Of a stretch of DNA of 64,000 nucleotides, positions 1 through 64,000 are shown piece after piece. The stretch is from NCBI GenBank assembly GCA_020072765.1, contig JAIQGD010000001.1, positions 1-64,000 on the forward strand, in the 5' to 3' direction. Below the pieces are notes generated by a model, which made no database searches, was not told the origin of the DNA, and was given only the letters and a program-made list of their open reading frames with translations. Position numbers and translations under genes: made by a program. Source of the stretch: Terriglobia bacterium (GTDB lineage: Bacteria > Acidobacteriota > Terriglobia > Acidiferrales > UBA7541). Position 1 is the stretch's first letter. Each line of letters begins with the position of its first letter.

Positions 1-1
1 G

Positions 2-541
2 CTGGACCTGACGCTGGAATCATTCGCCTACCTGCGCCTGCCGCTGGCTCTGGCGGGAGTGGCATTTCTGGCGGGCGCGCTGGGGACAATGCGAGCGGCG
101 CGCCAGCGCGCGTTCCTGGCCGCGGCACTGATGATGGTTCTGTTTTTCCATGCCGCGCGTCTGGCGATGGTGGTGTTCGACCCGTTCCTCTCATCGCGGC
201 CGCTGGCGCAGGCCCTGCTGCAAGCCCCGGAGGGAACGCTGATCACGCAGGACTACTATTATCAGTTTTCGTCGGTCTTCTTTTATACCAATCGCACGGG
301 GCTGCTTCTAACGGATCGGCGGGTTAACCTGGAATACGGTTCGCATGCTCCGGGGGCGCCGAACGTCTTTCTCAGTGACACGGATTTCCGGGACTTGTGG
401 CAGAAGCCGGGGCGGTGCTATTTGCTGGCGCCCAAGTCGAATGTGTCGCGGTATGAGAGCTTGGTCGGCGCAGCGCAACTGCACGCTGTGGCGGAACGCG
501 GGGGCAAGCTGCTGCTGACGAACCAGCCCGTTGCCCCCTAG
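2..541 (+). CDS. C-terminal part of a GT39/ArnT-like membrane glycosyltransferase (5' end outside window)
   Basis: The frame is open from the left edge, so the annotated GTG at 59 is not the true start. The visible part has hydrophobic helices (LPLALAGVAFLAGAL and a second around AALMMVLFFHAA), followed by a soluble C-terminal region of about 120 residues ending in LLLTNQPVAP. Terminal membrane helices followed by a periplasmic tail containing YYYQFSSVFFYTNR are typical of lipid-carrier-dependent glycosyltransferases of the GT39/ArnT type. These transfer a sugar from a polyprenyl phosphate carrier on the periplasmic side. The next gene, 57 bases downstream, is a DPM1-like GT2 that would make such a carrier-linked sugar, which supports the reading. 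No catalytic motif is inside the window, so the family call is moderate. Confidence 0.6.
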   Translation: MDLTLESFAYLRLPLALAGVAFLAGALGTMRAARQRAFLAAALMMVLFFHAARLAMVVFDPFLSSRPLAQALLQAPEGTLITQDYYYQFSSVFFYTNRTGLLLTDRRVNLEYGSHAPGAPNVFLSDTDFRDLWQKPGRCYLLAPKSNVSRYESLVGAAQLHAVAERGGKLLLTNQPVAP

Positions 542-598
542 GACCGGCCGGCGGGAGGTGCTACCGCCCCACCGGACTGATGTAATACAATAGAACGC

Positions 599-1621
599 AT
601 GGATGAAGAGACACCGCTGTCCTATTCCGTCGTTGTGCCCCTGTACAACGAACAGGAGAACGTCCCGCAGCTCTACGTCAAGATCATTGACGTGATGGAT
701 GCGGTGGGCGAACCCTACGAAATCGTCTTCATCGACGACGGGAGCAAGGACGGCACGTTCCGGCAGCTTTCGGAGATCGCGCGCGACGACGATCGCGTCG
801 TTGTGGTGCAATTGCGGCGGAATTTCGGGCAGACGGCGGCGCTCAAGGCCGGGTTCGATCACTCGCGCGGCGAGATCATCATTTCGATGGACGGCGACCT
901 GCAGCATGACCCCGCGGAGATTCCCCTGTTCATCGAGAAGATGCAGGAAGGCTACGACATCGCCAGCGGCTGGCGCGTGGAGCGGACCGACCACTGGCTG
1001 ATGCGCCGCTTTCCCAGCCGGGTGGCCAACTGGATCATGGCGAAGCTGTCGCGCGTGGAGCTGCACGATTTCGGCACGACCTTCAAGGCCTATCGGCGCG
1101 AAATTCTTTCGGAAATTCATCTCTACGGCGAGTTGCACCGCTTCATTCCCGCGCTGGCCAGCTGGGCCGGCGCTTCGGTGGCGGAAGTGCCGATCACCAA
1201 TGTGCCGCGCAAGAACGGCAAATCGAATTACGGCATTTCGCGCACGATCCGCGTGCTGCTGGATCTGGTCAGCGTCAAGTTCTTGCTGGATTATTCGACC
1301 AAACCGCTGCAACTGTTCGGGCTGGCCGGGCTGACGTGTCTGGCGGGCGGGGGCGGAATCGGGCTGTGGATTTTTGTGCGCAAGGCGCTGTTCGACGAAG
1401 GACTGCTCGCCAATCACGGACCGCTGATCCTGCTGGGGATGGCGCTGGTGATGGGCGGCATCCAGTTCATCTCCATCGGGCTGATCGGCGAGCTGCTGGC
1501 CCGCACGTATTACGAATCGCAGAACAAGCCTGTTTACACGGTGCGCCGGTACATCGGCCGCAACGGAGCGAATACGCCGCGCAACGATCCTCCGCGCGCG
1601 GCCGGAGCGACGGGCCGTTAG
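599..1621 (+). CDS. DPM1/GtrB-like family 2 glycosyltransferase with C-terminal membrane helices
   Basis: This 340-residue protein probably transfers a sugar from a nucleotide donor to undecaprenyl or dolichyl-type phosphate at the inner face of the cytoplasmic membrane. The GT-A domain starts with VVVPLYNEQENV and carries FIDDGSKDGT (nucleotide binding) and the MDGDLQHDP metal-binding DXD region near residue 100. Two hydrophobic segments lie at about residues 235-265 and 275-305 (LLGMALVMGGIQFISIGLIG), as in bacterial DPM1/GtrB/YfdH-like enzymes. The length matches the family. It sits just downstream of a GT39-like gene, so the two may form a donor-making and donor-using pair. The ATG at 599 was chosen because the conserved N-terminus starts about ten residues later. 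Confidence 0.85.
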   Translation: MDEETPLSYSVVVPLYNEQENVPQLYVKIIDVMDAVGEPYEIVFIDDGSKDGTFRQLSEIARDDDRVVVVQLRRNFGQTAALKAGFDHSRGEIIISMDGDLQHDPAEIPLFIEKMQEGYDIASGWRVERTDHWLMRRFPSRVANWIMAKLSRVELHDFGTTFKAYRREILSEIHLYGELHRFIPALASWAGASVAEVPITNVPRKNGKSNYGISRTIRVLLDLVSVKFLLDYSTKPLQLFGLAGLTCLAGGGGIGLWIFVRKALFDEGLLANHGPLILLGMALVMGGIQFISIGLIGELLARTYYESQNKPVYTVRRYIGRNGANTPRNDPPRAAGATGR

Positions 1622-1689
1622 CCGGTGTATCCTCCGCGTTCCCGCTGCACAGTCATAGAACGGATGGAATCCCACGGGGTGGTGTTCGC

Positions 1690-2694
1690 ATGCGACGTGA
1701 AGCTCTGAATCTCCTGGCCTGTCCGAACTGCGGCGGGTCCCTCTCCGCCCGGCCGACGGCCGAGGAGGGCGGACACATCATGGCCGGCGAGCTGACCTGC
1801 TCGGGCTGCCATGCGCGGTTTCCGATCCACGAAGGCGTGCCGGTGCTGCTTCCCGGCGACGTGGACAAGGTGAAGACAGAGACCGCGGCGCGGTTTGCCG
1901 AAGAGTGGCTCCACTGGAGCGACCTGCGCGATTATTACGAGCAAGAATTCTTCGCGTGGCTCGCGCCGCTCACGGCAGCGGACTTTGCCGGCCAGCTCGT
2001 GTTTGAAGGAGGCTGCGGCAAGGGCCGGCATACGGCGCTGGCAGCATCGCATGGCGCAAAGGCTGTGGTGTCGATCGACCTGGGGCAGAGCGCTATCGTT
2101 GCTTTCGCGCATACGCGCCATCTTCCCAATGCGCACGTCGTAATCGGCGACTTGATGCGGCCTCCGGTGCGCCCGGTGTTCGATTTGGCGTTTTCGGTGG
2201 GCGTGCTGCACCATTTGCCCGATCCGGCTGCGGGCTTTGCGAGCCTGGCCTCGCGCGTGCGGGAGGGCGGCCGGGTGGCCTTCTGGGTGTACGGGCAGGA
2301 GGGCAATGAGTGGATCACGAAGTACGTGGATCCGGTCCGCACGAGACTGACCTCCCGGCTTCCGGCAGGCTTTCTCCGCGCCGCGTGCCTGGTGCCTTCG
2401 TTGTTCCTTTGGGGCGTGATCAAGCTGTTCTACCGCCCACGAGCCAACGGCAAGGGCCCGGCGAGGCTTCCATACGGAGATTATTTCGCGTCCATGTACG
2501 CGTATCCGTTCGACGAAATCCACGCCAACGTGTTCGATCAACTGGTGACCCCGGTGGCGTATTACCTGCGGGGCGATGAAGTGCGCGCCTGGGTGGCGGA
2601 GGGTTTCCGCGACGCGGCGGTGCGGTCGCACCGGGGCTATAGCTGGAGCGGCCTGGCAACGGTCCGGCGCGAGGCCGCCGCTTCGGCACGGTAG
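1690..2694 (+). CDS. Class I SAM methyltransferase with N-terminal Trm112-like zinc ribbon
   Basis: The ORF track begins this frame at 1336 inside the previous gene. The ATG at 1690 is preferred because it immediately precedes a Trm112-like zinc-binding segment (LLACPNCGG ... LTCSGCHARFPI ... VPVLLP, four cysteines in the first 50 residues). The SAM-binding fold follows: VFEGGCGKGRHT (motif I), SIDLGQSA (motif II) and FSVGVLHHLPDP (motif IV/post I). The C-terminal half has a hydrophobic stretch and no recognisable acceptor domain. Such fusions are common in polysaccharide and lipid biosynthesis clusters, and the neighbours fit that role, but the substrate is unknown. The product is 334 residues. 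Confidence 0.8.
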   Translation: MRREALNLLACPNCGGSLSARPTAEEGGHIMAGELTCSGCHARFPIHEGVPVLLPGDVDKVKTETAARFAEEWLHWSDLRDYYEQEFFAWLAPLTAADFAGQLVFEGGCGKGRHTALAASHGAKAVVSIDLGQSAIVAFAHTRHLPNAHVVIGDLMRPPVRPVFDLAFSVGVLHHLPDPAAGFASLASRVREGGRVAFWVYGQEGNEWITKYVDPVRTRLTSRLPAGFLRAACLVPSLFLWGVIKLFYRPRANGKGPARLPYGDYFASMYAYPFDEIHANVFDQLVTPVAYYLRGDEVRAWVAEGFRDAAVRSHRGYSWSGLATVRREAAASAR

Positions 2695-2784
2695 GTGGCC
2701 TGCCCGCGTTTGGGAGTGTGCCATCCTGGATTCGCGAGGCAAAAAGCCGCTTGCGTGTACGGGCATCTAGGCGTAAAAATTTAG

Positions 2785-4086
<1,302 letters not shown>

Positions 4087-4151
4087 GGCCAATAGCCGCT
4101 TGGCCCTGTCTGCAGGGCTGGGCGGCCTATCGGCGGCGCGTGCGATCGGGC

Positions 4152-5189
4152 TCAACTACCCTTGGCAACGCGTTCGCAAACCAGCCGGGCGGCCTTGACG
4201 GCGCTGACGACCTTGCCGGAGAAGATGTGGAGTTCTCGCGGCGAGGGCTCCTGAATGTAGAGAGTTCTTCGGTCTTCCGCGGGATTGTTTTCCACCACGC
4301 GAATCGTGAAGCGCGACCCCAGGTACACCGCGTCCTTTGAGGCAGGCACGGCCAGAGCGGAATCGGTGCGCATGGCCTCGAAACGCGTAAAGGAACAGGG
4401 TTCGAAAGCCGGGCGGTTCAGCAGGCTCGCATAGGGTTCCGGAATCGGCTCGCGAGGGTCGGTGGTGGTCCAATGGTTCGTATTCTTGGCGGAGCCGAAC
4501 AGGGACCGCGGCGAACTGCCATACGGATCGAACGCGGTGAACGGCCCGTCCACCACCACGAGCGATATTCCCCGCAACACGGCCGGGAGTTCAATCAGGA
4601 TTTTCTCGGCCACCTGGTACTTGGCAATCTTGAAAAGACCCCGGCTCGGCCCCAGTCCGTACGTGGCATAGACGACAAAATCGTAGTCCTGGCGCATTTC
4701 GGGAGTAAAGGCGCGCTGCTCGAAGGGGATGCCGAGCGCCTGAATGCGCGCGGCGACGACGTTTTTGAGGACTTCCGGGTCGTAAATTTGCTCGTCCACC
4801 TCGTAACACTTGTCGATAAACCCGAAATTCATCCACTCGGGACGGCAGGACTGGCAATACAAGTTGTATTGGGCCATCACGCGCTCGAACAGCGCGGGCG
4901 GCGTTTGCGAGCCTTCCTGGGGGATGGCGTAGTAGTGCCGGCTATTGCGGACGATCGCGGACGAAAAGGCTTCCATGAACTCACTGCGGGCCTCGAGCGT
5001 CTCGGCAATCGTTTCCGGGCTGCGGGGATAGTGGTATCCGGAATGAATGCGGTATTGGTTGATCACCGACGCCGCGCACATGACGCCGAGGGGATCGAAT
5101 AGATGAACGGTGTGGCCGTGCTCGGCCAGACGAATCGCGATCGTCGATCCGTAAATTCCAGCCCCGGCGATAGCAATTTTGGCGCTCAT
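4152..5189 (-). CDS. FAD-dependent oxidoreductase of the DAO fold
   Basis: The 345-residue protein opens with a Rossmann dinucleotide fingerprint (IAIAGAGIYGSTIAIRLAEHGH) followed by the acid end of the second strand (VHLFDP). The segment QYRIHSGYHYPRS resembles DAO-type oxidoreductases found in surface polysaccharide clusters. A C-terminal FSGKVVSAVKAA segment would complete the FAD site. It oxidises an unknown substrate, possibly an amine or hydroxyl on a sugar or lipid intermediate. The start ATG overlaps the stop of the upstream glycosyltransferase gene at 5186 by four bases (ATGA), so the two are translationally coupled. Confidence 0.7.
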   Translation of the reverse strand: MSAKIAIAGAGIYGSTIAIRLAEHGHTVHLFDPLGVMCAASVINQYRIHSGYHYPRSPETIAETLEARSEFMEAFSSAIVRNSRHYYAIPQEGSQTPPALFERVMAQYNLYCQSCRPEWMNFGFIDKCYEVDEQIYDPEVLKNVVAARIQALGIPFEQRAFTPEMRQDYDFVVYATYGLGPSRGLFKIAKYQVAEKILIELPAVLRGISLVVVDGPFTAFDPYGSSPRSLFGSAKNTNHWTTTDPREPIPEPYASLLNRPAFEPCSFTRFEAMRTDSALAVPASKDAVYLGSRFTIRVVENNPAEDRRTLYIQEPSPRELHIFSGKVVSAVKAARLVCERVAKGS

Positions 5190-6355
5190 GATCCCTTGGC
5201 GGGGAACGCGGCGACGAGCCGTCCTTCCCGGAGAAAATAATCAACGCCGCGCCAGCGGATCGTCTTGCGTCCAAAACTGACAATCCACATAACAAAAGCC
5301 ATCAGGTCCCACATGGGAATCAGCGGCATCTTCTTCCACAGCCCCTTCTGCTTCATGCCCCACACGCCGATCATCGAGGTGATCATCACGCGGCACGCCG
5401 CATAGCCACCGAGATAGCCGATGGCGACGCCGGCGGAGGGATGCGTGGCAACCGCCAGGAGCGCCCACGGCAATCCCCAGGTAAAGATCAAGCCTAGATG
5501 GCCCCACGGGCGCATGAGACGCTGCACGGTCATCCAGCGCGTGCGCTTGTAGAGAAGGTCGCGGAGCGATTGAAAGTCGGCGACCGACTGGACGACGTAG
5601 GGCAGGAGCTTCACTTCGTACCCCTGCTCGGCCACGAGGCGCCCCGCGTAGACGTCGTCGGCGGGGCGGTCTTCAATCACTTGATAGCCGCCGTAACTCG
5701 CCACGGCCTTGCGCGTGGTCAAAATCGACTGCCCGAAGGTCACTTTGAGATCGTCCAGTTGCCAGGCCACCATGACGGGGGCGAAAAAATCGGAGATCAT
5801 TCCGATGGACTGGAGCTCCTGCACCAGATTCGTTTCCTTGGTCGAAGCGTACAAACAGGTGGCGGCACCAACCTTGGGATCGCGAAAGGGCGCGACCACG
5901 GTGCGGAGGTAATCCGGCTTGACGCGGACGTCGCCGTCGGTGATCACGAAAATGTCGTACTGCGCCTCGGTGGTCAGCCGGACCAGCCTTCCGACCTTGT
6001 CGTTGATGGCGTTGCGGCCTGAACCGAACAGCAGCCGGATCTTGCGCTCGGGAAAATCGCGGACCAGCTTTTCCAGAACCGGCAGCGCGGGATCGCCCGG
6101 ATCCACACAGAATACGATTTCGTACTCCGGGTAATCCTGGCGGCAGAAGCTGGCGTAGTTCTCGTAGGCGTCCTCGTCCAGACCCTTGATGGGCTTCAGG
6201 CAGCTCACCGGGGGCAGGAAGTCGGTGTTGGGCACATTCTCACGCCGGGACACCCGGAAGAACCGAGCCGTGCTGTAAATGGCCAGCAGGTAGTAGATGA
6301 ATGGAATTGCGGCAAAGCCGAGCAAGATATATTCAGCCATCACGAAAATCGTCAC
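5186..6355 (-). CDS. GT21 family glycosyltransferase, ceramide glucosyltransferase/HpnI-like
   Basis: This 389-residue membrane glycosyltransferase has an N-terminal helix, a GT-A domain beginning at PPVSCLKPIKGLDEDAYEN, the DGDVRV metal-binding motif, a third acidic motif around EDRPADD and the KRTRWMTVQRL motif, equivalent to (Q/R)XXRW. C-terminal helices follow. This D1-D2-D3-(Q/R)XXRW arrangement defines the ceramide glucosyltransferase family GT21, which includes HpnI, the enzyme adding N-acetylglucosamine to bacteriohopanetetrol. No other hopanoid genes are in the window, so the acceptor could equally be a sphingolipid-like or other lipid. It is the first gene of a coupled pair with the FAD oxidoreductase. 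Confidence 0.8.
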   Translation of the reverse strand: MTIFVMAEYILLGFAAIPFIYYLLAIYSTARFFRVSRRENVPNTDFLPPVSCLKPIKGLDEDAYENYASFCRQDYPEYEIVFCVDPGDPALPVLEKLVRDFPERKIRLLFGSGRNAINDKVGRLVRLTTEAQYDIFVITDGDVRVKPDYLRTVVAPFRDPKVGAATCLYASTKETNLVQELQSIGMISDFFAPVMVAWQLDDLKVTFGQSILTTRKAVASYGGYQVIEDRPADDVYAGRLVAEQGYEVKLLPYVVQSVADFQSLRDLLYKRTRWMTVQRLMRPWGHLGLIFTWGLPWALLAVATHPSAGVAIGYLGGYAACRVMITSMIGVWGMKQKGLWKKMPLIPMWDLMAFVMWIVSFGRKTIRWRGVDYFLREGRLVAAFPAKGS

Positions 6356-6524
6356 ACCTCACGCGCGGCGAGCACCACCGATTCCCTGCTGCGAAAATGC
6401 GGGATGCCGCTGTCGCCTTGTCCGGACACCTGGTGGGATGACACCATTCCGAATCGGGAATTCCTTGATTTCAAAAGCGCGGTCTCGCTGCCGCCAGTCC
6501 CATAAAAGTCTAGCACGAAACGAT

Positions 6525-7535
6525 TCAAATCCTGCGCGCGGCATCTGTGTGCCCGGGAGACTTGGGGCGAATGGTTTGCTCGAGCGCTTCGCGCAGAGGC
6601 ACTTTCGGGGCCCAGCCCGTCTCCTGGCGGATGCGGCGCGTGTCGTACCAGCGATCCTGCAAGGCGCGCCGGATATGGCGTCTCCAGACGCCTCTAGTGC
6701 CAAAGCCCCACGGCAGGAGCCACATCAATACTTCCACGCCAATCGCCGTCAGCATCACCGGCCAGCCGGGAAAGAACCGCGTGGGCGTTTTCTCCACTTG
6801 CTCCCGGACGGCGTGATACTCCCCGAGCGTCAAATGCTCGTCGTCGATGATGATGTACTGCCGCAATCCGCCGCTGGCCCCCTGGCCGACCAACTCAATC
6901 GCATCAACGAGATTCTCGACGTACGTCAGCGGAAAGCGCTGCTCGTGCCTCCCGAATACGACATGCCTCTTATCGAGCCGTAACCCCAGCAGCGCCGTGG
7001 GTAGCGGTCTGCCAGGACCGTACACAATCCCCGGGCGAAGGATCGTCACCCCCAGCTTCGTCTTCCGCCCGATGGCCACGGCGTACTGGTCTGCTTCAAT
7101 CTTCGATTGCGCGTAGGAATCCCGTTTAGCGGGAGAGTCATCGAATGGCGTGTCCTCGTTGATTCGCTCTCCTTGCTGCGCCAACCCATACACCGCGATG
7201 GAACTGATGTGCACCACGTGGCGTACACCCTGCCGTATGCAGGCTTCGAAGACTCGCTGGGTGCCTCCGACGTTCGTTTCGATGAAGTCCTTCCGGCTGC
7301 CCGGCCCCTCAACTTGCGCCGCGGTGTGATAGACGACTTCGGCGCCCGTGACGGCGCGCTCGACCGCTTCGGCATCGTTCAAATCGCCGCGCACAACTTC
7401 GACGCCGCGCGCTGCGAGTTCATCGGCGCGCGCCGAAGGTCGCGCCAATGCGCGCACGGAGGCCCCCACCTGGAGCAGCCGCCGCACCAGCGCAGCGCCG
7501 ATAAATCCCGTGGCTCCTGTCACGCAAACCCGCAT
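6525..7535 (-). CDS. NAD(P)-dependent epimerase/dehydratase (extended SDR, 3-beta-HSD-like)
   Basis: The Rossmann fingerprint VTGATGFIGAALVRRL is followed by the acidic region VVRGDLND, the active-site serine region VHISSIAVYG, and YAQSKIEAD supplying the YxxxK pair. The C-terminal third has hydrophobic character (WPVMLTAIGVEVLMWLLPWG), seen in membrane-associated 3-beta-hydroxysteroid dehydrogenase-like SDRs. The ORF track starts at a GTG at 7565. The ATG at 7535 is preferred because it has GCGAGGAAC just upstream and begins directly at the Rossmann strand. It lies upstream of the HpnI-like transferase on the same strand with a 169-base gap and may act on the same sugar or lipid. Substrate unknown. 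Confidence 0.75.
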   Translation of the reverse strand: MRVCVTGATGFIGAALVRRLLQVGASVRALARPSARADELAARGVEVVRGDLNDAEAVERAVTGAEVVYHTAAQVEGPGSRKDFIETNVGGTQRVFEACIRQGVRHVVHISSIAVYGLAQQGERINEDTPFDDSPAKRDSYAQSKIEADQYAVAIGRKTKLGVTILRPGIVYGPGRPLPTALLGLRLDKRHVVFGRHEQRFPLTYVENLVDAIELVGQGASGGLRQYIIIDDEHLTLGEYHAVREQVEKTPTRFFPGWPVMLTAIGVEVLMWLLPWGFGTRGVWRRHIRRALQDRWYDTRRIRQETGWAPKVPLREALEQTIRPKSPGHTDAARRI

Positions 7536-7726
7536 GTTCCTCGCATCCGTCTGCGGAAACCGCACCGCCCAAACATCCCGCCGGCGCGCGCCGAAGGCCC
7601 GACCCGCTCAGAAGCCTTCCATGGCCGCCGCTGTTGTTCCACCGAGGGTATCACCGTTGCGTCACGCACAGGGGACCCTCACGAGCCGTTTCGCATCCTA
7701 CAAGAAAAAATGTACGATAGCGGGAG

Positions 7727-9142
7727 ATGATTCGGCGCATACCTTTCATTGCTGTCTTCGCATTTCTCCTGGCTCCGGCGGCCGCTCGGGCGTGCACGTG
7801 CGCGCACGAGCCGCCGGGCAAATGTCCGGGGCTGAAAGAGGACAACACCGTCTTTCTTGGGACGGTCACGGCGATCGAACATCTTGAGTCTCCCGCCGCT
7901 CCCGCGCCTGCGACGGCCGATGCGGCGATGGCGACCGCTCGGCTCACGCATTACCAGTTCCGCGTGGAGGAGCGCTTTGCCGGTCTCGACGCGGGCGAAA
8001 TCGACGTGTACTCGGGCGGCGAGGACGGCGACTGCGGCTATCGCTTCGAAGCGGGCGGGCAGTACGTGGTCTTCACGCACGTGGGCAACGACGGCCGCCT
8101 GCAGGCCACGATTTGCAGCGGGACGCGTCCTGCCGGAGAAGCCCGCGCGCTGCTGCCACAGTTGCGCGCGATGCGCAATGGCGAGCGCGTGGCCTCGGTC
8201 TTCGGCGTGCTGCGGCGCACCAACCCGCCGTTCCTGGCTCCCCCGGATCATCCAGACGATCCGCTGGCGAATGTTTCCTTGAAGCTCCAGTCGAGAGACG
8301 ACCGCTTCGAAACCAGTACCGACGCCAACGGCGTCTACTCCATTTACGACATGCACGCCGGGGAATACGTCTTCACGGCGGGTTTCCGCTCGCGGATGGA
8401 ACTGGCGCAGAGGGTATTTCCGGGAGGGCCTCCGGTTTTCAAACTGCCGAATGGCGCGTGCTATGAATACGATGTCGACGCCGTGCCGACCGGTCACTTA
8501 AGCGGCTCGGTTCTGGGCCCCAAGGGCAAGCCGGTCGCGCTCGCGTCGCTGGAACTGTATCGCGCGGGCAGTTACGGCGATGCGCGGCCCGGCCTGTGGG
8601 GATTTCAGGGTGCCACGGGCGTTTTTGATTTCGACCGCGTCGGGCCGGGCGATTACATTCTCGTCTTCAACCGCACCAACCGCCTCGACCCCGATTCACC
8701 GTTTCCGCGGGCGTTCTATCCCGGCGTGGACGACGCCAGCCACGCGAAACTGATTCATCTCAAGGATGGCCAGGAACGCTTGCATCTGAACCTGCGGCTG
8801 AAGAAGGGCTATCCGACACGGCCGCTCCGCGTGCGCTTGCAATGGTCTGGGGGCAAGGTGCCTGGAAAGGTCACGGTGATGGTGAAGGCGGGGCAGGGTG
8901 AAAATCCCCGTCCGGAAAGACTCAGCGACGAGCTTTACAGGCTCACTCTCCTGGAATCGGCGACCTACACGATCTCGGCCTGGCAGGAACTGGAGGTGCA
9001 GGCACCGGCCTCCCAAACGGATGATTCCCCGTGCGCCTTCCCTGCCCGGATTACAACCGGGAGCATCACGATCTCCGGTTCCGACACCGCCGCCAAAGAG
9101 GTCTTACTGGTTTTTCCCGAACCAGACTGCACCAGCCACTAG
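7727..9142 (+). CDS. Secreted protein with NTR/TIMP-like N-terminus and two carboxypeptidase-regulatory-like modules
   Basis: The 471-residue product has a clear signal peptide (IPFIAVFAFLLAPAAARA) with mature residues beginning CTCAHEPPGKC. A mature N-terminus with a C-x-C pair and nearby cysteines (DCGYRF, ATICSGTRP) resembles the netrin/TIMP-like fold. Two beta-sandwich modules follow: one at about residues 165-235 (VSLKLQSRDD ... YSIYDMHAGEYVFTA) and one at about 260-315 (GHLSGSVLGPKGKPVALASLELY ... FDFDRVGPGDYILVFN). Both carry the pattern of carboxypeptidase-regulatory-like/Cna-B domains. It is probably periplasmic or exported. No catalytic residues are recognised and the function is unknown. 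It is a single gene between minus-strand neighbours. Confidence 0.6.
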   Translation: MIRRIPFIAVFAFLLAPAAARACTCAHEPPGKCPGLKEDNTVFLGTVTAIEHLESPAAPAPATADAAMATARLTHYQFRVEERFAGLDAGEIDVYSGGEDGDCGYRFEAGGQYVVFTHVGNDGRLQATICSGTRPAGEARALLPQLRAMRNGERVASVFGVLRRTNPPFLAPPDHPDDPLANVSLKLQSRDDRFETSTDANGVYSIYDMHAGEYVFTAGFRSRMELAQRVFPGGPPVFKLPNGACYEYDVDAVPTGHLSGSVLGPKGKPVALASLELYRAGSYGDARPGLWGFQGATGVFDFDRVGPGDYILVFNRTNRLDPDSPFPRAFYPGVDDASHAKLIHLKDGQERLHLNLRLKKGYPTRPLRVRLQWSGGKVPGKVTVMVKAGQGENPRPERLSDELYRLTLLESATYTISAWQELEVQAPASQTDDSPCAFPARITTGSITISGSDTAAKEVLLVFPEPDCTSH

Positions 9143-9173
9143 GATAGGGCCAGTGAGTCCACGCATTGCTACA

Positions 9174-9206
9174 GCAGAGCGGGCACGGCGTGCCGTGCCC
9201 CTACGG
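9174..9206. repeat. REP-like intergenic palindrome, copy 1
   Basis: GGGCACGGC-GT-GCCGTGCCC forms a perfect 9-base-pair hairpin, preceded by GCAGAGC and followed by CCTAC. A nearly identical unit, flanks included, lies at 36907-36938. Both copies sit between convergent genes, so they could also terminate transcription, although no T-tract follows. Confidence 0.7.
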
Positions 9207-9328
9207 GTGCATCGGAAGGCGGCAGGGTGTTGCCGCGGTTCAGCAGCGAATTTTGGCGGCAATTCAGGAGTGGATGAAGTAGAGGCATCGTTTTCGAGAA
9301 TTCTGGCGAGAAGTGGAGGCGGGGCCGT

Positions 9329-10078
9329 TCAGCCACCCAGTTGGGGGAGCCAGGCGGCGGAGCCAGACAGGAAGATGGCGCCGACGATCAAGCTATAGGC
9401 GGCGGTCAGCGCCACGACGAAGCGCATGACGCGGGGGCTGGCCGCGCTGAGGCCGAAGACTCCCACCGCCGAAGCAGTCATCAGCGTGTTCATGGTCAGC
9501 AAGCCCGCGAGAAACATGGCCAAGCCCAGAAAACCGCGGTGCACGCCGCCCAGATTCGCCGCCAGCAGAAACAGAAGCAATTGCGTGGGGGTTTCCGCCC
9601 CGAGACCATGAATCACTCCGATCAAGAGGACCGACCTGGGGCTGTAGCTCTCCGCCACAGCGAGCGGTTTGGCGGCGGGATTGAAGAGTTTCTTGATGTT
9701 CCACACCAGCCAGCGAAACGTTCCGATCAAAAGCGAGGCGCGCGATCTAGGTGCGGCAGTGGATTTGTTTTGCCGCAGCAGCGTGCCGAGGACGTAGACG
9801 CCGAGCAGCACCAGCGTCAGTCCCACGGCGCGTTCCGCCCATCGGTCGACCTGCGGCGGCAGCGAACGCTGAAACACGATGGCCGAACCGCCCAGTGCCG
9901 CGACGGTGGCGCCATGCCCCACGACGTAGAAAAGGCCCATGCGCATGGCTCGCGCCCGGGTCTGTTCCACGCCCGTGATATCCGAGATGGCGGCGATGTG
10001 GTCGTAATCAAAGCCATGCCGGAAGCCCAGCACGGCAGCCGAAAGCAAAGCGAGATCGAGAGTAACCGGTGCCGCCAT
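9329..10078 (-). CDS. Nickel/cobalt transporter-like membrane protein (HX4DH motif)
   Basis: The 249-residue membrane protein has its first helix ending in FRHGFDYDHIAAISD. The H-x4-D-H spacing is the metal-selectivity signature of NiCoT/UreH-type nickel-cobalt permeases. A second motif lies around LLIGVIHGLGAETPTQLLLF, also histidine-rich and typical. About six helices are visible, separated by a basic loop near residue 115-140. It would import Ni2+ or Co2+. No urease or NiFe hydrogenase is in the window, so the recipient is unknown. The gene is isolated, convergent with 7727-9142 and divergent from the amidase gene. Confidence 0.75.
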   Translation of the reverse strand: MAAPVTLDLALLSAAVLGFRHGFDYDHIAAISDITGVEQTRARAMRMGLFYVVGHGATVAALGGSAIVFQRSLPPQVDRWAERAVGLTLVLLGVYVLGTLLRQNKSTAAPRSRASLLIGTFRWLVWNIKKLFNPAAKPLAVAESYSPRSVLLIGVIHGLGAETPTQLLLFLLAANLGGVHRGFLGLAMFLAGLLTMNTLMTASAVGVFGLSAASPRVMRFVVALTAAYSLIVGAIFLSGSAAWLPQLGG

Positions 10079-10245
10079 CCTTTGAAGCTATCAAACTCCT
10101 TCGTGCAGGAGCAAATCATTCGCCGACCGGGGCCAGGGGCGCGCCCGCCAGGAACGGGGTTCTCCGTGCCGCATGGCTGGCGAATTGGCGCGCTGGCCCG
10201 TTTCTCGCCGCTGCGCGCGGGCACATTTCTGCTATTCTTTTCGCC

Positions 10246-11061
10246 GTGCGAAAAGCTCCCTTCTTTCTGACATTTTTGCTCAGCGCAGGCATGGTTCCGC
10301 TCGCACCGTTTTCGGCGATGGCGGCGCCGCCATCCCCGCAGCAGGTGACGCCTCCCTCAGCATCCACGTCCCAACCGCCCCCCCAACAGGCGGCGCCTCC
10401 GTCCACGACGGCGGGCCGGCCCGTCATCGTGCTGGATGCGGCTCATGGCGGCACCGACACCGGCGCGCGAGGGGAAACCGGCATTGTCGAAAAGGATATG
10501 GTGCTGCAGATCGCCCGCACGGTGCGCGCGGAACTGGAACGCCAAGGCTATCGCGTGGTGATGAGCCGCAACGATGATTCCAATCCGTCGTACGACGAGC
10601 GCGCGGCGATGGCCAACGCGTATCGCGACGCGATTTTCATCAGCCTGCATATCGGGTCCACCGGGAATCCCGGCACGGTGCGCGCCTTCTACGATCAGCT
10701 TGCGACGCCGGTGGCGCCAACGCCCGTCGCGGCAGCCGCCAACGTGAAGAGTCCGGCGCCAACTGCTTCCGGCTTGCCGCAGTGGGAGCAGGCACAACAA
10801 CCTTATGTCGAAGCCAGCCACCGGGTGGCGGACCTCATCCAAGCCCAACTGGCGCAGTCTTTCTCGGGCTCGCCGGCCACCGCGACTCCCGCGGCGGTGC
10901 GCGGGCTGCGTTCCGTGGCGGCTCCGGGAGTGGCCATTGAGATTTCCAGCGTGTCGGTACCCAGCGCGGATTCGCTGACCGCCGCGGCCACGCCGCTGGC
11001 AACGGCCATCGCCCGCGGCATCGCGGCATCCCGCGCCGCCGGTTCGACGGGAGCCAACTGA
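10246..11061 (+). CDS. N-acetylmuramoyl-L-alanine amidase (Amidase_3)
   Basis: A periplasmic zinc amidase that cleaves the amide bond between MurNAc and the stem peptide. The track ORF begins at 10069, but the GTG at 10246 opens a signal peptide (APFFLTFLLSAGMVPLAPFSAMA) and is preferred. A Pro/Gln-rich linker is followed by the catalytic domain. Zinc ligands are visible as the His of VLDAAHGG, the Glu of GIVEKDMV and the His of ISLHIGS, and the final catalytic region is GVAIEISSVSV. The 271-residue length fits a minimal AmiC-type enzyme without an AMIN domain. The stop overlaps the start of the GerMN gene by one base, so both are co-translated. Confidence 0.85.
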   Translation: MRKAPFFLTFLLSAGMVPLAPFSAMAAPPSPQQVTPPSASTSQPPPQQAAPPSTTAGRPVIVLDAAHGGTDTGARGETGIVEKDMVLQIARTVRAELERQGYRVVMSRNDDSNPSYDERAAMANAYRDAIFISLHIGSTGNPGTVRAFYDQLATPVAPTPVAAAANVKSPAPTASGLPQWEQAQQPYVEASHRVADLIQAQLAQSFSGSPATATPAAVRGLRSVAAPGVAIEISSVSVPSADSLTAAATPLATAIARGIAASRAAGSTGAN

Positions 11062-11762
11062 TGCCGCGGAACCTGAAGCTTGCTCTGGGACTTCTGGCCG
11101 TGGCGGTGCTGATCGGGTTGATCAGCTTGCGCGAAATGCACCGGCGCATTGCGCGCCTCGGCGAGATGCAAGCGTCCGAAGAGCGGGCGCGGCACGAAGT
11201 GCTGGCGCCGCCGATTTCCACGCCGACCGACGTCACCGTGAAGGCGAGGATTTTCTGGGCGGCCGGGCCCGACCAACTCGCGCCGGCCGAGATCAACCTG
11301 CCGCTCTCGGCTGATCCGGTGCAGCGGTCCAGACAGCTGGTGCGCGCCCTGCTGGCACTCCCCCCGACGCCCGCCCAGCGCACGATGCCCGCCGATGCGG
11401 TGCTGCTCGGCTTCTACATCCTGCCGGACGGCACGGCCGTGGCGGATTTCTCCGATGCCCTGGCGGCGGAAACACCGTCGGGAATCGTGAGCGAGCAGTT
11501 GACGGTGAACTCGCTGGCGCGGACGCTGGAAAGCAACGTGCCTGCCCTGCGCCGATTGAAGATTCTGATCCACGGCCAAGAGGTAGAGACCCTTGCGGGC
11601 AACGTCGATCTGAGCGGTTTTTTCGACCTGCATCCCCCCGTGCAATCACCGGGCACCAACGCTACACCCAGCGCGCCCTCCACGCCCGGTGCCGGCGCAG
11701 CCGCTTCGCCTTCGGGTACGCCTCCGGTGGCGGCCCTCGCTCCGGCAAAACCGCCCCACTGA
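11061..11762 (+). CDS. GerMN-domain membrane-anchored protein
   Basis: This 233-residue protein has an N-terminal signal anchor ([17 protein letters not shown]), then a GerMN-type domain from about residue 55 ([12 protein letters not shown] ... [20 protein letters not shown] ... [18 protein letters not shown] ... [15 protein letters not shown]). The C-terminus is low-complexity, rich in Pro, Ala and Ser. GerMN proteins occur with peptidoglycan amidases in Gram-negative bacteria as well as in spore formers, and an envelope role is likely. The ATG overlaps the amidase stop codon (TGATG). The tail looks disordered. Confidence 0.75.
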
Positions 11763-11790
11763 GAAGTCCCGCACCGGCCCGCACGGCGTG

Positions 11791-11819
11791 TTGACACTTC
11801 CCGCCGCAGTGGGCACACT
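11791..11819 (+). promoter_or_regulatory. Candidate sigma-70 promoter for rph
   Basis: A perfect -35 TTGACA is followed by a 17-base spacer and a weak -10 (CACACT). The predicted start is about 35 bases upstream of the TTG start of rph. The weak -10 keeps confidence low. Confidence 0.35.
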
Positions 11820-11859
11820 GGCAGATCGAAGAAGCACAGGCAGTCAAGGGAGAAACTTC

Positions 11860-12597
11860 TTGCGAACCGATGGACGCGCGCCGGATGCTCTGCGGCCAAC
11901 CAAGATGACGCCGGATTTCATTCCCAGCGCCGAGGGAAGCGTGTTGATCGAGACCGGACACACGCGCGTGATAGTCACGGCCACTGTGGCAGACGGTGTG
12001 CCGCAGTTTCTGAAAGGCTCGGGGAAGGGCTGGGTGACCGGTGAATACGGCATGCTGCCGCGCGCGACCGAGGAGCGCACGCCGCGCGAGTCGGCGCGCG
12101 GACGCCAGTCGGGGCGCACGCTGGAGATTCAGCGCATGATCGGGCGGACGCTCCGCGCGGTGACCGACATGAAAGCGCTCGGCGAGAGGACCGTGTGGCT
12201 GGACTGCGATGTGATTCAAGCGGACGGAGGGACGCGCACGGCATCGGTGACAGGCGCGTTTGTGGCGCTCGCGCTGGCGTGCGAGCGCATGGTGGCGGCG
12301 GGCATGCTTCGCTCGGTGCCTCTGACAGACTCCGTGGCAGCCACCAGCGTCGGGATTGTCCGCGACGAGCTTTTGCTGGACCTCAATTACGAGGAAGATT
12401 CCAGCGCGCAAGTGGACATGAATGTGGTGATGACCGGCACAGGCAAATGCGTCGAGGTGCAAGCCACGGCCGAGGGACGCCCGTATTCGACGCACGAATT
12501 ACAGCAGATGCTCGAACTGGCGGCGGGCGGCATTCGCCACCTGACGCGCGTGCAGCAGGAACTGGTCAACATGAACTTCCGTGGCCGTTCGAGGTAA
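11860..12597 (+). CDS. rph: Ribonuclease PH
   Basis: A phosphorolytic 3'-5' exoribonuclease that trims tRNA 3' ends. The track starts this frame at 11689, but RNase PH begins at (M)[12 protein letters not shown], so the TTG at 11860 with AAGGGAGA upstream is chosen, giving 245 residues, the usual size. Diagnostic segments are [53 protein letters not shown], the metal/phosphate site [18 protein letters not shown] and [20 protein letters not shown]. It is followed directly by rdgB, a common pairing. Confidence 0.93.
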
Positions 12598-12622
12598 CGG
12601 CGCTCCGGGCCGGACCCCATCC

Positions 12623-13246
12623 GTGCGAATCCTCGTGGCTTCATCGAATGCCGGCAAATTGCGCGAATATCGCGCGCTGGCGGCGGGTTCCGTCCTCGAC
12701 TTCGGTCTCCTCCCGAATTTCGGTGAGCTTCCACCGTTCGAAGAGTCGGCGCCCACCTTTGCCGAGAATGCCGCGGGCAAGGCCCTGCACTACGGCCGCT
12801 TCACGGGCGAGATCGTTCTCGCCGAAGATTCCGGCCTCGTCGTCCCGGCGCTGGGCGGCGCACCCGGGGTTCTTTCCGCGCGCTATGCGGGCCCGCGTGC
12901 AACGGACGAAGATTGTGTTCGCAAGCTGCTACGCGAGATGGAAGGGCGTACAGGAGATGAACGGCGCGCGCGATTCGTGTGCGTAACGGCCCTGGCGCGA
13001 CAAGGGCGCGTGCTCGCGGTCGTTTCTGATTTTTCAGCGGGAATTCTCACCACCGAGCCGCGCGGGACGGCCGGCTTTGGCTACGACCCGGTATTTCTGA
13101 TTCCGGAGATCGAGCGCACCTACGCCGAAGCATCGCCCGAAGAGAAGAACCGCCACAGCCATCGCGGCAAGGCCTTCCGCAAGGTACGGGAACTTCTCTC
13201 GGGAACCTGGCCCGGCGCCGAGGGGCCTCTCATAACAGCGAGTTAG
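12623..13246 (+). CDS. rdgB: XTP/dITP (non-canonical purine NTP) pyrophosphatase
   Basis: A HAM1/RdgB family housecleaning enzyme that hydrolyses ITP, XTP and dITP to the monophosphates. The N-terminal VRILVASSNAGKLREYRAL contains the family SNxxK motif. AEDSGLVVPALGGAPGVLSARYAG carries the catalytic aspartate and substrate loop, and GTAGFGYDPVFLIPE and NRHSHRGKAFRKV are the usual C-terminal motifs. The GTG at 12623 begins exactly at the conserved beta strand. The upstream GTG at 12581 would overlap rph by 17 bases and is less likely, though neither has a strong ribosome binding site. Length is 207 residues from this start. Confidence 0.9.
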   Translation: MRILVASSNAGKLREYRALAAGSVLDFGLLPNFGELPPFEESAPTFAENAAGKALHYGRFTGEIVLAEDSGLVVPALGGAPGVLSARYAGPRATDEDCVRKLLREMEGRTGDERRARFVCVTALARQGRVLAVVSDFSAGILTTEPRGTAGFGYDPVFLIPEIERTYAEASPEEKNRHSHRGKAFRKVRELLSGTWPGAEGPLITAS

Positions 13247-13287
13247 GCGCGGGCAGGCTGTGCGCATGTGCTATATTTTTCCGGACC

Positions 13288-14019
13288 ATGAGCAAGAAAC
13301 TCAAAAAGAAATCGGCAGCGAAGAAGCCCGCCGGAGCCCGGCCAGCGAAGAGGCCGGGGCAAGCGCAGGCAGCGGGACGCGGAACCGATCCCGCGCGCGT
13401 GCGGGCGATCCTGGCGAGACTCGAGGAGGCGTATCCGGCCGCCACCTGCGAGCTGCATCATGACAATGCCTTCCAGTTGCTGATTGCCACGATTCTTTCG
13501 GCGCAGTGCACGGACGAACGCGTGAACCAGGTGACGCCCGCGCTGTTCCGCAAGTATCCGAAGCCCGAAGCGTTCGCCTACGCGAACCCACAAGAACTCG
13601 AGCAGGACATTCGCCCGACGGGTTTCTTCCGCAACAAGACGAAATCCATCATGGGAGCCAGCAAGAAGATCGTGGCGGAATTCCACGGGCAGGTGCCGAA
13701 AACCATGGAGCAGCTACTCACGCTGCCGGGCGTGGCGCGCAAGACGGCGAACGTCGTGCTGGGCAATGCTTTCGGCATCGCCGCGGGTGTCGTGGTAGAC
13801 ACGCACGTGCTGCGGCTGGCAGAACGATTGGACCTCTCCCGCAATACCGACCCGAAAAAAGTCGAGCAGGATTTGATGGCGATCCTTCCGGAGGAGAAAT
13901 GGATCGCCTTCTCGCACCAGCTGATCTGGCACGGACGGCGCGTCTGCGCGGCCCGCAAACCAAAATGCACCGAGTGCAACCTCGATGCGCTCTGCTACTC
14001 CAAAGACAAAACAAACTGA
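13288..14019 (+). CDS. nth: Endonuclease III
   Basis: A DNA glycosylase/AP lyase removing oxidised pyrimidines. The first 35 residues are a Lys/Ala-rich tail, then the HhH-GPD core: LIATILSAQCTDERVN (helix with the Q of the DNA-binding region), the hairpin LPGVARKTANVVLGNAF with the catalytic lysine, and VVVDTHVLRLAERL with the catalytic aspartate. The C-terminal [4Fe-4S] loop has the Nth spacing C-x6-C-x2-C-x5-C (CAARKPKCTECNLDALC). It is 243 residues; the basic extension makes it longer than the roughly 211 of E. coli. It is monocistronic. Confidence 0.93.
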   Translation: MSKKLKKKSAAKKPAGARPAKRPGQAQAAGRGTDPARVRAILARLEEAYPAATCELHHDNAFQLLIATILSAQCTDERVNQVTPALFRKYPKPEAFAYANPQELEQDIRPTGFFRNKTKSIMGASKKIVAEFHGQVPKTMEQLLTLPGVARKTANVVLGNAFGIAAGVVVDTHVLRLAERLDLSRNTDPKKVEQDLMAILPEEKWIAFSHQLIWHGRRVCAARKPKCTECNLDALCYSKDKTN

Positions 14020-14089
14020 CGCGCGAATCGCGCGGCGGGCCGCTTGAAGGCGGCGGCCAGCCGCCACACTCCATAAATCAGAAAACAAA

Positions 14090-14118
14090 TTGACACCGGC
14101 CGGAGGGCTACAGATAAT
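14090..14118 (+). promoter_or_regulatory. Strong sigma-70 promoter of the formate dehydrogenase operon
   Basis: A perfect -35 TTGACA, a 17-base spacer and a -10 GATAAT (one mismatch) precede fdnG. Transcription from here would give an untranslated leader of about 270 nucleotides. Confidence 0.65.
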
Positions 14119-14397
14119 GGCGCCTGTCAGCTTTGGTCAGCCCTGGGGGTAAGTCATGTCCTTCCGGTCAAAGTGGGCAGCCTGGCAGGCGGGTTCCAAC
14201 AACTTCATTCCTCCCCACACGCAGTTCGTGTTTCATCGTTTCCTTGCAAGGCTTCGCACGGACATGTTTCCGTGCACCTCTCGGTTCTGGACAGGAAAGC
14301 CTGAGCGCATTACCAGGGAGGTTCGAAACACGTAGATCCAACGTCGTTCGAAGGCGGCCCCTCGGTCTGAGATGCGGAAACAAGGAGGCGCAAACGC
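14119..14397 (+). other. Long 5' leader of the formate dehydrogenase operon
   Basis: No coding ORF with recognisable similarity is seen here; the 14133 ORF runs into fdnG out of frame and looks accidental. The leader contains several GC-rich self-complementary stretches and ends with a strong ribosome binding site (AAGGAGG) nine bases before the fdnG ATG. Its length suggests possible RNA-level control, but I recognise no riboswitch class. Confidence 0.4.
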
Positions 14398-17300
14398 ATG
14401 GACACGACTCGGCGGGATTTTCTGAAGGTAGCGGCAGCCGGCGGAGCAGCCGCCACGGTATTCGGGTTCGATCTGGCTCCCGCGTACGCGCAACTGCGGG
14501 AACTGAAGATCGCCCGCGCCACGGAGACGCGCTCGACCTGCCCGTACTGCTCGGTGAGCTGCGGAGTGATCATCTACACGCTGGGCGACAGGGCCAAAAA
14601 CGTCACGCCGCAAGTGATCCACGTGGAGGGCGACCCGGACCATCCCATTAACCGCGGCACGCTCTGCCCCAAGGGCGCTTCCCTCGAACAGGACATCCTG
14701 AATCCGCGGCGGCTCACGAAGCCACAGGTGCGCCGGCCCGGCAAAACAGAGTGGGAGGACATCTCCTGGGACAACGCGATCGGCGAAATCGCCCAGCGCG
14801 TCAAGAAGACGCGCGACGAAACCTTCGTCGAGAAGGATGCGAGCGGAAGGACGGTCAACCGCTGTGAAGGAATGGCGTTCACCGGCGGCTGCACCGACAC
14901 CAACGAGTTCAACTACCTGGTGGTCAAGGCCATGCGCAGCCTGGGGGTCTGCTACCTGGAAAACCAGGCGCGGGTTTGACACGGCCCCACGGTCTCAAGT
15001 TTGGGACCAACGTTCGGACGCGGGGCGATGACCAACGGCTGGATCGACATCAAGAACACCGACATGATGCTGATCATGGGCGGGAATCCAGCCGAGAACC
15101 ACCCCTGCGGGTTCAAGTGGGCGATCGAAGCGAAACGGAACCGCAATGCCAAGATGATCGTGGTGGATCCGCGGTTCACGCGCACGGCAGCCACCGCCGA
15201 TCTGTTTCTGCAGATTCGGGCGGGCGCGGACATCGCGTTCCTGGGCGGGCTGGTCAACTACGCGATCCAAAACAACCGGCTGGCGAAAGAGTACCTCCTC
15301 AACTACACGAACGCCTCCTTCCTCGTGAAAGAGGGCTTCCAGCTGCCCGAGAACGGCCTCTACTCCGGCTTCGATCCCGCCACCCAGACGTACGACAAGT
15401 CGACCTGGAACTACCAAGAAGGCGGCAACATGGCGGGCAAGGCGGCGCCGATCGACCGGCCCGCCGCAACCGCGGCCCCCGCGCCGGCGGTGCTTCCGCC
15501 AAACGTGGCGTACGATCTGGCGCTCGAACACCCGCGATGCGTTTTTCAGCTTCTGAAGAAGCAGTATGCGCGTTACACGCCCGAAACCGTCGAGCGCATC
15601 ACCGGGATCCCGAAGGACCAGTTCCTGAAGGCCGCCGACCTGTTTACCTCCATCCGCAAGGATGGCGACACCAAGAAAGTCGCCAGCGTGATCTATGCGG
15701 TCGGCTGGACGCAGCACACGGTGGGCACTCAGATCATCCGCACCGCGGCCATCCTCCAGCTGATGTTGGGAAACGTGGGCCGTGCCGGGGGCGGCGTCAA
15801 CGCGCTGCGGGGACACTCCAATATCCAGGGCGCCACCGATATGGCCGGCGTCTTCGATCTCTTGCCGGGCTACCTGAAGATGCCGCGGCCCGAGGACACG
15901 GACCTTGCGGCGTATCTCAAGCGCGTCACGCCGACGGTTTCCAAACCCGGCCCCTGGGACTCTTTTAGCTACTGGTCCAACACGCCGAAGTTCGCCGTGT
16001 CACTTCTCAAGGCGCTGTACGGACCCGCCGCGACAAAACAAGACGACTGGGCGTTCCACTATCTTCCGAAGATCGATCGCCAGTACTCGTGGACGCAGCT
16101 GTGGGACCGGATGTATCGGGGCGAAGTGAAGGGCCTGCTGAGCTTCGGCATGAACGGCGTGATGATTGGTCCCGACACCAAGAAAAACATCGCCGCGCTC
16201 AAGAAGGCCGAATGGCTGGTCGTCGGCGAACTTTATCCCGATGAAACCAGCGAATTCTGGAGGGCACCGGGAACCACGACGGAGCAGATGCGCCAGATCC
16301 AGACCACGGTTTACCGGCTCCCCTGCGCGGGATTTGCGGAAAAGGACGGGTCCTTCACCAACTCGGCTCGCTGGCTGCAATGGAAGAACGCCGCGCTGCC
16401 TCCGCCGGGCGATGCCCGGCTCGACCAGGATATCCTCGCGCAGATCTTCCTGCGGGTGCGCGATCTGTACAAGAAAGAGGGCGGCAAGTTCCCGGACCCG
16501 ATCCTGAACGCGGCGTGGAGCTATACCGATCCGCAGCACCCGTCGCTGTCGGAAGTCACGAAGGAAATCAACGGTAAGGCGCTGGCGGATTTGAAGGACG
16601 AAAAGACGGGGCAAGAAATCAAGACCGGCCAGCAGCTCCCTGGTTTCGCATGGCTGAAGGACGACGGCACAACGGCCGCGGGCAACTGGATTTATTGCGG
16701 AGCGTGGACCGAAGCGGGGCCGCAGCTCGCGCGCCGGGGCACCGAGGATCCCTCGGGCCTGGGCATCTATCCGAACTGGGCCTGGTCCTGGCCGGCGAAT
16801 CGCCGCGTGCTGTACAACCGCGCCTCCTGCGATGTCGAGGGCAAGCCGTGGGATCCCTCGCGGAAACAGGTCTGGTGGAACGAAGCGGCGGGAAGATGGG
16901 TGGGCAATGATGTCCCCGACTTCAAGGCGGATTCGCCTCCCAAGGACCACATGGGACCCTTCATCATGAATCCGGAGGGCGTGGGGCGCATCTTCGCCCC
17001 GCTGGCCGCCTTTGCCGAGGGTCCGTTCCCGGAACACTACGAGCCGATGGAAAGCCCGGTCAAGAATCCGCTGCATCCCAACCAGTCGAATAATCCGGTC
17101 GTGAAGAAATTCACGACGGCGGAGGATGTGTATGGGACGGTGGAGCAGGGCTTCACCGTCATCTGCACGACCTACCGGCTGACCGAGCACTATCACTATT
17201 GGACAAAGCACAATCCCATGAACGTGGAAACCGTGCCCGAGCCGTTCGTGGAGATTTCGGCCGACATGGCCAAGGACTACGGGATCGAGGGCGGCGAGAC

Positions 17301-17553
17301 GATCAAAGTTACGAGCGCGCGCGGCACGTACATTGCGAAGGCGTTCGTCACCCGGCGGATCAAGGCCATGCTGATCGACGGCAAAAAGATGCACCAGATC
17401 GGCATCCCGATTCACTGGGGCTACCGCGGGATCGCGGAGGACGCCGGCAAAACCGCCAACACGCCCGCCAACCTGCTGACTCCCACGGTGATCGACCCCA
17501 ACGCTTTTACCCCTGAATTCAAGGGCTTCCTCGTTAAGGTTGAAAAGGCCTAG
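14398..17553 (+). CDS. fdnG: Periplasmic formate dehydrogenase-N major subunit, selenocysteine-containing
   Basis: The catalytic subunit oxidises formate to CO2 at a Mo or W bis-MGD centre. The track splits it into 14398-14979 and 15001-17553. The in-frame TGA at 14977-14979 sits at the active-site position (QARV-U-HGPTV) exactly where FdnG has selenocysteine, and reading continues without a shift, giving about 1051 residues, normal for the family. The N-terminus has a Tat signal (TTRRDFLKVAAAGG). A [4Fe-4S] site follows (CPYCSVSCG ... GTLCPKG). Later motifs include GGNPAENHPCGFKW and, in the C-terminal MGD domain, YRLTEHYHYWTKHNPMN. AAGGAGG precedes the ATG. It is first in an fdnGHI-fdhE operon. 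Translation needs SelB and tRNA-Sec, whose genes are not in this window. Confidence 0.95.
14977..15008 (+). promoter_or_regulatory. Selenocysteine UGA codon and bacterial SECIS-like hairpin
   Basis: Beginning 11 bases after the UGA, GGTCTC (14991-14996) pairs with GGGACC (15003-15008), including one G-U pair, around the six-base loop AAGTTT. The placement and the short apical stem-loop with an AGUU-type loop resemble the SECIS of E. coli fdnG and fdhF that binds SelB. The encoded residues remain a good FdnG match, as expected for a coding-region SECIS. Confidence 0.8.
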
Positions 17554-17565
17554 GGGGAGACGAAC

Positions 17566-18450
17566 ATGAGCCAGGCGACATTGGAAATTCGAGCGATTTC
17601 AGGGCACGCGGGTTCGGTTCCCGGAGCCGGAGTGAAGCGCGAGCTGGAAGTCTGCAAACTCATCGACACCACCACCTGCATTGGCTGCAAGGCCTGCGAG
17701 GTGGCGTGCCTGGAATGGAACGGCCTCACGTTCAGCGAGACGACCTTCCAGAACTCCTACCAGACCATGCCGGAGACGGCGTGGAACTATTGGAACCTGA
17801 TCAAGTTCAACGAACACGAGCGGGACGACGGCAGCCTGATGCTGCTGATGCGCAAAGACCAGTGCATGCACTGCGAAGAGCCGGGCTGCTTGGCGGCTTG
17901 TCCCGCCGACGGAGCCATCGTTCAATACGCCAACGGCATCGTGGACTTCCAGCAGGACCGATGCATCGGCTGCGGGTACTGCATCACCGGATGTCCGTTT
18001 AACATCCCGAAATTCAGCCCACAGGCGCGCAAGGTGTTCAAATGCACGCTCTGCGCCGATCGCGTGACGCAGGGCCTGGAGCCTGCGTGCATCAAGTCGT
18101 GTCCGACGGGGTGCCTGCACTTCGGGACGAAGGCGGAGATGAAAGAGCTCGCCGACCATCGAGCGACGCAGCTCCGCGAGCATTCCGGCTTTGCTAAGGC
18201 CGGCGTCTACGATCCGTCCGGCGTGGGCGGCACGCATGTGATCTACGTACTGCACGACGCGAGCGACCCCGAAGTCTACGGGGGCTTGCCCGCTGACCCG
18301 CACGTTCCGTGGACCGTGCAACTTTGGAAGAAGCCGCTCAAGTGGCTGGGGAATTTGGCGATCGTGGCGGGGGTCGCCGGAGTGTTCATTCACTATTTGC
18401 GTTACGGCCCCAAAACGGTTCCGGAAGATCTGCAAGGAGGCAAGCCATGA
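17566..18450 (+). CDS. fdnH: Formate dehydrogenase-N iron-sulfur (beta) subunit
   Basis: This subunit passes electrons from FdnG to the membrane cytochrome b. The 294-residue protein has four ferredoxin cysteine sets: CIGCKACEVAC near residue 38, CMHCEEPGCLAAC near 105, CIGCGYCITGC near 135, and CTLCADRV with CIKSCPTG at about 160-185. A C-terminal transmembrane helix (NLAIVAGVAGVFIHYL) anchors it with the domain in the periplasm, carried there with the Tat-exported FdnG. The start lies 12 bases after the fdnG stop, and its stop overlaps the fdnI start (ATGA). Confidence 0.93.
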   Translation: MSQATLEIRAISGHAGSVPGAGVKRELEVCKLIDTTTCIGCKACEVACLEWNGLTFSETTFQNSYQTMPETAWNYWNLIKFNEHERDDGSLMLLMRKDQCMHCEEPGCLAACPADGAIVQYANGIVDFQQDRCIGCGYCITGCPFNIPKFSPQARKVFKCTLCADRVTQGLEPACIKSCPTGCLHFGTKAEMKELADHRATQLREHSGFAKAGVYDPSGVGGTHVIYVLHDASDPEVYGGLPADPHVPWTVQLWKKPLKWLGNLAIVAGVAGVFIHYLRYGPKTVPEDLQGGKP

Positions 18451-19103
18451 GCACGCCGCATCTGCTTCCCAATGGGCGAGTCCTCCGCTATTCGTTTCAC
18501 GAGCGCCTCGTTCACTGGATGGCCGGCATTTCCTACGTGTACCTGCTGCTGACAGGACTTGCCTTCTGGTCACCCTGGCTGTTCTGGATAGCGGCGGCGC
18601 TGGGTGGAGCGGCTGTTTCCAGCCAACTGCATCCCTGGGCCGGGCTGGTGTTCGTGCTCGCCGTTGTGCGGATGTATCAGCTGTGGGGCGCGCAGATGAA
18701 AAAGACGCCGGCGGATAAGGCATGGCTGGAAGCGATGCCTCACTACGTGCGCAATGAAGATGAGTCCATGCCGTCGGTGGATCGCTTCAATCCCGGCCAG
18801 AAAATTCTTTTCTGGGGATTCTGGTGGTGCGGCCTGTTGCTGCTGCTGTCGGGCATAATCCTCTGGTTCACGGATGCGATTCCGTGGAGTCTTCGCTTCC
18901 TGCGCTATTTCGCCGTGATCGTTCATCCCGTGGCGGCGCTTCTCACGATCGGTCTGTTCATTATTCACGTGTACATGGGCACCGCAGCCGAGCGCGGGGC
19001 GTTCGGATCGGTGGTTCGCGGGGATGTATCCCGGGCCTGGGCGAAGAGACATCATCAGTCGTGGTATGAAAGCATTGTTGGGGAGTCCTCGGCGAAGAAA
19101 TGA
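18447..19103 (+). CDS. fdnI: Formate dehydrogenase-N cytochrome b556 (gamma) subunit
   Basis: The membrane di-haem cytochrome b delivers electrons from FdnH to menaquinone or ubiquinone. The track ORF starts at 18309 inside fdnH; the ATG at 18447 overlaps the fdnH stop by four bases and has GCAAGGAGG just upstream. The 218-residue product has four helices. Likely haem ligands are the histidines in SFHERLVHWMAG, in the second helix region (SSQLHPWAGLV) and in FAVIVHPVAALLTIGLFIIHVYMG. The C-terminal segment WYESIVGESSAKK is cytoplasmic. It overlaps fdhE by four bases. Confidence 0.92.
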   Translation: MSTPHLLPNGRVLRYSFHERLVHWMAGISYVYLLLTGLAFWSPWLFWIAAALGGAAVSSQLHPWAGLVFVLAVVRMYQLWGAQMKKTPADKAWLEAMPHYVRNEDESMPSVDRFNPGQKILFWGFWWCGLLLLLSGIILWFTDAIPWSLRFLRYFAVIVHPVAALLTIGLFIIHVYMGTAAERGAFGSVVRGDVSRAWAKRHHQSWYESIVGESSAKK

Positions 19104-19918
19104 CCAACGGGAAGTGGGCTGCCAGACTGGAGCGCGCGGCCGACCTGGCATCGGAACATACGTTCGCCGCCGAGGCGCTGCGTTTTTACATCCGCATCAC
19201 CGAATACCAGCAGACGCTGGCTTCGTTTTTCGACACCCGGTGCGGCGCCGCGAGGAAGTTCCGCGCGCCCGGCACGCTGCGGCAGGAACTGGACCTGTCT
19301 GTCCTGCTGCCACACCTTGGGCCATTCCTTTCGCTGGTCGAGAGTTGCGCCCCGTCCGCGCTGGCGCAGTCCGCGCGCGAGCTGCGCGAAGGCGCGGCAA
19401 CACACCAGGAAGAAATCCTGACAGAGTTTTGGCGAGCCGATGCGGACGCACCCTCGGCGGCTGTAAGTCCCGCGGAACCCCTGCTGTGCCGCATATTCTT
19501 GCAGCCCTACGCGGAATACCTTGCCGAACATACCGAACACCCTCCATTCGACGGCACCTCTTTGCGGTGTCCGCTGTGTTCCGGCAAACCGCAGGCCGGC
19601 ATCCTGCGCCCGGAGGGCGACGGAGCGAAGCGCTGGCTGCTGTGTTCGCTGTGCGCTTCGGAGTGGGAGTTCCGCCGCATCGTGTGCCCCGCGTGCGGAG
19701 AAGAGGACGCGCAAAAGCTCGCTGTGTACACCACCGGAGACATCGGCCACATGCGTGTGGAGGCCTGTGACACGTGCCGGCACTACATCAAGACCGTGGA
19801 TCTCACCCAGAATGGCCGCGCCGTGCCGGTGGTCGACGAACTCGCCATGATTCCCCTGGATCTATGGGCCACCGAGCACGGCTACCGTAAGATTCAAACC
19901 AATGTGCTCGGCCTCTAG
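19100..19918 (+). CDS. fdhE: Formate dehydrogenase accessory protein FdhE
   Basis: A cytoplasmic assembly factor for periplasmic formate dehydrogenases. The 272-residue protein has the diagnostic C-terminal rubredoxin-like cysteine pairs: CPLCSGKP, CSLCASEW, CPACGEED and CDTCRHYIKTVD, followed by DELAMIPLDLWATEHGY, which is highly typical of FdhE. The N-terminal half is helical. The ATG overlaps the fdnI stop (ATGA), making this the last gene of the operon. About 120 bases separate its stop from the next promoter. Confidence 0.93.
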   Translation: MTNGKWAARLERAADLASEHTFAAEALRFYIRITEYQQTLASFFDTRCGAARKFRAPGTLRQELDLSVLLPHLGPFLSLVESCAPSALAQSARELREGAATHQEEILTEFWRADADAPSAAVSPAEPLLCRIFLQPYAEYLAEHTEHPPFDGTSLRCPLCSGKPQAGILRPEGDGAKRWLLCSLCASEWEFRRIVCPACGEEDAQKLAVYTTGDIGHMRVEACDTCRHYIKTVDLTQNGRAVPVVDELAMIPLDLWATEHGYRKIQTNVLGL

Positions 19919-20039
19919 CATGGACGCCCGTCACTTTTTCCTTTCTGGAACAGTTTCGAGACGCCCCCCGGGCGCTGTTTCGAGGCCGTCCATGGGCCGT
20001 CCTGCATCAAGAACGCCATGGAAACAGCCTACAAAGGCG

Positions 20040-20068
20040 TTGACACAGGTGTGTGGCACACTTAGACT
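20040..20068 (+). promoter_or_regulatory. Sigma-70 promoter with palindromic spacer before the FecR-like gene
   Basis: A perfect TTGACA, a 17-base spacer and TAGACT (four of six). The spacer contains the perfect palindrome GTGTG-G-CACAC at 20051-20061, positioned where a bound regulator would block RNA polymerase. Confidence 0.5.
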
Positions 20069-20090
20069 CGCACTGTATCTCTCGGAGGTG

Positions 20091-20789
20091 ATGGTGAGTT
20101 CATTCGTTCGCCGCGGAGCACGTTCTCTTCTGGTAATGATCGTGATCGGCGGCCTGCTGAACTTCTCCACGATGGCCGCAAGCGAAAAACCGCTGGGCAT
20201 GGTGGTCGCGTCCCAGCATGCGCGTCTGGACAATGCCAATGCGGTCGCGGGCGTCGATGTCTATGCCGGCGACACCTTCGCTACCGATGCGGAGGGCTCG
20301 CTGCGCCTGAAGCTCGGAGGGAGCCAGATCTATCTGCTGGCATCCAGCTCGGCGAAACTCCTGCAACAGGAAAACAAAGTGCGCGCCAGCGTAAAGCAAG
20401 GGACCCTGGGTTTCTCCACAACCACGCCCGGCCAGATCGAGATCGAGACGCCGCTGGCCACCATTCGGGGAGTGAACGGCGAGCGCATGTACGGCCAAGT
20501 GGTCGTCCTCGGTGCGGCTAAGATGACGGTGAGCGCCTATCAGGGGACGCTGGTCGTATCGGCGAATGACCAGGAGCAAATCGTCAAGCCCGGCCAATCC
20601 TACGTCGTCAGCTTTGCCGCTGAGGCGGCCGCGGGAGGCCAGGCACCCGAGGGAGCGGTCAAGCCGGGTGTGAACAAGAAAAAGTTGGCGTTCATGCTGA
20701 TCGCGATCGGCGGCGGGGGCGCGGGCGTAGCATTCCTTTGGCACGAGTTCACGGAAAGCTGTTCGACAGCACCCTGCGACCAATTCTGA
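20091..20789 (+). CDS. FecR-like domain protein with terminal membrane segments
   Basis: The product has an N-terminal signal or anchor (SLLVMIVIGGLLNFSTMAA), then a FecR-like beta domain at about residues 35-165: GVDVYAGDTFATDAEGSLRL, LLASSSAKLLQ, VKQGTLGFSTTTPGQIEIETPLATIRGVNG, GTLVVSANDQEQIVKPGQSYVV. It ends with a second hydrophobic helix (LAFMLIAIGGGGAGVAFLW). Such proteins occur widely in acidobacteria, often without a sigma factor partner, and none is adjacent here. The track starts at 19902, but a promoter lies at 20040-20068, so the start is the ATG at 20091 or the GTG at 20094; GGAGG at 20084-20088 fits the GTG spacing better. Role unknown. Confidence 0.65.
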   Translation: MVSSFVRRGARSLLVMIVIGGLLNFSTMAASEKPLGMVVASQHARLDNANAVAGVDVYAGDTFATDAEGSLRLKLGGSQIYLLASSSAKLLQQENKVRASVKQGTLGFSTTTPGQIEIETPLATIRGVNGERMYGQVVVLGAAKMTVSAYQGTLVVSANDQEQIVKPGQSYVVSFAAEAAAGGQAPEGAVKPGVNKKKLAFMLIAIGGGGAGVAFLWHEFTESCSTAPCDQF

Positions 20790-21103
20790 CCTCCCCGTAA
20801 TCTACAAGCTGCTGCATAACCCACTTTGGGAGCCATGGAACCAATACCTTAGCTTGGTTCTGCAGGCTCGTCCTCTCCGATTCGAATGCATGCTGGCAGG
20901 TGCGTGTTACCCGCCTCGTACCTCCGTTCGACTGCGTTCCGCACGACAATCGAGTTTCAACGAGAGCGAAGTGCTCAGCAGGGTCAAAAATGCGGACGCA
21001 CGCTATTGGCTTCGGCGTGTAACGCCGGCGGGAAATATCACGCGAGGAATTGCAGTAGCAGCGGCACGGGAAACTACTTTAGAATCAATGCAGCCATACA
21101 TGT
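20790..21103. other. Non-coding stretch before tRNA-Pro
   Basis: I find no convincing gene here. Short ORFs in the track (20854, 20886) have no recognisable features and run into the tRNA. A TAGAAT at 21080-21085, 19 bases before the tRNA, is a possible -10 for it, but no matching -35 is seen. Confidence 0.5.
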
Positions 21104-21180
21104 CGGGGCGTAGCGCAGCCTGGTAGCGCGCCTGCCTTGGGCGCAGGAGGTCCGCGGTTCAAATCCGCGCGCCCCGACCA
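21104..21180 (+). tRNA. tRNA-Pro (anticodon TGG)
   Basis: The 77-base cloverleaf has acceptor arms CGGGGCG/CGCCCCG, discriminator A and an encoded CCA end. The anticodon stem CCTGC/GCAGG encloses the loop CTTGGGC, giving anticodon TGG. The T-arm CGCGG-TTCAAAT-CCGCG is perfect. An integrase remnant begins 30 bases downstream, so the tRNA 3' end is the probable former attachment site. Confidence 0.96.
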
Positions 21181-21210
21181 ATCCTTTCAATGAGTTAGCG
21201 GCCTCGCACG

Positions 21211-21924
21211 TCATTGCACTCGCTCCACTGTAGTGACTTTTGTAGTGACTCCCTGAGTTCTGGCTGCCAGTTCCATCGCACTCACCATCTTGAACTTCTC
21301 GATCTTCGCTGCGGCCTCACGTTTGTGCTCCTCAGCCGGATGAACATACCGCATCGTCATCTGGACGCTCGTGTGCCCAAGCAGAGCGGCGAGGGTCGGC
21401 AGGTCCACGCCGGCCATGACGGCCCGCGACGCGTACGTGTGCCTGAGATCGTAGAGCCTGAATCCCGGAACTATCTTTGCCCGACGAACAGCAGCATCGT
21501 GCGCCTTTCGCACGCTACCGATCGGCCTCTCGGGATTATCGGGAGAAGCGAATACGTACGAACTCTTCGACGAGGCGGTGCGCCCCTTCAGGATCGACCA
21601 AACGTCGTCGGTCATGGTGAGCTTGCGCCTGGCGGCTGCCGTCTTGCCAAATGGGTTGAGCATTGTCCGCTGGACGAAATCCAGATTAGCCGTCTCGATG
21701 CGAAAGACCTCCTCAGGGCGCATGCCCGTGTCCAGCATGACTCTGGCTATATCCCGAAGGGGTTGGCTCGTGGCAGCCAAATAGGCCTGCTCTTCCTCTG
21801 GCGAGATGATTCGGGTCCTCCCGGTTTCACGGAAAAACGTGACGTGTTTCAGCGGATTTGAAACTAGGAAGCCGCAGCGTTCGGCGTAATTGTAGATAAG
21901 CCGTAGCGTGCTTAGAGCACGGTT
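21211..21924 (-). pseudogene. Tyrosine recombinase/integrase, 5' truncated
   Basis: The catalytic domain is intact: the first Arg in LDTGMRPEEV, the HxxR box in YDLRHTYAS, the second His in LLGHTSVQ and the nucleophile in MTMRYVHP. The track begins at a TTG at 21780. The same frame stays open further upstream and encodes recognisable core-binding-domain sequence (ALSTLRLIYNYAERCGFL) up to an in-frame TAG at 21925-21927. Most of the N-terminal arm-binding and core-binding region is therefore missing, and no remainder was found upstream. It lies 30 bases from tRNA-Pro and points towards it, the usual arrangement for a tRNA-integrating element. Probably non-functional. Confidence 0.8.
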
Positions 21925-21932
21925 CTAAGGGA

Positions 21933-22289
21933 TTGAAACTCGTCAAGGAAGCAGACGTGAAATGCGCGGCTTATTATCACCTGCGCCGGTATATCGGTGA
22001 AGACCCTCGGTGGCGGGTGCTGGCAAGGAAGCACGTGCCACTGACTGGGCATTATGTCGATCTACTCATCTTCAAGAGGTATCGACCTGTCATTGCAGTC
22101 GAACTCAAATGGGGCCAACTGAATATCGGCAAGAAAGACCGCAAAAGCTTAGACGGAGCATTGGCAAAGCTCGGAGTTAACAAGGCGTACTGGCTCTCGG
22201 TTGTCTCGTCTCAAGGCAGACGGCAACCGTTGTTGAAGGAGGAGGGGGAAAGATACGTGCTGCACCGGGTCATCGTCCGGCTCGGTTAG
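21933..22289 (+). CDS. Small PD-(D/E)XK nuclease-like protein
   Basis: The 118-residue ORF shows the layout of a PD-(D/E)XK fold: an N-terminal helix (DVKCAAYYHLRRYIG), GHYVDLLIF with the first acidic residue, VIAVELKWGQL supplying E-x-K, then a helix (KSLDGALAKLGVNKAYWLSVV). It may be a stand-alone nuclease domain carried by the mobile element next to it. The start is uncertain: TTG at 21933 is the track start, and GTG at 21957 is another option. It abuts the break point of the integrase fragment, so it may have been joined there by deletion or insertion. No partner methylase or toxin-antitoxin gene is nearby. Confidence 0.45.
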   Translation: MKLVKEADVKCAAYYHLRRYIGEDPRWRVLARKHVPLTGHYVDLLIFKRYRPVIAVELKWGQLNIGKKDRKSLDGALAKLGVNKAYWLSVVSSQGRRQPLLKEEGERYVLHRVIVRLG

Positions 22290-22893
22290 ACCGGTCGCAA
22301 ACTGCAAGATTGGAAAGAGCGCCGTAGGCGTCTCCGCGGCAACATGGCCCGCGGTCGAGGACGCAAGCTCGTAATACGAAGGTCTAGGACGAAACGACGG
22401 CGTAATTAACCCCAGCCGTCGCAACGTACCCAGAATCCCTGCCTTCGGATCGCTTGCAAGTCGTTGATTCGGCAAGCTAGAAATCTCCAGCATTCCCTGC
22501 CCAGAAACACATGTTTTTTGTCGCACTCTCCTACTTGCAGTCCTCGCCCTCCACGCAGCCCTTCGCCTCAGCTTTCATCTGCCAAAGCATATTGTTCAGG
22601 GAGCACGCTTCGCCTCAGGCGAACGGCATAACCTGGCCCACGACGTACGGGCACCATAGTGCGCTTATCTGGGTGCATGGTATTCTTGCCAACATTGGTG
22701 CGGTTGGCGGCAGAGGCATAAAGTCGGCGAGAGATGCCGAGGTGATGAGGACCGAACGATATTTGCCCTTGGTCATTCTGGAAATACCAACCCAGGGAAT
22801 CTTGCCGCTCCCGGGGCGATGGCAGGCGATACTCAATGCAGTTCGCTGGTGTGTGACGTAAGATGCATCGCAGTGTGACAGTGCTCTGACAAG
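22290..22893. other. About 600 bases without a confident gene (degenerate island remainder)
   Basis: ORFs in this stretch (22149-22526 minus, 22511-22861 plus, 22568-22957 minus) overlap each other and show no recognisable domain, membrane segment or good ribosome binding site. Base composition is less GC-rich than the flanks. I read it as decayed material of the tRNA-Pro-linked insertion plus the upstream region of the kinase gene. No second copy of the tRNA 3' end was found here. Confidence 0.5.
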
Positions 22894-24225
22894 ATGCTGA
22901 ATGCAAACCGACAAATGTTGCCGATGGGCTCCAACCGGCGATGGTTTTGGCTGACACTGGCGCTCTCCAGCGTCACGATTGCCGGCCTAATATTCGGGAT
23001 GTCGGAACTGATCGAAGTGCTCTTCTTTCGGCATGTCGATGAGATCACTCTGCATTACATGTACCTCAGCCGCAGCGTACTCAGTTCGCTTGTCCTCACA
23101 TTCTGGGCGGCATGGTTCGTGTTGCGTGAACGGCGTGCGCACGAACTCCGGTTGCGCCGCTCGAACGAGCGTTACCGCGGAATCCTGGAGACCACCCCAG
23201 GCGCCGTCGTGCTTTACGACAGAGACCTTCGGGTGCGAGAGTGGAATGCATCCGCCGAGCGGCTATACGGTTATACCGCCGAGGAGGCCGTCGGCCAGCC
23301 GCTTCCCCCCGTGACAGTCGAAAGGCGACCGGAAGTCGGGGAGCTGATACGAAGGGTCCAGGAGGGGCGCCCCGTGCTTGACCTCGAAACACAGCGGCAG
23401 GCGAAAGACGGTTGCCTCGTGGATGTTCAGCTCAGCCTCCTGCCTTTCACGGAATACGGGGAAACAATGTTCCTGGAAGTGACTCAGGACATCCGCGAAC
23501 GCATACGGTTGCGCCAGAAACTGCTGGAACTGGAAAAGCTGACTACTATGGGTGAAATGGCGGCCGGCACCGCGCACCACCTGAACACTCCGCTGGCCGC
23601 GATGCTGCTGCGGATGCGAATGGTGCGTGAGCGCGTCACGGACGCCGAGGTTACATCGGATTTGGAGCAATTGGAAACCAGCCTCCGTTTTTGCCAGCAA
23701 TTTGTCCGTCGCCTGCTCGACTTCAGCCGGCGGCCGGAGATTGAGAAGCGCGCCGAGCCGTTGCGCGCCACGCTGGAGTCGGTTATCAGCTTTCTTTCGC
23801 CGCAACTCTTGGAGAAGCGCATCCGCTTCCACGCCGTATTGGAGGGACTGGATGGCATCAAGGTGATAACGGACCGCAACCAGATGGAAGCGCTATTTTT
23901 GGTCTTCCTGAGCAACGCGGTGGATGCGGTGGTGAGCGGGGGCGAAGTTACGATTGCGTGCAGCCGCGTGCCGGACGAGCGCGTCGAACTTCGAATTACC
24001 GACAACGGATGCGGCATCGAAGGCAGCGACCTGGAACACATCTTTGAGCCATTCTTCACCACCAAGCCGCCGGGCAAGGGCACAGGCCTCGGCCTGGCGC
24101 TGGCTCGGAATATTCTTCGTGAGCATGGAGGTGCAGTGCGTTTCGAGAGCGCTCGCGGGCAGGGCACGACGGTATATGTCGTGTTGCCGACGTGTGCCGA
24201 AGTTGTCGCAGGGGCAAATTCATGA
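22894..24225 (+). CDS. PAS-domain sensor histidine kinase
   Basis: The 443-residue kinase has two N-terminal membrane helices (FWLTLALSSVTIAGLIFG and SVLSSLVLTFWAAWFVL) flanking a short periplasmic loop. A PAS domain at about residues 90-205 follows (YRGILETTPGAVVLYD ... WNASAERLYGYTAEEAVG). The H-box reads MAAGTAHHLNTPLAAML. The N-box is VFLSNAVDAV, the G1 box DNGCGI, the F-box FEPFFTTKP and the G2 box GTGLGLALA. It would phosphorylate the regulator encoded next, whose ATG overlaps its stop by four bases. The periplasmic sensing region is only about 35 residues, so the PAS domain may be the main sensor. Confidence 0.9.
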   Translation: MLNANRQMLPMGSNRRWFWLTLALSSVTIAGLIFGMSELIEVLFFRHVDEITLHYMYLSRSVLSSLVLTFWAAWFVLRERRAHELRLRRSNERYRGILETTPGAVVLYDRDLRVREWNASAERLYGYTAEEAVGQPLPPVTVERRPEVGELIRRVQEGRPVLDLETQRQAKDGCLVDVQLSLLPFTEYGETMFLEVTQDIRERIRLRQKLLELEKLTTMGEMAAGTAHHLNTPLAAMLLRMRMVRERVTDAEVTSDLEQLETSLRFCQQFVRRLLDFSRRPEIEKRAEPLRATLESVISFLSPQLLEKRIRFHAVLEGLDGIKVITDRNQMEALFLVFLSNAVDAVVSGGEVTIACSRVPDERVELRITDNGCGIEGSDLEHIFEPFFTTKPPGKGTGLGLALARNILREHGGAVRFESARGQGTTVYVVLPTCAEVVAGANS

Positions 24226-25601
24226 AACCGGCAGAGAGGTACACCATTCTGGTGGTTGACGACGACGCCACACTGGCGAACGCGCTTCGCGATTTCCTCC
24301 GCAAGGACGGACATCAGGTGGAACTCGCATTATCCGGAGACGAGGCCCTGGCTGTTTATGACCGCACGCCGGGCATTCATCTTGCGCTCATCGACCTCAT
24401 GATGCCGCTGATGGACGGCATCACACTCATGGACAAGTTGCACGAGCGCAATCCAGACCTCGCGGTGATGATCATGACCGGGTACGGCACCATCGAGACG
24501 GCTGTGGAATCGATGCGCCACGGAGCAGAGGACTACCTGACCAAGCCGATTGAACCGGACGTCGTGCGAAAGAAAATCGGCCGCGTGCTTGAGATATTCG
24601 GATTGCGCAATCGCGTGGCGGAACTGGAATCCGCGCGGGGTGACGGATCTCCTGCCTTTGACGCATTGATATTCGTTTCTCCGGCGATGCAAAAAATCGT
24701 GGAGCGAGCGCGCACGGTCGCACAGACCGATGCTTCCGTGCTCCTGCTCGGCGAGACCGGAACGGGGAAGGAGATGCTGGCGCGAGCGATCCACGGCGCC
24801 AGCGAACGCCACGCCAAACCCTTCGTGGCCGTCAACTGCGGTGGCCTGCCGCGCGACTTGGTGGAGAGCGAGTTGTTCGGCTACCGCCGCGGGGCGTTCA
24901 CAGGTGCTTACGCGGATTCGGCCGGCCTGTTCGCCTCCGCGCATGGAGGCACCATCTTCTTCGACGAGATCGGCGAAACGCCGAAGGAAACTCAGGTAAA
25001 GCTGTTGCGCGTATTGCAGGATCACGAATTCCGCCCTGTCGGGGCGACGCGACCTGTTCCGGCAGACGTGCGAGTGATCGCCGCCACGAACCGATCCTTG
25101 GCCGTGCTCCGCGCAGAATTACTGCGTGAAGATTTCTACTTTCGAATCGCCACGGTCGTCCTGGAGATTCCGCCCTTGCGCAGCCGCGCCGAAGACGTAC
25201 TGGTATTGGCGCAACACTTTGTCCGCAACGTCTCGGAACGCTGCGATCGTGAAATCAGTCTCCATCCCAGCGCACTCGATCTCTTGCTCCGCTACTCATT
25301 TCCAGGCAACGTCCGTGAACTCCAGAACCTGATCGAGAGCGTGACGGCGGTTTCGAAAGACGATCCGCAGGCGATCACGGACCGGCAACTGAAACCCCTG
25401 CTACAGTCCGTGCCCGCCGGACCAGCCAGCTCGGTTCTGCAGGAAACGCTTGCCCTCGATCAACTGGAGCGCATGGCCATTGAACGTGCCCTGGAGCTCT
25501 CCCGAGGCAACCGCACGAAGGCCGCTTCGCTGCTGGGCGTTTCGCGCGACACCCTGTACCGCAAGCTGCGCGATTGGAAACTCGAAGTGACAGATTCGTA
25601 A
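24222..25601 (+). CDS. Sigma-54-dependent NtrC-family response regulator
   Basis: This 459-residue activator has a receiver domain (VVDDDA, phospho-acceptor in LALIDLMMP, conserved YLTKP), a sigma-54 AAA+ domain with Walker A GETGTGKEML, the sigma-54 contact loop RRGAFTGAYADS, Walker B GGTIFFDEIGE, and a Fis-type HTH at the C-terminus (GNRTKAASLLGVSRDTLYRKL). The track starts at 24192; the ATG at 24222 overlaps the kinase stop and is preferred. The gene lies directly upstream of the tetrahaem cytochrome gene, and candidate sigma-54 promoters occur at 25686 and 27195, so the cytochrome genes are its probable targets. Confidence 0.93.
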   Translation: MKPAERYTILVVDDDATLANALRDFLRKDGHQVELALSGDEALAVYDRTPGIHLALIDLMMPLMDGITLMDKLHERNPDLAVMIMTGYGTIETAVESMRHGAEDYLTKPIEPDVVRKKIGRVLEIFGLRNRVAELESARGDGSPAFDALIFVSPAMQKIVERARTVAQTDASVLLLGETGTGKEMLARAIHGASERHAKPFVAVNCGGLPRDLVESELFGYRRGAFTGAYADSAGLFASAHGGTIFFDEIGETPKETQVKLLRVLQDHEFRPVGATRPVPADVRVIAATNRSLAVLRAELLREDFYFRIATVVLEIPPLRSRAEDVLVLAQHFVRNVSERCDREISLHPSALDLLLRYSFPGNVRELQNLIESVTAVSKDDPQAITDRQLKPLLQSVPAGPASSVLQETLALDQLERMAIERALELSRGNRTKAASLLGVSRDTLYRKLRDWKLEVTDS

Positions 25602-25611
25602 TCGTACGAAT
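25594..25611. promoter_or_regulatory. Candidate enhancer site: perfect inverted repeat ATTCGTA-N4-TACGAAT
   Basis: Seven-base arms separated by ATCG form an 18-base palindrome overlapping the stop codon of the regulator gene. It lies about 75 bases upstream of a sigma-54-like promoter, the usual distance for an NtrC-family upstream activating sequence. No T-tract follows, which argues against a terminator. Confidence 0.45.
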
Positions 25612-25685
25612 ATAAGACAATGCGCGAGTCTGCCCAAGCCCATGCCGGAATCCGGCCCGTCCTGGAGTTCGAGCCCGCAGCCGTA

Positions 25686-25701
25686 TGTCACAGTGTTTGC
25701 T
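25686..25701 (+). promoter_or_regulatory. Candidate sigma-54 promoter upstream of the tetrahaem cytochrome gene
   Basis: TGTCAC-N5-TTGCT matches the -24/-12 consensus TGGCAC-N5-TTGCW except for one base in the -24 GG. It is about 90 bases upstream of the ATG at 25792. The -24 mismatch is in an important position, so confidence is moderate. Confidence 0.4.
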
Positions 25702-25791
25702 GTACGCGAGCACTCGCGCCGACGATTCTGAGATGTTCCGTAGCGCCGCAGTTTTGGGCATCGTCGTGCCAGCATCCCTACGAGAGGTTGT

Positions 25792-27042
25792 ATGGTTGAC
25801 GACCAGAATCGGCGAATACCGATCGCCGTCGTAGTATGGGCGCTGGCGGCATTGGCGGTCGTCGCCGGGGTGTCAGCCCTCCTGATCCACCAACAGCGGC
25901 GAACCGAGAACCGTGGGGCGGAATACCTGTCAGAGAGCCCGGCGGCGGGCAGTGCCGTTTTTCGGAAGAAGGGCTGCGTCAATTGCCACCAGGTCAACGG
26001 CGTTGGCGCGAGCACCGGCTCTGACTTGGCGCACTACGGGTCTGCGGAGCACAGCCTGCCACAACTGGTCACGGCGATGTGGAACCATGCGCCTCGGATG
26101 TGGGAGCAAATGCAAGAGCGGCATCTTCCGTATCCCAGTATGGAAGACCGGGAGATTGCGCAGATCTTCACCTACATCTACATGTCGCGTCACGTGGCTC
26201 TCCCGGGTGACCCTGCAAGCGGTCACACGTTGTTCGAAGAGAAAGGCTGCGTGCACTGTCATGCGGTGGCCGGAGCCGGTGGTGCGGTGGGCCCAGACCT
26301 GGCGCGGATTCCGGAAGCTGTTTCCGGGATGCAGTGGATGAGCGCGCTCTGGAACCATTCTTCGGCGATGCAATCCAAGATGACGGAAATGGGAGTCGCG
26401 TGGCCGAAGTTTGCCGGCCAGGACATCGACGACATCTATGCGTATGTGCGGCAGAACGCTTCGCCCGCAACAATCGTCCATGACCCAAATCCCGACCCGG
26501 AGAACGGCTGGGGGTTGTTCCAAAGCAAGGGTTGTATGTCGTGCCATGGAATCAAAGACGAAGGTGGCCAAGTGGGTTCCAGCCTCGGACCCAATGGTGA
26601 TCTTCCCGCAACCTTCAGCAAGCTGGGCGAACTGATGGTCACCGCTGCACCCGCAATGACGGAGGAGATGCGCAAAGAGGGAATGCAACCGCCGCATTTG
26701 ACAGCTCAAGACATGACGGACATCTTTGCCTTCCTCTACAGCTTGCGTTATGTGGAGCCGTCAGGCTCGGCAGCGGTAGGCCAGAGCGTGTTCTCCTGGC
26801 GCGGTTGCAACCGCTGTCATGGGAGTAGCGCGCAGGGTAGTTCCCGCGGGCCCGCACTGCGCGGCCGGGGCGAGCACTACACGTCCATGGGGCTCGCTTC
26901 CTCTTTTTGGCGACACGGTGCCAAGATGTACGACCGCACGGAAGGCCCCAGAACCGAACGGGCATCACTTCTTGAGAGTGACGTTGGCGATCTCATCGCT
27001 TTTCTCAACTCACCTGTCCAGCCTAATAAAAACTCGCGCTAA
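25792..27042 (+). CDS. Membrane-anchored tetrahaem c-type cytochrome
   Basis: The 416-residue protein has an uncleaved-looking N-terminal helix (VVVWALAALAVVAGVSALLI) and four consecutive cytochrome c domains with CVNCH, CVHCH, CMSCH and CNRCH. Each domain repeats a layout of GCxxCH, a GP/GS(S)LG segment, then W-H or W-N-H residues around a Met-rich stretch (MWNHAPRMWEQM, LWNHSSAMQSKM, ELMVTAAPAMTEEM, FWRHGAKMYD), with a Met as the probable distal ligand. It is probably a periplasm-facing electron carrier on the inner membrane. CGAGAGG precedes the ATG. It is the first cytochrome gene after the two-component system. Confidence 0.88.
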   Translation: MVDDQNRRIPIAVVVWALAALAVVAGVSALLIHQQRRTENRGAEYLSESPAAGSAVFRKKGCVNCHQVNGVGASTGSDLAHYGSAEHSLPQLVTAMWNHAPRMWEQMQERHLPYPSMEDREIAQIFTYIYMSRHVALPGDPASGHTLFEEKGCVHCHAVAGAGGAVGPDLARIPEAVSGMQWMSALWNHSSAMQSKMTEMGVAWPKFAGQDIDDIYAYVRQNASPATIVHDPNPDPENGWGLFQSKGCMSCHGIKDEGGQVGSSLGPNGDLPATFSKLGELMVTAAPAMTEEMRKEGMQPPHLTAQDMTDIFAFLYSLRYVEPSGSAAVGQSVFSWRGCNRCHGSSAQGSSRGPALRGRGEHYTSMGLASSFWRHGAKMYDRTEGPRTERASLLESDVGDLIAFLNSPVQPNKNSR

Positions 27043-27049
27043 TTTATCG

Positions 27050-27089
27050 AATCGTCCGATTTTCTGACACTCGGGCTTTTTCGGACACT
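27050..27089. promoter_or_regulatory. Candidate regulatory repeats upstream of the second sigma-54-like promoter
   Basis: The palindrome AATCG-TC-CGATT lies at 27050-27061. TCTGACACT (27063-27071) and TCGGACACT (27081-27089) form a near-direct repeat 18 bases apart. They start about 145 bases upstream of the -24 element at 27195, within the normal range for an enhancer-binding protein. They do not match the 25594 palindrome in sequence. Confidence 0.3.
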
Positions 27090-27194
27090 GGCCACTCTAC
27101 GACTTAGGACTTCGCGCCCTTCTGCGACCGAATACAAGTGATTGTAAACAGGCGAGGTATTGCGGGCTTGCCGCGTATGTCGAATTGTGGAAAT

Positions 27195-27210
27195 TGGCCA
27201 AACGCGTGCT
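27195..27210 (+). promoter_or_regulatory. Candidate sigma-54 promoter upstream of the mono-haem cytochrome gene
   Basis: TGGCCA-N5-GTGCT keeps both invariant dinucleotides (GG at -24, GC at -12) with the required ten-base spacing. It is about 104 bases upstream of the ATG at 27314 and downstream of the regulator gene cluster. Confidence 0.45.
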
Positions 27211-27313
27211 TTCTCTGGTCAGGGATGTAAGCGAACCACCCCATCAGAGGGGTCGTTGCTACAGAACCGCCGCAATGAGCCACGCGGATGACGCTGGGGT
27301 TTAGGGAGGAGCA

Positions 27314-27643
27314 ATGAGAACGAAGATGATGTTGGGACTACTTGTGATGGTGACGTTCGCTGGGATCGCCTCGGCGCAGGACGCAGCCGCCGGAAAAGCT
27401 CTCTTTGCTTCCACGTGCGCGGTCTGCCACGGGGCCGACGCCTCGGCGAATACGACCATGGGAAAGACCCTGAAGATTCCCAATTTTCACACGCCAGAAG
27501 TACAGAAGCAGTCCGATGCGGAATTGACGGCCATCATCACCAAAGGCAAAGGGAAGGTGATGCCGGCGTTCGAAGGAAAGCTGACGAGAGAACAAATGTC
27601 GCAGCTCGTGGCATACATCCGCGAGGTCGGCAAACAGCAGTAG
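27314..27643 (+). CDS. Small periplasmic mono-haem cytochrome c
   Basis: The 109-residue protein has a signal peptide (MLGLLVMVTFAGIASAQ) and one class I cytochrome c domain with haem motif CAVCH and probable Met ligand in GKVMPAFEGKLT. The C-terminal helix SQLVAYIREVGKQQ is typical. GGAGGA lies five bases before the ATG. It is followed after 67 bases by the porin-cytochrome fusion gene and closely resembles the domains of the trihaem protein at 29294, suggesting duplication. It would shuttle electrons in the periplasm. Confidence 0.9.
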   Translation: MRTKMMLGLLVMVTFAGIASAQDAAAGKALFASTCAVCHGADASANTTMGKTLKIPNFHTPEVQKQSDAELTAIITKGKGKVMPAFEGKLTREQMSQLVAYIREVGKQQ

Positions 27644-27710
27644 TGGACCACGATACATAGATACATAGGGTGAGTGAAAAGTACAACTCGGATAAGGAGG
27701 AACTGCAATC

Positions 27711-29171
27711 ATGAGGCAATTCAGAATTGTCATGCTCTCCACGTTGGCTCTGGTCATTCTCCTGGGCGCTGGCACCGCGAACGCGTTGCCGATGTTTGCG
27801 CGCAAGCTCGGCGTTCCTTGCCAAACCTGCCACACAACCATCCCGGTTCTGAACGAGGTCGGTTACAAGTTCCGTGCCGCCGGCTACCGCATGCCGGATC
27901 AGATCGGCAAGGCGCAGGATCAGAAGTTCGAACTGGGCGATTACTTCTCCGCCCGCCTCCAGGCACGCTACGACGCCCAGGTGACCAACCAGCCCAACGG
28001 TGTCGCCGCCGCCAATCTCCTGCCGAGCGGCGCGGCGGGCCCCCGTACCAGCACGAACTCCTTCAACTTCCAGGAGTTTACGCTGTATCCGCTGACTGGC
28101 TCCTGGGGGAAGTACTTCGGCTCCCTGTCGGAGCTGTCGGTTTCCCCGGAAGACTACTTCGAAATTGAGAACGCCTACCTGCGGGTTGTGATGGGCAACG
28201 AGAAGAACTTCTTCACCTCGCGCATCGGCATATTCCACCCCTGGGAAGGCTTTGGAGCCTCGGACCGCCCGTACTCCAACGCGCGCACTTTGTTTCAAAC
28301 CGCTCCGATTTCGGCCTCGTATAAAGGAATTCCCTTCCTGTTCCAGCCGTGGGGCTTGGACGAGGCCGGCGTCGAAATTGGCGGCGACTTCAACAAGCTG
28401 TCGGTGCGGGCGGCGATCCTAGGAGGCACCTTCATGCGCTGGGATGAGGAGGCCCAGGCATTTCTCGCCTTCCCGGCGCAGACCGGACCGTGGAAAGGCG
28501 CGAATCAGGCGGTGGCGGCGCTGGGGAAGTCCGTGAATTCCGCGGCGCATAGCACGCCGGACTTCTCGGCCCAGGCCACTTACATCCTGCATCCCGACGG
28601 CGGCGGCATCTCGCTCCTCTATTACCGGGGCAATATGTCCACGCCGAGTGTCTGCGTGAACGACGCGGGCACACTCACGAAGATCGGGAGTACCGCGGTG
28701 ATCGATGGCAAGAGCCAGCTCTGTGCGGGCAGTCTTGTGGACATGACCGACCGCAGCACGCTGTTCCGCAACAATCTGGACCGCGTGGCAGCGTATGCGT
28801 CGTATCCCATTGGCAAGCACTTCCTGCCCATGGGGGGAGTAAGTTACGGACGCGATAGCACCCCGCTGACGTACGATCTGAGCGGGACCGGGGCTGCGGT
28901 AACGTCCCTGCGCCATTTCGACAGCAAGGGCGCGTTTGCCGAAGGTGTTTACCATGTCGGCCAATACGTCACCACCGGATTTCGGTATGACTGGTTCCAT
29001 CCGAACTTCGACAAACACAACACGCAGTGGGCCGTCACGCCGTACGTGAACATCGCACTGCTGAATGGTTTCCAGGTCATCGCGGAATACCAGCACCGCG
29101 ATTTCCAACTCGATCTGGTTCACCATCGGCAGAACGATACGTTCCAGGCCCGGCTTATCTTCGTCAAGTAA
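27711..29171 (+). CDS. Outer-membrane beta-barrel with N-terminal mono-haem domain (Cyc2-like porin-cytochrome)
   Basis: The 486-residue product has a signal peptide (VILLGAGTANA), then immediately LPMFARKLGVPCQTCHTTIP, a single CXXCH followed by NEVGYKFRAAGYRM. The rest (about residues 60-486) has the alternating aromatic/hydrophobic strand pattern of an outer-membrane barrel and ends in a strand with aromatic penultimate residues (FQARLIFVK). The same order, FAR-x-G-x-x-C-x-x-C-H-x6-LNxxGxxFxAxGY, is known from Cyc2, a fused cytochrome-porin that passes electrons across the outer membrane in iron oxidisers. Related haem-barrel proteins of unknown role also exist, so iron oxidation itself is not shown. 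AAGGAGG precedes the ATG. A strong terminator follows. Confidence 0.75.
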   Translation: MRQFRIVMLSTLALVILLGAGTANALPMFARKLGVPCQTCHTTIPVLNEVGYKFRAAGYRMPDQIGKAQDQKFELGDYFSARLQARYDAQVTNQPNGVAAANLLPSGAAGPRTSTNSFNFQEFTLYPLTGSWGKYFGSLSELSVSPEDYFEIENAYLRVVMGNEKNFFTSRIGIFHPWEGFGASDRPYSNARTLFQTAPISASYKGIPFLFQPWGLDEAGVEIGGDFNKLSVRAAILGGTFMRWDEEAQAFLAFPAQTGPWKGANQAVAALGKSVNSAAHSTPDFSAQATYILHPDGGGISLLYYRGNMSTPSVCVNDAGTLTKIGSTAVIDGKSQLCAGSLVDMTDRSTLFRNNLDRVAAYASYPIGKHFLPMGGVSYGRDSTPLTYDLSGTGAAVTSLRHFDSKGAFAEGVYHVGQYVTTGFRYDWFHPNFDKHNTQWAVTPYVNIALLNGFQVIAEYQHRDFQLDLVHHRQNDTFQARLIFVK

Positions 29172-29205
29172 GACCTCTTGCGTGGTTGGCTCCTCGCAAG
29201 GAGTT

Positions 29206-29246
29206 GCGGGCAGGACAGTTCACCCCGTCCTGCCCGCGATTGTTTT
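29206..29246 (+). terminator. Rho-independent terminator after the porin-cytochrome gene
   Basis: GCGGGCAGGAC pairs perfectly with GTCCTGCCCGC (11 base pairs, loop of ten), followed by GATTGTTTT. It separates the porin-cytochrome gene from the trihaem cytochrome gene. Confidence 0.8.
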
Positions 29247-29293
29247 GATCTGCTGCCAGGTTCGAAACTGTGGCAGGATTGGCCGATAGCCCT

Positions 29294-30361
29294 ATGGGAA
29301 GATTCCTTTCAGCGATGGCGATAGCGATGTTGTTGGCCGTCTGTGCCGGCAGTGCGTTCGGCCAGACCGATGGCCGAAGCCTGTATATTGCCAAGTGCTC
29401 GGCCTGCCACGCCCGCGATGGCAGTGGCAACGGCATGATCGGGCGCAGCCTGAACCTGGGCGACATTCGTCCCGCGATCAAAAGTATGACGGACGAGCAG
29501 CTCCGGCAGCTTATTCTCCAGGGCCAAGGCAAGATGCCGGCCAACAAGAAGTTCGATGACGAAAAGATCGCCAGCCTGGCTCTCTTCTTACGTGACCTCG
29601 CGGCGGGTAACCCCGACACCGGACGAGCGGTAGCGCAGGCCCAGGCGCAACCGCTGCCGGACGTGGACAGGGTTTATCAGGCCAAATGCTCCGCCTGTCA
29701 CGGTGAGGACGGCACCGGCCGGACCACCATCGGCAAGAGTCTGAGCATTCCCGACCTGATGTCAACAGCAGTCCAAGGCCGGAGCGATGAGGAACTAGCA
29801 CGGATAATTGCCGCGGGCAAAGGCAGGATGCCCAGCTATGCCAAGGTTTTCAATCCCGTGCAAATCGGCGAATTCGTGTCGTACATACGGGTACTTCCCG
29901 AAGGCCCGAGCGCGAGAACACCCGTTGCAAGCCCCAAACCGTCCGCCTCAACGCCACAGCCGCTCGAAATTCCGCCGGGAAAGACCGCGCGGCCGGAAGC
30001 AGTTTCTGCGACTCCTGACCCCGCAGCCAGCGCTGCCCCCAAGAAGGCCGCAGCACCAAGACCGGCCACCGTCCCGGCCGCCACGCCGGGCGTCGTGAAT
30101 GCTCCCGGGAGCGGGCGGCAGATTTACGTCTCCAAATGTACTGCCTGCCACTCGAAGGACGGCTCAGGCACGGGCACTATCGGCAGGAGCATGCGGATTC
30201 CCAGCCTCACCTCGCCGCAGGTGCAAGCGCAGAGCGACGAAAAGCTGGCCAGCGCCATCAGCAACGGCACTGGCAAAATGCCCACCTACAAGAAGAAGTA
30301 CAGCCCGGCGGAGATTCAGCAATTGGTTGCTTACATTCGCGAGCTGGGCAACAAGCATTGA
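29294..30361 (+). CDS. Periplasmic trihaem c-type cytochrome with Pro/Ala linker
   Basis: Three tandem mono-haem domains each open with (K)C(S/T)ACH followed by (A/G/S)xDG(S/T)G and end in a short helix: CSACH at about residue 30, CSACH at about 130 and CTACH at about 280, with Met-ligand regions GQGKMPANKKF, GKGRMPSYAKV and GTGKMPTYKKK. A roughly 70-residue Pro/Ala/Ser-rich linker separates domains two and three. The track starts at a GTG at 29270; the ATG at 29294 begins the signal peptide (MGRFLSAMAIAMLLAVCAGSAFG) and is preferred. The three domains look like a triplication of the 27314-type cytochrome. It lies after a terminator, so it needs its own promoter. Confidence 0.85.
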   Translation: MGRFLSAMAIAMLLAVCAGSAFGQTDGRSLYIAKCSACHARDGSGNGMIGRSLNLGDIRPAIKSMTDEQLRQLILQGQGKMPANKKFDDEKIASLALFLRDLAAGNPDTGRAVAQAQAQPLPDVDRVYQAKCSACHGEDGTGRTTIGKSLSIPDLMSTAVQGRSDEELARIIAAGKGRMPSYAKVFNPVQIGEFVSYIRVLPEGPSARTPVASPKPSASTPQPLEIPPGKTARPEAVSATPDPAASAAPKKAAAPRPATVPAATPGVVNAPGSGRQIYVSKCTACHSKDGSGTGTIGRSMRIPSLTSPQVQAQSDEKLASAISNGTGKMPTYKKKYSPAEIQQLVAYIRELGNKH

Positions 30362-31035
30362 TCGGTGTCGAAGCTTTATCGGCCCCATTCCCCTTACGTA
30401 ATAACAGGAGCCCCCGATTGTGTACGATGTGGCATGACACAGCCTACGCCACAAGAGAGCGAAAATCGTAGCTTGGCCCGCTCCCACTGCGCCCGAATCG
30501 CACCCTATCTAGGCTTGGAGCGCCACGCTCACACGGGCGCCCAGAAACGGTTCTTTGTGAGGCGGGCCGCGGCGCACTTGTGGGCAAGTGACTTTTCAAC
30601 GATTCCGTGACCCTGAGAAATGAGGTTTCTGGGTAGGGAGGATTTTTGGGCAGCCTACAGCACCGTAGGTTTGACACCGTCCCGTTGGGGCCGAGAAACG
30701 CTTCTTGTCTGCGATCCTTCAAGCCGAGGCACTGGATGAGACGCCGACTGCACGGTTATGTGGCGGCTGGTCCGGCGACAAAACCTGAATGCGCACGCTA
30801 GTTTCCGAGTAGGCGACGATTCGCCTACAACCTCAGCTTTTGCTTCCCAGAACGCAGCCTTAATCAGGCGCTAGGCTGACACGGAGACAGAGTTCGGCGT
30901 GCAGACAGCTCGGTTTCGTTGACTTATCTCATCTCGCCGCCTAAGATGGCCCCATTGTGTCGGACTCCGGTGCGGTTACCGACCACACCATTTCCCACTA
31001 TTGCATCATCGAAAGCCTAGGCGGCGGGGGGCATC
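30362..31035. other. Intergenic stretch without a recognised gene
   Basis: Short ORFs (30365-30610 plus, 30444-30722 minus and others) show no domain, signal peptide or ribosome binding site. No strong promoter, palindrome or repeat was found. The last 100 bases presumably hold the promoter of the serine hydrolase gene. Confidence 0.5.
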
Positions 31036-32988
31036 ATGAGACCGAAGCATTTCACGATCACAGTGATTCTCGCGGCGCTGTCGTGTGTCGCCGCTGCGGA
31101 GAAGGCGCCCGATACGGGGAGGATGGAGCAGATCGTGCAGTCTTACGTTTCGGCGAAGCAATTCATGGGCAGCGTGCTGGTGGCGCAAGGGAACGACATC
31201 GTGCTCGACAAAGGCTACGGGTTTGCCGACCTCGAGTGGAACGTCCCCAATTCGCCGACGACGAAGTACCGGCTGGGCTCGATCACCAAACAATTCACAG
31301 CGGCTTCCATCATGTTGCTGGAGGAACGCGGGAAGCTCAGCGTGAATGATCCGGTAAAGAAGCACATGCCCGACGCGCCGGGAGCGTGGGACAAGATCAC
31401 GATTTTTCATCTGCTGACGCATACATCCGGGATTCCCAACTTTACGAGCTTTCCGGACTATGCGTCAAAAGAGCCGTTTCCCGCGACGCCCGAGCAACTA
31501 GTGGCGCGGTTTCGCGACAAGCCACTCGATTTCGTGCCGGGCGAGAAGTACAGCTACAGCAACTCGGGCTATGTCTTGCTGGGCTACTTGATCGAGAAGA
31601 TTAGCGGGGAAAGCTACGCAAAGTTCGTACAGGAGAATATTTTCACTCCGCTGGGCATGAAGGACTCGGGCTATGACTCGAATTCCGCGATCATCTTGCG
31701 CCGCGCGCGAGGGTATTCCATGGGGCCCAGCGGAATCGTGAACGCGAGCTACGTGGATATGAGCACGCCGCTATCAGCAGGAGGGCTCTACTCCACGACG
31801 GAAGATCTGTGGCGCTGGGAACAGGCGCTTTTTGGAGGCAAGGTCCTTTCGGCGGCATCGCTTGCGAAGATGACGACCCCAAACACGGGTGATTATGCGT
31901 TTGGTCTGATGGTGCATACCGTACGCGGACGCAAAGTAATCGAGCATAACGGCGGCATCGAGGGATTCAATACCGCCCTGCGGTACTTCCCTGAAGACAA
32001 ACTGACCGTGATTGTCCTAGGAAATCAGAATGGAGGCGTGCCTGATGCTATCGGGGGAAGCCTTGCGTCGGTGGCTCACGGCGAGAAAGTCACGCTGATA
32101 TCAGAGCGGAAGGAGGTTCATCTCGATCCGAAGGTATTTGACGGTTACACGGGAAGGTACCAGCTGACGCCGGATTTCATGATCGCGATTACGCGAGTGG
32201 GAGATAAATTCTTTCTGCAGGCGACAGCGCAGGCACAAGTCGAGATTTTCGCGGAAGGCGAACGCGACTTTTTCTTGAAGGCGGCGGACGCACAGGTCAC
32301 ATTCGCCACCGACGGAACAGGCAGGGCAATCGAGCTGATTCTCCATCAGAATGGCCGGGACCAGCACGGCAAGCGCGTGGGGGATGTGCCGCCGGTGAAA
32401 GAGCACCAGGAAGTGGCGGTGGACCCAAAGCTATTCGATGGTTACGTAGGACAGTATGATTATGCGCCGGGTATGGTGATGAACATTACGCGCGAGGGAG
32501 ATCGTTTGATGGCGCAACTGACCGGCCTGCAGAAGGTCGAGTTGCATGCCGAGGGGGGCCGCGATTACTTTGTGAAGGAGGTGGATGTACAGATTACATT
32601 CGTGCCCGGAACGGACGGGCGTTCCACGGAGATCGTGGTACACCGGAGTGGACTCGATGAAAACGCGAAACGCATCGGCGACGCGTTGCCACCAAAAGAA
32701 GAGAAAGAACAGAAAGTACTGACGATTGATCCGAAAGTATTGGATGGGTACGTGGGCACCTACCAATTGGCCCCGACTTTCGCGATTACGATCTCCCGAG
32801 AAGGAGGTCGCCTGTTCGAGCAGGCGACCAACCAGCCCACATTCGAGATTTTCCCGGCGAGCGAGAAAGAGTTCTTCTTGAAGGTCGTGGACGCGCAAAT
32901 AACGTTCGTCACAGACAGCAGCGGCCGCACCACGAGTTTGATTCTTCATCAGGGCGGTCAAAACGTGCCAGCCCGCCGCATCGAATGA
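31036..32988 (+). CDS. Secreted class C beta-lactamase-family serine hydrolase with three C-terminal repeats
   Basis: The 650-residue protein has a signal peptide (HFTITVILAALSCVAAA) and a penicillin-binding-like catalytic domain at about residues 25-345. The SxxK motif is GSITKQF, the YxN motif KYSYSNSGY and the third motif VIEHNGGIEGF. After it come three copies of a module of about 95 residues, starting VHLDPKVFDGYTGRYQL, VAVDPKLFDGYVGQYDY and LTIDPKVLDGYVGTYQL. Each has a hydrophobic core strand around (A/N)ITR(V/E)G and ends with (L/V)ILHQ/VVHRSG. Most relatives carry one such lipocalin-like module. The substrate, a peptide or ester, is unknown. Confidence 0.85.
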   Translation: MRPKHFTITVILAALSCVAAAEKAPDTGRMEQIVQSYVSAKQFMGSVLVAQGNDIVLDKGYGFADLEWNVPNSPTTKYRLGSITKQFTAASIMLLEERGKLSVNDPVKKHMPDAPGAWDKITIFHLLTHTSGIPNFTSFPDYASKEPFPATPEQLVARFRDKPLDFVPGEKYSYSNSGYVLLGYLIEKISGESYAKFVQENIFTPLGMKDSGYDSNSAIILRRARGYSMGPSGIVNASYVDMSTPLSAGGLYSTTEDLWRWEQALFGGKVLSAASLAKMTTPNTGDYAFGLMVHTVRGRKVIEHNGGIEGFNTALRYFPEDKLTVIVLGNQNGGVPDAIGGSLASVAHGEKVTLISERKEVHLDPKVFDGYTGRYQLTPDFMIAITRVGDKFFLQATAQAQVEIFAEGERDFFLKAADAQVTFATDGTGRAIELILHQNGRDQHGKRVGDVPPVKEHQEVAVDPKLFDGYVGQYDYAPGMVMNITREGDRLMAQLTGLQKVELHAEGGRDYFVKEVDVQITFVPGTDGRSTEIVVHRSGLDENAKRIGDALPPKEEKEQKVLTIDPKVLDGYVGTYQLAPTFAITISREGGRLFEQATNQPTFEIFPASEKEFFLKVVDAQITFVTDSSGRTTSLILHQGGQNVPARRIE

Positions 32989-33186
32989 AGGGTTCGACGC
33001 GAAGGTCTTCTGCGACGCCCAATGGCCGTTGCTGGAGACCTGTTTCAGATGGGACCGGCTGTGCCTAGCCAGGCCGTGATCGCATGCCTCGGAACCCGTA
33101 GTGGCTTCGTCAGTGCTTGGTAAGTCGGATTACCGGACATCTCTAACAAAGTCGGCTCTTCATGTATCGACTGCGATTGCGTAGCG

Positions 33187-33372
33187 TCACTCCGAACCAT
33201 CAGAGATATGTTTTGCCATGCAGTCAGCTTCGAACCACACGGAGTCGCCCACTTGTCGCTCCGCCTTGCGAAACGGCGTCCCGCAGCCAGAACAGACCAG
33301 CACGCTTTCGACGGGCATCCTGCGCCATTCGCCCGGACAGTAGACGATGCGCATGAGACTCCCGTCCTTCAT
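33187..33372 (-). CDS. Small hypothetical protein with zinc-ribbon-like cysteines
   Basis: The ORF encodes about 61 residues from the ATG at 33372 (the track starts at GTG 33414). It has VYCPGEWRR, VLVCSGCGTPF and WFEADCMAKH, giving four cysteines that could bind a metal ion. Nothing else is recognised and no partner gene is evident. It might be a chance ORF. Confidence 0.3.
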   Translation of the reverse strand: MKDGSLMRIVYCPGEWRRMPVESVLVCSGCGTPFRKAERQVGDSVWFEADCMAKHISDGSE

Positions 33373-33462
33373 TTCTTGCCACGGATATAAGGTTGGTGGG
33401 AGAACCAGGTCCACCTCAGAGACAGGTCGTCCCTGAGATGGGCGTGCCAGGTGAGCCTCCGG

Positions 33463-34140
33463 CTAACGGTATTCCAAGCCGAGTTCCTTGATTTTGGCGC
33501 GCAGGCCGTAGATGTCCAGACCCAATTCGCCGCGCGCCAGACGTTCCCGCGTCTTCTCTTCCTTCAGGACGCGCTGCTCGGAGGCCGCCGCCACTGCCGC
33601 CGCCTCGGCGCGCCGGACCACGACGACGCCGTCGTCATCGGCGACAATCACGTCGCCCGGATCAATCGAAGCCCCCGCGCATACGATCGGCACGTTCACC
33701 GACCCCAGCGTGGCCTTCACCGTTCCCTGCGAATGCACCGCGCGGCTCCACACCGGGAACTTCATCTCCGTCAGCGGCCCCACGTCCCGGCAACCTGCCT
33801 CGATCACCAGTCCCTTCACCCCATGGGCGCGCAACGAGGTGGCCAGCAACTCCCCGAAATAGCCGTCGGTGCACGGCGACGTCGGCGCCACCACCAGCAC
33901 CGATCCCGGGACGCACACCTCCAGGGCGACGTGGATCATCAGATTGTCGCCCGGGGGCAGCGACACCGTCACCGCCGGCCCGGCAATCGCCGCGCCCGCA
34001 TAGATCGGCCGCATGTAGGAGGCCAGCAGCCCGCAACGCCCCTGCGCCTCGTGCGCCGTTGCCACTCCGTACTTCTCCAGCGCCGCCACCGCATCCGCCG
34101 GCGGCTGTTCGATCCGCCGCACCACCACAGGCTTACTCAT
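33463..34140 (-). CDS. ligK: RraA-like 4-carboxy-4-hydroxy-2-oxoadipate (CHA/HMG) aldolase
   Basis: The 225-residue protein belongs to the RraA-like/class II pyruvate aldolase family, whose LigK/GalC/ProA members cleave 4-carboxy-4-hydroxy-2-oxoadipate to pyruvate and oxaloacetate, the last step of protocatechuate 4,5-cleavage. [20 protein letters not shown] is the N-terminal signature, [10 protein letters not shown] carries the substrate loop, and [21 protein letters not shown] is typical of the aldolases rather than of the RNase E regulator. GAGGTG precedes the ATG. Association with LigC and a LigAB-type dioxygenase nearby supports this step. The symbol is by analogy. Confidence 0.75.
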
Positions 34141-34283
34141 GCCAGCACCTCACTCAGTTGCGGGAATATCCGCTGATACGCCTCTGATCCGTACAACAGG
34201 CGCGATGCAAGTCCTCCGCGACCATGCCACAACATACGTCACGCGGTCGCGATTTCCGGAGTACTCGATGCTTCACACCACCG

Positions 34284-35210
34284 CTACGAGATGAGCGCGG
34301 CGGGGTTCGTGACGGTCATGCGGCGCACATCGGCCGCGCGGAAGCCCGCGTCGAGCATCTTCTGCGCGAACATGGCAAAACCCTCCGCGACGGGCGGATT
34401 GATCGTCTGCCCCAGATCGGTGGAGAGGACCACGCGCTCCGCGCCGACCTTGCGCACGCTTTCGAAATAGACATCCCAGGGCGCCTTGCCGGTGTGCATG
34501 GTGGTGAAGCAATGCTCGATCGTGGCGCCCAGATCCGCCAGTTCCACCTGCTCGGCTGGAGTCAGGCTTTGCGAAGGAAACTCCGCGTGCGTGACCAGCA
34601 CACGCTTCAAGCCCATTTCCTTGCCGGTTTTGACCAGGGCGTGAATTTCCTTCTTTCCCAGGTGGCCGGTGGCGAGGATCATATCGTGCTTTCCGATCAG
34701 CTCCAGGCAGCGGCGCGCCGCTTCGTTCAGCTTGCCGTCGTTGCCCAACACGGTGAGGGGCGGCGGTGCAATCCCGGTGGCCGAAAGCTCGCGCTGGATT
34801 TTCGCCCAAAAGGGCAGCTTGTCGGTGGGACCGTCGGTGCGGCCCGCGGTTTCGTTCACCGCGTCTACGGTGGGCATCCAGACCATCTTGTTGCCGGAGC
34901 GGCCCGCGATTTCCAGCGCCACGGGATTCAGGCCGCCGACGCTGTGGTTCAGAGTGATCGCGCCGAAGGCGGTGATGCCCGGGCTGGCCTTGGTGACCAC
35001 CTTGGCGCGCTCGTAGGTGGGCACGTAGTGCGACTTCAACACGAAACCCTTGAGCTTGCGCGCGAGGAATTCTTTCGCCAGATCCAGATCGTCGATGCGC
35101 CGGGCAATCACGTCGGGCGCGACGTGGACCTGCAAATCGTAGCCGCCCTCAATCGCTTGCCATGCGGCATCGGTCACGTGGATGGGGGCAGCGGCAGTTT
35201 CCGCAGTCAT
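34284..35210 (-). CDS. Amidohydrolase-like protein (DUF6282-type), candidate ring-cleavage pathway hydrolase
   Basis: This 308-residue protein begins with GGYDLQVHVAPDVIARRIDD. The D-x-x-V-H-V-x-x-D order resembles the metal-binding first strand of the amidohydrolase superfamily, with Gln in place of the first His. Further candidate ligands are KSHYVP, LATGHLGKKE, LVTHAEFPSQ and VVLSTDLGQ (final Asp). I associate the family with the DUF6282 name, from memory. It lies 143 bases upstream of the LigK-like gene on the same strand, and the window lacks a recognisable LigI (PDC hydrolase) or LigJ (hydratase), both amidohydrolase-fold enzymes. A role in one of those steps is an inference from context. 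Confidence 0.55.
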   Translation of the reverse strand: MTAETAAAPIHVTDAAWQAIEGGYDLQVHVAPDVIARRIDDLDLAKEFLARKLKGFVLKSHYVPTYERAKVVTKASPGITAFGAITLNHSVGGLNPVALEIAGRSGNKMVWMPTVDAVNETAGRTDGPTDKLPFWAKIQRELSATGIAPPPLTVLGNDGKLNEAARRCLELIGKHDMILATGHLGKKEIHALVKTGKEMGLKRVLVTHAEFPSQSLTPAEQVELADLGATIEHCFTTMHTGKAPWDVYFESVRKVGAERVVLSTDLGQTINPPVAEGFAMFAQKMLDAGFRAADVRRMTVTNPAALIS

Positions 35211-35513
35211 AATGGTAGTGTCCTTAGAGTTTCTCGTTTGATTTTACAGGCGGCCAATAATATACACCAGACCAGGGCCACAATACAGATCCGACCCGCG
35301 ATCCGTCCTGCGGTCCGCTGTTCCCGGATCATCGCTGCAGCACTCCTCTCACACTATACGCGTCTCCCTAAAGGCGCGGACCCGGCGCAGCCGGCTTCCG
35401 ATGGGCAGGCGCAGGACGAAGTGCGAGGGAATCGAATTTCGAAGTACAATTCTGGGCCTTGGTACAGGATGCGGCTGCGCAGAATGCCGGTGCCTGGACC
35501 GCGAAAGCCGCCG
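35211..35513. other. Divergent promoter region between the DUF6282-type gene and dctA
   Basis: About 300 bases separate the two divergent starts. TATATTATT (minus strand, near 35260) could be a -10 for the hydrolase gene, but no good -35 matches. No clear operator palindrome was found. The long track ORF 34224-36824 reads through here only by chance. Confidence 0.35.
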
Positions 35514-36824
35514 ATGACTACTACGACTGCCGAATCAGAACAATCCGGCCGCCCGAAGCGCTGGTACCGACAGCTCTGGGTTCACGTGCTGGTCGCCATG
35601 GCCGCGGGGATTCTTCTGGGCCAACTGGATCCCCGTCTCGGCGTGCGCATGCAACCGCTCGGAGACGCGTTCATCAAGGCGATCCGCATGTTGATCGCGC
35701 CCATCATCTTTTGCACGGTGGTTCATGGAATCGCGCGCATGGTCGATGTGGCGCGGGTCGGGCGCGTCGCTCTGAAAGCGATCATCTATTTCGAAGTGCT
35801 GACCACCATCGCCTTGGCGATCGGACTCGCCGCGGTCAATCTGTGGAAGCCCGGGCGGGGGATGAACGTCGATCTCACACATATGGACACCTCCGCCGTG
35901 CAGGCCTATGTGACGCACCCAGGAAACGGGAGTGTCACCCAGTTTCTTGCCAACATCATTCCGGGGACATTCCTCGGAGCATTCGCCGAAGGGAACATCC
36001 TTCAGGTGCTATTGCTTTCGGTGCTCCTGGCGTTTGCGCTCACGCAAGCAGGAGACCGCGGCAAACCGGTCGTGGCCGCCATCGAAGCGGCGTCGCGCAT
36101 GCTGTTCTCGGTCGTCGCCATCGTCATGTGGGCCGCGCCTCTGGGGGCTTTCGGGGCGATTGCCTTCACGGTCGGAAAATTCGGCGCTGGATCGCTGGTC
36201 TCGCTGGGCAAGCTGCTCGGAGGATTTTACGCGACCTGCCTGATCTTCGTGTTCGGCGTTCTGTGGCCCATCGCGCATTGGTGCGGCTTCAGCATCTTCC
36301 AGCTGATCCGCTACATTCGCGAGGAGCTTCTGATCGTTTTTGCGACGACCTCCTCGGAAACAGTCCTCCCCCAATTGATCACCAAGCTGGAGAATCTGGG
36401 CTGCGAGGAAAGCCTCGTTGGCCTGGTAATTCCCACCGGCTATTCCTTCAATCTGGATGGGACTTGCCTGTACCTGGCCACGACTGCTGTGTTTTTGGCC
36501 CAGGCCACCAACACACGATTGGATCTCTGGCAGCAACTCGGGCTCCTCGCGGTGTTGTTGCTATCGTCGAAAGGGGCGGCGGGCGTCTCCGGCGCGGCGT
36601 TCGTCGTGCTGGCGGCGACGATTGCTTCGACCGGAACGATCCCGGTGGCGAGCGTGGCGCTCGTGCTGGGAATTCACCGGCTCATGTCGGAAGGCTTGAC
36701 CCCGACCAACGTGATCGGCAATGCGGTCGCCACGATTGTGGTGGCCAAATGGGAGGGCGCGCTGGATGAAGAACGGCTCCACGCCGTTCTCGCAGGCAGG
36801 CGGGAAGTCGCGCCTTTGCGCTAG
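35514..36824 (+). CDS. dctA: C4-dicarboxylate:cation symporter, DctA-like
   Basis: The track ORF of 866 residues includes about 430 residues of antisense read-through; the transporter begins at the ATG at 35514 (MTTTTAESEQSG) or possibly 35469. It is about 436 residues with WVHVLVAMAAGILLGQLDP as first helix, the FATTSSETVLPQL reentrant loop, PTGYSFNLDGTCLYL and LLSSKGAAGVSGAAFVVLAAT, all characteristic of the DAACS family and closer to DctA than to GltP. It imports succinate, fumarate or malate-like acids with H+ or Na+. Divergent from the hydrolase and aldolase genes and convergent with ligC, it may supply an acid substrate or recover intermediates. Confidence 0.85.
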   Translation: MTTTTAESEQSGRPKRWYRQLWVHVLVAMAAGILLGQLDPRLGVRMQPLGDAFIKAIRMLIAPIIFCTVVHGIARMVDVARVGRVALKAIIYFEVLTTIALAIGLAAVNLWKPGRGMNVDLTHMDTSAVQAYVTHPGNGSVTQFLANIIPGTFLGAFAEGNILQVLLLSVLLAFALTQAGDRGKPVVAAIEAASRMLFSVVAIVMWAAPLGAFGAIAFTVGKFGAGSLVSLGKLLGGFYATCLIFVFGVLWPIAHWCGFSIFQLIRYIREELLIVFATTSSETVLPQLITKLENLGCEESLVGLVIPTGYSFNLDGTCLYLATTAVFLAQATNTRLDLWQQLGLLAVLLLSSKGAAGVSGAAFVVLAATIASTGTIPVASVALVLGIHRLMSEGLTPTNVIGNAVATIVVAKWEGALDEERLHAVLAGRREVAPLR

Positions 36825-36906
36825 CCCACAGTTCTTATCCCTATCCTGAAGATGGTGAAACACAGTGGGGGTGGCGGCCCGAACTCGCGACACAGGCGCC
36901 GCCACG

Positions 36907-36938
36907 GCAGAGCGGGCACGGCGGTGCCGTGCCCCTAT
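36907..36938. repeat. REP-like intergenic palindrome, copy 2
   Basis: GGGCACGGC-GGT-GCCGTGCCC, with the same GCAGAGC and CCTA flanks as the copy at 9174-9206. It sits between the convergent dctA and ligC genes, with one extra loop base compared with copy 1. Confidence 0.7.
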
Positions 36939-36961
36939 GGTATCGAAAGCGGTCCGCGAAC

Positions 36962-37927
36962 CTAGATCGTGCTGGCTTTCGCCGCGGAGTTGAGGATTTG
37001 TTCGAGCCGGTGCAACACCTGCATGGCGGTGAAACACTGGGCGACGCTGGCGTTGGGTTCGCGCTTTGCCTTGATGGCGGCAAAGAACTCGCGGTCCTGC
37101 AGCTCGATGCCGTTCATCGACACATCCACGTTGGACAAATCGATCTTCTTGTCCTCTCCATCCACCAGGTCGTCGTAGTAGGCCACGTACGTGCCGTTGT
37201 CGCAGATGTAGCGGAAGCGCGTGCCCAGAGGTCCCTTGTTGTTGAACGAAAGCGAAAGCGTGCAGATCGCTCCCGAGGGCACCTTCATCACAATGCCCAT
37301 ATCCATAGCGATCTTCAGCTCCGGGTGCATCGGGCCTTGCACGGCGTAACAGTCGGAAACCAGTTCGCCGGTCTGATATTGGAACAGATCCACCGTGTGA
37401 CAAGCGTGGTGCCACAACAGATGATCGGTCCAGCTGCGGGGCTGCCCGGCGGCGTTCATGTTCGTGCGCCGGAAGAAGTAGGTCTGCACATTCATCTGCT
37501 GGACCTTGAGTTCGCCGGCCTTGATCTTCTTGTGCACGAACTGGTGGCTGGGGTTGAAGCGGCGGGTGTGGCCGCCCATGCAGACGACGCCGGTTTCCTT
37601 CTGCACCTTGACCAGACGCTCGGAATCCGCCAGGGAATCGGCGATGGGAATCTCGATGTGCACGTGCTTGCCGGCGCGCATGCACTGCTCGCCCTGCTTG
37701 GCGTGCATCCCGGTAGGCGTTGCAAGAATCATGGCTTCCAGGCCGGGTTGCTTCAGGCTCTCGGCAAGATCGCACGTCCAATGCGGGATCTTGAACCTCT
37801 TCGCCACTTCCTCAGTGGGAGCTGGGCGCCCGCCTGCCAGGGTGACGACCTCGATGCCCGGAATGTTGGCCAAAGCCTCCAAATGCTTGACGCCAAAAGC
37901 GCCTTGTCCCGCAACGCCGACCTTCAT
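36962..37927 (-). CDS. ligC: 4-carboxy-2-hydroxymuconate-6-semialdehyde dehydrogenase
   Basis: This Gfo/Idh/MocA-family enzyme (321 residues) oxidises the ring-cleavage product of protocatechuate (as its hemiacetal) to 2-pyrone-4,6-dicarboxylate with NAD(P)+. The Rossmann start is VGVAGQGAFGVKHLEAL, the catalytic-region motif HIEIPIADS replaces the usual EKP, and VCMGGHTRRFNPSHQFVHKK, WTDHLLWHHACHTVDLFQYQ and YICDNGTYVAYYDDLV are characteristic of LigC as I recall it from Sphingobium. GGAGGAAG precedes the ATG. It lies 63 bases downstream of the dioxygenase gene on the same strand, forming an operon. Confidence 0.88.
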   Translation of the reverse strand: MKVGVAGQGAFGVKHLEALANIPGIEVVTLAGGRPAPTEEVAKRFKIPHWTCDLAESLKQPGLEAMILATPTGMHAKQGEQCMRAGKHVHIEIPIADSLADSERLVKVQKETGVVCMGGHTRRFNPSHQFVHKKIKAGELKVQQMNVQTYFFRRTNMNAAGQPRSWTDHLLWHHACHTVDLFQYQTGELVSDCYAVQGPMHPELKIAMDMGIVMKVPSGAICTLSLSFNNKGPLGTRFRYICDNGTYVAYYDDLVDGEDKKIDLSNVDVSMNGIELQDREFFAAIKAKREPNASVAQCFTAMQVLHRLEQILNSAAKASTI

Positions 37928-37990
37928 GTTGTCTTCCTCCGTCAGAAATTCTCGGCAAAGAGTCCTATCAACATCCGCACGTAGCGCGAG

Positions 37991-39175
37991 TTACTGGGCG
38001 GCGCCTGCTTTTCCGCCTTCTGCCTTGGCGGCACGCAGCTTGCGCAACTCGGCATGCATCCGGATCACGGCCATCCACATGCCCAGCGGATGCGCACCCG
38101 CGGTTACGAGCGGATGGACCTGTCCATCCCGGAACTTCTCAATGTCATCGTCCTGGAGAGTCTCCAGCACTTTCGCTTCCTCGGGCGTCATGCCGTACTC
38201 CTTGGCCACGGACGGAAGATCGTGCACCAGCCGGAGCCGGAGTTCGCGATTGAAGCGGCTGTCGTAGAGAACCTTATTCAGCTTGTACGCCGAAGGAGAC
38301 GGGTGCTTGTAGAATTCATACCCACCCTTGAACTCATACTTGGCCACCGCCTCGGCCCCTTCTTTGGAAGGCCCTGTTCCCTTGAGCGGGAGGAAGCGCA
38401 TGACCGCATGGCCGTGGTGCCACGTCGGCTGATAAGTGACCAGCTCGCCCGGCTGATTTCCGATCGCTCCGAACATGATCATCCACGACAGCATTTCCGT
38501 GTTGCCGACCTCATCCAGCTGCTCGTTCGTCAGATTGATGAGCGCCTGATGATTCCCCTTCTCCATTTGGGCTATGGCCCAGTGGTCAAACTCGAAGTCC
38601 GGCTTGGGGTACTTCCACGTGCCGGGAAAGTGCGACATCCCTCCGCTGGCGACAATGGCGACGCGTTCGGGACGGTCCGCGATCACCTTCGCAATCGCCT
38701 TCCCCAGATCCGCGCAGCGCCGCGCCGTCGGCAGGGGTGGGAGGTAGGCATTGACGAAAATCGGGACCACCGGAATGGGACGCTTCTCGATCACCCATTC
38801 GTAGACCGCTGCGAACGCGTGTCCGAGGACGGCATCCTGCGAGTAGCCCAGGTCGAAGCCGGCGTGCATGAGCTTGGCCAGCAAGTCTTCGGTGAGGGCT
38901 TCGTGGATGGGCAGCTCGTATTTCCGGCCGGCAAACTCAGCGTGGGAATACTCGCCGGAGAGAATGGCGAAGGTTGGAACGGAGCTGAGAAAGAATGTCT
39001 CGAGATGATCGCTGGCGATCACGATCACGGCATCGGGTTTCGTTTCCTCGAGTTCGCGCCCGATCTGGCGCATCGCGGCAATATCGGCGTCGAGTTGCTT
39101 GGGGTCCTCACTGGGCGGCCGGTCGAAAAGCTGCGGGGCATGAACGGTAGCATATGCTGCCACGATTTTTCCCAT
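37991..39175 (-). CDS. Extradiol dioxygenase with fused LigB and LigA domains (protocatechuate 4,5- or gallate dioxygenase)
   Basis: The 394-residue protein joins a catalytic LigB-type domain (about residues 1-275) to a LigA-type helical domain (about 285-385), the layout of gallate dioxygenases such as DesB/GalA, whereas protocatechuate 4,5-dioxygenase usually has separate subunits. Iron ligands are visible as His12 (TVHAPQLF) and His57 (IASDHLETF), with a glutamate in GNTEMLSW; GGMSHFPG carries the catalytic second-shell His. It opens the aromatic ring of protocatechuate or gallate. The LigC gene downstream argues for protocatechuate, because gallate cleavage does not need that dehydrogenase. 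GAGGTAAC lies upstream of the ATG. Confidence 0.82.
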   Translation of the reverse strand: MGKIVAAYATVHAPQLFDRPPSEDPKQLDADIAAMRQIGRELEETKPDAVIVIASDHLETFFLSSVPTFAILSGEYSHAEFAGRKYELPIHEALTEDLLAKLMHAGFDLGYSQDAVLGHAFAAVYEWVIEKRPIPVVPIFVNAYLPPLPTARRCADLGKAIAKVIADRPERVAIVASGGMSHFPGTWKYPKPDFEFDHWAIAQMEKGNHQALINLTNEQLDEVGNTEMLSWMIMFGAIGNQPGELVTYQPTWHHGHAVMRFLPLKGTGPSKEGAEAVAKYEFKGGYEFYKHPSPSAYKLNKVLYDSRFNRELRLRLVHDLPSVAKEYGMTPEEAKVLETLQDDDIEKFRDGQVHPLVTAGAHPLGMWMAVIRMHAELRKLRAAKAEGGKAGAAQ

Positions 39176-39342
39176 GTCTAGTTACCTCATGATTTCGATT
39201 GGAATGCCTTCAGTCGTTCTTCGGCGTCCACACGTTGTGCTCGGAGCGCAGCGCTCGATCGCGAACCTGATGGTGTAATTGTTGCGAAAACCGCCGGACT
39301 TCGTCAAGAGAAACTGTCCGGCCACGCCGCGCGGGCCGAGCG

Positions 39343-42024
39343 TCACGTCGTGAGTGGATCAGCCTTTTCGACATCGATGTCGAGGTCCCGGATCGCCTGT
39401 TGCACCACGGAAGCCTGAATCTTCCCTTCCTGCTGCAACTCATGGAGAGCGGCTAGCGTGATAAAGCGCGCGTCCACCTCGAAGAAGTCGCGCAGGGACG
39501 CCCGGCTCTCACTGCGGCCGAATCCGTCGGTGCCGAGCGCCGCCAAGCGTCGTGGCATCCAGCGGCTGACGAGATTCGGCAGCGCCTTCAAATAGTCCGT
39601 GGCGGCCACGAGAACGCCCGGCGCTTCAGCCAGGCACTGGGAGAGATACGGCAGGCGCGGCGTTTCGCCCGGATGCAGCAGATTCCAACGCTCCGCCTCA
39701 ATCCCATCGCTGTACAACGCCTTGTAGCTGGTGACACTCCAGACGTCGGCGGCCACGTCGTATTTCTCCGCCAAAATTTCCTGGGCGCGCAGGACCTCGC
39801 GCAGGATGGCCCCGCTGCCGAACAGTTGCGCGCGCAGCTTCGACTTGAGGTTGCCGGCAGGCTTGCAGAGGTACATTCCCTTCAGAATGCCCTCGCGCGA
39901 TCCGGCGGGCATGGGCGGCATGGCGTAGGGTTCGTTCATCACCGTGATGTAGTAGAAAATGCTCTCGCCCTTGTTGTACATCCGGTCGATGCCGTCCTCG
40001 ATGATCACGGCGATTTCGTAGGCAAACGCGGGATCGTAGGCTTGCAGCGTCGGTATGGGAAGCGCCAGCACGTGGCTGTTGCCGTCCTGGTGCTGCAGGC
40101 CTTCCCCTGCCAGCGTGGTGCGCCCGGCCGTGCCTCCCAGCAGGAAGCCGCGGCAACGCGTGTCCGCCGCGGCCCAAATCAAATCGCACACCCGCTGCAG
40201 CCCGAACATCGAGTAGAAAATGAAAAAGGGAATCGTGTTGATTCCGTGCGTGGCATACGCGGAACCGGCCGCAATGAACGAGGACATCGAACCCGCTTCC
40301 GTAATGCCCTCTTCCAGAATTTGGCCGTCCTTGGCCTCTTTGTAATACAGCAGGGTGTTGATATCGACGGGTTCGTAGAGTTGGCCCTGGCTGCTATAGA
40401 TGCCCACCAGCCGGAACAGGGCTTCCATGCCGAACGTGCGCGCTTCATCGGGAACGATCGGGACGATCAGCTTGCCGATTTCGGCATCGCGCAGCATCTT
40501 GCGCAGCATCGCGACAAAGGCCATCGTGGTGGAAACTTCCCGCCCTTCGCTGCCGACCAGAAATTCCTCAAAGAGCTCCTCGCGGCGGCCGACCAGCGGC
40601 TTCGAACGCACGCGGCGACGCGGCATGTAACCACCGAGCTTTTCCCGGCAGGCGCGCAGATATCGAATTTCGGGGCTATCCTCCGGCGGGCGGTAAAAGG
40701 GCACCTCGGCAATTTGATCCTCGCGGATGGCCAGGCCAAAGCGCTCACCGAAGTGCCGCAGCGCGTCTTCATCCACCTTCTTCTGCTGATGGGTGACGTT
40801 CCGCCCCTCGGCCGCTTCCCCGAGGCCGTACCCCTTAATGGTGCGGGCCAAGATCACGGTCGGCGAGCCCTTATGCTCCACCGCCGTCTTATACGCTGCA
40901 TAGACCTTCTTGGGATCATGCCCGCCCTGGCGCAGGGTGCGCAGCTTTTCGTCGGGAATATTCTCGACCATCTTGAGCAGCCGCGGATCGGGCCCAAAGA
41001 CGTGCTCCCGAATATACGCGCCCGACTCGACCACGGCTTTTTGATATTCGCCGTCGACCATTTCGCCCAAGCGCTTCGTCAGCACCCCATCGACGTCCTG
41101 CTCGAAAAGCGGATCCCAGTCGGAACCGAAAATGACCTTGATGACATTCCAACCCGCGCCGCGGAAGGCTGCTTCCAGTTCCTGAATAATGTTGCCGTTG
41201 CCGCGCACCGGCCCATCGAGCCGTTGCAGGTTGCAGTTCACCACGAAGATCAGATTGTCGAGGTGCTCCCGGGAAGCCAGCGTGATGGCGCCCAAGGCCT
41301 CCGGCTCGTCGGTCTCCCCATCCCCCAGGAAGGCCCACACTTTGGCGTCGGTGCGCGGTTTGAGGCCACGATCTTCCAGATAGCGGTTAAAGCGAGCCTG
41401 GTAGATCGCCATGATCGGGCCCAGACCCATGGAAACCGTGGGATATTCCCAGAATTCCGGCATCAGCCACGGATGGGGATAGGACGACAGCCCTCCGTTG
41501 GGTTTCATTTCGCGGCGGAAATTCTCGAGTTTCTCGGCGGAAAGGCGGCCCTCGAGGAACGCGCGCGCATAGATGCCTGGCGCCGCATGGCCCTGGAAAT
41601 AGACGGTGTCGCCCTCAAAATCATCGCTACGTGCACGGAGAAAGTGATTGAGCCCTACCTCGTACAGCGTGGCGGCCGACGCGTAGGTGGAGATGTGACC
41701 GCCGATGTTGTGCTCCACGCGGTTGGCGCGCACGACCATGGCCAGGGCGTTCCAGCGGACCAGGCTCTTGATCTTGCGTTCGAGCTCCTGGTCGCCCGGG
41801 AAAGGCGCTTGTTGGCTGACGTGGATCGAATTCAGGTACGGGGTATTCGCGGTAAACGGCACGCGCACGCCGGTCGCCAGTGCCCGGCTGCGGAGTTCTT
41901 CCAGAATCCGGCTCGCCAGCTGCCGTTTGCCGTCTTTGACGACGGCATCGAATGACTCAATCCATTCAGCGATCTCGTCGAGCTCATCGACTTCCAATGA
42001 ATGGATGGCAGGCTCCGTAACCAT
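39343..42024 (-). CDS. aceE: Pyruvate dehydrogenase E1 component, homodimeric type
   Basis: The 893-residue thiamine-diphosphate enzyme decarboxylates pyruvate and acetylates the E2 lipoyl group. Matches to AceE are NALAMVVRANRVEHNIGGHI, HAAPGIYARAFLEGRL, the ThDP motif GDGETDEPEALGAI with NCNLQRLDGPVRGNGNIIQE, and the C-terminal RRLAALGTDGFGRSESRASL. The length is that of the E. coli-type single-chain E1. No aceF or lpd follows; the next gene on the strand is the ring-cleavage dioxygenase 168 bases away. Co-location fits use of pyruvate from the aldolase step, though the operon link is uncertain. Confidence 0.95.
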   Translation of the reverse strand: MVTEPAIHSLEVDELDEIAEWIESFDAVVKDGKRQLASRILEELRSRALATGVRVPFTANTPYLNSIHVSQQAPFPGDQELERKIKSLVRWNALAMVVRANRVEHNIGGHISTYASAATLYEVGLNHFLRARSDDFEGDTVYFQGHAAPGIYARAFLEGRLSAEKLENFRREMKPNGGLSSYPHPWLMPEFWEYPTVSMGLGPIMAIYQARFNRYLEDRGLKPRTDAKVWAFLGDGETDEPEALGAITLASREHLDNLIFVVNCNLQRLDGPVRGNGNIIQELEAAFRGAGWNVIKVIFGSDWDPLFEQDVDGVLTKRLGEMVDGEYQKAVVESGAYIREHVFGPDPRLLKMVENIPDEKLRTLRQGGHDPKKVYAAYKTAVEHKGSPTVILARTIKGYGLGEAAEGRNVTHQQKKVDEDALRHFGERFGLAIREDQIAEVPFYRPPEDSPEIRYLRACREKLGGYMPRRRVRSKPLVGRREELFEEFLVGSEGREVSTTMAFVAMLRKMLRDAEIGKLIVPIVPDEARTFGMEALFRLVGIYSSQGQLYEPVDINTLLYYKEAKDGQILEEGITEAGSMSSFIAAGSAYATHGINTIPFFIFYSMFGLQRVCDLIWAAADTRCRGFLLGGTAGRTTLAGEGLQHQDGNSHVLALPIPTLQAYDPAFAYEIAVIIEDGIDRMYNKGESIFYYITVMNEPYAMPPMPAGSREGILKGMYLCKPAGNLKSKLRAQLFGSGAILREVLRAQEILAEKYDVAADVWSVTSYKALYSDGIEAERWNLLHPGETPRLPYLSQCLAEAPGVLVAATDYLKALPNLVSRWMPRRLAALGTDGFGRSESRASLRDFFEVDARFITLAALHELQQEGKIQASVVQQAIRDLDIDVEKADPLTT

Positions 42025-42454
42025 ATTCTCTAGCTTTCTCCGATTGGATTCTCAGGCGATCCCTTCACAATCCCACTCTATCTAATATACACCTCCTTTT
42101 TACGGTGTGCTTCGCGAATACGCACTCGAATTTCTGATCGCCTCGATATCTTATTGGAATCGGGAGCCTTACGGCGACGAGGCCAGTTACCATGCGAGCA
42201 CCCGAACACGTACAACGCATCAGCGCGGACGCCAGCGCGCCACTCTTTGGGCGCCTCTGCCGGACCGACTCTGCGCGAGCTGCCCGCGCCTACATTTCTG
42301 TTGCAAAGGATGGGATGTTGGCATAGAAACACCCCATGCCAACGCTCGTGCTCCGGGGGTTACGGGGCAGAAACGTCATCCGTCTGGCTTGCAGAGCTAT
42401 GCGGCCCAGCAGCGGACGAAGCTAATCCTGGCAGGTTCGAGGAGGAGTACAGCG
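42025..42454. other. Divergent intergenic region between aceE and the Oar-like receptor
   Basis: About 430 bases. The track extends the receptor ORF through this region, but no signal peptide or start fits upstream of 42455. A moderate plus-strand promoter is listed separately at 42301-42329. On the minus strand an A/T-rich TATATTAG near 42085 may be part of the aceE promoter. Confidence 0.4.
42301..42329 (+). promoter_or_regulatory. Candidate sigma-70 promoter of the Oar-like receptor gene
   Basis: TTGCAA, a 17-base spacer and TAGAAA (each four of six consensus bases), about 120 bases before the ATG at 42455. Confidence 0.35.
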
Positions 42455-45400
42455 ATGCGCGGACTCACTCGCCGCTTGGTTGTGATTTCTCTGTGCGTGC
42501 TGGCACTGCCTGGGGCGCGCCGCCTGCCGGCCCAAGTCAACACGGTGAACCTGTCGGGGACGGTGCGGGACCCCCAGGACCTGGCCCTTCCGGGCGCCAA
42601 GCTGACGGTGAAAAGCGTGGCGACCGGCGCCGAACGCACGGTCACCAGTGACGCCAGCGGCCGATACGAAGTCGTCGGCTTGCCGCCGGGCAATTATTCC
42701 CTGTCGGTCGAGGCACAGGGCTTTGCCACTCTCACCATTCCCTCGATCACGCTGACCCTGGGCGCCGCGGCGGAATACAGCCCCCAGTTGCGATTGAAGA
42801 CGGCGGCGGAAGCCGTGACCGTGTCGGCCGCGCCGGAAATGGTGGAGACCAGCAAGACGGATGTGTCGACCACCATCACCGAATCCAAGATCAACAACCT
42901 CCCCATCAACGGGCGCAACTACATCAACTTCACCCTGCTGAACTCGCAAGCGGCGCGCGACAACACGCCCTCGATCGGAGCGGCGCCGACCAGCGGACTG
43001 AACTTCGGCGGGCAGCGCGCCCGGTCGAACGAAGTCTCCGTGGACGGCGCCGATGCCGTGGACAATTCGGTGAACGGCGTGCGCGCTACGGTCTCGCAGG
43101 AGGCGGTGCAGGAATTCCAAGTAATCACGAGCAACTACATGCCCGAATACGGCCGGGCCATGGGCGGCGTGGTCAACATCGTCACGAAGTCGGGATCGAA
43201 TCAAGTGCACGGAGACGTCTTCGGCTTCTTGCGCAACAGCGCGATCCAGTCGCGGAATCCCTTCTCCGTGAATGCGGTTTTCAACCCGGGAAACGGAACG
43301 ACCATCCCGCCGTCGTTCAGCACCGTTCCCGTCAAGCAGTCCTACACGCGCGCTCAGGGCGGCGCGACAATTGGCGGCCCGATTCAGCGCGACAAGACCT
43401 TCTACTTCTTCAGCTACGAAATTACGCGGCGGCACGAGGCCGGATTCACCAATATTGGCGCCAACAATTTCGACTTGCAGCCGTTCTCCTACCCGGCCGG
43501 GGCTTTGGGGTGCGGACTGTCCGCCGGGCTGGTGACGAAAGGCCAGGCCAATTTTCTGACTCTCTTGCCGGCACCGCTGACGGCGGCAGTCGGCGTGCCG
43601 TACTTTTGCGCCGCGGCCGCCAGTTCGTTCACCGCGCTGTTTGGAAACACGCCCTTATACCCGGGCGCGGTCTTCCCCAGCAGCCTGGCTCCGGTGCCGG
43701 CGTCGTTCGCAGGACTGGTCACCACCATTGGAAACTACCCCATCACGGAAGGCACGAGCCTGTGGTCCCTCAAGCTCGACCACATCTGGAATTCGAAGAA
43801 CAGCTCGTTTATCCGCGCGAACGTGGTGCCCTCGACCGTGAACGGCATTCAGGTGAACACCCAGAACCAGACGTTTGGCCAGAACGCCGGATCGCGGACT
43901 TCAGTGCAGCAGACGCGCGATCTCTCCATCGTCGGCCAGCACACCACCTCGCTCCGCGATAACCTGTTCAATGAATTCCGCTTCCAATTCGCGCGGCGCG
44001 GCCTCCATTACGGATTCACCAATCTTCCCGGGGGAAGCCTGCCCGCCGTCAACATCGCCGGGTACGCATTTTTCGGGCGCGAACCTTTCACCACGGAAGA
44101 TCGGACGGAAAAACGCTACGAGTGGACCGACAACCTGACCTGGACGAAGGGCACGCACATGTTCAAGGTGGGTGGCGACTTCAATTTCGTGAACTTGACG
44201 TCCGCGAAGTCCCAGATCTTCACGCTGAATTATGGAGGCGTCTACAATTTCGGCAGTCTGAATGCAACTTCGCTCGGCTTTCCCGCGGCGGTGGGACCGC
44301 TGCCGGTCCCTGGCTTCAACGCTGTGCAAGCCTATGGACTGGGTTTGCCCACAATTTTCTTCCAGGGGATCGGCCAATCTCACCGTCCGTTTGATAACAA
44401 AACGCTGGGCGTATTCGTCCAGGACACCTGGAAGATCAACCGCCATCTGACGCTGAATTACGGCGCGCGGTACGACATCGAATGGCTGCCGACGTTCCCG
44501 CCCAGCGGGAACTTCAACCCGGCGGCCGAAAGCGCGTTCGGCGTGAAAGAGGGAATCCCAGTCGACTCCAACAATGTGGCGCCTCGCATCGGCCTTGCAT
44601 GGGACCCCTGGGGCAATGGCAAGACCGTGATTCGAGCCGGCTACGGCTTCTTCTACGACCATCCGGCACTCGCCCTGGCCTTTCTCTCAACGGCGGAAGA
44701 TGGGGCTCTGTCCGCGCTGCTCGAGTCGGCCGGTGACGTCCCTGGCCCGGGCAACTTCAACGCCAGCTCGATCTTTCAGGGGATCCTGGGAGCACCTTTC
44801 ACCAGTTGCGTGACGGTGGTGCCGACGGCGTGTTACCTCCCCAACGAGCAGCGGTTCAATGCCTTTCAGCCCAATTCCATCTTCACGAATCAGAACTTCA
44901 TGACGGCCGGGTTCCCGATGCCCCTGTTGCCGTTCACCATTCCCATCAAGAAGAATTTCCAATACGCGCTGGCCCAGCAGGCCAACCTGACGGTTGAACG
45001 AGAGATCTCCAAGAATTGGAAGATCAGCGCGGGTTACAACTTCACGCACGGCACGCATCTGGATCGCGCGGTCAACATCAACACGACCAACCCCGCGCTG
45101 CTCATTTCCAATGACAACAATGCGGTGCTTTCCGGCCTTGTTCCTCCGGGCAAGAATCCTCTAACCGTGGCGGTTCCGCTGGGCGCGCCGGGCAGCTGCC
45201 AGCCCACACTGGGTGGCGGCAGCATCTTCCTCATAGCCCCCGGCATCCTGGGAACCGGCTATGCGGCCCCATCCTGCGTGGGACCGGTCGGCTTAGTCGG
45301 CACACCGGCGGTGTTCAACTATTTCCGGCCTTCTGGACCGAATCCCTCGTTTGCGGCGCTCGTTCCGGGCGGATACGCCACTCTGGTCGGGCTGGCTGGC

Positions 45401-46258
45401 GCGGCCGGATTCCCGACCGGTTTCGCGGGCGTGCAGGTCCCCTGGAGCGATGTGATCCCCCAGAGTTCCAGCGGGAACTCGCTCTACAACGCCTTCACGG
45501 TGACGGTCACCAAGCGCTTCTCGCAGCACGTCGAACTGCTTTCCGGTTGGACGTGGTCGCACACGATTGACGACTCGACGGACCTCTCGACGCTTCTGGC
45601 GCCGCAGGACAACAACAATCCGAACGGCGAGCGCGGAAATTCCAGCTTCGACCAACGCCATCGCTGGATCACCAGCGCCGTGTTCGTCAGCCCGCACCAC
45701 CAGGCAGGTTCCGGATTCTGGAACGCCTTTTTCGCGGACTTCACCGTCGCGCCTGTTATCGAAGTGGCTTCCGGACGCCCCTACAACGTCCTGATCGGTT
45801 ACGACTCGAACCTGGACTTTGGCTCGGCCACGGGCCGGCCGTCGTTTGTGGCTCTGCACGGCGGCACGCCGCCACCAGGCTCCACGACGTCACCGTACAT
45901 CAAGGGGGTGGCCTTCACCGTGCCGAACAACTGCGTCGGAAGCCAGGGGCAGACCTTCGGCCCCTTCCCGTCCGTGCCGTCGCCCCCCTACGGCTGCGTC
46001 GGCACGCTGGGGCGGAACGCGTTCACGCGCCCGGGCTTTTTCCAGACGGACCTGCGCATTTCGCGCACCATCCCCATCCATGAAGGCTGGAATCTGCAAG
46101 TCATCGCGGATGGCTTCAACATGCTGAACCGCTTCAACCCCAGCGATGTGAATCCGGTCTGCGATCCGACGGCCGGCTCCCCCACGTGTTCGGCGGGGCA
46201 ACCTACGGCGGCGTCCGACCCGCGGACGTTCCAGTTCGCGCTGAAGATCACCTTCTAG
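42455..46258 (+). CDS. Oar-like TonB-dependent outer-membrane receptor with carboxypeptidase-regulatory-like N-terminus (1)
   Basis: The 1267-residue protein has a signal peptide (LVVISLCVLALPGARRLPAQ), a carboxypeptidase-regulatory-like beta domain at about residues 28-110 (LSGTVRDPQDLALPGAKLTV ... YEVVGLPPGNYSLSVEA), a plug domain (NNLPINGRNYINF ... VSVDGADAVDNSVNG ... GGVVNIVTKSGSN) and a large barrel. The terminal strand ends RTFQFALKITF with a C-terminal Phe. This is the long Oar/TonB-like architecture expanded in acidobacteria. The ligand is unknown, perhaps an oligosaccharide or peptide. The ATG at 42455 is chosen over the track start because of GAGGAGGAG upstream and the signal peptide. 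Confidence 0.88.
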   Translation: MRGLTRRLVVISLCVLALPGARRLPAQVNTVNLSGTVRDPQDLALPGAKLTVKSVATGAERTVTSDASGRYEVVGLPPGNYSLSVEAQGFATLTIPSITLTLGAAAEYSPQLRLKTAAEAVTVSAAPEMVETSKTDVSTTITESKINNLPINGRNYINFTLLNSQAARDNTPSIGAAPTSGLNFGGQRARSNEVSVDGADAVDNSVNGVRATVSQEAVQEFQVITSNYMPEYGRAMGGVVNIVTKSGSNQVHGDVFGFLRNSAIQSRNPFSVNAVFNPGNGTTIPPSFSTVPVKQSYTRAQGGATIGGPIQRDKTFYFFSYEITRRHEAGFTNIGANNFDLQPFSYPAGALGCGLSAGLVTKGQANFLTLLPAPLTAAVGVPYFCAAAASSFTALFGNTPLYPGAVFPSSLAPVPASFAGLVTTIGNYPITEGTSLWSLKLDHIWNSKNSSFIRANVVPSTVNGIQVNTQNQTFGQNAGSRTSVQQTRDLSIVGQHTTSLRDNLFNEFRFQFARRGLHYGFTNLPGGSLPAVNIAGYAFFGREPFTTEDRTEKRYEWTDNLTWTKGTHMFKVGGDFNFVNLTSAKSQIFTLNYGGVYNFGSLNATSLGFPAAVGPLPVPGFNAVQAYGLGLPTIFFQGIGQSHRPFDNKTLGVFVQDTWKINRHLTLNYGARYDIEWLPTFPPSGNFNPAAESAFGVKEGIPVDSNNVAPRIGLAWDPWGNGKTVIRAGYGFFYDHPALALAFLSTAEDGALSALLESAGDVPGPGNFNASSIFQGILGAPFTSCVTVVPTACYLPNEQRFNAFQPNSIFTNQNFMTAGFPMPLLPFTIPIKKNFQYALAQQANLTVEREISKNWKISAGYNFTHGTHLDRAVNINTTNPALLISNDNNAVLSGLVPPGKNPLTVAVPLGAPGSCQPTLGGGSIFLIAPGILGTGYAAPSCVGPVGLVGTPAVFNYFRPSGPNPSFAALVPGGYATLVGLAGAAGFPTGFAGVQVPWSDVIPQSSSGNSLYNAFTVTVTKRFSQHVELLSGWTWSHTIDDSTDLSTLLAPQDNNNPNGERGNSSFDQRHRWITSAVFVSPHHQAGSGFWNAFFADFTVAPVIEVASGRPYNVLIGYDSNLDFGSATGRPSFVALHGGTPPPGSTTSPYIKGVAFTVPNNCVGSQGQTFGPFPSVPSPPYGCVGTLGRNAFTRPGFFQTDLRISRTIPIHEGWNLQVIADGFNMLNRFNPSDVNPVCDPTAGSPTCSAGQPTAASDPRTFQFALKITF

Positions 46259-46287
46259 GCGGTCCGCAACGGCCGCGCCCGACGCGG

Positions 46288-46325
46288 CGCGCCCGCTCTC
46301 CGGAAACTTTTGGGAAGCGGGCGCG
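46288..46325. other. Hairpin after the receptor gene
   Basis: CGCGCCCGCT pairs perfectly with AGCGGGCGCG around an 18-base loop. On the plus strand it is followed by eight A rather than T, so it is not a canonical intrinsic terminator in either direction. Confidence 0.5.
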
Positions 46326-46374
46326 AAAAAAAACCCGCACCCTTACAGGCCCGCAGAATCCGTAAGAGTATTGC

Positions 46375-46403
46375 TTGACAAAATGACGATTATGGATTAA
46401 AAG
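46375..46403 (+). promoter_or_regulatory. Candidate sigma-70 promoter of the complex III-like operon
   Basis: A perfect TTGACA, 17-base spacer and TAAAAG (four of six). It precedes the cytochrome remnant at 46427 and the five-gene operon starting at 46692. Confidence 0.5.
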
Positions 46404-46426
46404 GTACGAAATGCTTCTATTGGGCG

Positions 46427-46684
46427 ATGGCGGGCCCAAGGCATGAGGCACGGCTTCGGGAATGCAGGCGGCCGTGCTGCGGAAGCTGCGGTGTCGGTAG
46501 GCTTCCCCGGATTCCTGCGGAGACGCGATACATGCGACCAGTCCTCATAAAGACCTCTTACGCGCAGATCGGCAAGGGCACCACGCCTCCGTTCGGATCC
46601 AGCCTGAACCAGACACAAATCAATCAAGTGATCGCGTACATCCGGGAGTTGGACAAGAAACACGCCACCATGAACCCGCATTGA
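46427..46684 (+). pseudogene. Remnant of a c-type cytochrome (C-terminal end only)
   Basis: The last 45 residues (KTSYAQIGKGTTPPFGSSLN ... INQVIAYIRELDKKH) match the C-terminal half of a class I cytochrome c as seen in the cytochromes at 27314 and 29294. The haem motif is absent upstream (only CCGSCGVG), and the axial Met of the usual GKG-x-MPPF is replaced (GKGTTPPF). A short translation product from the ATG at 46532 is possible. It is probably a decayed first gene of the operon that follows 8 bases later. Confidence 0.6.
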
Positions 46685-46691
46685 TGCGGCG

Positions 46692-47414
46692 GTGACGCGC
46701 AGGTCCGAGGTGAACGGCGCTCGCGGGAAGGCGGGTGATCCTTTGCACACGAAACAGAACGGGCAGTGGCGGAATCTTCGCGCATGGAGAGGCTGGTCGG
46801 CCGTTTTGATGGCGGCCGCACTCGTCATCGTCGCCAGCTTGTGCGGCGTCCGTGCAGTAAGAGGACAAACTTTCCTGATTCTGGCAGCGGGCGCGGAGCC
46901 TGGCGCCGGGCCCGGAGTCCCGCCGGACTCCTCGGTTTTCACGCCCGCCCACCGCTCCTTTCTGGATGCCGTGAAGGAATACTTCGGTATCCAATCCACA
47001 CCGGTGCAGCCGATTGCCTTCACCCACAAGATTCACCTCCAGAACGGCCTGCAGTGCACGAATTGCCATGCGGGCGTCACGCAGGGCCCCAATGCCGGAT
47101 ACCCCAGCATCACCTTCTGCATGGCCTGCCACCAAGCCATCGCCGCGGACAAGCCTGAAATCAAGAAACTGACCGCGTACGCCGCGAATGGCCAGGAACC
47201 GCCCTGGCAACGCGTCTACTGGTTTTATCCCACGGCACACGTCCGGTTCCAGCATGCCCCCCACATCCGCAATGACATTGCCTGCGAGCAATGCCACGGC
47301 GATCTGGCCCAGCAGACCGTGGCGGTAAAAACCAAGAATCTCAACATGAACTTTTGCCTGACCTGCCACAAGGCCAAGGGAGTTTCAGTGGACTGCATGA
47401 CGTGTCACTACTAG
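46692..47414 (+). CDS. Pentahaem cytochrome c subunit (ActA/QrcA-like)
   Basis: This protein has an N-terminal membrane anchor (WSAVLMAAALVIVASLCGV) and five CXXCH sites: CTNCH, CMACH, CEQCH, CLTCH and CMTCH, ending at the C-terminus. Histidine-rich segments (IAFTHKIHLQNG, HVRFQHAPHIRND) supply distal ligands, as in class III cytochromes. Position, anchor and haem number match ActA, the pentahaem subunit of alternative complex III, and are similar to QrcA. It would receive electrons from the iron-sulfur and MopB subunits and pass them to soluble cytochrome c. The start is uncertain: GTG 46692 (track), GTG 46710 or TTG 46743. Confidence 0.85.
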   Translation: MTRRSEVNGARGKAGDPLHTKQNGQWRNLRAWRGWSAVLMAAALVIVASLCGVRAVRGQTFLILAAGAEPGAGPGVPPDSSVFTPAHRSFLDAVKEYFGIQSTPVQPIAFTHKIHLQNGLQCTNCHAGVTQGPNAGYPSITFCMACHQAIAADKPEIKKLTAYAANGQEPPWQRVYWFYPTAHVRFQHAPHIRNDIACEQCHGDLAQQTVAVKTKNLNMNFCLTCHKAKGVSVDCMTCHY

Positions 47415-47477
47415 CGCCTCGCTGCAACGCTGGCGCTTACGACGCTCGACACGAACGAGCCGAGGAGATCTGAACCG

Positions 47478-49766
47478 ATGAAACGCCGAACGTTCCTGAA
47501 ACTTTCCACAGTGGGCGGTGCTGGCGCCGCGCTGGCCGGGTGCGGCGAACAGACGAATCAGCTGATTCGTTTCATCCCGGACGAAACGCTGGTGCCGGGC
47601 GTGGCCACATGGAGACCCGGCATCTGCACGCTATGCCCCGCGGGTTGCGGCCTGCAAGTGCGGATCATGGAAGGCGACGCCGAGGTGATCCGGAACGGCC
47701 AAGCCGGCGTTGTGAAAATGGGACTGGCCAAGAAACTGGAAGGCAACCCGCAGCATCCCGTGAATCACGGCACGTTGTGCGCTCGTGGCCAGGCCGGTCT
47801 GCAAGTCACCTTCAATCCCGATCGTGTGCGGCATCCCCTGAAGCGCGTGGGACCGCGCGGCTCGGGAAAATTTGCCGAGATCAGCTGGGACGAAGCCCTT
47901 CAGGAACTTCTCACCCATCTCTCCCCGCTGGCTTCCCCCGGCTCCGCTCATTCGATGGCCTTCCTGGCGGGCCCGCTCCGGGGACAACGGCGCGTGTTGA
48001 TCGAGCGATTTCTCTCCGCGTTTGGCGCCGCGCAGTTTGTTCCTTTCGAGTTGTTCGACGATTCGGTGTTGCGGGCGGCCAACCAGCTCAGCTTCGGCCG
48101 CGACCAACTGCCGACATTTGACCTCGCCGAGTCCAATTTCGTGATGTCGTTTGGCGCGGACTTCCTGGGCACATGGAATTCCCCGATGGCCCAAAGTGTC
48201 GCGTACGGGATCATGCGCCGGAATCGTCCGGGCGCCCGCGGAAAATTCGTGCAGGTCGAATCGCGCATGTCCCAGACCGGAGCGAACGCAGACGAGTGGA
48301 TCCCGGCCCATCCCGGCACCGAGGGTCAACTGGCCCTGGGGATCGCTCACATCATCCTGAGCGAGCACCACCGGTCGCCAGAGGCCGCCGGCGCCGCCGG
48401 ATCACGCATCGAAGGATGGCACAACGGTTTGCCGGAGTATTCCCCCGAGGCGGTTGCATGGAAGACGGGAGTTCCTCCGCAAACGATCATGCGGTTGGCG
48501 CGCGAGATGGCCGTGCAAACACCGGCTGTCGCCATCGTGGGAGGCGCCCCTCTCGCCCAGACCAATGGATTGTTCACCGCGCTCGCAATCAACGCTCTCA
48601 ATGCCCTCCTGGGCGGCGTCGGAAAGCCTGGTGGCCTTCAGTTCACGCCTCGGCCTCCGTTGCCCGGCCATGGATCGTCCGAGACGAATTCGAAGGGACT
48701 GACTGGCACTTCGGTTCGTTCGCTGGCGCAACATATTCTCTCCGGCCAGGCGCGCACGGTCGAATCGCTCCTGCTGTACGAGGCGAATCCCGTGTTCGCC
48801 ACACCAGCGACGTGGCACGTGAAGGAGGCTCTGGAAAGCGTCCCCTTCATCGCCAGCTTGGGCCACTTCATTGATGAAACGAGCGTTCTCGCCGACCTGA
48901 TTCTCCCCGACCATTCCTACCTGGAGTCGTGGATGGATGACGTCCCGGAATCCGGGACCACCGCGGCCGTGGTGAGTGTGGCGCCACCGGCCATGCACCC
49001 TTTGCACAACACGCGCGCGATGCCGGACGTCCTTCTCGACGTCGCCCACCGCCTGGGGGGACGGGCAAGCCAGGCACTGCCGTGGAAGAGCTATGAAGAG
49101 ATGCTGCAGGCGGCGCTCGCTCCTCTCGCGCATTCTCCTAGCTCGATCACCGCCAGCAGCCCGGACGACTTCTGGACAAAAGTAAAAGACCAGGGCGGCT
49201 GGTGGAGCGCGAAAGGCAGCGCTGCACCCGAACGAGAGAGTGCCGCCCATGCCGTCCCTGCGCTGAAGAACGAAGAGGCACAGTTCGATGGACCGGCTCC
49301 TGGGTATCCGTTCTACTTTCTGCCTTACGCTTCGCAACAGTTCTTCGACGGGCGGCACGCCAATCTTCCCTGGATGCAGGAACTGCCGGAAGTTCTTTCG
49401 ACCGGAATGTGGGGCACCTGGGTGGAGATCAACCCGCAGACCGCGGCGACGCTGAAAATCGAACAGGGCGACCTTCTGGAAGTGGCGTCGCGGCACGGCT
49501 CGGTCCGCGCGCCCGCTCTGCTGTCGCCGGGCATTGCACCGGACGTCGTCGCCATGCCGGTCGGCCAGGGACACGTGGAATACGGCCGCTATGCCAGCGG
49601 CCGCGGCGCGAACCCGATCAAGATCCTCGCGCCGGACGTTGAACGTACCACAGGCTCATTGGCCTGGGCGGGAACCCGCGTGAGTGTCGCAAAGGCAGGG
49701 ACCGGCGAGCTAATTCTGCTGTCGGGCGGCCCCACCAAGTGGAGCCAGGAGAGAGTGAGGCGGTAA
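47478..49766 (+). CDS. Molybdopterin oxidoreductase-family subunit (ActB1/QrcB-like), Tat lipoprotein
   Basis: The 762-residue protein starts with a Tat-like signal (KRRTFLKLSTVGGAGAAL) and a lipobox (LAGCGEQ), so it is probably an exported lipoprotein. It retains a [4Fe-4S] motif (CTLCPAGCG ... GTLCARGQ). The MopB fold continues with NFVMSFGADFLGTWNSPM, VAIVGGAPLAQTNG and the C-terminal MGD-type domain (GMWGTWVEINPQTAATLKIEQGD). In alternative complex III this fold is the N-terminal half of ActB and binds no molybdopterin; in Qrc it is a separate subunit, as here. It forms the periplasmic base of the complex with the ferredoxin subunit next to it. Confidence 0.87.
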   Translation: MKRRTFLKLSTVGGAGAALAGCGEQTNQLIRFIPDETLVPGVATWRPGICTLCPAGCGLQVRIMEGDAEVIRNGQAGVVKMGLAKKLEGNPQHPVNHGTLCARGQAGLQVTFNPDRVRHPLKRVGPRGSGKFAEISWDEALQELLTHLSPLASPGSAHSMAFLAGPLRGQRRVLIERFLSAFGAAQFVPFELFDDSVLRAANQLSFGRDQLPTFDLAESNFVMSFGADFLGTWNSPMAQSVAYGIMRRNRPGARGKFVQVESRMSQTGANADEWIPAHPGTEGQLALGIAHIILSEHHRSPEAAGAAGSRIEGWHNGLPEYSPEAVAWKTGVPPQTIMRLAREMAVQTPAVAIVGGAPLAQTNGLFTALAINALNALLGGVGKPGGLQFTPRPPLPGHGSSETNSKGLTGTSVRSLAQHILSGQARTVESLLLYEANPVFATPATWHVKEALESVPFIASLGHFIDETSVLADLILPDHSYLESWMDDVPESGTTAAVVSVAPPAMHPLHNTRAMPDVLLDVAHRLGGRASQALPWKSYEEMLQAALAPLAHSPSSITASSPDDFWTKVKDQGGWWSAKGSAAPERESAAHAVPALKNEEAQFDGPAPGYPFYFLPYASQQFFDGRHANLPWMQELPEVLSTGMWGTWVEINPQTAATLKIEQGDLLEVASRHGSVRAPALLSPGIAPDVVAMPVGQGHVEYGRYASGRGANPIKILAPDVERTTGSLAWAGTRVSVAKAGTGELILLSGGPTKWSQERVRR

Positions 49767-49805
49767 TCAGGAACCGCGCACAAACGGCCATGAGGAGAAA
49801 CGCTG

Positions 49806-50507
49806 ATGGCGCATAGATGGGGAATGGTAATCGACCTCGACCGCTGCACCGGCTGCGAGGCATGTGTGGCGGCGTGCCACGCCGAAAACAACATCGCCAC
49901 CGTTGACGCGGCGCAGGCCGCCAACGGCCGGACCATGCACTGGATCCATGTGGAGCGCTATTGGGAAGGCGAGTTCCCGAACGTGCGCGCGAGGTTTCAA
50001 CCGGTCCTCTGCCAGCAGTGCGATGCGGCTCCCTGTGAGCCGGTCTGCCCCACGTATGCGAGTTATCACAACTCGGACGGTCTCAACGCCCAGGTTTACA
50101 ACCGGTGTATCGGCACTTTTTATTGCGCCGATGCCTGTCCTTATACGGCGCGGTACTTCAACTGGTTTAATCCGGTTTGGGACAAGCCGCTGAATCTCCA
50201 GCTCAATCCCGATGTCTCGGTCCGCGGGGTCGGCGTGATGGAAAAATGCACGTTTTGCATCCAGCGCATCACTGCGGCAGAGATCCAGGCGAAGGCAGAG
50301 AACCGCGACGTGAAGGACGGGGAGGTCAAACCGGCCTGCGTGCAGTCCTGTCCCACGGCGGCCATGGTTTTCGGGGATCTGGAGGATCCGAGCAGCCAGG
50401 TCTCTCGCCTGGCGGGTTCGATGCGAGCCACCACGCTGCTTGCCGAAGTAGGCACGTTTCCCAAAGTCATCTATCTCGAAAGAGAGTCTTCGCATGCCAA
50501 CGAATAG
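49806..50507 (+). CDS. Iron-sulfur subunit of the complex III-like enzyme (ActB2/QrcC-like)
   Basis: This 233-residue ferredoxin-type subunit has four cluster sites. Two are complete: CTGCEACVAAC with CPTA, and CTFCIQRI with CVQSCPTA; CQQCDAAPCEPVC completes another. The set NRCIGTFYCADACPY has Thr where the second Cys is expected. The same replacement occurs in ActB and PsrB-like proteins and is associated with a [3Fe-4S] cluster. RGVGVMEKCTFCIQRI is typical of the complex III group. In most alternative complex III enzymes this domain is fused to the MopB subunit. It has no signal of its own and would be carried with its Tat-exported partner. It overlaps the NrfD gene by 14 bases. Confidence 0.88.
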   Translation: MAHRWGMVIDLDRCTGCEACVAACHAENNIATVDAAQAANGRTMHWIHVERYWEGEFPNVRARFQPVLCQQCDAAPCEPVCPTYASYHNSDGLNAQVYNRCIGTFYCADACPYTARYFNWFNPVWDKPLNLQLNPDVSVRGVGVMEKCTFCIQRITAAEIQAKAENRDVKDGEVKPACVQSCPTAAMVFGDLEDPSSQVSRLAGSMRATTLLAEVGTFPKVIYLERESSHANE

Positions 50508-51903
50508 CATGGCGCAGGCCAATGTGATTGATATTAAAGACGAACAGGTCCGCGAGGATCTGCTGCGGCCGTTATTCCATACGTCTCGGCGATTCTACGT
50601 CCTCGTATTTCTCCTGGTGGCCATTGGCCTTCCCGGCATCGTGACCTTTGTATATCAGATCTACACGGGGATGGGCGTGTCGGGGCTTACGCGCCCTATT
50701 TTCTGGGGCTTCTATGTCACGAACTTTGTTTTCTGGATCGGTATCAGTCACGCGGGAACGCTGATTTCCGCCATTCTTCGCCTGGTCAACGCCACTTGGC
50801 GGCGTCCGGTCACTCGCTGCGCCGAAGCGATCACCGTTTTTGCCCTGGCGATCGGCGCTCAGTACCCGATCATTCACCTTGGCCGCTCCTGGTTGTTTTT
50901 CTGGCTGGTGCCGTATCCCAGCGAACGCGGCATCTGGCCGAATTTCCGATCTCCTCTGGTTTGGGACTTCTTCGCCATCAGCACGTACATCACGGGCAGC
51001 TTGACTTTTTTGCTTCTCCCGATCATTCCGGATTGGGCCATGGTGCGGGATCGGGCGACGGGGTTGCGCAAACGAATCTACACCGTCCTTGCCTTCGGCT
51101 GGCGAGGCACGCCTCGGGAATGGCATCGGCTCGAAATGGCCATGAAAATCATGGCCGTCACCATCCTTCCTGTCGCGGTCTCCGTTCACACGATTGTGTC
51201 GTGGGACTTCGCCATGGCGCCCGTCCCCATGTGGCACTCCACCGTCTTCGGCCCGTACTTCGTGGCGGGAGCCATCTTCAGCGGGATTGCGGCCCTGATT
51301 ATCGCCATGGCCCTGTTGCGCAAGACCCTGCATCTGGAGGCTTACCTGAAACCCAGCCACTTCAGCAATCTGGGGAAGCTTCTGCTGGTGATGAGCCTGC
51401 TGTGGATCTACTTCATCTTCGCCGAACGGCTGACCGTGTGGTACGGCAACCAGCCGGCCGAGATGGCTGCCTTCTGGTCCATTCAAAGCGGGAGATTCGC
51501 AATTCTGTTCTGGACGATGGTCACCTGCAATTTCCTGATTCCGTTTCCGATTCTCGCGATCAAAAAACTGCGGACCATCACTGGCACCGTGATTGCGGCC
51601 TCGACGATCGTCGTGGGAATGTGGCTGGAGCGCTTTTTAATCGTGGTTCCTCCCCTGGAGCACAAATACCTCCCCTACGACTGGGGAAGATATCACCCGA
51701 GTTGGGTCGAGATCATGATTACAGTCGGGACAGCGTCGGGCATGGTCCTGCTGTACGTTCTATTCGCAAAGTTCGTGCCGCTGATTTCGATTTGGGAATT
51801 GAAAGGCGGGCAGCACACGAATCCCGTTCCGCATCAGGCGCAGCCCGCGGTGGCCGGGACCCAGGTTCGCCTGGACCCCACTTTGCCGGCAGCCAATAGC
51901 TAA
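50494..51903 (+). CDS. NrfD/PsrC-family quinone-binding membrane subunit (ActC-like)
   Basis: The 469-residue integral membrane protein has about ten helices and the ActC-type segments RPIFWGFYVTNFVFWIGISHAGTLISAILRL, WRRPVTRCAEAITVFAL, PLVWDFFAISTYITGSLTFL, HTIVSWDFAMAPVPMWHSTVFGPYFVAGAIFSG and FAERLTVWYGNQPAEM, all well conserved in alternative complex III and Qrc. It oxidises menaquinol at the periplasmic side and passes electrons to the FeS subunit. ATG 50494 overlaps the previous gene; ATG 50509 is an alternative. The DUF3341 gene follows after 6 bases. Confidence 0.92.
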   Translation: MPTNSMAQANVIDIKDEQVREDLLRPLFHTSRRFYVLVFLLVAIGLPGIVTFVYQIYTGMGVSGLTRPIFWGFYVTNFVFWIGISHAGTLISAILRLVNATWRRPVTRCAEAITVFALAIGAQYPIIHLGRSWLFFWLVPYPSERGIWPNFRSPLVWDFFAISTYITGSLTFLLLPIIPDWAMVRDRATGLRKRIYTVLAFGWRGTPREWHRLEMAMKIMAVTILPVAVSVHTIVSWDFAMAPVPMWHSTVFGPYFVAGAIFSGIAALIIAMALLRKTLHLEAYLKPSHFSNLGKLLLVMSLLWIYFIFAERLTVWYGNQPAEMAAFWSIQSGRFAILFWTMVTCNFLIPFPILAIKKLRTITGTVIAASTIVVGMWLERFLIVVPPLEHKYLPYDWGRYHPSWVEIMITVGTASGMVLLYVLFAKFVPLISIWELKGGQHTNPVPHQAQPAVAGTQVRLDPTLPAANS

Positions 51904-51909
51904 GGATGG

Positions 51910-52443
51910 ATGGACTTTATGAATGCTATCTATGGGCTCTTTCCTGATTCACAGAGTGCACGACGCGCGGTCGCAACTCTCCGTGCGGAGAGCTCTCGCC
52001 TCCACTTCGTCCCCGAGGCCATCGTCATTATTTCTGCCGCGCCACTCGAGGAAGAAGGCTTCGGTTGGGAGGAGCAACACTCAATCATGCCCTGGCTCGC
52101 CCCGCTGGGCGCCATTGTGGGAGGCACATGCGGGTACCTGCTTTCGGCTTTTACCCAACGCACCTATCCCCTGCCCACCGGCGGCATGCCCATCGTGGCG
52201 ATGTGGCCCACGGGAATCATCATGTACGAACTGACGATGCTGGGAGCCATTCTCACGACAATCGTGGCGTTTCTGGTCAGTGCGCAGCTGCCTCACTATG
52301 GAAAGCACGTCTATGATCCGGAAGTGACCAACGGAAAAATTCTGGTGGGCGTGGCCGATCCGGACCCCAATTGCCGGGGCGAAATCGAGAAACACCTTCA
52401 CGCAAGCGGTGCCGCGCAAGTTAAGGAATTCTCGAAGGAGTAG
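51910..52443 (+). CDS. DUF3341 membrane subunit (ActD-like)
   Basis: The 177-residue protein has an N-terminal regulatory-like alpha/beta segment (IYGLFPDSQSARRAVATLRA), two helices (MPWLAPLGAIVGGTCGYLL and ELTMLGAILTTIVAFLV) and a C-terminal domain of about 55 residues (ILVGVADPDPNCRGEIEKHL ... GAAQVKEF). This is the layout of DUF3341/ActD, which packs between the two membrane halves of alternative complex III. Its presence distinguishes the operon from Qrc. No ActE or ActF gene follows on the same strand. Confidence 0.88.
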   Translation: MDFMNAIYGLFPDSQSARRAVATLRAESSRLHFVPEAIVIISAAPLEEEGFGWEEQHSIMPWLAPLGAIVGGTCGYLLSAFTQRTYPLPTGGMPIVAMWPTGIIMYELTMLGAILTTIVAFLVSAQLPHYGKHVYDPEVTNGKILVGVADPDPNCRGEIEKHLHASGAAQVKEFSKE

Positions 52444-52581
52444 GCCGGAATCGCAGGGCTGGCTGCGCGATTACGAATCTCCAGACGTTTGCACGTCCTC
52501 GATGGCATCCGCTGCCGGCGGTCCCTCACGTTCAATTCGTACGCCGTTCGAGCTGCTTTGATCGAAGGAAACTGCCGTCCG

Positions 52582-53043
52582 CTATTGATTCAGCAGCGGG
52601 ATGTTCTTGGCCTGCGGTGGCGGGGGCAAGGTTTTCAGAAACGCGTAGATATCCGCGAGATCCTGGTCCGACGCAACCTTGGCGGTATAGGGAGGCATCG
52701 TGCCCGCCGGATGGCGGACATATTGCAAGAACGCTGCAAACGGAATCGCGTCCGGGCCCAGACGCGGGCCCACGCCGCCGTGAGCGGCGCGGCCGTGGCA
52801 TTCGTAGCATCCATAGGTGGTGAAAAGCTTTTTGCCCGCCTCGGTGTTCCCGGCCGGCGCGGAAACGGATGGCGAAGGCTTCCCCGCCTTCTGCGCCTCC
52901 ACGCGAAAGCACACCAGAAGCAGCGTCACGGCCATCGCCGCGAGGGAGATGAATCGCACGACGCTGAATGCCAGCAATCGAGTGGCCCCCATTCCCTGCG
53001 AAGCGGTCTTCTCGGCCCGGCGGCCTGCAAGCATATTTTTCAC
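52582..53043 (-). CDS. Mono-haem cytochrome c, partner of the ThDP enzyme gene
   Basis: The protein has an N-terminal hydrophobic helix (ISLAAMAVTLLLVCF), a Pro/Ser-rich stretch and one cytochrome c domain: haem site GCYECHGRA, GGVGPRLGP, and Met ligand HPAGTMPPYTA, ending DLADIYAFLKTLP. The track start at 53208 lies inside the upstream gene; the GTG at 53043 with GAGGAGGATAGG upstream is preferred (153 residues). It follows the Tat-exported ThDP enzyme gene by 13 bases, so the two are probably co-transcribed and may be redox partners. It could also serve as the missing ActE of the convergent complex III-like operon. Confidence 0.85.
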   Translation of the reverse strand: MKNMLAGRRAEKTASQGMGATRLLAFSVVRFISLAAMAVTLLLVCFRVEAQKAGKPSPSVSAPAGNTEAGKKLFTTYGCYECHGRAAHGGVGPRLGPDAIPFAAFLQYVRHPAGTMPPYTAKVASDQDLADIYAFLKTLPPPPQAKNIPLLNQ

Positions 53044-53056
53044 CTGCCTATCCTCC

Positions 53057-55024
53057 TCAGCGCGGCTGCGTGAGCACATCGACGAGCGCCGGTTCCCCGC
53101 GCTTGACCACTTCGATCGCTCGCCGGATGGCCGGCGCGAGATCCTTGGGATCGCTGATGGGGCCTTGCCCGAAGATGCCCATGCTCGCCGCCAGCTTGGA
53201 ATAATCAATGGGCGGATCGGTCAGCGTGGATCCGATGGGCCCGCGCGTGATGCCGCGATTGTGCTGGCTGGCCATGCGCTGCACTTCCATCACTTCCTGA
53301 TGGTAGGCGCGATTGTTGTGCATCATGATCAAGATCGGGATGCGATGGTGCGCCGCGGTCCAGAGCACGCCGGGGGCAAACATCATGTCGCCGTCGTTCT
53401 GAATACTGACAGTCAAGCGGCCGTGCTTGCGGTTGCCCAGCGCGGCCCCAATCGACGCCGGCGCGCCATACCCGACGCCGTACGCACCCTCGCCGCCGAT
53501 ATACTGATAGTGCTTGTCGAAATTCCACAGGCGCAGCGGCCAGCGGTTGACGAACTGGCAGTTCGACACCAGCGACCAGTCTTCGTCCTTGAGCTGCGCC
53601 CACAGCTCCGCGGACATCCGCGCGGTGCTGATCGGGCTGGCGTCCCATCCCGAGGCCGCAGCCTCGCGCGCCTGCTGCATGGCCTGCTCGTGGACGCGGG
53701 CCAGCTTGGCGCCTCGGTCCGCGAACGTCCGTTTGCGGTCATCGGTCAGCTGGCGCTTCACGGCTTCCAGGAGTGACGGCAACGTGGCTTCCGCATCCGC
53801 CGCAATCGCCAGATCCAGCGGCTGATACCTTTGCACCTCCTGATAGTTGCTCTTCATATACAAATCGTTGGCCGTGATGCTGAGGAGCTTGGTCCCGGGT
53901 TTGGTGACCACTTCCCCACTGCGGTAGACCTGCCCGCGAACTCGGTGGACGGTGCCCCAGAAATCGGTGAGTTCGAGGCCGGCAATCACGTCCGCCCCGG
54001 CGATGGCCGCGCCGCCGCGTTCGGTCTGGTTGAGGGGATGCCGCGTGGGGAAATTCATGCGGTTGTTGCGGTCGATCACGGCTGCTTGCAATGTTTCGGC
54101 GAGTTCGATGGTGAGGGCCAGGCCCGCCGGGGTGCGCGCGGAACGGTCGAGAACGAGTACTGGGTTTTCAGCCGCCACCAGCAAACGAGCGGCCTCCGCC
54201 ACAGCGTCGGGATCACCCGCGGGAGGCGACGTCATCGTCAGCTTCGGGACCGCCGGATCCGGCCATTCTGGAATGGGCCGCTCCTGCAGTTCGTGATCAG
54301 CGACCAGGGCCACCGGCATGGTCGGCGGAGTCATGGCGATCTTGTACGCCCGCACCGTGGACTCGGCGAAATGCGTGAGCGAGACCGGCTGGTCGTCCCA
54401 TTTCACGAAATCCCGAATCGTGGCGGCGGGGTCCTGCGCGCTATGGACCCAGTCCACGAACCCGAAGCGCGCGGCGGCATCGCCAAAATTGCCCAGCATC
54501 AGAACCACCGGCACGCGGTCGCAATACGCGTCGTAGATGGCCATGGCGGCGTGTTGCAGCCCCACCGTGCCGTGGACGCAGACCAGCAGGGGCTTGCCCT
54601 CGATCTTGGCGTAACCGTGCCCCATGGCCACGGCCGACTCTTCGTGGCAACAGGTGATGAATTCGGGGCTCTGGTTGCCGCCGTAATTGATGAGCGATTC
54701 GTGCAGGCTGCGAAACGTATTGCCGGGATTGGCGCACATGTATTCGAAACCGAGCGACTTGATGACGTCCACCATGAAGTCCGAGCCGGGCCGCTCGACG
54801 ATCTGCAGATCGAGGTTCGCAATCGCGGCCGCCTCGGGAGTTCTCGACGCGGGGGGCGCCAGAGGCGCGGTGGCGTTGCGGCTTTCGGCGGACGCTTGCG
54901 CCTGTGGGGTCTCTTGTGCGTTTCCGGCCAGAGGACTCGCCACCAGGGCGGCCGCCCCGACGGTTGCATTCCTCAGGAAATCACGGCGATCAACGGAGAT
55001 TTTCTTTGGCTTCTTCATGCTCAT
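53057..55024 (-). CDS. Tat-exported thiamine-diphosphate-dependent enzyme (acetolactate synthase/benzoylformate decarboxylase superfamily)
   Basis: The 655-residue protein has a three-domain ThDP fold behind a Tat signal (VDRRDFLRNATVGAAALVAS PLAGNA). The PYR domain has the catalytic-type glutamate in TCCHEESAVAMGHGYA (about residue 128). The PP domain has the cofactor site QNDGDMMF ... IMMHNNRAYH at about residues 543-571, where the usual first Gly of GDG is Asn. The middle domain (EAARLLVAAENPVLVLDRSA) is present but no FAD-specific motif is recognised. Nearly all known members are cytoplasmic, so an exported one is unusual; Tat transports folded cofactor-loaded proteins, which would explain it. 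It is followed by a cytochrome c gene. Likely reaction: oxidative or non-oxidative decarboxylation of a 2-oxo acid; substrate unknown. Confidence 0.82.
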   Translation of the reverse strand: MSMKKPKKISVDRRDFLRNATVGAAALVASPLAGNAQETPQAQASAESRNATAPLAPPASRTPEAAAIANLDLQIVERPGSDFMVDVIKSLGFEYMCANPGNTFRSLHESLINYGGNQSPEFITCCHEESAVAMGHGYAKIEGKPLLVCVHGTVGLQHAAMAIYDAYCDRVPVVLMLGNFGDAAARFGFVDWVHSAQDPAATIRDFVKWDDQPVSLTHFAESTVRAYKIAMTPPTMPVALVADHELQERPIPEWPDPAVPKLTMTSPPAGDPDAVAEAARLLVAAENPVLVLDRSARTPAGLALTIELAETLQAAVIDRNNRMNFPTRHPLNQTERGGAAIAGADVIAGLELTDFWGTVHRVRGQVYRSGEVVTKPGTKLLSITANDLYMKSNYQEVQRYQPLDLAIAADAEATLPSLLEAVKRQLTDDRKRTFADRGAKLARVHEQAMQQAREAAASGWDASPISTARMSAELWAQLKDEDWSLVSNCQFVNRWPLRLWNFDKHYQYIGGEGAYGVGYGAPASIGAALGNRKHGRLTVSIQNDGDMMFAPGVLWTAAHHRIPILIMMHNNRAYHQEVMEVQRMASQHNRGITRGPIGSTLTDPPIDYSKLAASMGIFGQGPISDPKDLAPAIRRAIEVVKRGEPALVDVLTQPR

Positions 55025-55143
55025 CTAGGCAACCTCGGCATGGGCACACAACCAGTCGTCCGGCCCGCAGTATACGACGAATACGATGAAGCGCAAGCCG
55101 CCGGACCGATGCAAAATGCAAGCACCGGCCCGGCAGCCGCGAA

Positions 55144-58100
55144 TCAGAAGATCAACTTCAGCGCGAATTGAATCTGCCGCGAGGTAGTGGCGGCAGTGGA
55201 AATCAGGCCAGCACTCGCGCTGGCGAATGTATTGGAAGTAGTCCGAAGAGCCGCGGTAGGGGCTGTCGTGGCAAACACGCTCCCCGATGGCAGCCCTAAA
55301 TTCGTGTGATTGATAACGTTGAAGAATTCCGCCCGGAACTGGGCGCTCACGGCCTCCGTAATTTTGGTGTCCTTGACTATGGAGAAGTCCACATCCAAGA
55401 GGCCGGGACCGATGACTGAATTCCTTCCCACGTTACCAAGCGTATTCAACGGCTGAAACGCATAACAGGCTGGGTCGAACCACTCCACGAACGGGCCAAC
55501 GACCTTATCCACTATATGACCGGGGTGGCATCCCGCTGCACCGGAGTAATTCGGGCGATCCGATGTGATCCCTCCCGTGTTCGCCTGCTGCGGAAGTAGT
55601 CCGTTCGTCACGTTGACGGGATAGCCGGTATTCGTGCTTAGAATTTCCCCGATCTGCCAGCCCGAAACCAACCGGTTGCCACGGAACGGCAATCTATAGA
55701 TGCCGTTGACTCGCAAGGAGTGGGTAACATTAAAGGTGGACGGCCCGCGATCATAACGCTGGTTGTAGGCATCCACGATTTCGGCGGTGGCTTGCTCGAG
55801 ACCCGAACTGCCGGAACCATCGTCAATCGATCTCGAGTACGTGTAGGACACCTGACCTTGCAAATTCTTGCTGATCTGCCGCGCGAGGCTAGCCACCAGG
55901 CCATTGTAGGTCGAATGGGCGGTGGGGGCTGCGTCGTCTAAACCGAGCAAGGTCGGGTTCGGCTTGGCACCCGTAAAGAAGCACGCCGAGTTGGTACAGA
56001 TAGTGCTGGTGGGGACGGGATTCCCCAAGCCGTTGACTGGAGCCGGAGTGTTCAGATTTCGTGGGGAATACAAGTGGACGCCTTGCGCCCCCACATATCC
56101 CAGCGAGGCAACCATGCCGCGCCCGAGGTCACGCTGTATCGTCAGATTGTACTGCATGACGTAAGGAGAAACGTTCGAGCGATAATCGAGCCCATAGACC
56201 GTGCCGAACGGTGGATTCAGGCACGGTGCAGGCGGTGGCCCAGCCGGTCCACACGCTGCCGGATGCGGGAAGAGCAGGAAAGAGGTAGGAGGAGTAACCA
56301 CCACGGTTTGAGAGGGGGGATTCTGCGAGTACGCGTTGAGGTACGTGCGCGCGGCCAGTGGCTCGTGGAAGATTCCGAAGCCGGCGCGGACGGAAGTCTT
56401 GTGATCGTTGAACGGGTCCCAAGCGATGCCGATCCGGGGATCGAAATTAAACGCGTTCGGGTTCGCGTGGAGAACATGATGGACCTGCGTAAACGTCGGC
56501 GAAGACAAAGGGTCGAGGAGCATGAAGCATGGTTGAGATACGCAGACGGGATTGGTCTCAAAGTCGTACCGCAGACCGATGTTGACGGTCAGGTTGGACC
56601 TCACCTTCCAGTCATCCTGGATGTAGGGGAAGTACTGCATCTCGCGAGAGTAGCGCGTCCTGGTGAAACCCGGATGGGGATTAACCTCGCCTTGGAATTG
56701 GACCGGGGTAGCTGCGAGAAAACCTGAGAGGCTGCCGAAAACGAATATCCCGCCCTCCCGGCCCACGGCGATATTGTTTTGAACTCTGGCTACAGTGACA
56801 CCGACCTTGAAACTGTGGGCCCCGTGGCTCCAAAAAATATCATCCCCTCCGATAAACTTGTTCTGAATCAGGTGCCACCGTGCTGTCGCGCCCGGACCGA
56901 CGTTGGAGGTGCCGCCACTGACGATGAGGTTGCCGTCCTCGCGATCGCCAGGACTGTAAGCCGGCGATCCGTTGTAAAGTGCTCCCAGGTAGAACTGCAA
57001 CGGATCCGTGGCCGGATCCGACAGGAATTGCTGATCCGAGCGCTCATTGGTTCGTGAGAAGCTGAAGCGGATCTGGTTGATCGACGTCGCCGAAACAATG
57101 TGCTTTTCTTCGATCGTGAAAAACTGGTCGCCCCCGTGAAACCCTGCCGGCCAATAGGCGAAGTTCGAGAAAGGCATGGGCAGGAGCATCTCGGCCGTGT
57201 CGGAAATGTACCGGCCGAACAACGAGTCTTTCGAGCCGAGCGTATAATCGATGTGCCCCAGAAGGTAGTTCTCGCTCGTCGGCTGGCTCGCAATCTTCGT
57301 CATGAGCTGGTTGCCGGACAGTAGGCCCTGGAACGGTCCCGCAGGCACTTTCTGTTCGTTTGCCGTTGCCGAGGGAACGTCGGCATAGAGATTCCCCGGT
57401 AGATACGGGAGGATTTTCGGGCTAATCGCCACCGATACCTGAGTGTAATTTGGGTTGACGGCGTGGATGGCTGTGCATGCCGCGAGTGAAACAGTGTTAC
57501 AGGGAACGCACCCAAATACGTAGGCCGCTTCTGGCTGGAGCGTCGATGGACTCGCAAGAACCGAGCAGCTGTTGCTGGTATTCAAGCCGATCGCATCGCG
57601 GTCCGGAACGTATTGATTTCCCGTAACGCCCAAGGCTGCTCGAAGACCCTCGTAGTTCACGAAAAAGAAGGCCTTGTCCTTCTTGACCGGGCCGCCCACG
57701 CTGCCTCCAAACTGGTTCCTGCGGAAGGGCGGAATCTTCGGTCCATCGAAGAAATCGCGCGCGTCCAGAGCACTGTTGCGCAAATATTCGTACGCGGAGC
57801 CGTGAAAAGCATTCGTGCCCGATTTGCTGACGGCATTCATCGCCGCGCCAGTTCCACCGAACTGCGCGCTATAGGTGTTGGTCAGCAACTGAAACTCCTG
57901 GATGGCCTCGACGCCCAGCGAATTGCCGGTAATCGACGCGCCCGCTCCCTTCTGCCAGTAGCCCTGCAAATCCTGGTTATCGAGCAGGAACACTTGTCCC
58001 ACGGGTCTCGATCCGGCAACCGAGTAGGTGTCCGATGGCCCGTAGAATCCCGAAGAGATCCCGCCGCCGCCGCCGCCGGTGATGAAAGCCTGTTTTATGG

Positions 58101-58623
58101 TCAGAACACCGGGCGCGAGCGACAGAAGTTGCTGGAAATTCCGGCCATTCAAGGGTAACTGGCTTATCTGCTGCGAGCTCACCAGAGAGGAAACCGCAGC
58201 GGTTTGCGTCTCCACGCGCGAGACTTCGCTCTCTACGTTGACCGTCTGCGTGATTTGCCCGACGGGCAGCGACAAATCGACGACGAGGTGGGCGCCCACC
58301 GTCAGGGTAATGCCCTTGTGGACCACCGTCTGGAAACCCGACATCGAGGCGCGTACTTCGTAGTCGCCCACGGGCAGGTTGGGAATCCGGTATCGACCTT
58401 GAGTGTCGCTCACGGTCGATTGCGCAATGTTCGTTCCGACGTTCTTTGCCTCAATGTTTGCGCCGACCAGCGCCGCGCCCGAGCTGTCAGTGGCCGTGCC
58501 GGAGATCGTGGCCGTCTCCACCTGCGCCGCAACGCGAGTCACACCCGCCACCGCCACCAGGATCAGCGCGCAGAGCGCGCACGCAAAGATATCCGTAACT
58601 CTTTTTACGAAAGTAGTTTTCAT
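55144..58623 (-). CDS. Oar-like TonB-dependent outer-membrane receptor with carboxypeptidase-regulatory-like N-terminus (2)
   Basis: From the ATG at 58623 (preceded by GAGAGGGAGAGGG; the track uses 58653) the protein is 1159 residues. A signal peptide (ACALCALILVAVAGVTRVAA) is followed by a carboxypeptidase-regulatory-like domain (ISGTATDSSGAALVGANIEA ... YRIPNLPVGDYEVRASM), a plug (SQLPLNGRNFQQLLSLAPGV ... LLDNQDLQGYWQKGA ... MNAVSKSGTNAFHGSAYEYL) and a barrel ending SRQIQFALKLIF. It shares the architecture of the receptor at 42455 but is clearly a different paralogue. Ligand unknown. Confidence 0.88.
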   Translation of the reverse strand: MKTTFVKRVTDIFACALCALILVAVAGVTRVAAQVETATISGTATDSSGAALVGANIEAKNVGTNIAQSTVSDTQGRYRIPNLPVGDYEVRASMSGFQTVVHKGITLTVGAHLVVDLSLPVGQITQTVNVESEVSRVETQTAAVSSLVSSQQISQLPLNGRNFQQLLSLAPGVLTIKQAFITGGGGGGISSGFYGPSDTYSVAGSRPVGQVFLLDNQDLQGYWQKGAGASITGNSLGVEAIQEFQLLTNTYSAQFGGTGAAMNAVSKSGTNAFHGSAYEYLRNSALDARDFFDGPKIPPFRRNQFGGSVGGPVKKDKAFFFVNYEGLRAALGVTGNQYVPDRDAIGLNTSNSCSVLASPSTLQPEAAYVFGCVPCNTVSLAACTAIHAVNPNYTQVSVAISPKILPYLPGNLYADVPSATANEQKVPAGPFQGLLSGNQLMTKIASQPTSENYLLGHIDYTLGSKDSLFGRYISDTAEMLLPMPFSNFAYWPAGFHGGDQFFTIEEKHIVSATSINQIRFSFSRTNERSDQQFLSDPATDPLQFYLGALYNGSPAYSPGDREDGNLIVSGGTSNVGPGATARWHLIQNKFIGGDDIFWSHGAHSFKVGVTVARVQNNIAVGREGGIFVFGSLSGFLAATPVQFQGEVNPHPGFTRTRYSREMQYFPYIQDDWKVRSNLTVNIGLRYDFETNPVCVSQPCFMLLDPLSSPTFTQVHHVLHANPNAFNFDPRIGIAWDPFNDHKTSVRAGFGIFHEPLAARTYLNAYSQNPPSQTVVVTPPTSFLLFPHPAACGPAGPPPAPCLNPPFGTVYGLDYRSNVSPYVMQYNLTIQRDLGRGMVASLGYVGAQGVHLYSPRNLNTPAPVNGLGNPVPTSTICTNSACFFTGAKPNPTLLGLDDAAPTAHSTYNGLVASLARQISKNLQGQVSYTYSRSIDDGSGSSGLEQATAEIVDAYNQRYDRGPSTFNVTHSLRVNGIYRLPFRGNRLVSGWQIGEILSTNTGYPVNVTNGLLPQQANTGGITSDRPNYSGAAGCHPGHIVDKVVGPFVEWFDPACYAFQPLNTLGNVGRNSVIGPGLLDVDFSIVKDTKITEAVSAQFRAEFFNVINHTNLGLPSGSVFATTAPTAALRTTSNTFASASAGLISTAATTSRQIQFALKLIF

Positions 58624-58679
58624 GGCCCTCTCCCTCTCACCCACGATTCGCACAGCCTTTGCGGGTCCAAGTTAGACGT

Positions 58680-58709
58680 TACTTATTGCAATCGGGAATC
58701 CCCTGTCAA
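58680..58709 (-). promoter_or_regulatory. Candidate promoter of the second Oar-like receptor
   Basis: On the minus strand TTGACA (58709-58704) is followed after 18 bases by TAAGTA, about 57 bases before the ATG. The -10 is weak. Confidence 0.35.
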
Positions 58710-58825
58710 GACAAAACTCATCGTTCAATTAGTTGCAATGGGTACGATGCGGGAATTACGGGCGAGTGGGATACGCCGCGACCTGGATTTCGAGGTGCGA
58801 GACTTCCGTTGTTCAGAGGCTTGCG

Positions 58826-60115
58826 CTAGGACGAAGCAAGGCGGTCCTCGCCCGCGATGGCCTTAGGTTGAGGCATCGTGGCGAAGGCCAGCGTGGCCAT
58901 GGCCACGATTGTGACCACGCCAATCAGTTCAAACGCCGGCGCGTAGCTGCCGTACGCGTCAAATAACTTTCCGCCGATCGCGCTCGAAGGCGCCGCAGCC
59001 ACCGAGCTGATGAGCGCCATCATCCCGCTCAGCTTCGGATAGGCCGCCGGGCCATAGAAATGGCCCACCACGGTATAGACAGCGATGAACGTCCATCCGA
59101 AGCCGAGCCCGAACAAAACCGCCGCCGCGTCCGCCACCAGCAAGGCGTGGGCGCTGACTCGCAGTGCCAGGCCAACAGCTATCAGGTAGCAACAGAACCC
59201 CAACATGAGCGCGTAGCGGGCCGCCATCTTGTCCATCAGCCATCCGCCCAGTAATCGCCCGCTGAGCCCTCCCAACGTGAACAGACCCAGAGCCATCGCG
59301 GCATTGGCCGCACTGATCCCCGCGCCTTTCAAATGTAGTACCCAATGGGCGGTGATGAAAAAGTATGGATACTTGCACGCGATGCCGCTGATGCACACGA
59401 TCCAATACGGCCGCGTCCGATAGGCCTCGGAGGAGGTCCACAAGTGGCTGGTGACCAGCGACTGCACGCCGGGCGCGAGTTGCGCCGAAGCCGTGTCCGA
59501 TGCTCCGTCGACGGCCTGTCCCACATCTTCCGGGCGCTCCCGGACGAACAGGAGAGCCACAATCCCGGCGGCAAGAGTGATGACGGACATGATCTCCCAG
59601 GCTTGGCGCCAATTCCCGCCGTTCGCCGCCAAAATTCGATTGACCACGGGCGAGCACAGAAATCCGGCCATCCCCGAAGCACTCAGGGCAATGCCCATCG
59701 CTCTTCCGCGGTAGCGCTTGAACCAGCGCGTTACCGCCGTGGCCACGGGAATGTTCGTGGCGAAAGCAAGGCCCGTGCCGATCAGCACGCCGAAACTCGC
59801 CAGATAGTGCCACGGTTGAGACGCGAAGAAGGACAGCCACACCGTTCCGGCCAGGAGCAATGCCGCGCCGATGCCGAAACTCGTCTTCAGGCCCCACCGG
59901 AGGATGACGACCGCAACGAGCGTCGAAGGCAATCCGACGAACAGGTTGGTCAAGCTGAACCCCAGGCCGTAGACGCTGCGGCTCATGGGGATCTGCTTCA
60001 GCATGTAGGTGTTGATTACCGAGCCGCCGTAGAAGTTGAACCCCATGAACGAAAAATCGAGCGAAAAAAGCACGGCGACCAGCGTCCATCCGTAGAAGCC
60101 TGCTTTTTTCGTCAT
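58826..60115 (-). CDS. MFS transporter, monocarboxylate/oxalate-formate antiporter-like
   Basis: From the ATG at 60115 (MTKKAGFYGWTLVAVLF) the product is 429 residues with 12 predicted helices. The MFS loop motif between helices 2 and 3 is weak (ILRWGLKTSFG); TAVTRWFKRYRGRAMGIALSASGMAGFL between helices 4 and 5 is typical of the OFA/monocarboxylate branch. The second half repeats the pattern (LGLFTLGGLSGRLLGGWLMDKM). It probably moves an organic anion. The ATG overlaps the stop of an amidohydrolase fragment (ATGA), which suggests that the two were once an operon. The track start at 60265 is in the wrong context and was rejected. Confidence 0.8.
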   Translation of the reverse strand: MTKKAGFYGWTLVAVLFSLDFSFMGFNFYGGSVINTYMLKQIPMSRSVYGLGFSLTNLFVGLPSTLVAVVILRWGLKTSFGIGAALLLAGTVWLSFFASQPWHYLASFGVLIGTGLAFATNIPVATAVTRWFKRYRGRAMGIALSASGMAGFLCSPVVNRILAANGGNWRQAWEIMSVITLAAGIVALLFVRERPEDVGQAVDGASDTASAQLAPGVQSLVTSHLWTSSEAYRTRPYWIVCISGIACKYPYFFITAHWVLHLKGAGISAANAAMALGLFTLGGLSGRLLGGWLMDKMAARYALMLGFCCYLIAVGLALRVSAHALLVADAAAVLFGLGFGWTFIAVYTVVGHFYGPAAYPKLSGMMALISSVAAAPSSAIGGKLFDAYGSYAPAFELIGVVTIVAMATLAFATMPQPKAIAGEDRLASS

Positions 60116-60249
60116 TGTCTGGGACCCGAGCCGCCGGTCGTCCCGCTCCGTTCGATCTTGGTTCGCGCCGGAATATGGAACACGCGTTCGGCGTTTCCGT
60201 GAAAGATTTTCTCTTTCTCCTCGTCCGCAATCGGCGCCGTGTTCATCAT
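60112..60249 (-). pseudogene. C-terminal remnant of an amidohydrolase_2-type gene
   Basis: This frame, absent from the ORF track, encodes ADEEKEKIFHGNAERVFHIP and then TGA overlapping the MFS start. The sequence D-E-E-K-E-K-I-x-H-G-N-A-E-R is the standard C-terminal helix of amidohydrolase_2 family decarboxylases and hydrolases. Only about 45 residues remain, starting at an ATG pair with GGAGG immediately upstream; a TGA lies just before it in frame and no catalytic part is seen upstream. Probably what is left after deletion of a formerly coupled gene. Confidence 0.65.
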
Positions 60250-60425
60250 CCTCCAAGGGAGTCAAGCGAAACCGGTCAACACATCAGGAAAGATGCTGAT
60301 CGTGACGGCTGCGAGGCGACGTTGGCGCGACGATCATGGCCGAAGTGATCCGCGTTGGTCAATTGAAAATACGTGCGGAGGCAGGAAGCATCGCTAAAAG
60401 AAGCGTCCTCGAAGACCGCGGCAAA

Positions 60426-61661
60426 TCAATCGCCGGCTGCGCCCTCTGGAGGTTGGGTGGGGGAAGATTCCTTCCAGGGCGGAAGCAGTTTCACAAAAAT
60501 GTAGAGCAGGACGAAGGGCACCGCCAGTAACACGACCGACACAAACAGCCCTTCCATCCCCGTCAGCGCCATCTTGTACACCGTCAGCCCACGCAGGCTC
60601 TTGGAGAACAACTGGCCGCCGATCACCACGTTCCACCGCGTGCTGAAGATGCCGATCTGGATCAGGACGGCGCTGCCCAGATAGACAAGTCGCCGCAACT
60701 CCTCTGGAAACCGCACCAGAGGGCGGCCAAACGCGGGGCTCACGAACGCAAGGCAGAGTAGCGGTAACACCGTCCCGGTCAGCGCCTGTAACACAATCAA
60801 GCTGAGAAATAAACGCGTCGAGATCAGCGTAGACAATATCTTGATGGATTCTTCAGCTTCGTAGAGCCGGTGAATGAAATCCAGGATCTCCAGCGAGAAA
60901 TCCAGGATCAAGGCGTAGAACAGAAACGATGCCAGCTTGTCCAGGCAAGCCATCTCGAACCCGCGGCGAACCAATCCAGTCAGCAGATACAGGATCAGCA
61001 CCAGGGCAATACCGGAGACAATGGCGGAGAACAGAAAGACGATGGGAATCAGCACGCTGCTCCACCACGGATTCGCTTTGACGGAGCCGAAAATAAAGCC
61101 CACGTAGCCATGCAGCAGGAAGGCCGAAGGAATGCCGATGATGGTGATGAAGCGCACGGCCTTGCGATCGAACTCCACCGCTGCTTCGGAGATATCCGTG
61201 GCTCCCAGCGTCAGGATCAAATGAATCCATCTGCGCAGCCCGTGCTCGTTCCGCGCCCACAGAACCAAGTCCCGCCGGTAGTCGAACCAGATCTCCAGCA
61301 GGAGCACCACGGCCAGATACCACGCATAGATGAAGCCGAACATCGCCATCGCCGAATGCGTGTTCGGAGTGAGGAAAATCTCCAGGGAGCGCTCCGGATG
61401 CCCGAGGTGGAGCAGGAGCGGGAGAGGCGCAATCAGCAGGAATGCCAGCGCCGTCAACAGCGCCAGCCGGTACGTGGGCTCCACTTCCTTGACGTTGAAG
61501 ACGCGCTCGAGCGAAGCCAGAATGAACGCTCCCGCCACGAGCCCCGTGATGTAGGGATATACTACGATTAGCAAGCTCCATTGCAGCTCGACTTCGTTGG
61601 GATAGATGTAGCCAGACACCTGCTGCAGCACGTTGTTCAATTGCTCAGTGAGCCCCTGCAC
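60426..61661 (-). CDS. NrfD/HybB-family quinone-interacting membrane protein
   Basis: The 411-residue protein has about ten helices: YPYITGLVAGAFILASLERV, APLPLLLHLGHPERSLEIFL, SAMAMFGFIYAWYLAVVLLL, FITIIGIPSAFLLHGYVGFI, LIPIVFLFSAIVSGIALVLIL and others. The segments HLGHPER and LHGYVGFIFG with WWSSVLIPIVFLFSAIVSG are characteristic of the NrfD/PsrC/DsrP quinone-binding subunits. It starts with GTG two bases after the stop of the ferredoxin gene, whose end carries GGGGAGGT as ribosome binding site. With the FeS and octahaem proteins it forms a second quinone-linked module, different from the ActC-type protein at 50494. Confidence 0.88.
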   Translation of the reverse strand: MQGLTEQLNNVLQQVSGYIYPNEVELQWSLLIVVYPYITGLVAGAFILASLERVFNVKEVEPTYRLALLTALAFLLIAPLPLLLHLGHPERSLEIFLTPNTHSAMAMFGFIYAWYLAVVLLLEIWFDYRRDLVLWARNEHGLRRWIHLILTLGATDISEAAVEFDRKAVRFITIIGIPSAFLLHGYVGFIFGSVKANPWWSSVLIPIVFLFSAIVSGIALVLILYLLTGLVRRGFEMACLDKLASFLFYALILDFSLEILDFIHRLYEAEESIKILSTLISTRLFLSLIVLQALTGTVLPLLCLAFVSPAFGRPLVRFPEELRRLVYLGSAVLIQIGIFSTRWNVVIGGQLFSKSLRGLTVYKMALTGMEGLFVSVVLLAVPFVLLYIFVKLLPPWKESSPTQPPEGAAGD

Positions 61662-61663
61662 GG

Positions 61664-62467
61664 CTAGCGTACCTCCCCGTCCAGATTCGCGTAGTAGACT
61701 TTGGGCTCGGTATTGAGCTGCGGCTTGAGCACCTGAATTTCGTTGAAGCGCACAAAGCGGGCCAGCGGACTGCTACGCGCCGTCACATCTCCAAACACTC
61801 GCGCCCCGGTGGGGCATACCTCCACACAGGCCGGGACTTTCCCCTGCACCACGCGGTGATAGCAGAAGGTGCACTTCTCGGCCGTGCGCGTGACGGGATT
61901 CAGGAAGCGCGCCCCGTACGGACAGGCCTGGATGCAGTAGCGGCATCCAATGCAATAGTCCTTATCCACGAGCACGACACCATCACGGGTGAGGAAGGTG
62001 GCGCCGACCGGACACACCTGCACACAGGGAGGGTTGGCGCAGTGGTTGCAGAGCTTGGGCACAAAGAAGGTGCGCAGGATGCCCTTTTCGCTGACCGTGG
62101 AGGGAAACCCTTCGATTCCGCCATTGGGACTGGTTACCACGGTTTGTCCGTCCGTCGTGATCACGTAGCGCTCCACCCAGGTGCGGAAGTAGAACGGCTC
62201 GCGCGGGACATTGTTCTCGGTCTTGCAAGCATCCACGCAACGGCCGCAGCCGATGCACTTGTTCACACTGATGCCCATCCCGTAGTAGTGCTCTTCCGGC
62301 TTGTAGTTCGGCTCCTCGGCGCCTGCAGCCACGCCTTCCGCCACGGCGATGGTCGCCAGCAGTAACGGAGCCGCCGCCGCGCACTGCTTCAAAAATTCCC
62401 GCCGCTCCTGGGAGACTTGCTCCGGTGCGCCGGCAATAGCTTGAGGAGGCTTCGCTTCAGGGGTCAT
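61664..62467 (-). CDS. Tat-exported four-cluster ferredoxin subunit (HybA/DsrO-like)
   Basis: From the ATG at 62467 (GGAGGTCCC upstream; the track uses 62581) the product is 267 residues. The N-terminus has a Tat signal (ERREFLKQCAAAAPLLLATI). Four complete [4Fe-4S] sites follow: CIGCGRCVDAC, CNHCANPPCVQVC, CIGCRYCIQAC and CTFCYHRV with CVEVCPTGA. It has no Cys replacement, unlike the subunit at 49806. It would sit in the periplasm between the NrfD-like membrane protein and the octahaem cytochrome. Its ATG overlaps the stop of the cytochrome gene (ATGA). Confidence 0.9.
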   Translation of the reverse strand: MTPEAKPPQAIAGAPEQVSQERREFLKQCAAAAPLLLATIAVAEGVAAGAEEPNYKPEEHYYGMGISVNKCIGCGRCVDACKTENNVPREPFYFRTWVERYVITTDGQTVVTSPNGGIEGFPSTVSEKGILRTFFVPKLCNHCANPPCVQVCPVGATFLTRDGVVLVDKDYCIGCRYCIQACPYGARFLNPVTRTAEKCTFCYHRVVQGKVPACVEVCPTGARVFGDVTARSSPLARFVRFNEIQVLKPQLNTEPKVYYANLDGEVR

Positions 62468-63192
62468 GGGACCTCCGGAAAATGGGCGTAGTGGCATTGC
62501 CAGCAGACGTAGCGCTCCCCATGAGTACTTAGGTCCACGCGCGCAACGTCGGGAGCTCCCTTCGCTCCCTGGGCATGGCACTGCCCGCAGAATTCACGGG
62601 TCTGCGGCTTCGTGGGGGTGCTCAACAACGGATTGATCTTGTGCGTTTCCTCGACGTGGTGGCACGTGGTGCAAGGAACCGTGGTGTGCTTCGACAGAGC
62701 CTTGGTTCTGGCGATTTCACCGTGGCAGGCGCTGCACTCCTGGGGCGTGTGCGGAGGAACCGGCGCGTGCGGGTTGTGGCAGGTGATGCAGGGCCGCCCG
62801 GGGTTGTGGCTGACGGGATCAATTTGCGGAAAGCCGGTCGGCCGCGACGGGTCATAGCCATGGCACAGCGGGCAAAAACCACGCTGGCGAGGGGCCGGGG
62901 GCTTGTGATCCGCGGGGGATTCCACATGCGCCGCCTGAGCGCCATGGCAGACCTCGCACGCCACGCTCCGGTGCCGCGCCTCGTCGTGAACCTTGGCGAT
63001 ATCCGGATGGCATAACGCACACGCTTCGTGCCCCGCATAGACTTCGGGCTTGGAAGCATTGGCATCAATCGCGGCGGCTCGGTAATGACCCAAAGCGCCG
63101 AAGGTCTTGGGGACCATGTAATGCCGGGCAACGGTCAAGCTCCCACCCAGGATCAGGAAGACAACCACCAGACGATTCACCTGTTGGGGCAT
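62464..63192 (-). CDS. Octahaem c-type cytochrome
   Basis: The 242-residue protein has an N-terminal signal anchor (LVVVFLILGGSLTVA) and eight CXXCH motifs: CALCH, CEVCH, CPLCH, CITCH, CSACH, CTTCH, CGQCH and CWQCH. This is about one haem per 28 residues, a dense multihaem wire. Histidines between motifs (DEARHRSVACEVCH, HNPGRPCITCHNPHAPVPPH) would complete bis-His ligation. It is followed with ATGA overlap by the FeS gene and then nrfD-like, so it is the periplasmic electron exit or entry of that module. It does not look like octahaem hydroxylamine or tetrathionate reductases, which are much longer. Confidence 0.9.
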   Translation of the reverse strand: MPQQVNRLVVVFLILGGSLTVARHYMVPKTFGALGHYRAAAIDANASKPEVYAGHEACALCHPDIAKVHDEARHRSVACEVCHGAQAAHVESPADHKPPAPRQRGFCPLCHGYDPSRPTGFPQIDPVSHNPGRPCITCHNPHAPVPPHTPQECSACHGEIARTKALSKHTTVPCTTCHHVEETHKINPLLSTPTKPQTREFCGQCHAQGAKGAPDVARVDLSTHGERYVCWQCHYAHFPEVP

Positions 63193-63403
63193 CGCGTTCG
63201 CCGCCTCGGCAGCATCTCGCGAGCATTTTAGGAGGGTTACGGCCGGCCTTCCGTGATGCCGGTCACAGAAAGAACGTGAGCTTTATCACAGCGGTGCCAT
63301 GGTTCGATCGTACGGCGAAGAATAGTCGTAACCGTGGCAGTTATAGGTACCTGTGCCGGAGTCGTGCTCTGAGCACCAACATGACATCTACGGGGTTTTC
63401 TTC

Positions 63404-64000
63404 TTATTTCGTTTCGCCCGGCTTGGGGGCCTCGATCTTCCGGATCAGGAATGCCAGAGCGATCAGCACGAGCACGATGGCCACGATGGAAGCCACCAGC
63501 CCCTGACGGCGGTACTTCAGCTCCTTCATGGCGGCCAGTCCGGCCTGCCAGGTCTTGTCCGTGACCTTCAGCCCCGCCTGGATATTCTGGTCCACGGCGT
63601 CGGGGCGGGCGGAATGAATCGCGACGCGCGCCTTGGTCAGATCATCCTGCGCTTCGGTCAAGGCCATGGCGGTCTGACCGACTTCGACGCCCGAAACCTG
63701 CGCGCGTTTCAGAATCTCCTCCGAGCGCTGGATCTCCCCGTCCAACTTCACCAGCCCGGCGTGCATGCCAGCAGCTGCCGTGTAGCCCGCGTCTCCTTCC
63801 ACATGGCATCGCACGCAAAACGCGGTGTTTCCGGTCCCGATCGAGCCGTCGCTGGGGTGCTGGATGGCGTGGTTGCTATGGCAGGTGATGCAGCCCGGAA
63901 ACCCCATGGCGCCAAAAGCGGCCTTGTGCGGGCCGGAATCGAACAATTGCTGCTGAAAAACATGACAGGTCGAGCAGACCCGCTCGACCGAAGCCACCCC
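63404..64000 (-). CDS. C-terminal part of a membrane-anchored multihaem cytochrome c (5' end outside window)
   Basis: The frame is open at the right edge, so the GTG at 63997 is probably internal. Visible haem sites are CSTCH, CITCH and CVRCH, then a helical stretch of about 100 residues without haems (KLDGEIQRSEEILKRAQVSG ... TKARVAIHSARPDAVDQNIQ), and a C-terminal transmembrane helix (VASIVAIVLVLIALAFLI) with a short positive tail. More haems are expected upstream, outside the window. It precedes the octahaem gene on the same strand by about 210 bases and may feed or drain the same module. Confidence 0.8.
   Translation of the reverse strand, partial: GVASVERVCSTCHVFQQQLFDSGPHKAAFGAMGFPGCITCHSNHAIQHPSDGSIGTGNTAFCVRCHVEGDAGYTAAAGMHAGLVKLDGEIQRSEEILKRAQVSGVEVGQTAMALTEAQDDLTKARVAIHSARPDAVDQNIQAGLKVTDKTWQAGLAAMKELKYRRQGLVASIVAIVLVLIALAFLIRKIEAPKPGETK

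Follow-up and report, generated by a model that had tools for sequence, protein, structure and literature searches.

The 486-residue protein encoded at 27711-29171 (+ strand) of the window, by which we mean the whole 64,000-nucleotide stretch of DNA analysed here, is a putative exported fused cytochrome-porin of a Cyc2-like clade. We refer to it as P0001; 'Cyc2-like' is the right term for its architecture, its haem-domain homology and its fold. New here is the recurrent linkage of such porins with genes for a Rieske protein and cytochrome b, in many cases downstream of a kinase/NtrC pair and with sigma-54-like sites; a cluster of porin, bc complex and NtrC regulator is undescribed in the papers searched, with most subscription journals outside the scope of that search. 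On its sequence and predicted model, P0001 is likely to be an outer-membrane electron conduit. The best explanation of the whole, which we hold with modest confidence to be the true one, is a fused haem-porin conduit with periplasmic partners, a sigma-54 switch and a net inward flow of electrons. Cyc2-like matches are widely taken to indicate iron oxidation, and many of them, especially in Cluster 3, have no assigned function. A conserved operon in which the porin comes with a bc complex, a sigma-54 switch and a flavoprotein defines a specific pathway, makes relatives available for testing and could reveal how soil acidobacteria, which are abundant, trade electrons with iron or humic matter.

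The first-pass annotation had described a signal peptide, a single early CXXCH, FARKLGVPCQTCH and KFRAAGYRM followed by a barrel-like remainder, and all of these are found in this order in the 486-residue frame (Table 1). Small residues ahead of the haem motif are conserved among the aligned relatives of P0001. The sole CXXCH lies at 27819-27833 (residues 37-41, or mature residues 12-16), the haem motif and PXL read CQTCH-TTI-PVL, and the columns of the haem core are invariant or near-invariant in the alignment of P0001 and its relatives. Pfam assigned no family to P0001 (best E 0.04, under the cut-off), NCBIfam gave no match at E ≤ 1 and a sequence search of the PDB returned no chain resembling it. 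A chance open reading frame was ruled out by matches within the phylum, full-length homologues elsewhere and the predicted 16-strand fold. The host had been proposed to be an acidobacterium, and matches from the same phylum bear this out, including Acidobacteria JACOSC010000075.1 and Acidobacteriaceae CAINJJ010000009.1 (same class).

Table 1 Features of P0001 and of its neighbours in the window
Feature	Position	Strand	Details
Histidine kinase	22894..24225	+	Pfam PAS E 2e-14, HisKA E 4e-9, HATPase_c E 6e-25
NtrC-family regulator	24192..25601	+	Sigma54_activat E 5e-63, Response_reg E 3e-26, HTH_8 E 4e-15
Candidate sigma-54 site TGTCACAGTGTTTGCT	25686..25701	+	Upstream of tetrahaem gene; one mismatch, -24 GG
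Tetrahaem c-type cytochrome	25792..27042	+	4 CXXCH; Pfam Cytochrom_C E 1e-34, 4 stretches
Candidate sigma-54 site TGGCCAAACGCGTGCT	27195..27210	+	GG-N10-GC; precedes monohaem and porin genes
Periplasmic monohaem cytochrome c, cbb3/c6-like	27314..27643	+	Pfam Cytochrome_CBB3 E 4e-15
Signal peptide of P0001	27711..27785	+	Residues 1-25, by eye; hydrophobic, ending ANA (23-25) before L
Haem domain core LPMFARKLGVPCQTCHTTIPVLNEVGYKFRAAGYRMP	27786..27896	+	Residues 26-62; start of mature protein
GASDRP motif	28254..28271	+	Residues 182-187; extracellular loop, strands 5-6
P0001-specific extracellular loop	28647..28760	+	Residues 313-350, 38 residues; cysteines C315, C338
Trihaem c-type cytochrome, periplasmic partner	29270..30361	+	3 CXXCH; three CBB3-type domains, Cytochrome_CBB3 E 9e-40

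The AlphaFold2 model of P0001, built on a 16-sequence alignment (pLDDT 75, pTM 0.77), consists of an N-terminal helical domain followed by 16 long strands (residues 81-93, 112-125, 136-144, 151-162, 166-175, 218-227, 230-245 and 284-294 for strands 1-8; 298-312, 351-364, 371-389, 396-415, 420-432, 437-449, 454-466 and 472-485 for strands 9-16), counted by hand in the present analysis with the pair 230-237/240-245 merged as strand 7. Long outer loops alternate with short periplasmic turns in a porin-like manner. Foldseek returned the 16-strand porins PorB, Omp32, OprP and OprO at E values of 1e-11 to 1e-8, with PorB at the top (PorB entries 3a2s, 4aui and 3wi4; OprP/OprO entries 2o4v and 4rjw); the 16-strand barrel expected at first reading is thus upheld by both the strand count and the structural matches. 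The fold of Mariprofundus Cyc2PV-1 has been published as OprO/OprP (PMC8406198) and that of Leptospirillum Cyt572 as PorB (PMC10654088). The insertion at residues 313-350 of P0001, part of which is modelled at pLDDT <50, is missing from its 15 aligned relatives. The constriction loop of porins usually occupies the position between strands 5 and 6; in the model of P0001 this is the loop with the GASDRP motif, in which S184 and D185 are invariant across the subfamily alignment, and it may form the constriction of the pore.

Cyc2 has been defined by a signal peptide with a single CXXCH, AXPXFAR[Q/K][T/Y], PXL, a length of at least 365 amino acids and a 16-strand barrel (Keffer et al. 2021, PMC8406198). 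P0001 has the signal peptide (by eye) and the N-terminal CXXCH, the PXL, 486 amino acids and the predicted barrel; the remaining motif departs from the definition at its last position, where ALPMFARKL ends in Leu and most other members of the P0001 clade have Tyr. In a tree of 71 rows, the P0001 set (16 sequences) forms one clade (support 100/97), a larger set (100/100) joins it with a sister acidobacterial FARKYGVKCYTCH group (L055-L094), and the FARQT-type Cyc2 set is placed elsewhere (99/96). The FARQT-type set comprises nine references from Burkholderiales, Methylocystis, an Acidithiobacillus ferrooxidans plasmid, and acidobacterial and Nitrospirota copies; by our own assignment they are Cluster 2-like with one probable Cluster 1-like sequence (L153), none being a named Cluster 1 or Cluster 3 protein. 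A Cyc2 consensus query served solely as the seed of the plasmid search. A constraint that placed the P0001 and FARQT-type sets together was rejected (AU P = 0.003), although caution is due on the deep branches because the barrels are hard to align. Profile comparison with hhalign gave a probability of 98.7% for the haem domains of the P0001 clade and Cyc2, 5% for their barrels, and 97.5-99.8% for the barrels of the P0001 clade and three other FARK groups.

Canonical Cyc2 was ruled out by the motif Leu, the clade separate from FARQT-type references and the barrel profiles, and we do not file P0001 as Cyc2 because one defining feature fails and the tree sets it apart from those references. The accepted proteins Cyc2, Cyc2PV-1 and Cyt572 share homology at the N-terminus only (PMC5566968), and divergence of the barrel would by itself leave room for a broad 'Cyc2'. 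The earlier label stands for the layout, the haem-domain homology and the predicted barrel, and gives way at the last motif position and in the tree, where a clade separate from Cyc2, the outcome named beforehand as counting against the label, was recovered relative to the FARQT-type references.

A minority possibility, unlikely although deserving serious weight, is that P0001 is a true Cyc2 iron oxidase of Cluster 3, beside Leptospirillum Cyt572. This reading has its mechanism in common with our best explanation, so that the two probabilities overlap; where they part is the family and the choice of Fe(II) as the substrate. The same motif layout, the PorB-like fold published for Cyt572 and a similarity network that ties Cyt572 to homologues from Acidobacteria and Nitrospira (PMC10654088) speak for it, as does a cave MAG survey in which all FeGenie Cyc2 hits belong to Cluster 3, with a role termed uncertain (PMC13264449). 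The Leu at the [T/Y] position and the clade separate from FARQT-type references argue otherwise, and Cluster 3, which holds Cyt572 and many divergent sequences, is the one with the 'most uncertain' function according to the Cyc2 authors (PMC8406198). P0001 may be nearest to this Cyt572/Cluster 3 group.

The P0001 clade is rare and scattered. A search of the phylum found matches in 73 of 297 genomes, with a length-wide match in one alone (G074), and full-length homologues of about 29-51% identity occur across several other phyla. A scan of GTDB species, keyed on the single pattern F[RK][ARL][ALN]G[YF]R[ML]P[DPA], found full-length relatives in MAGs of Ignavibacteria, Bacteroidetes, Nitrospirae, Geobacter, Deltaproteobacteria and Elusimicrobia and in one acidobacterium, together with a partial relative in Lindowbacteria; the counts of relatives measure the reach of this pattern, since it alone decides which are found. 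P0001 itself carries the marks of the clade, namely FRxAG[YF]R[ML]Px[EDQ][IL]G, the GASDRP-type loop and full-length similarity. FARQT-type proteins with canonical Cyc2 barrel signatures are also present in acidobacterial genomes (L009, L014), so both kinds of porin occur in the phylum. In a Nitrospirota sample, the fused cytochrome-porin profile matched 77 of 148 genomes, some of them as many as about five times.

Within the window, P0001 is one of four cytochrome genes, all on the + strand, that have nine CXXCH motifs in total. The tetrahaem product has four class I domains after an N-terminal membrane anchor (read from the sequence) and is likely to be an inner-membrane or periplasmic partner. 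Upstream, the kinase has two N-terminal hydrophobic segments (by eye), and the NtrC-type protein combines a receiver, a sigma-54 activator AAA+ domain and a Fis helix-turn-helix. The two candidate promoter sites are weak on their own: in the window, the pattern searches gave 4 matches versus 2.4 expected for the search that includes the 25686 site, and 13 versus 6.2 for that with the 27195 site. The P0001 cluster in the window includes neither a bc complex nor a flavoprotein. Other genes of the window include a serine beta-lactamase-family protein with three DUF3471 repeats at 31036-32988 (+), 3' of the cytochrome cluster; a molybdopterin oxidoreductase (QrcB-like, under the cut-off) followed by an NrfD-type membrane protein at 47478-51900, a pair that could encode a quinone-linked complex; and, at 60429-63192 (−), an octahaem cytochrome, a DsrO/TtrB-like 4Fe-4S protein and a large membrane protein, near which a cytochrome b/Rieske pair, a decahaem open reading frame and a COX1 gene lie just past the end of the window.

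Among relatives, for which genes were called as simple open reading frame picks, the porin has Rieske and cytochrome b genes no more than about 5 kb away at 8 of the 15 P0001-clade loci with usable flank, the window excluded (L039, L045, L047, L048, L049, L050, L053 and L054), and at 27 of the 31 sister-group loci having 5 kb downstream (hand count), loci that are not independent because many are close kin. The order in the sister group is histidine kinase, NtrC, porin, monohaem cytochrome, GltD-like flavoprotein, Rieske, cytochrome b and multihaem cytochrome. Of 39 sister-group loci, 36 have an upstream regulator of the NtrC type in the same orientation (hand count); within the P0001 clade, the kinase/NtrC pair is upstream in the window and L051 only. 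TGG-N9-TGC[A/T] sites precede the porin gene by about 50 nt in 21 of 41 sister-type loci (versus 0.02 expected per locus), at a near-fixed distance, −123 to −145 when counted from the motif codon (L055-L094), and with the kinase/NtrC pair upstream; the site at 27195 in the window has the same form. One Bacteroidetes MAG (L049:4140-14501) has two fused cytochrome-porins flanking a bc complex, NrfD and a 4Fe-4S gene.

The linkage of porin and bc complex recurs in Omnitrophota (L096, L104) and at a second fused cytochrome-porin (AIPAFSRKYGTSCATCH) of the same genome, which is encoded outside the window on contig C72 (L112:3906-12075, − strand). The operon there runs from the porin through a CarboxypepD_reg-domain protein, a GltD-like flavoprotein, Rieske, cytochrome b and an ExtQ-like b-type subunit to an octahaem cytochrome. 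A 'cupredoxin' label for a C72 gene was dropped, as Pfam gives CarboxypepD_reg alone. The flavoproteins of the sister group and the C72 paralogue are of the GltD/PRK12771 type and NAD(P)-binding, and the cytochromes b of the sister cluster and the paralogue are nearest to ExtP, at 273 and 256 bits versus a cut-off of 290. That the relatives repeatedly stand by a bc complex and a two-component switch makes it probable that they link the cell electrically to its surroundings.

The gene order, the haem-domain homology, the predicted barrel and the linkage of relatives to bc and kinase/NtrC genes are results of the present analysis; from these we infer an outer-membrane site, electron transfer and its direction, an Fe(II) donor and sigma-54 control, as follows. 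One c-type haem in the short N-terminal domain would sit on the periplasmic side of, or inside, a 16-strand outer-membrane pore, through which an extracellular redox partner would reach it and exchange single electrons. The adjacent periplasmic cytochromes, with one, three and four haems, would link P0001 to the inner-membrane chain, and the upstream histidine kinase and NtrC regulator would turn the genes on through sigma-54 promoters. The net direction would be inward, with a soluble donor such as Fe(II) oxidized and part of the electrons driven uphill to NAD(P)H, as in lithotrophs, through a bc complex and flavoprotein. Inward flow is the likeliest direction, given that a bc complex and an NAD(P)-binding flavoprotein accompany the porin genes of relatives; for P0001 this support comes from its relatives and the C72 paralogue. 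Fe(II) oxidation by P0001 is offered here as a hypothesis, as it was in the first-pass annotation. The genome has two COX1-family oxidase genes. No RuBisCO was found in it, which makes Calvin-cycle autotrophy on Fe(II) unlikely.

An outward conduit, in which electrons would pass from the bc complex and periplasmic cytochromes through P0001 to Mn(IV), Fe(III) complexes, humic quinones or a metalloid oxyanion, seems to us rather improbable. It would accord with the bc linkage in relatives, the lack of RuBisCO in the genome and the presence of Geobacter and Ignavibacteria among the members, some of whose kin reduce metals. The linked cytochrome b also argues for outward flow, being nearest to ExtP/ExtQ of the reductive Geobacter ext cluster, in which a porin gene is tied to selenite/tellurite reduction (PMC5877670). 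However, all biochemically tested fused cytochrome-porins (A. ferrooxidans Cyc2, Cyt572 and Cyc2PV-1) oxidize Fe(II) (PMC8406198), and one haem in a narrow pore would fit a soluble partner better than a mineral; electron uptake is slightly favoured. Least probable, and quite doubtful, is a local role in oxidizing a small reductant (reduced sulphur, Cu(I) or nitric oxide) or in redox sensing rather than long-range transfer, which would suit the single haem, the adjacent signal-transduction genes and the several divergent copies in many genomes (the 77 of 148 Nitrospirota are not all likely metal oxidizers), but the recurrent bc complex and cytochrome chains point to bulk electron flow.

We tentatively suggest, at somewhat less than an even chance, that FARK-type fused cytochrome-porins are a large family apart from canonical Cyc2, forming the outer-membrane terminus of a dedicated electron pathway under sigma-54/NtrC control, with a bc complex and an attached NAD(P) flavoprotein at the inner membrane. 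The family would be frequent among soil and peat Acidobacteriota, with scattered members in groundwater phyla, and P0001 would be a variant with its bc partner encoded elsewhere in the genome.

Compared with known systems, P0001 shares with the Cyc2 of A. ferrooxidans and Mariprofundus PV-1 the signal, a homologous single-haem domain, the AxPxFARK core, PxL and the 16-strand barrel, and c-type cytochrome genes adjoin it, as they do Cyc2. It differs in having FARKL rather than FAR[Q/K][T/Y], in its separate clade, in a barrel with undetected homology (5%), and in lacking the LNNNPT and NYDGxGRNAxDNN stretches of the Cyc2 set; no rus or cox genes stand beside it in the window. Cyt572/Cyc572 of Leptospirillum, compared by description, likewise has a predicted PorB-like 16-strand barrel and an N-terminal CXXCH, and Acidobacteria and Nitrospira are among its published network neighbours; unlike P0001, its gene contexts are published as unclustered and flanked by mobile elements (PMC10654088). 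The Acidobacteriaceae/Bryobacterales FARKYGVKCYTCH group is closer, being sister in the tree, homologous in the barrel at 99.8% and also preceded by a kinase and NtrC regulator, but it has the GltD-like flavoprotein, Rieske, cytochrome b and multihaem cytochrome where the P0001 cluster has tetra-, mono- and trihaem cytochromes. The Geobacter ext cluster (ExtI, ExtP/ExtQ) groups a porin gene with a cytochrome b complex, as do the loci related to P0001, whose cytochrome b is nearest to ExtP but under the ExtP cut-off; ExtI is described as a porin lacking any fused haem domain (PMC5877670), whereas that of P0001 is fused. MtrAB, MtoAB and PioAB are, like P0001, conduits of outer-membrane porin and haem, but their haems belong to a decahaem protein distinct from the 26-strand barrel that houses it (PMC8406198), whereas P0001 falls outside this class, with its haem motif and predicted 16-strand barrel in one polypeptide.
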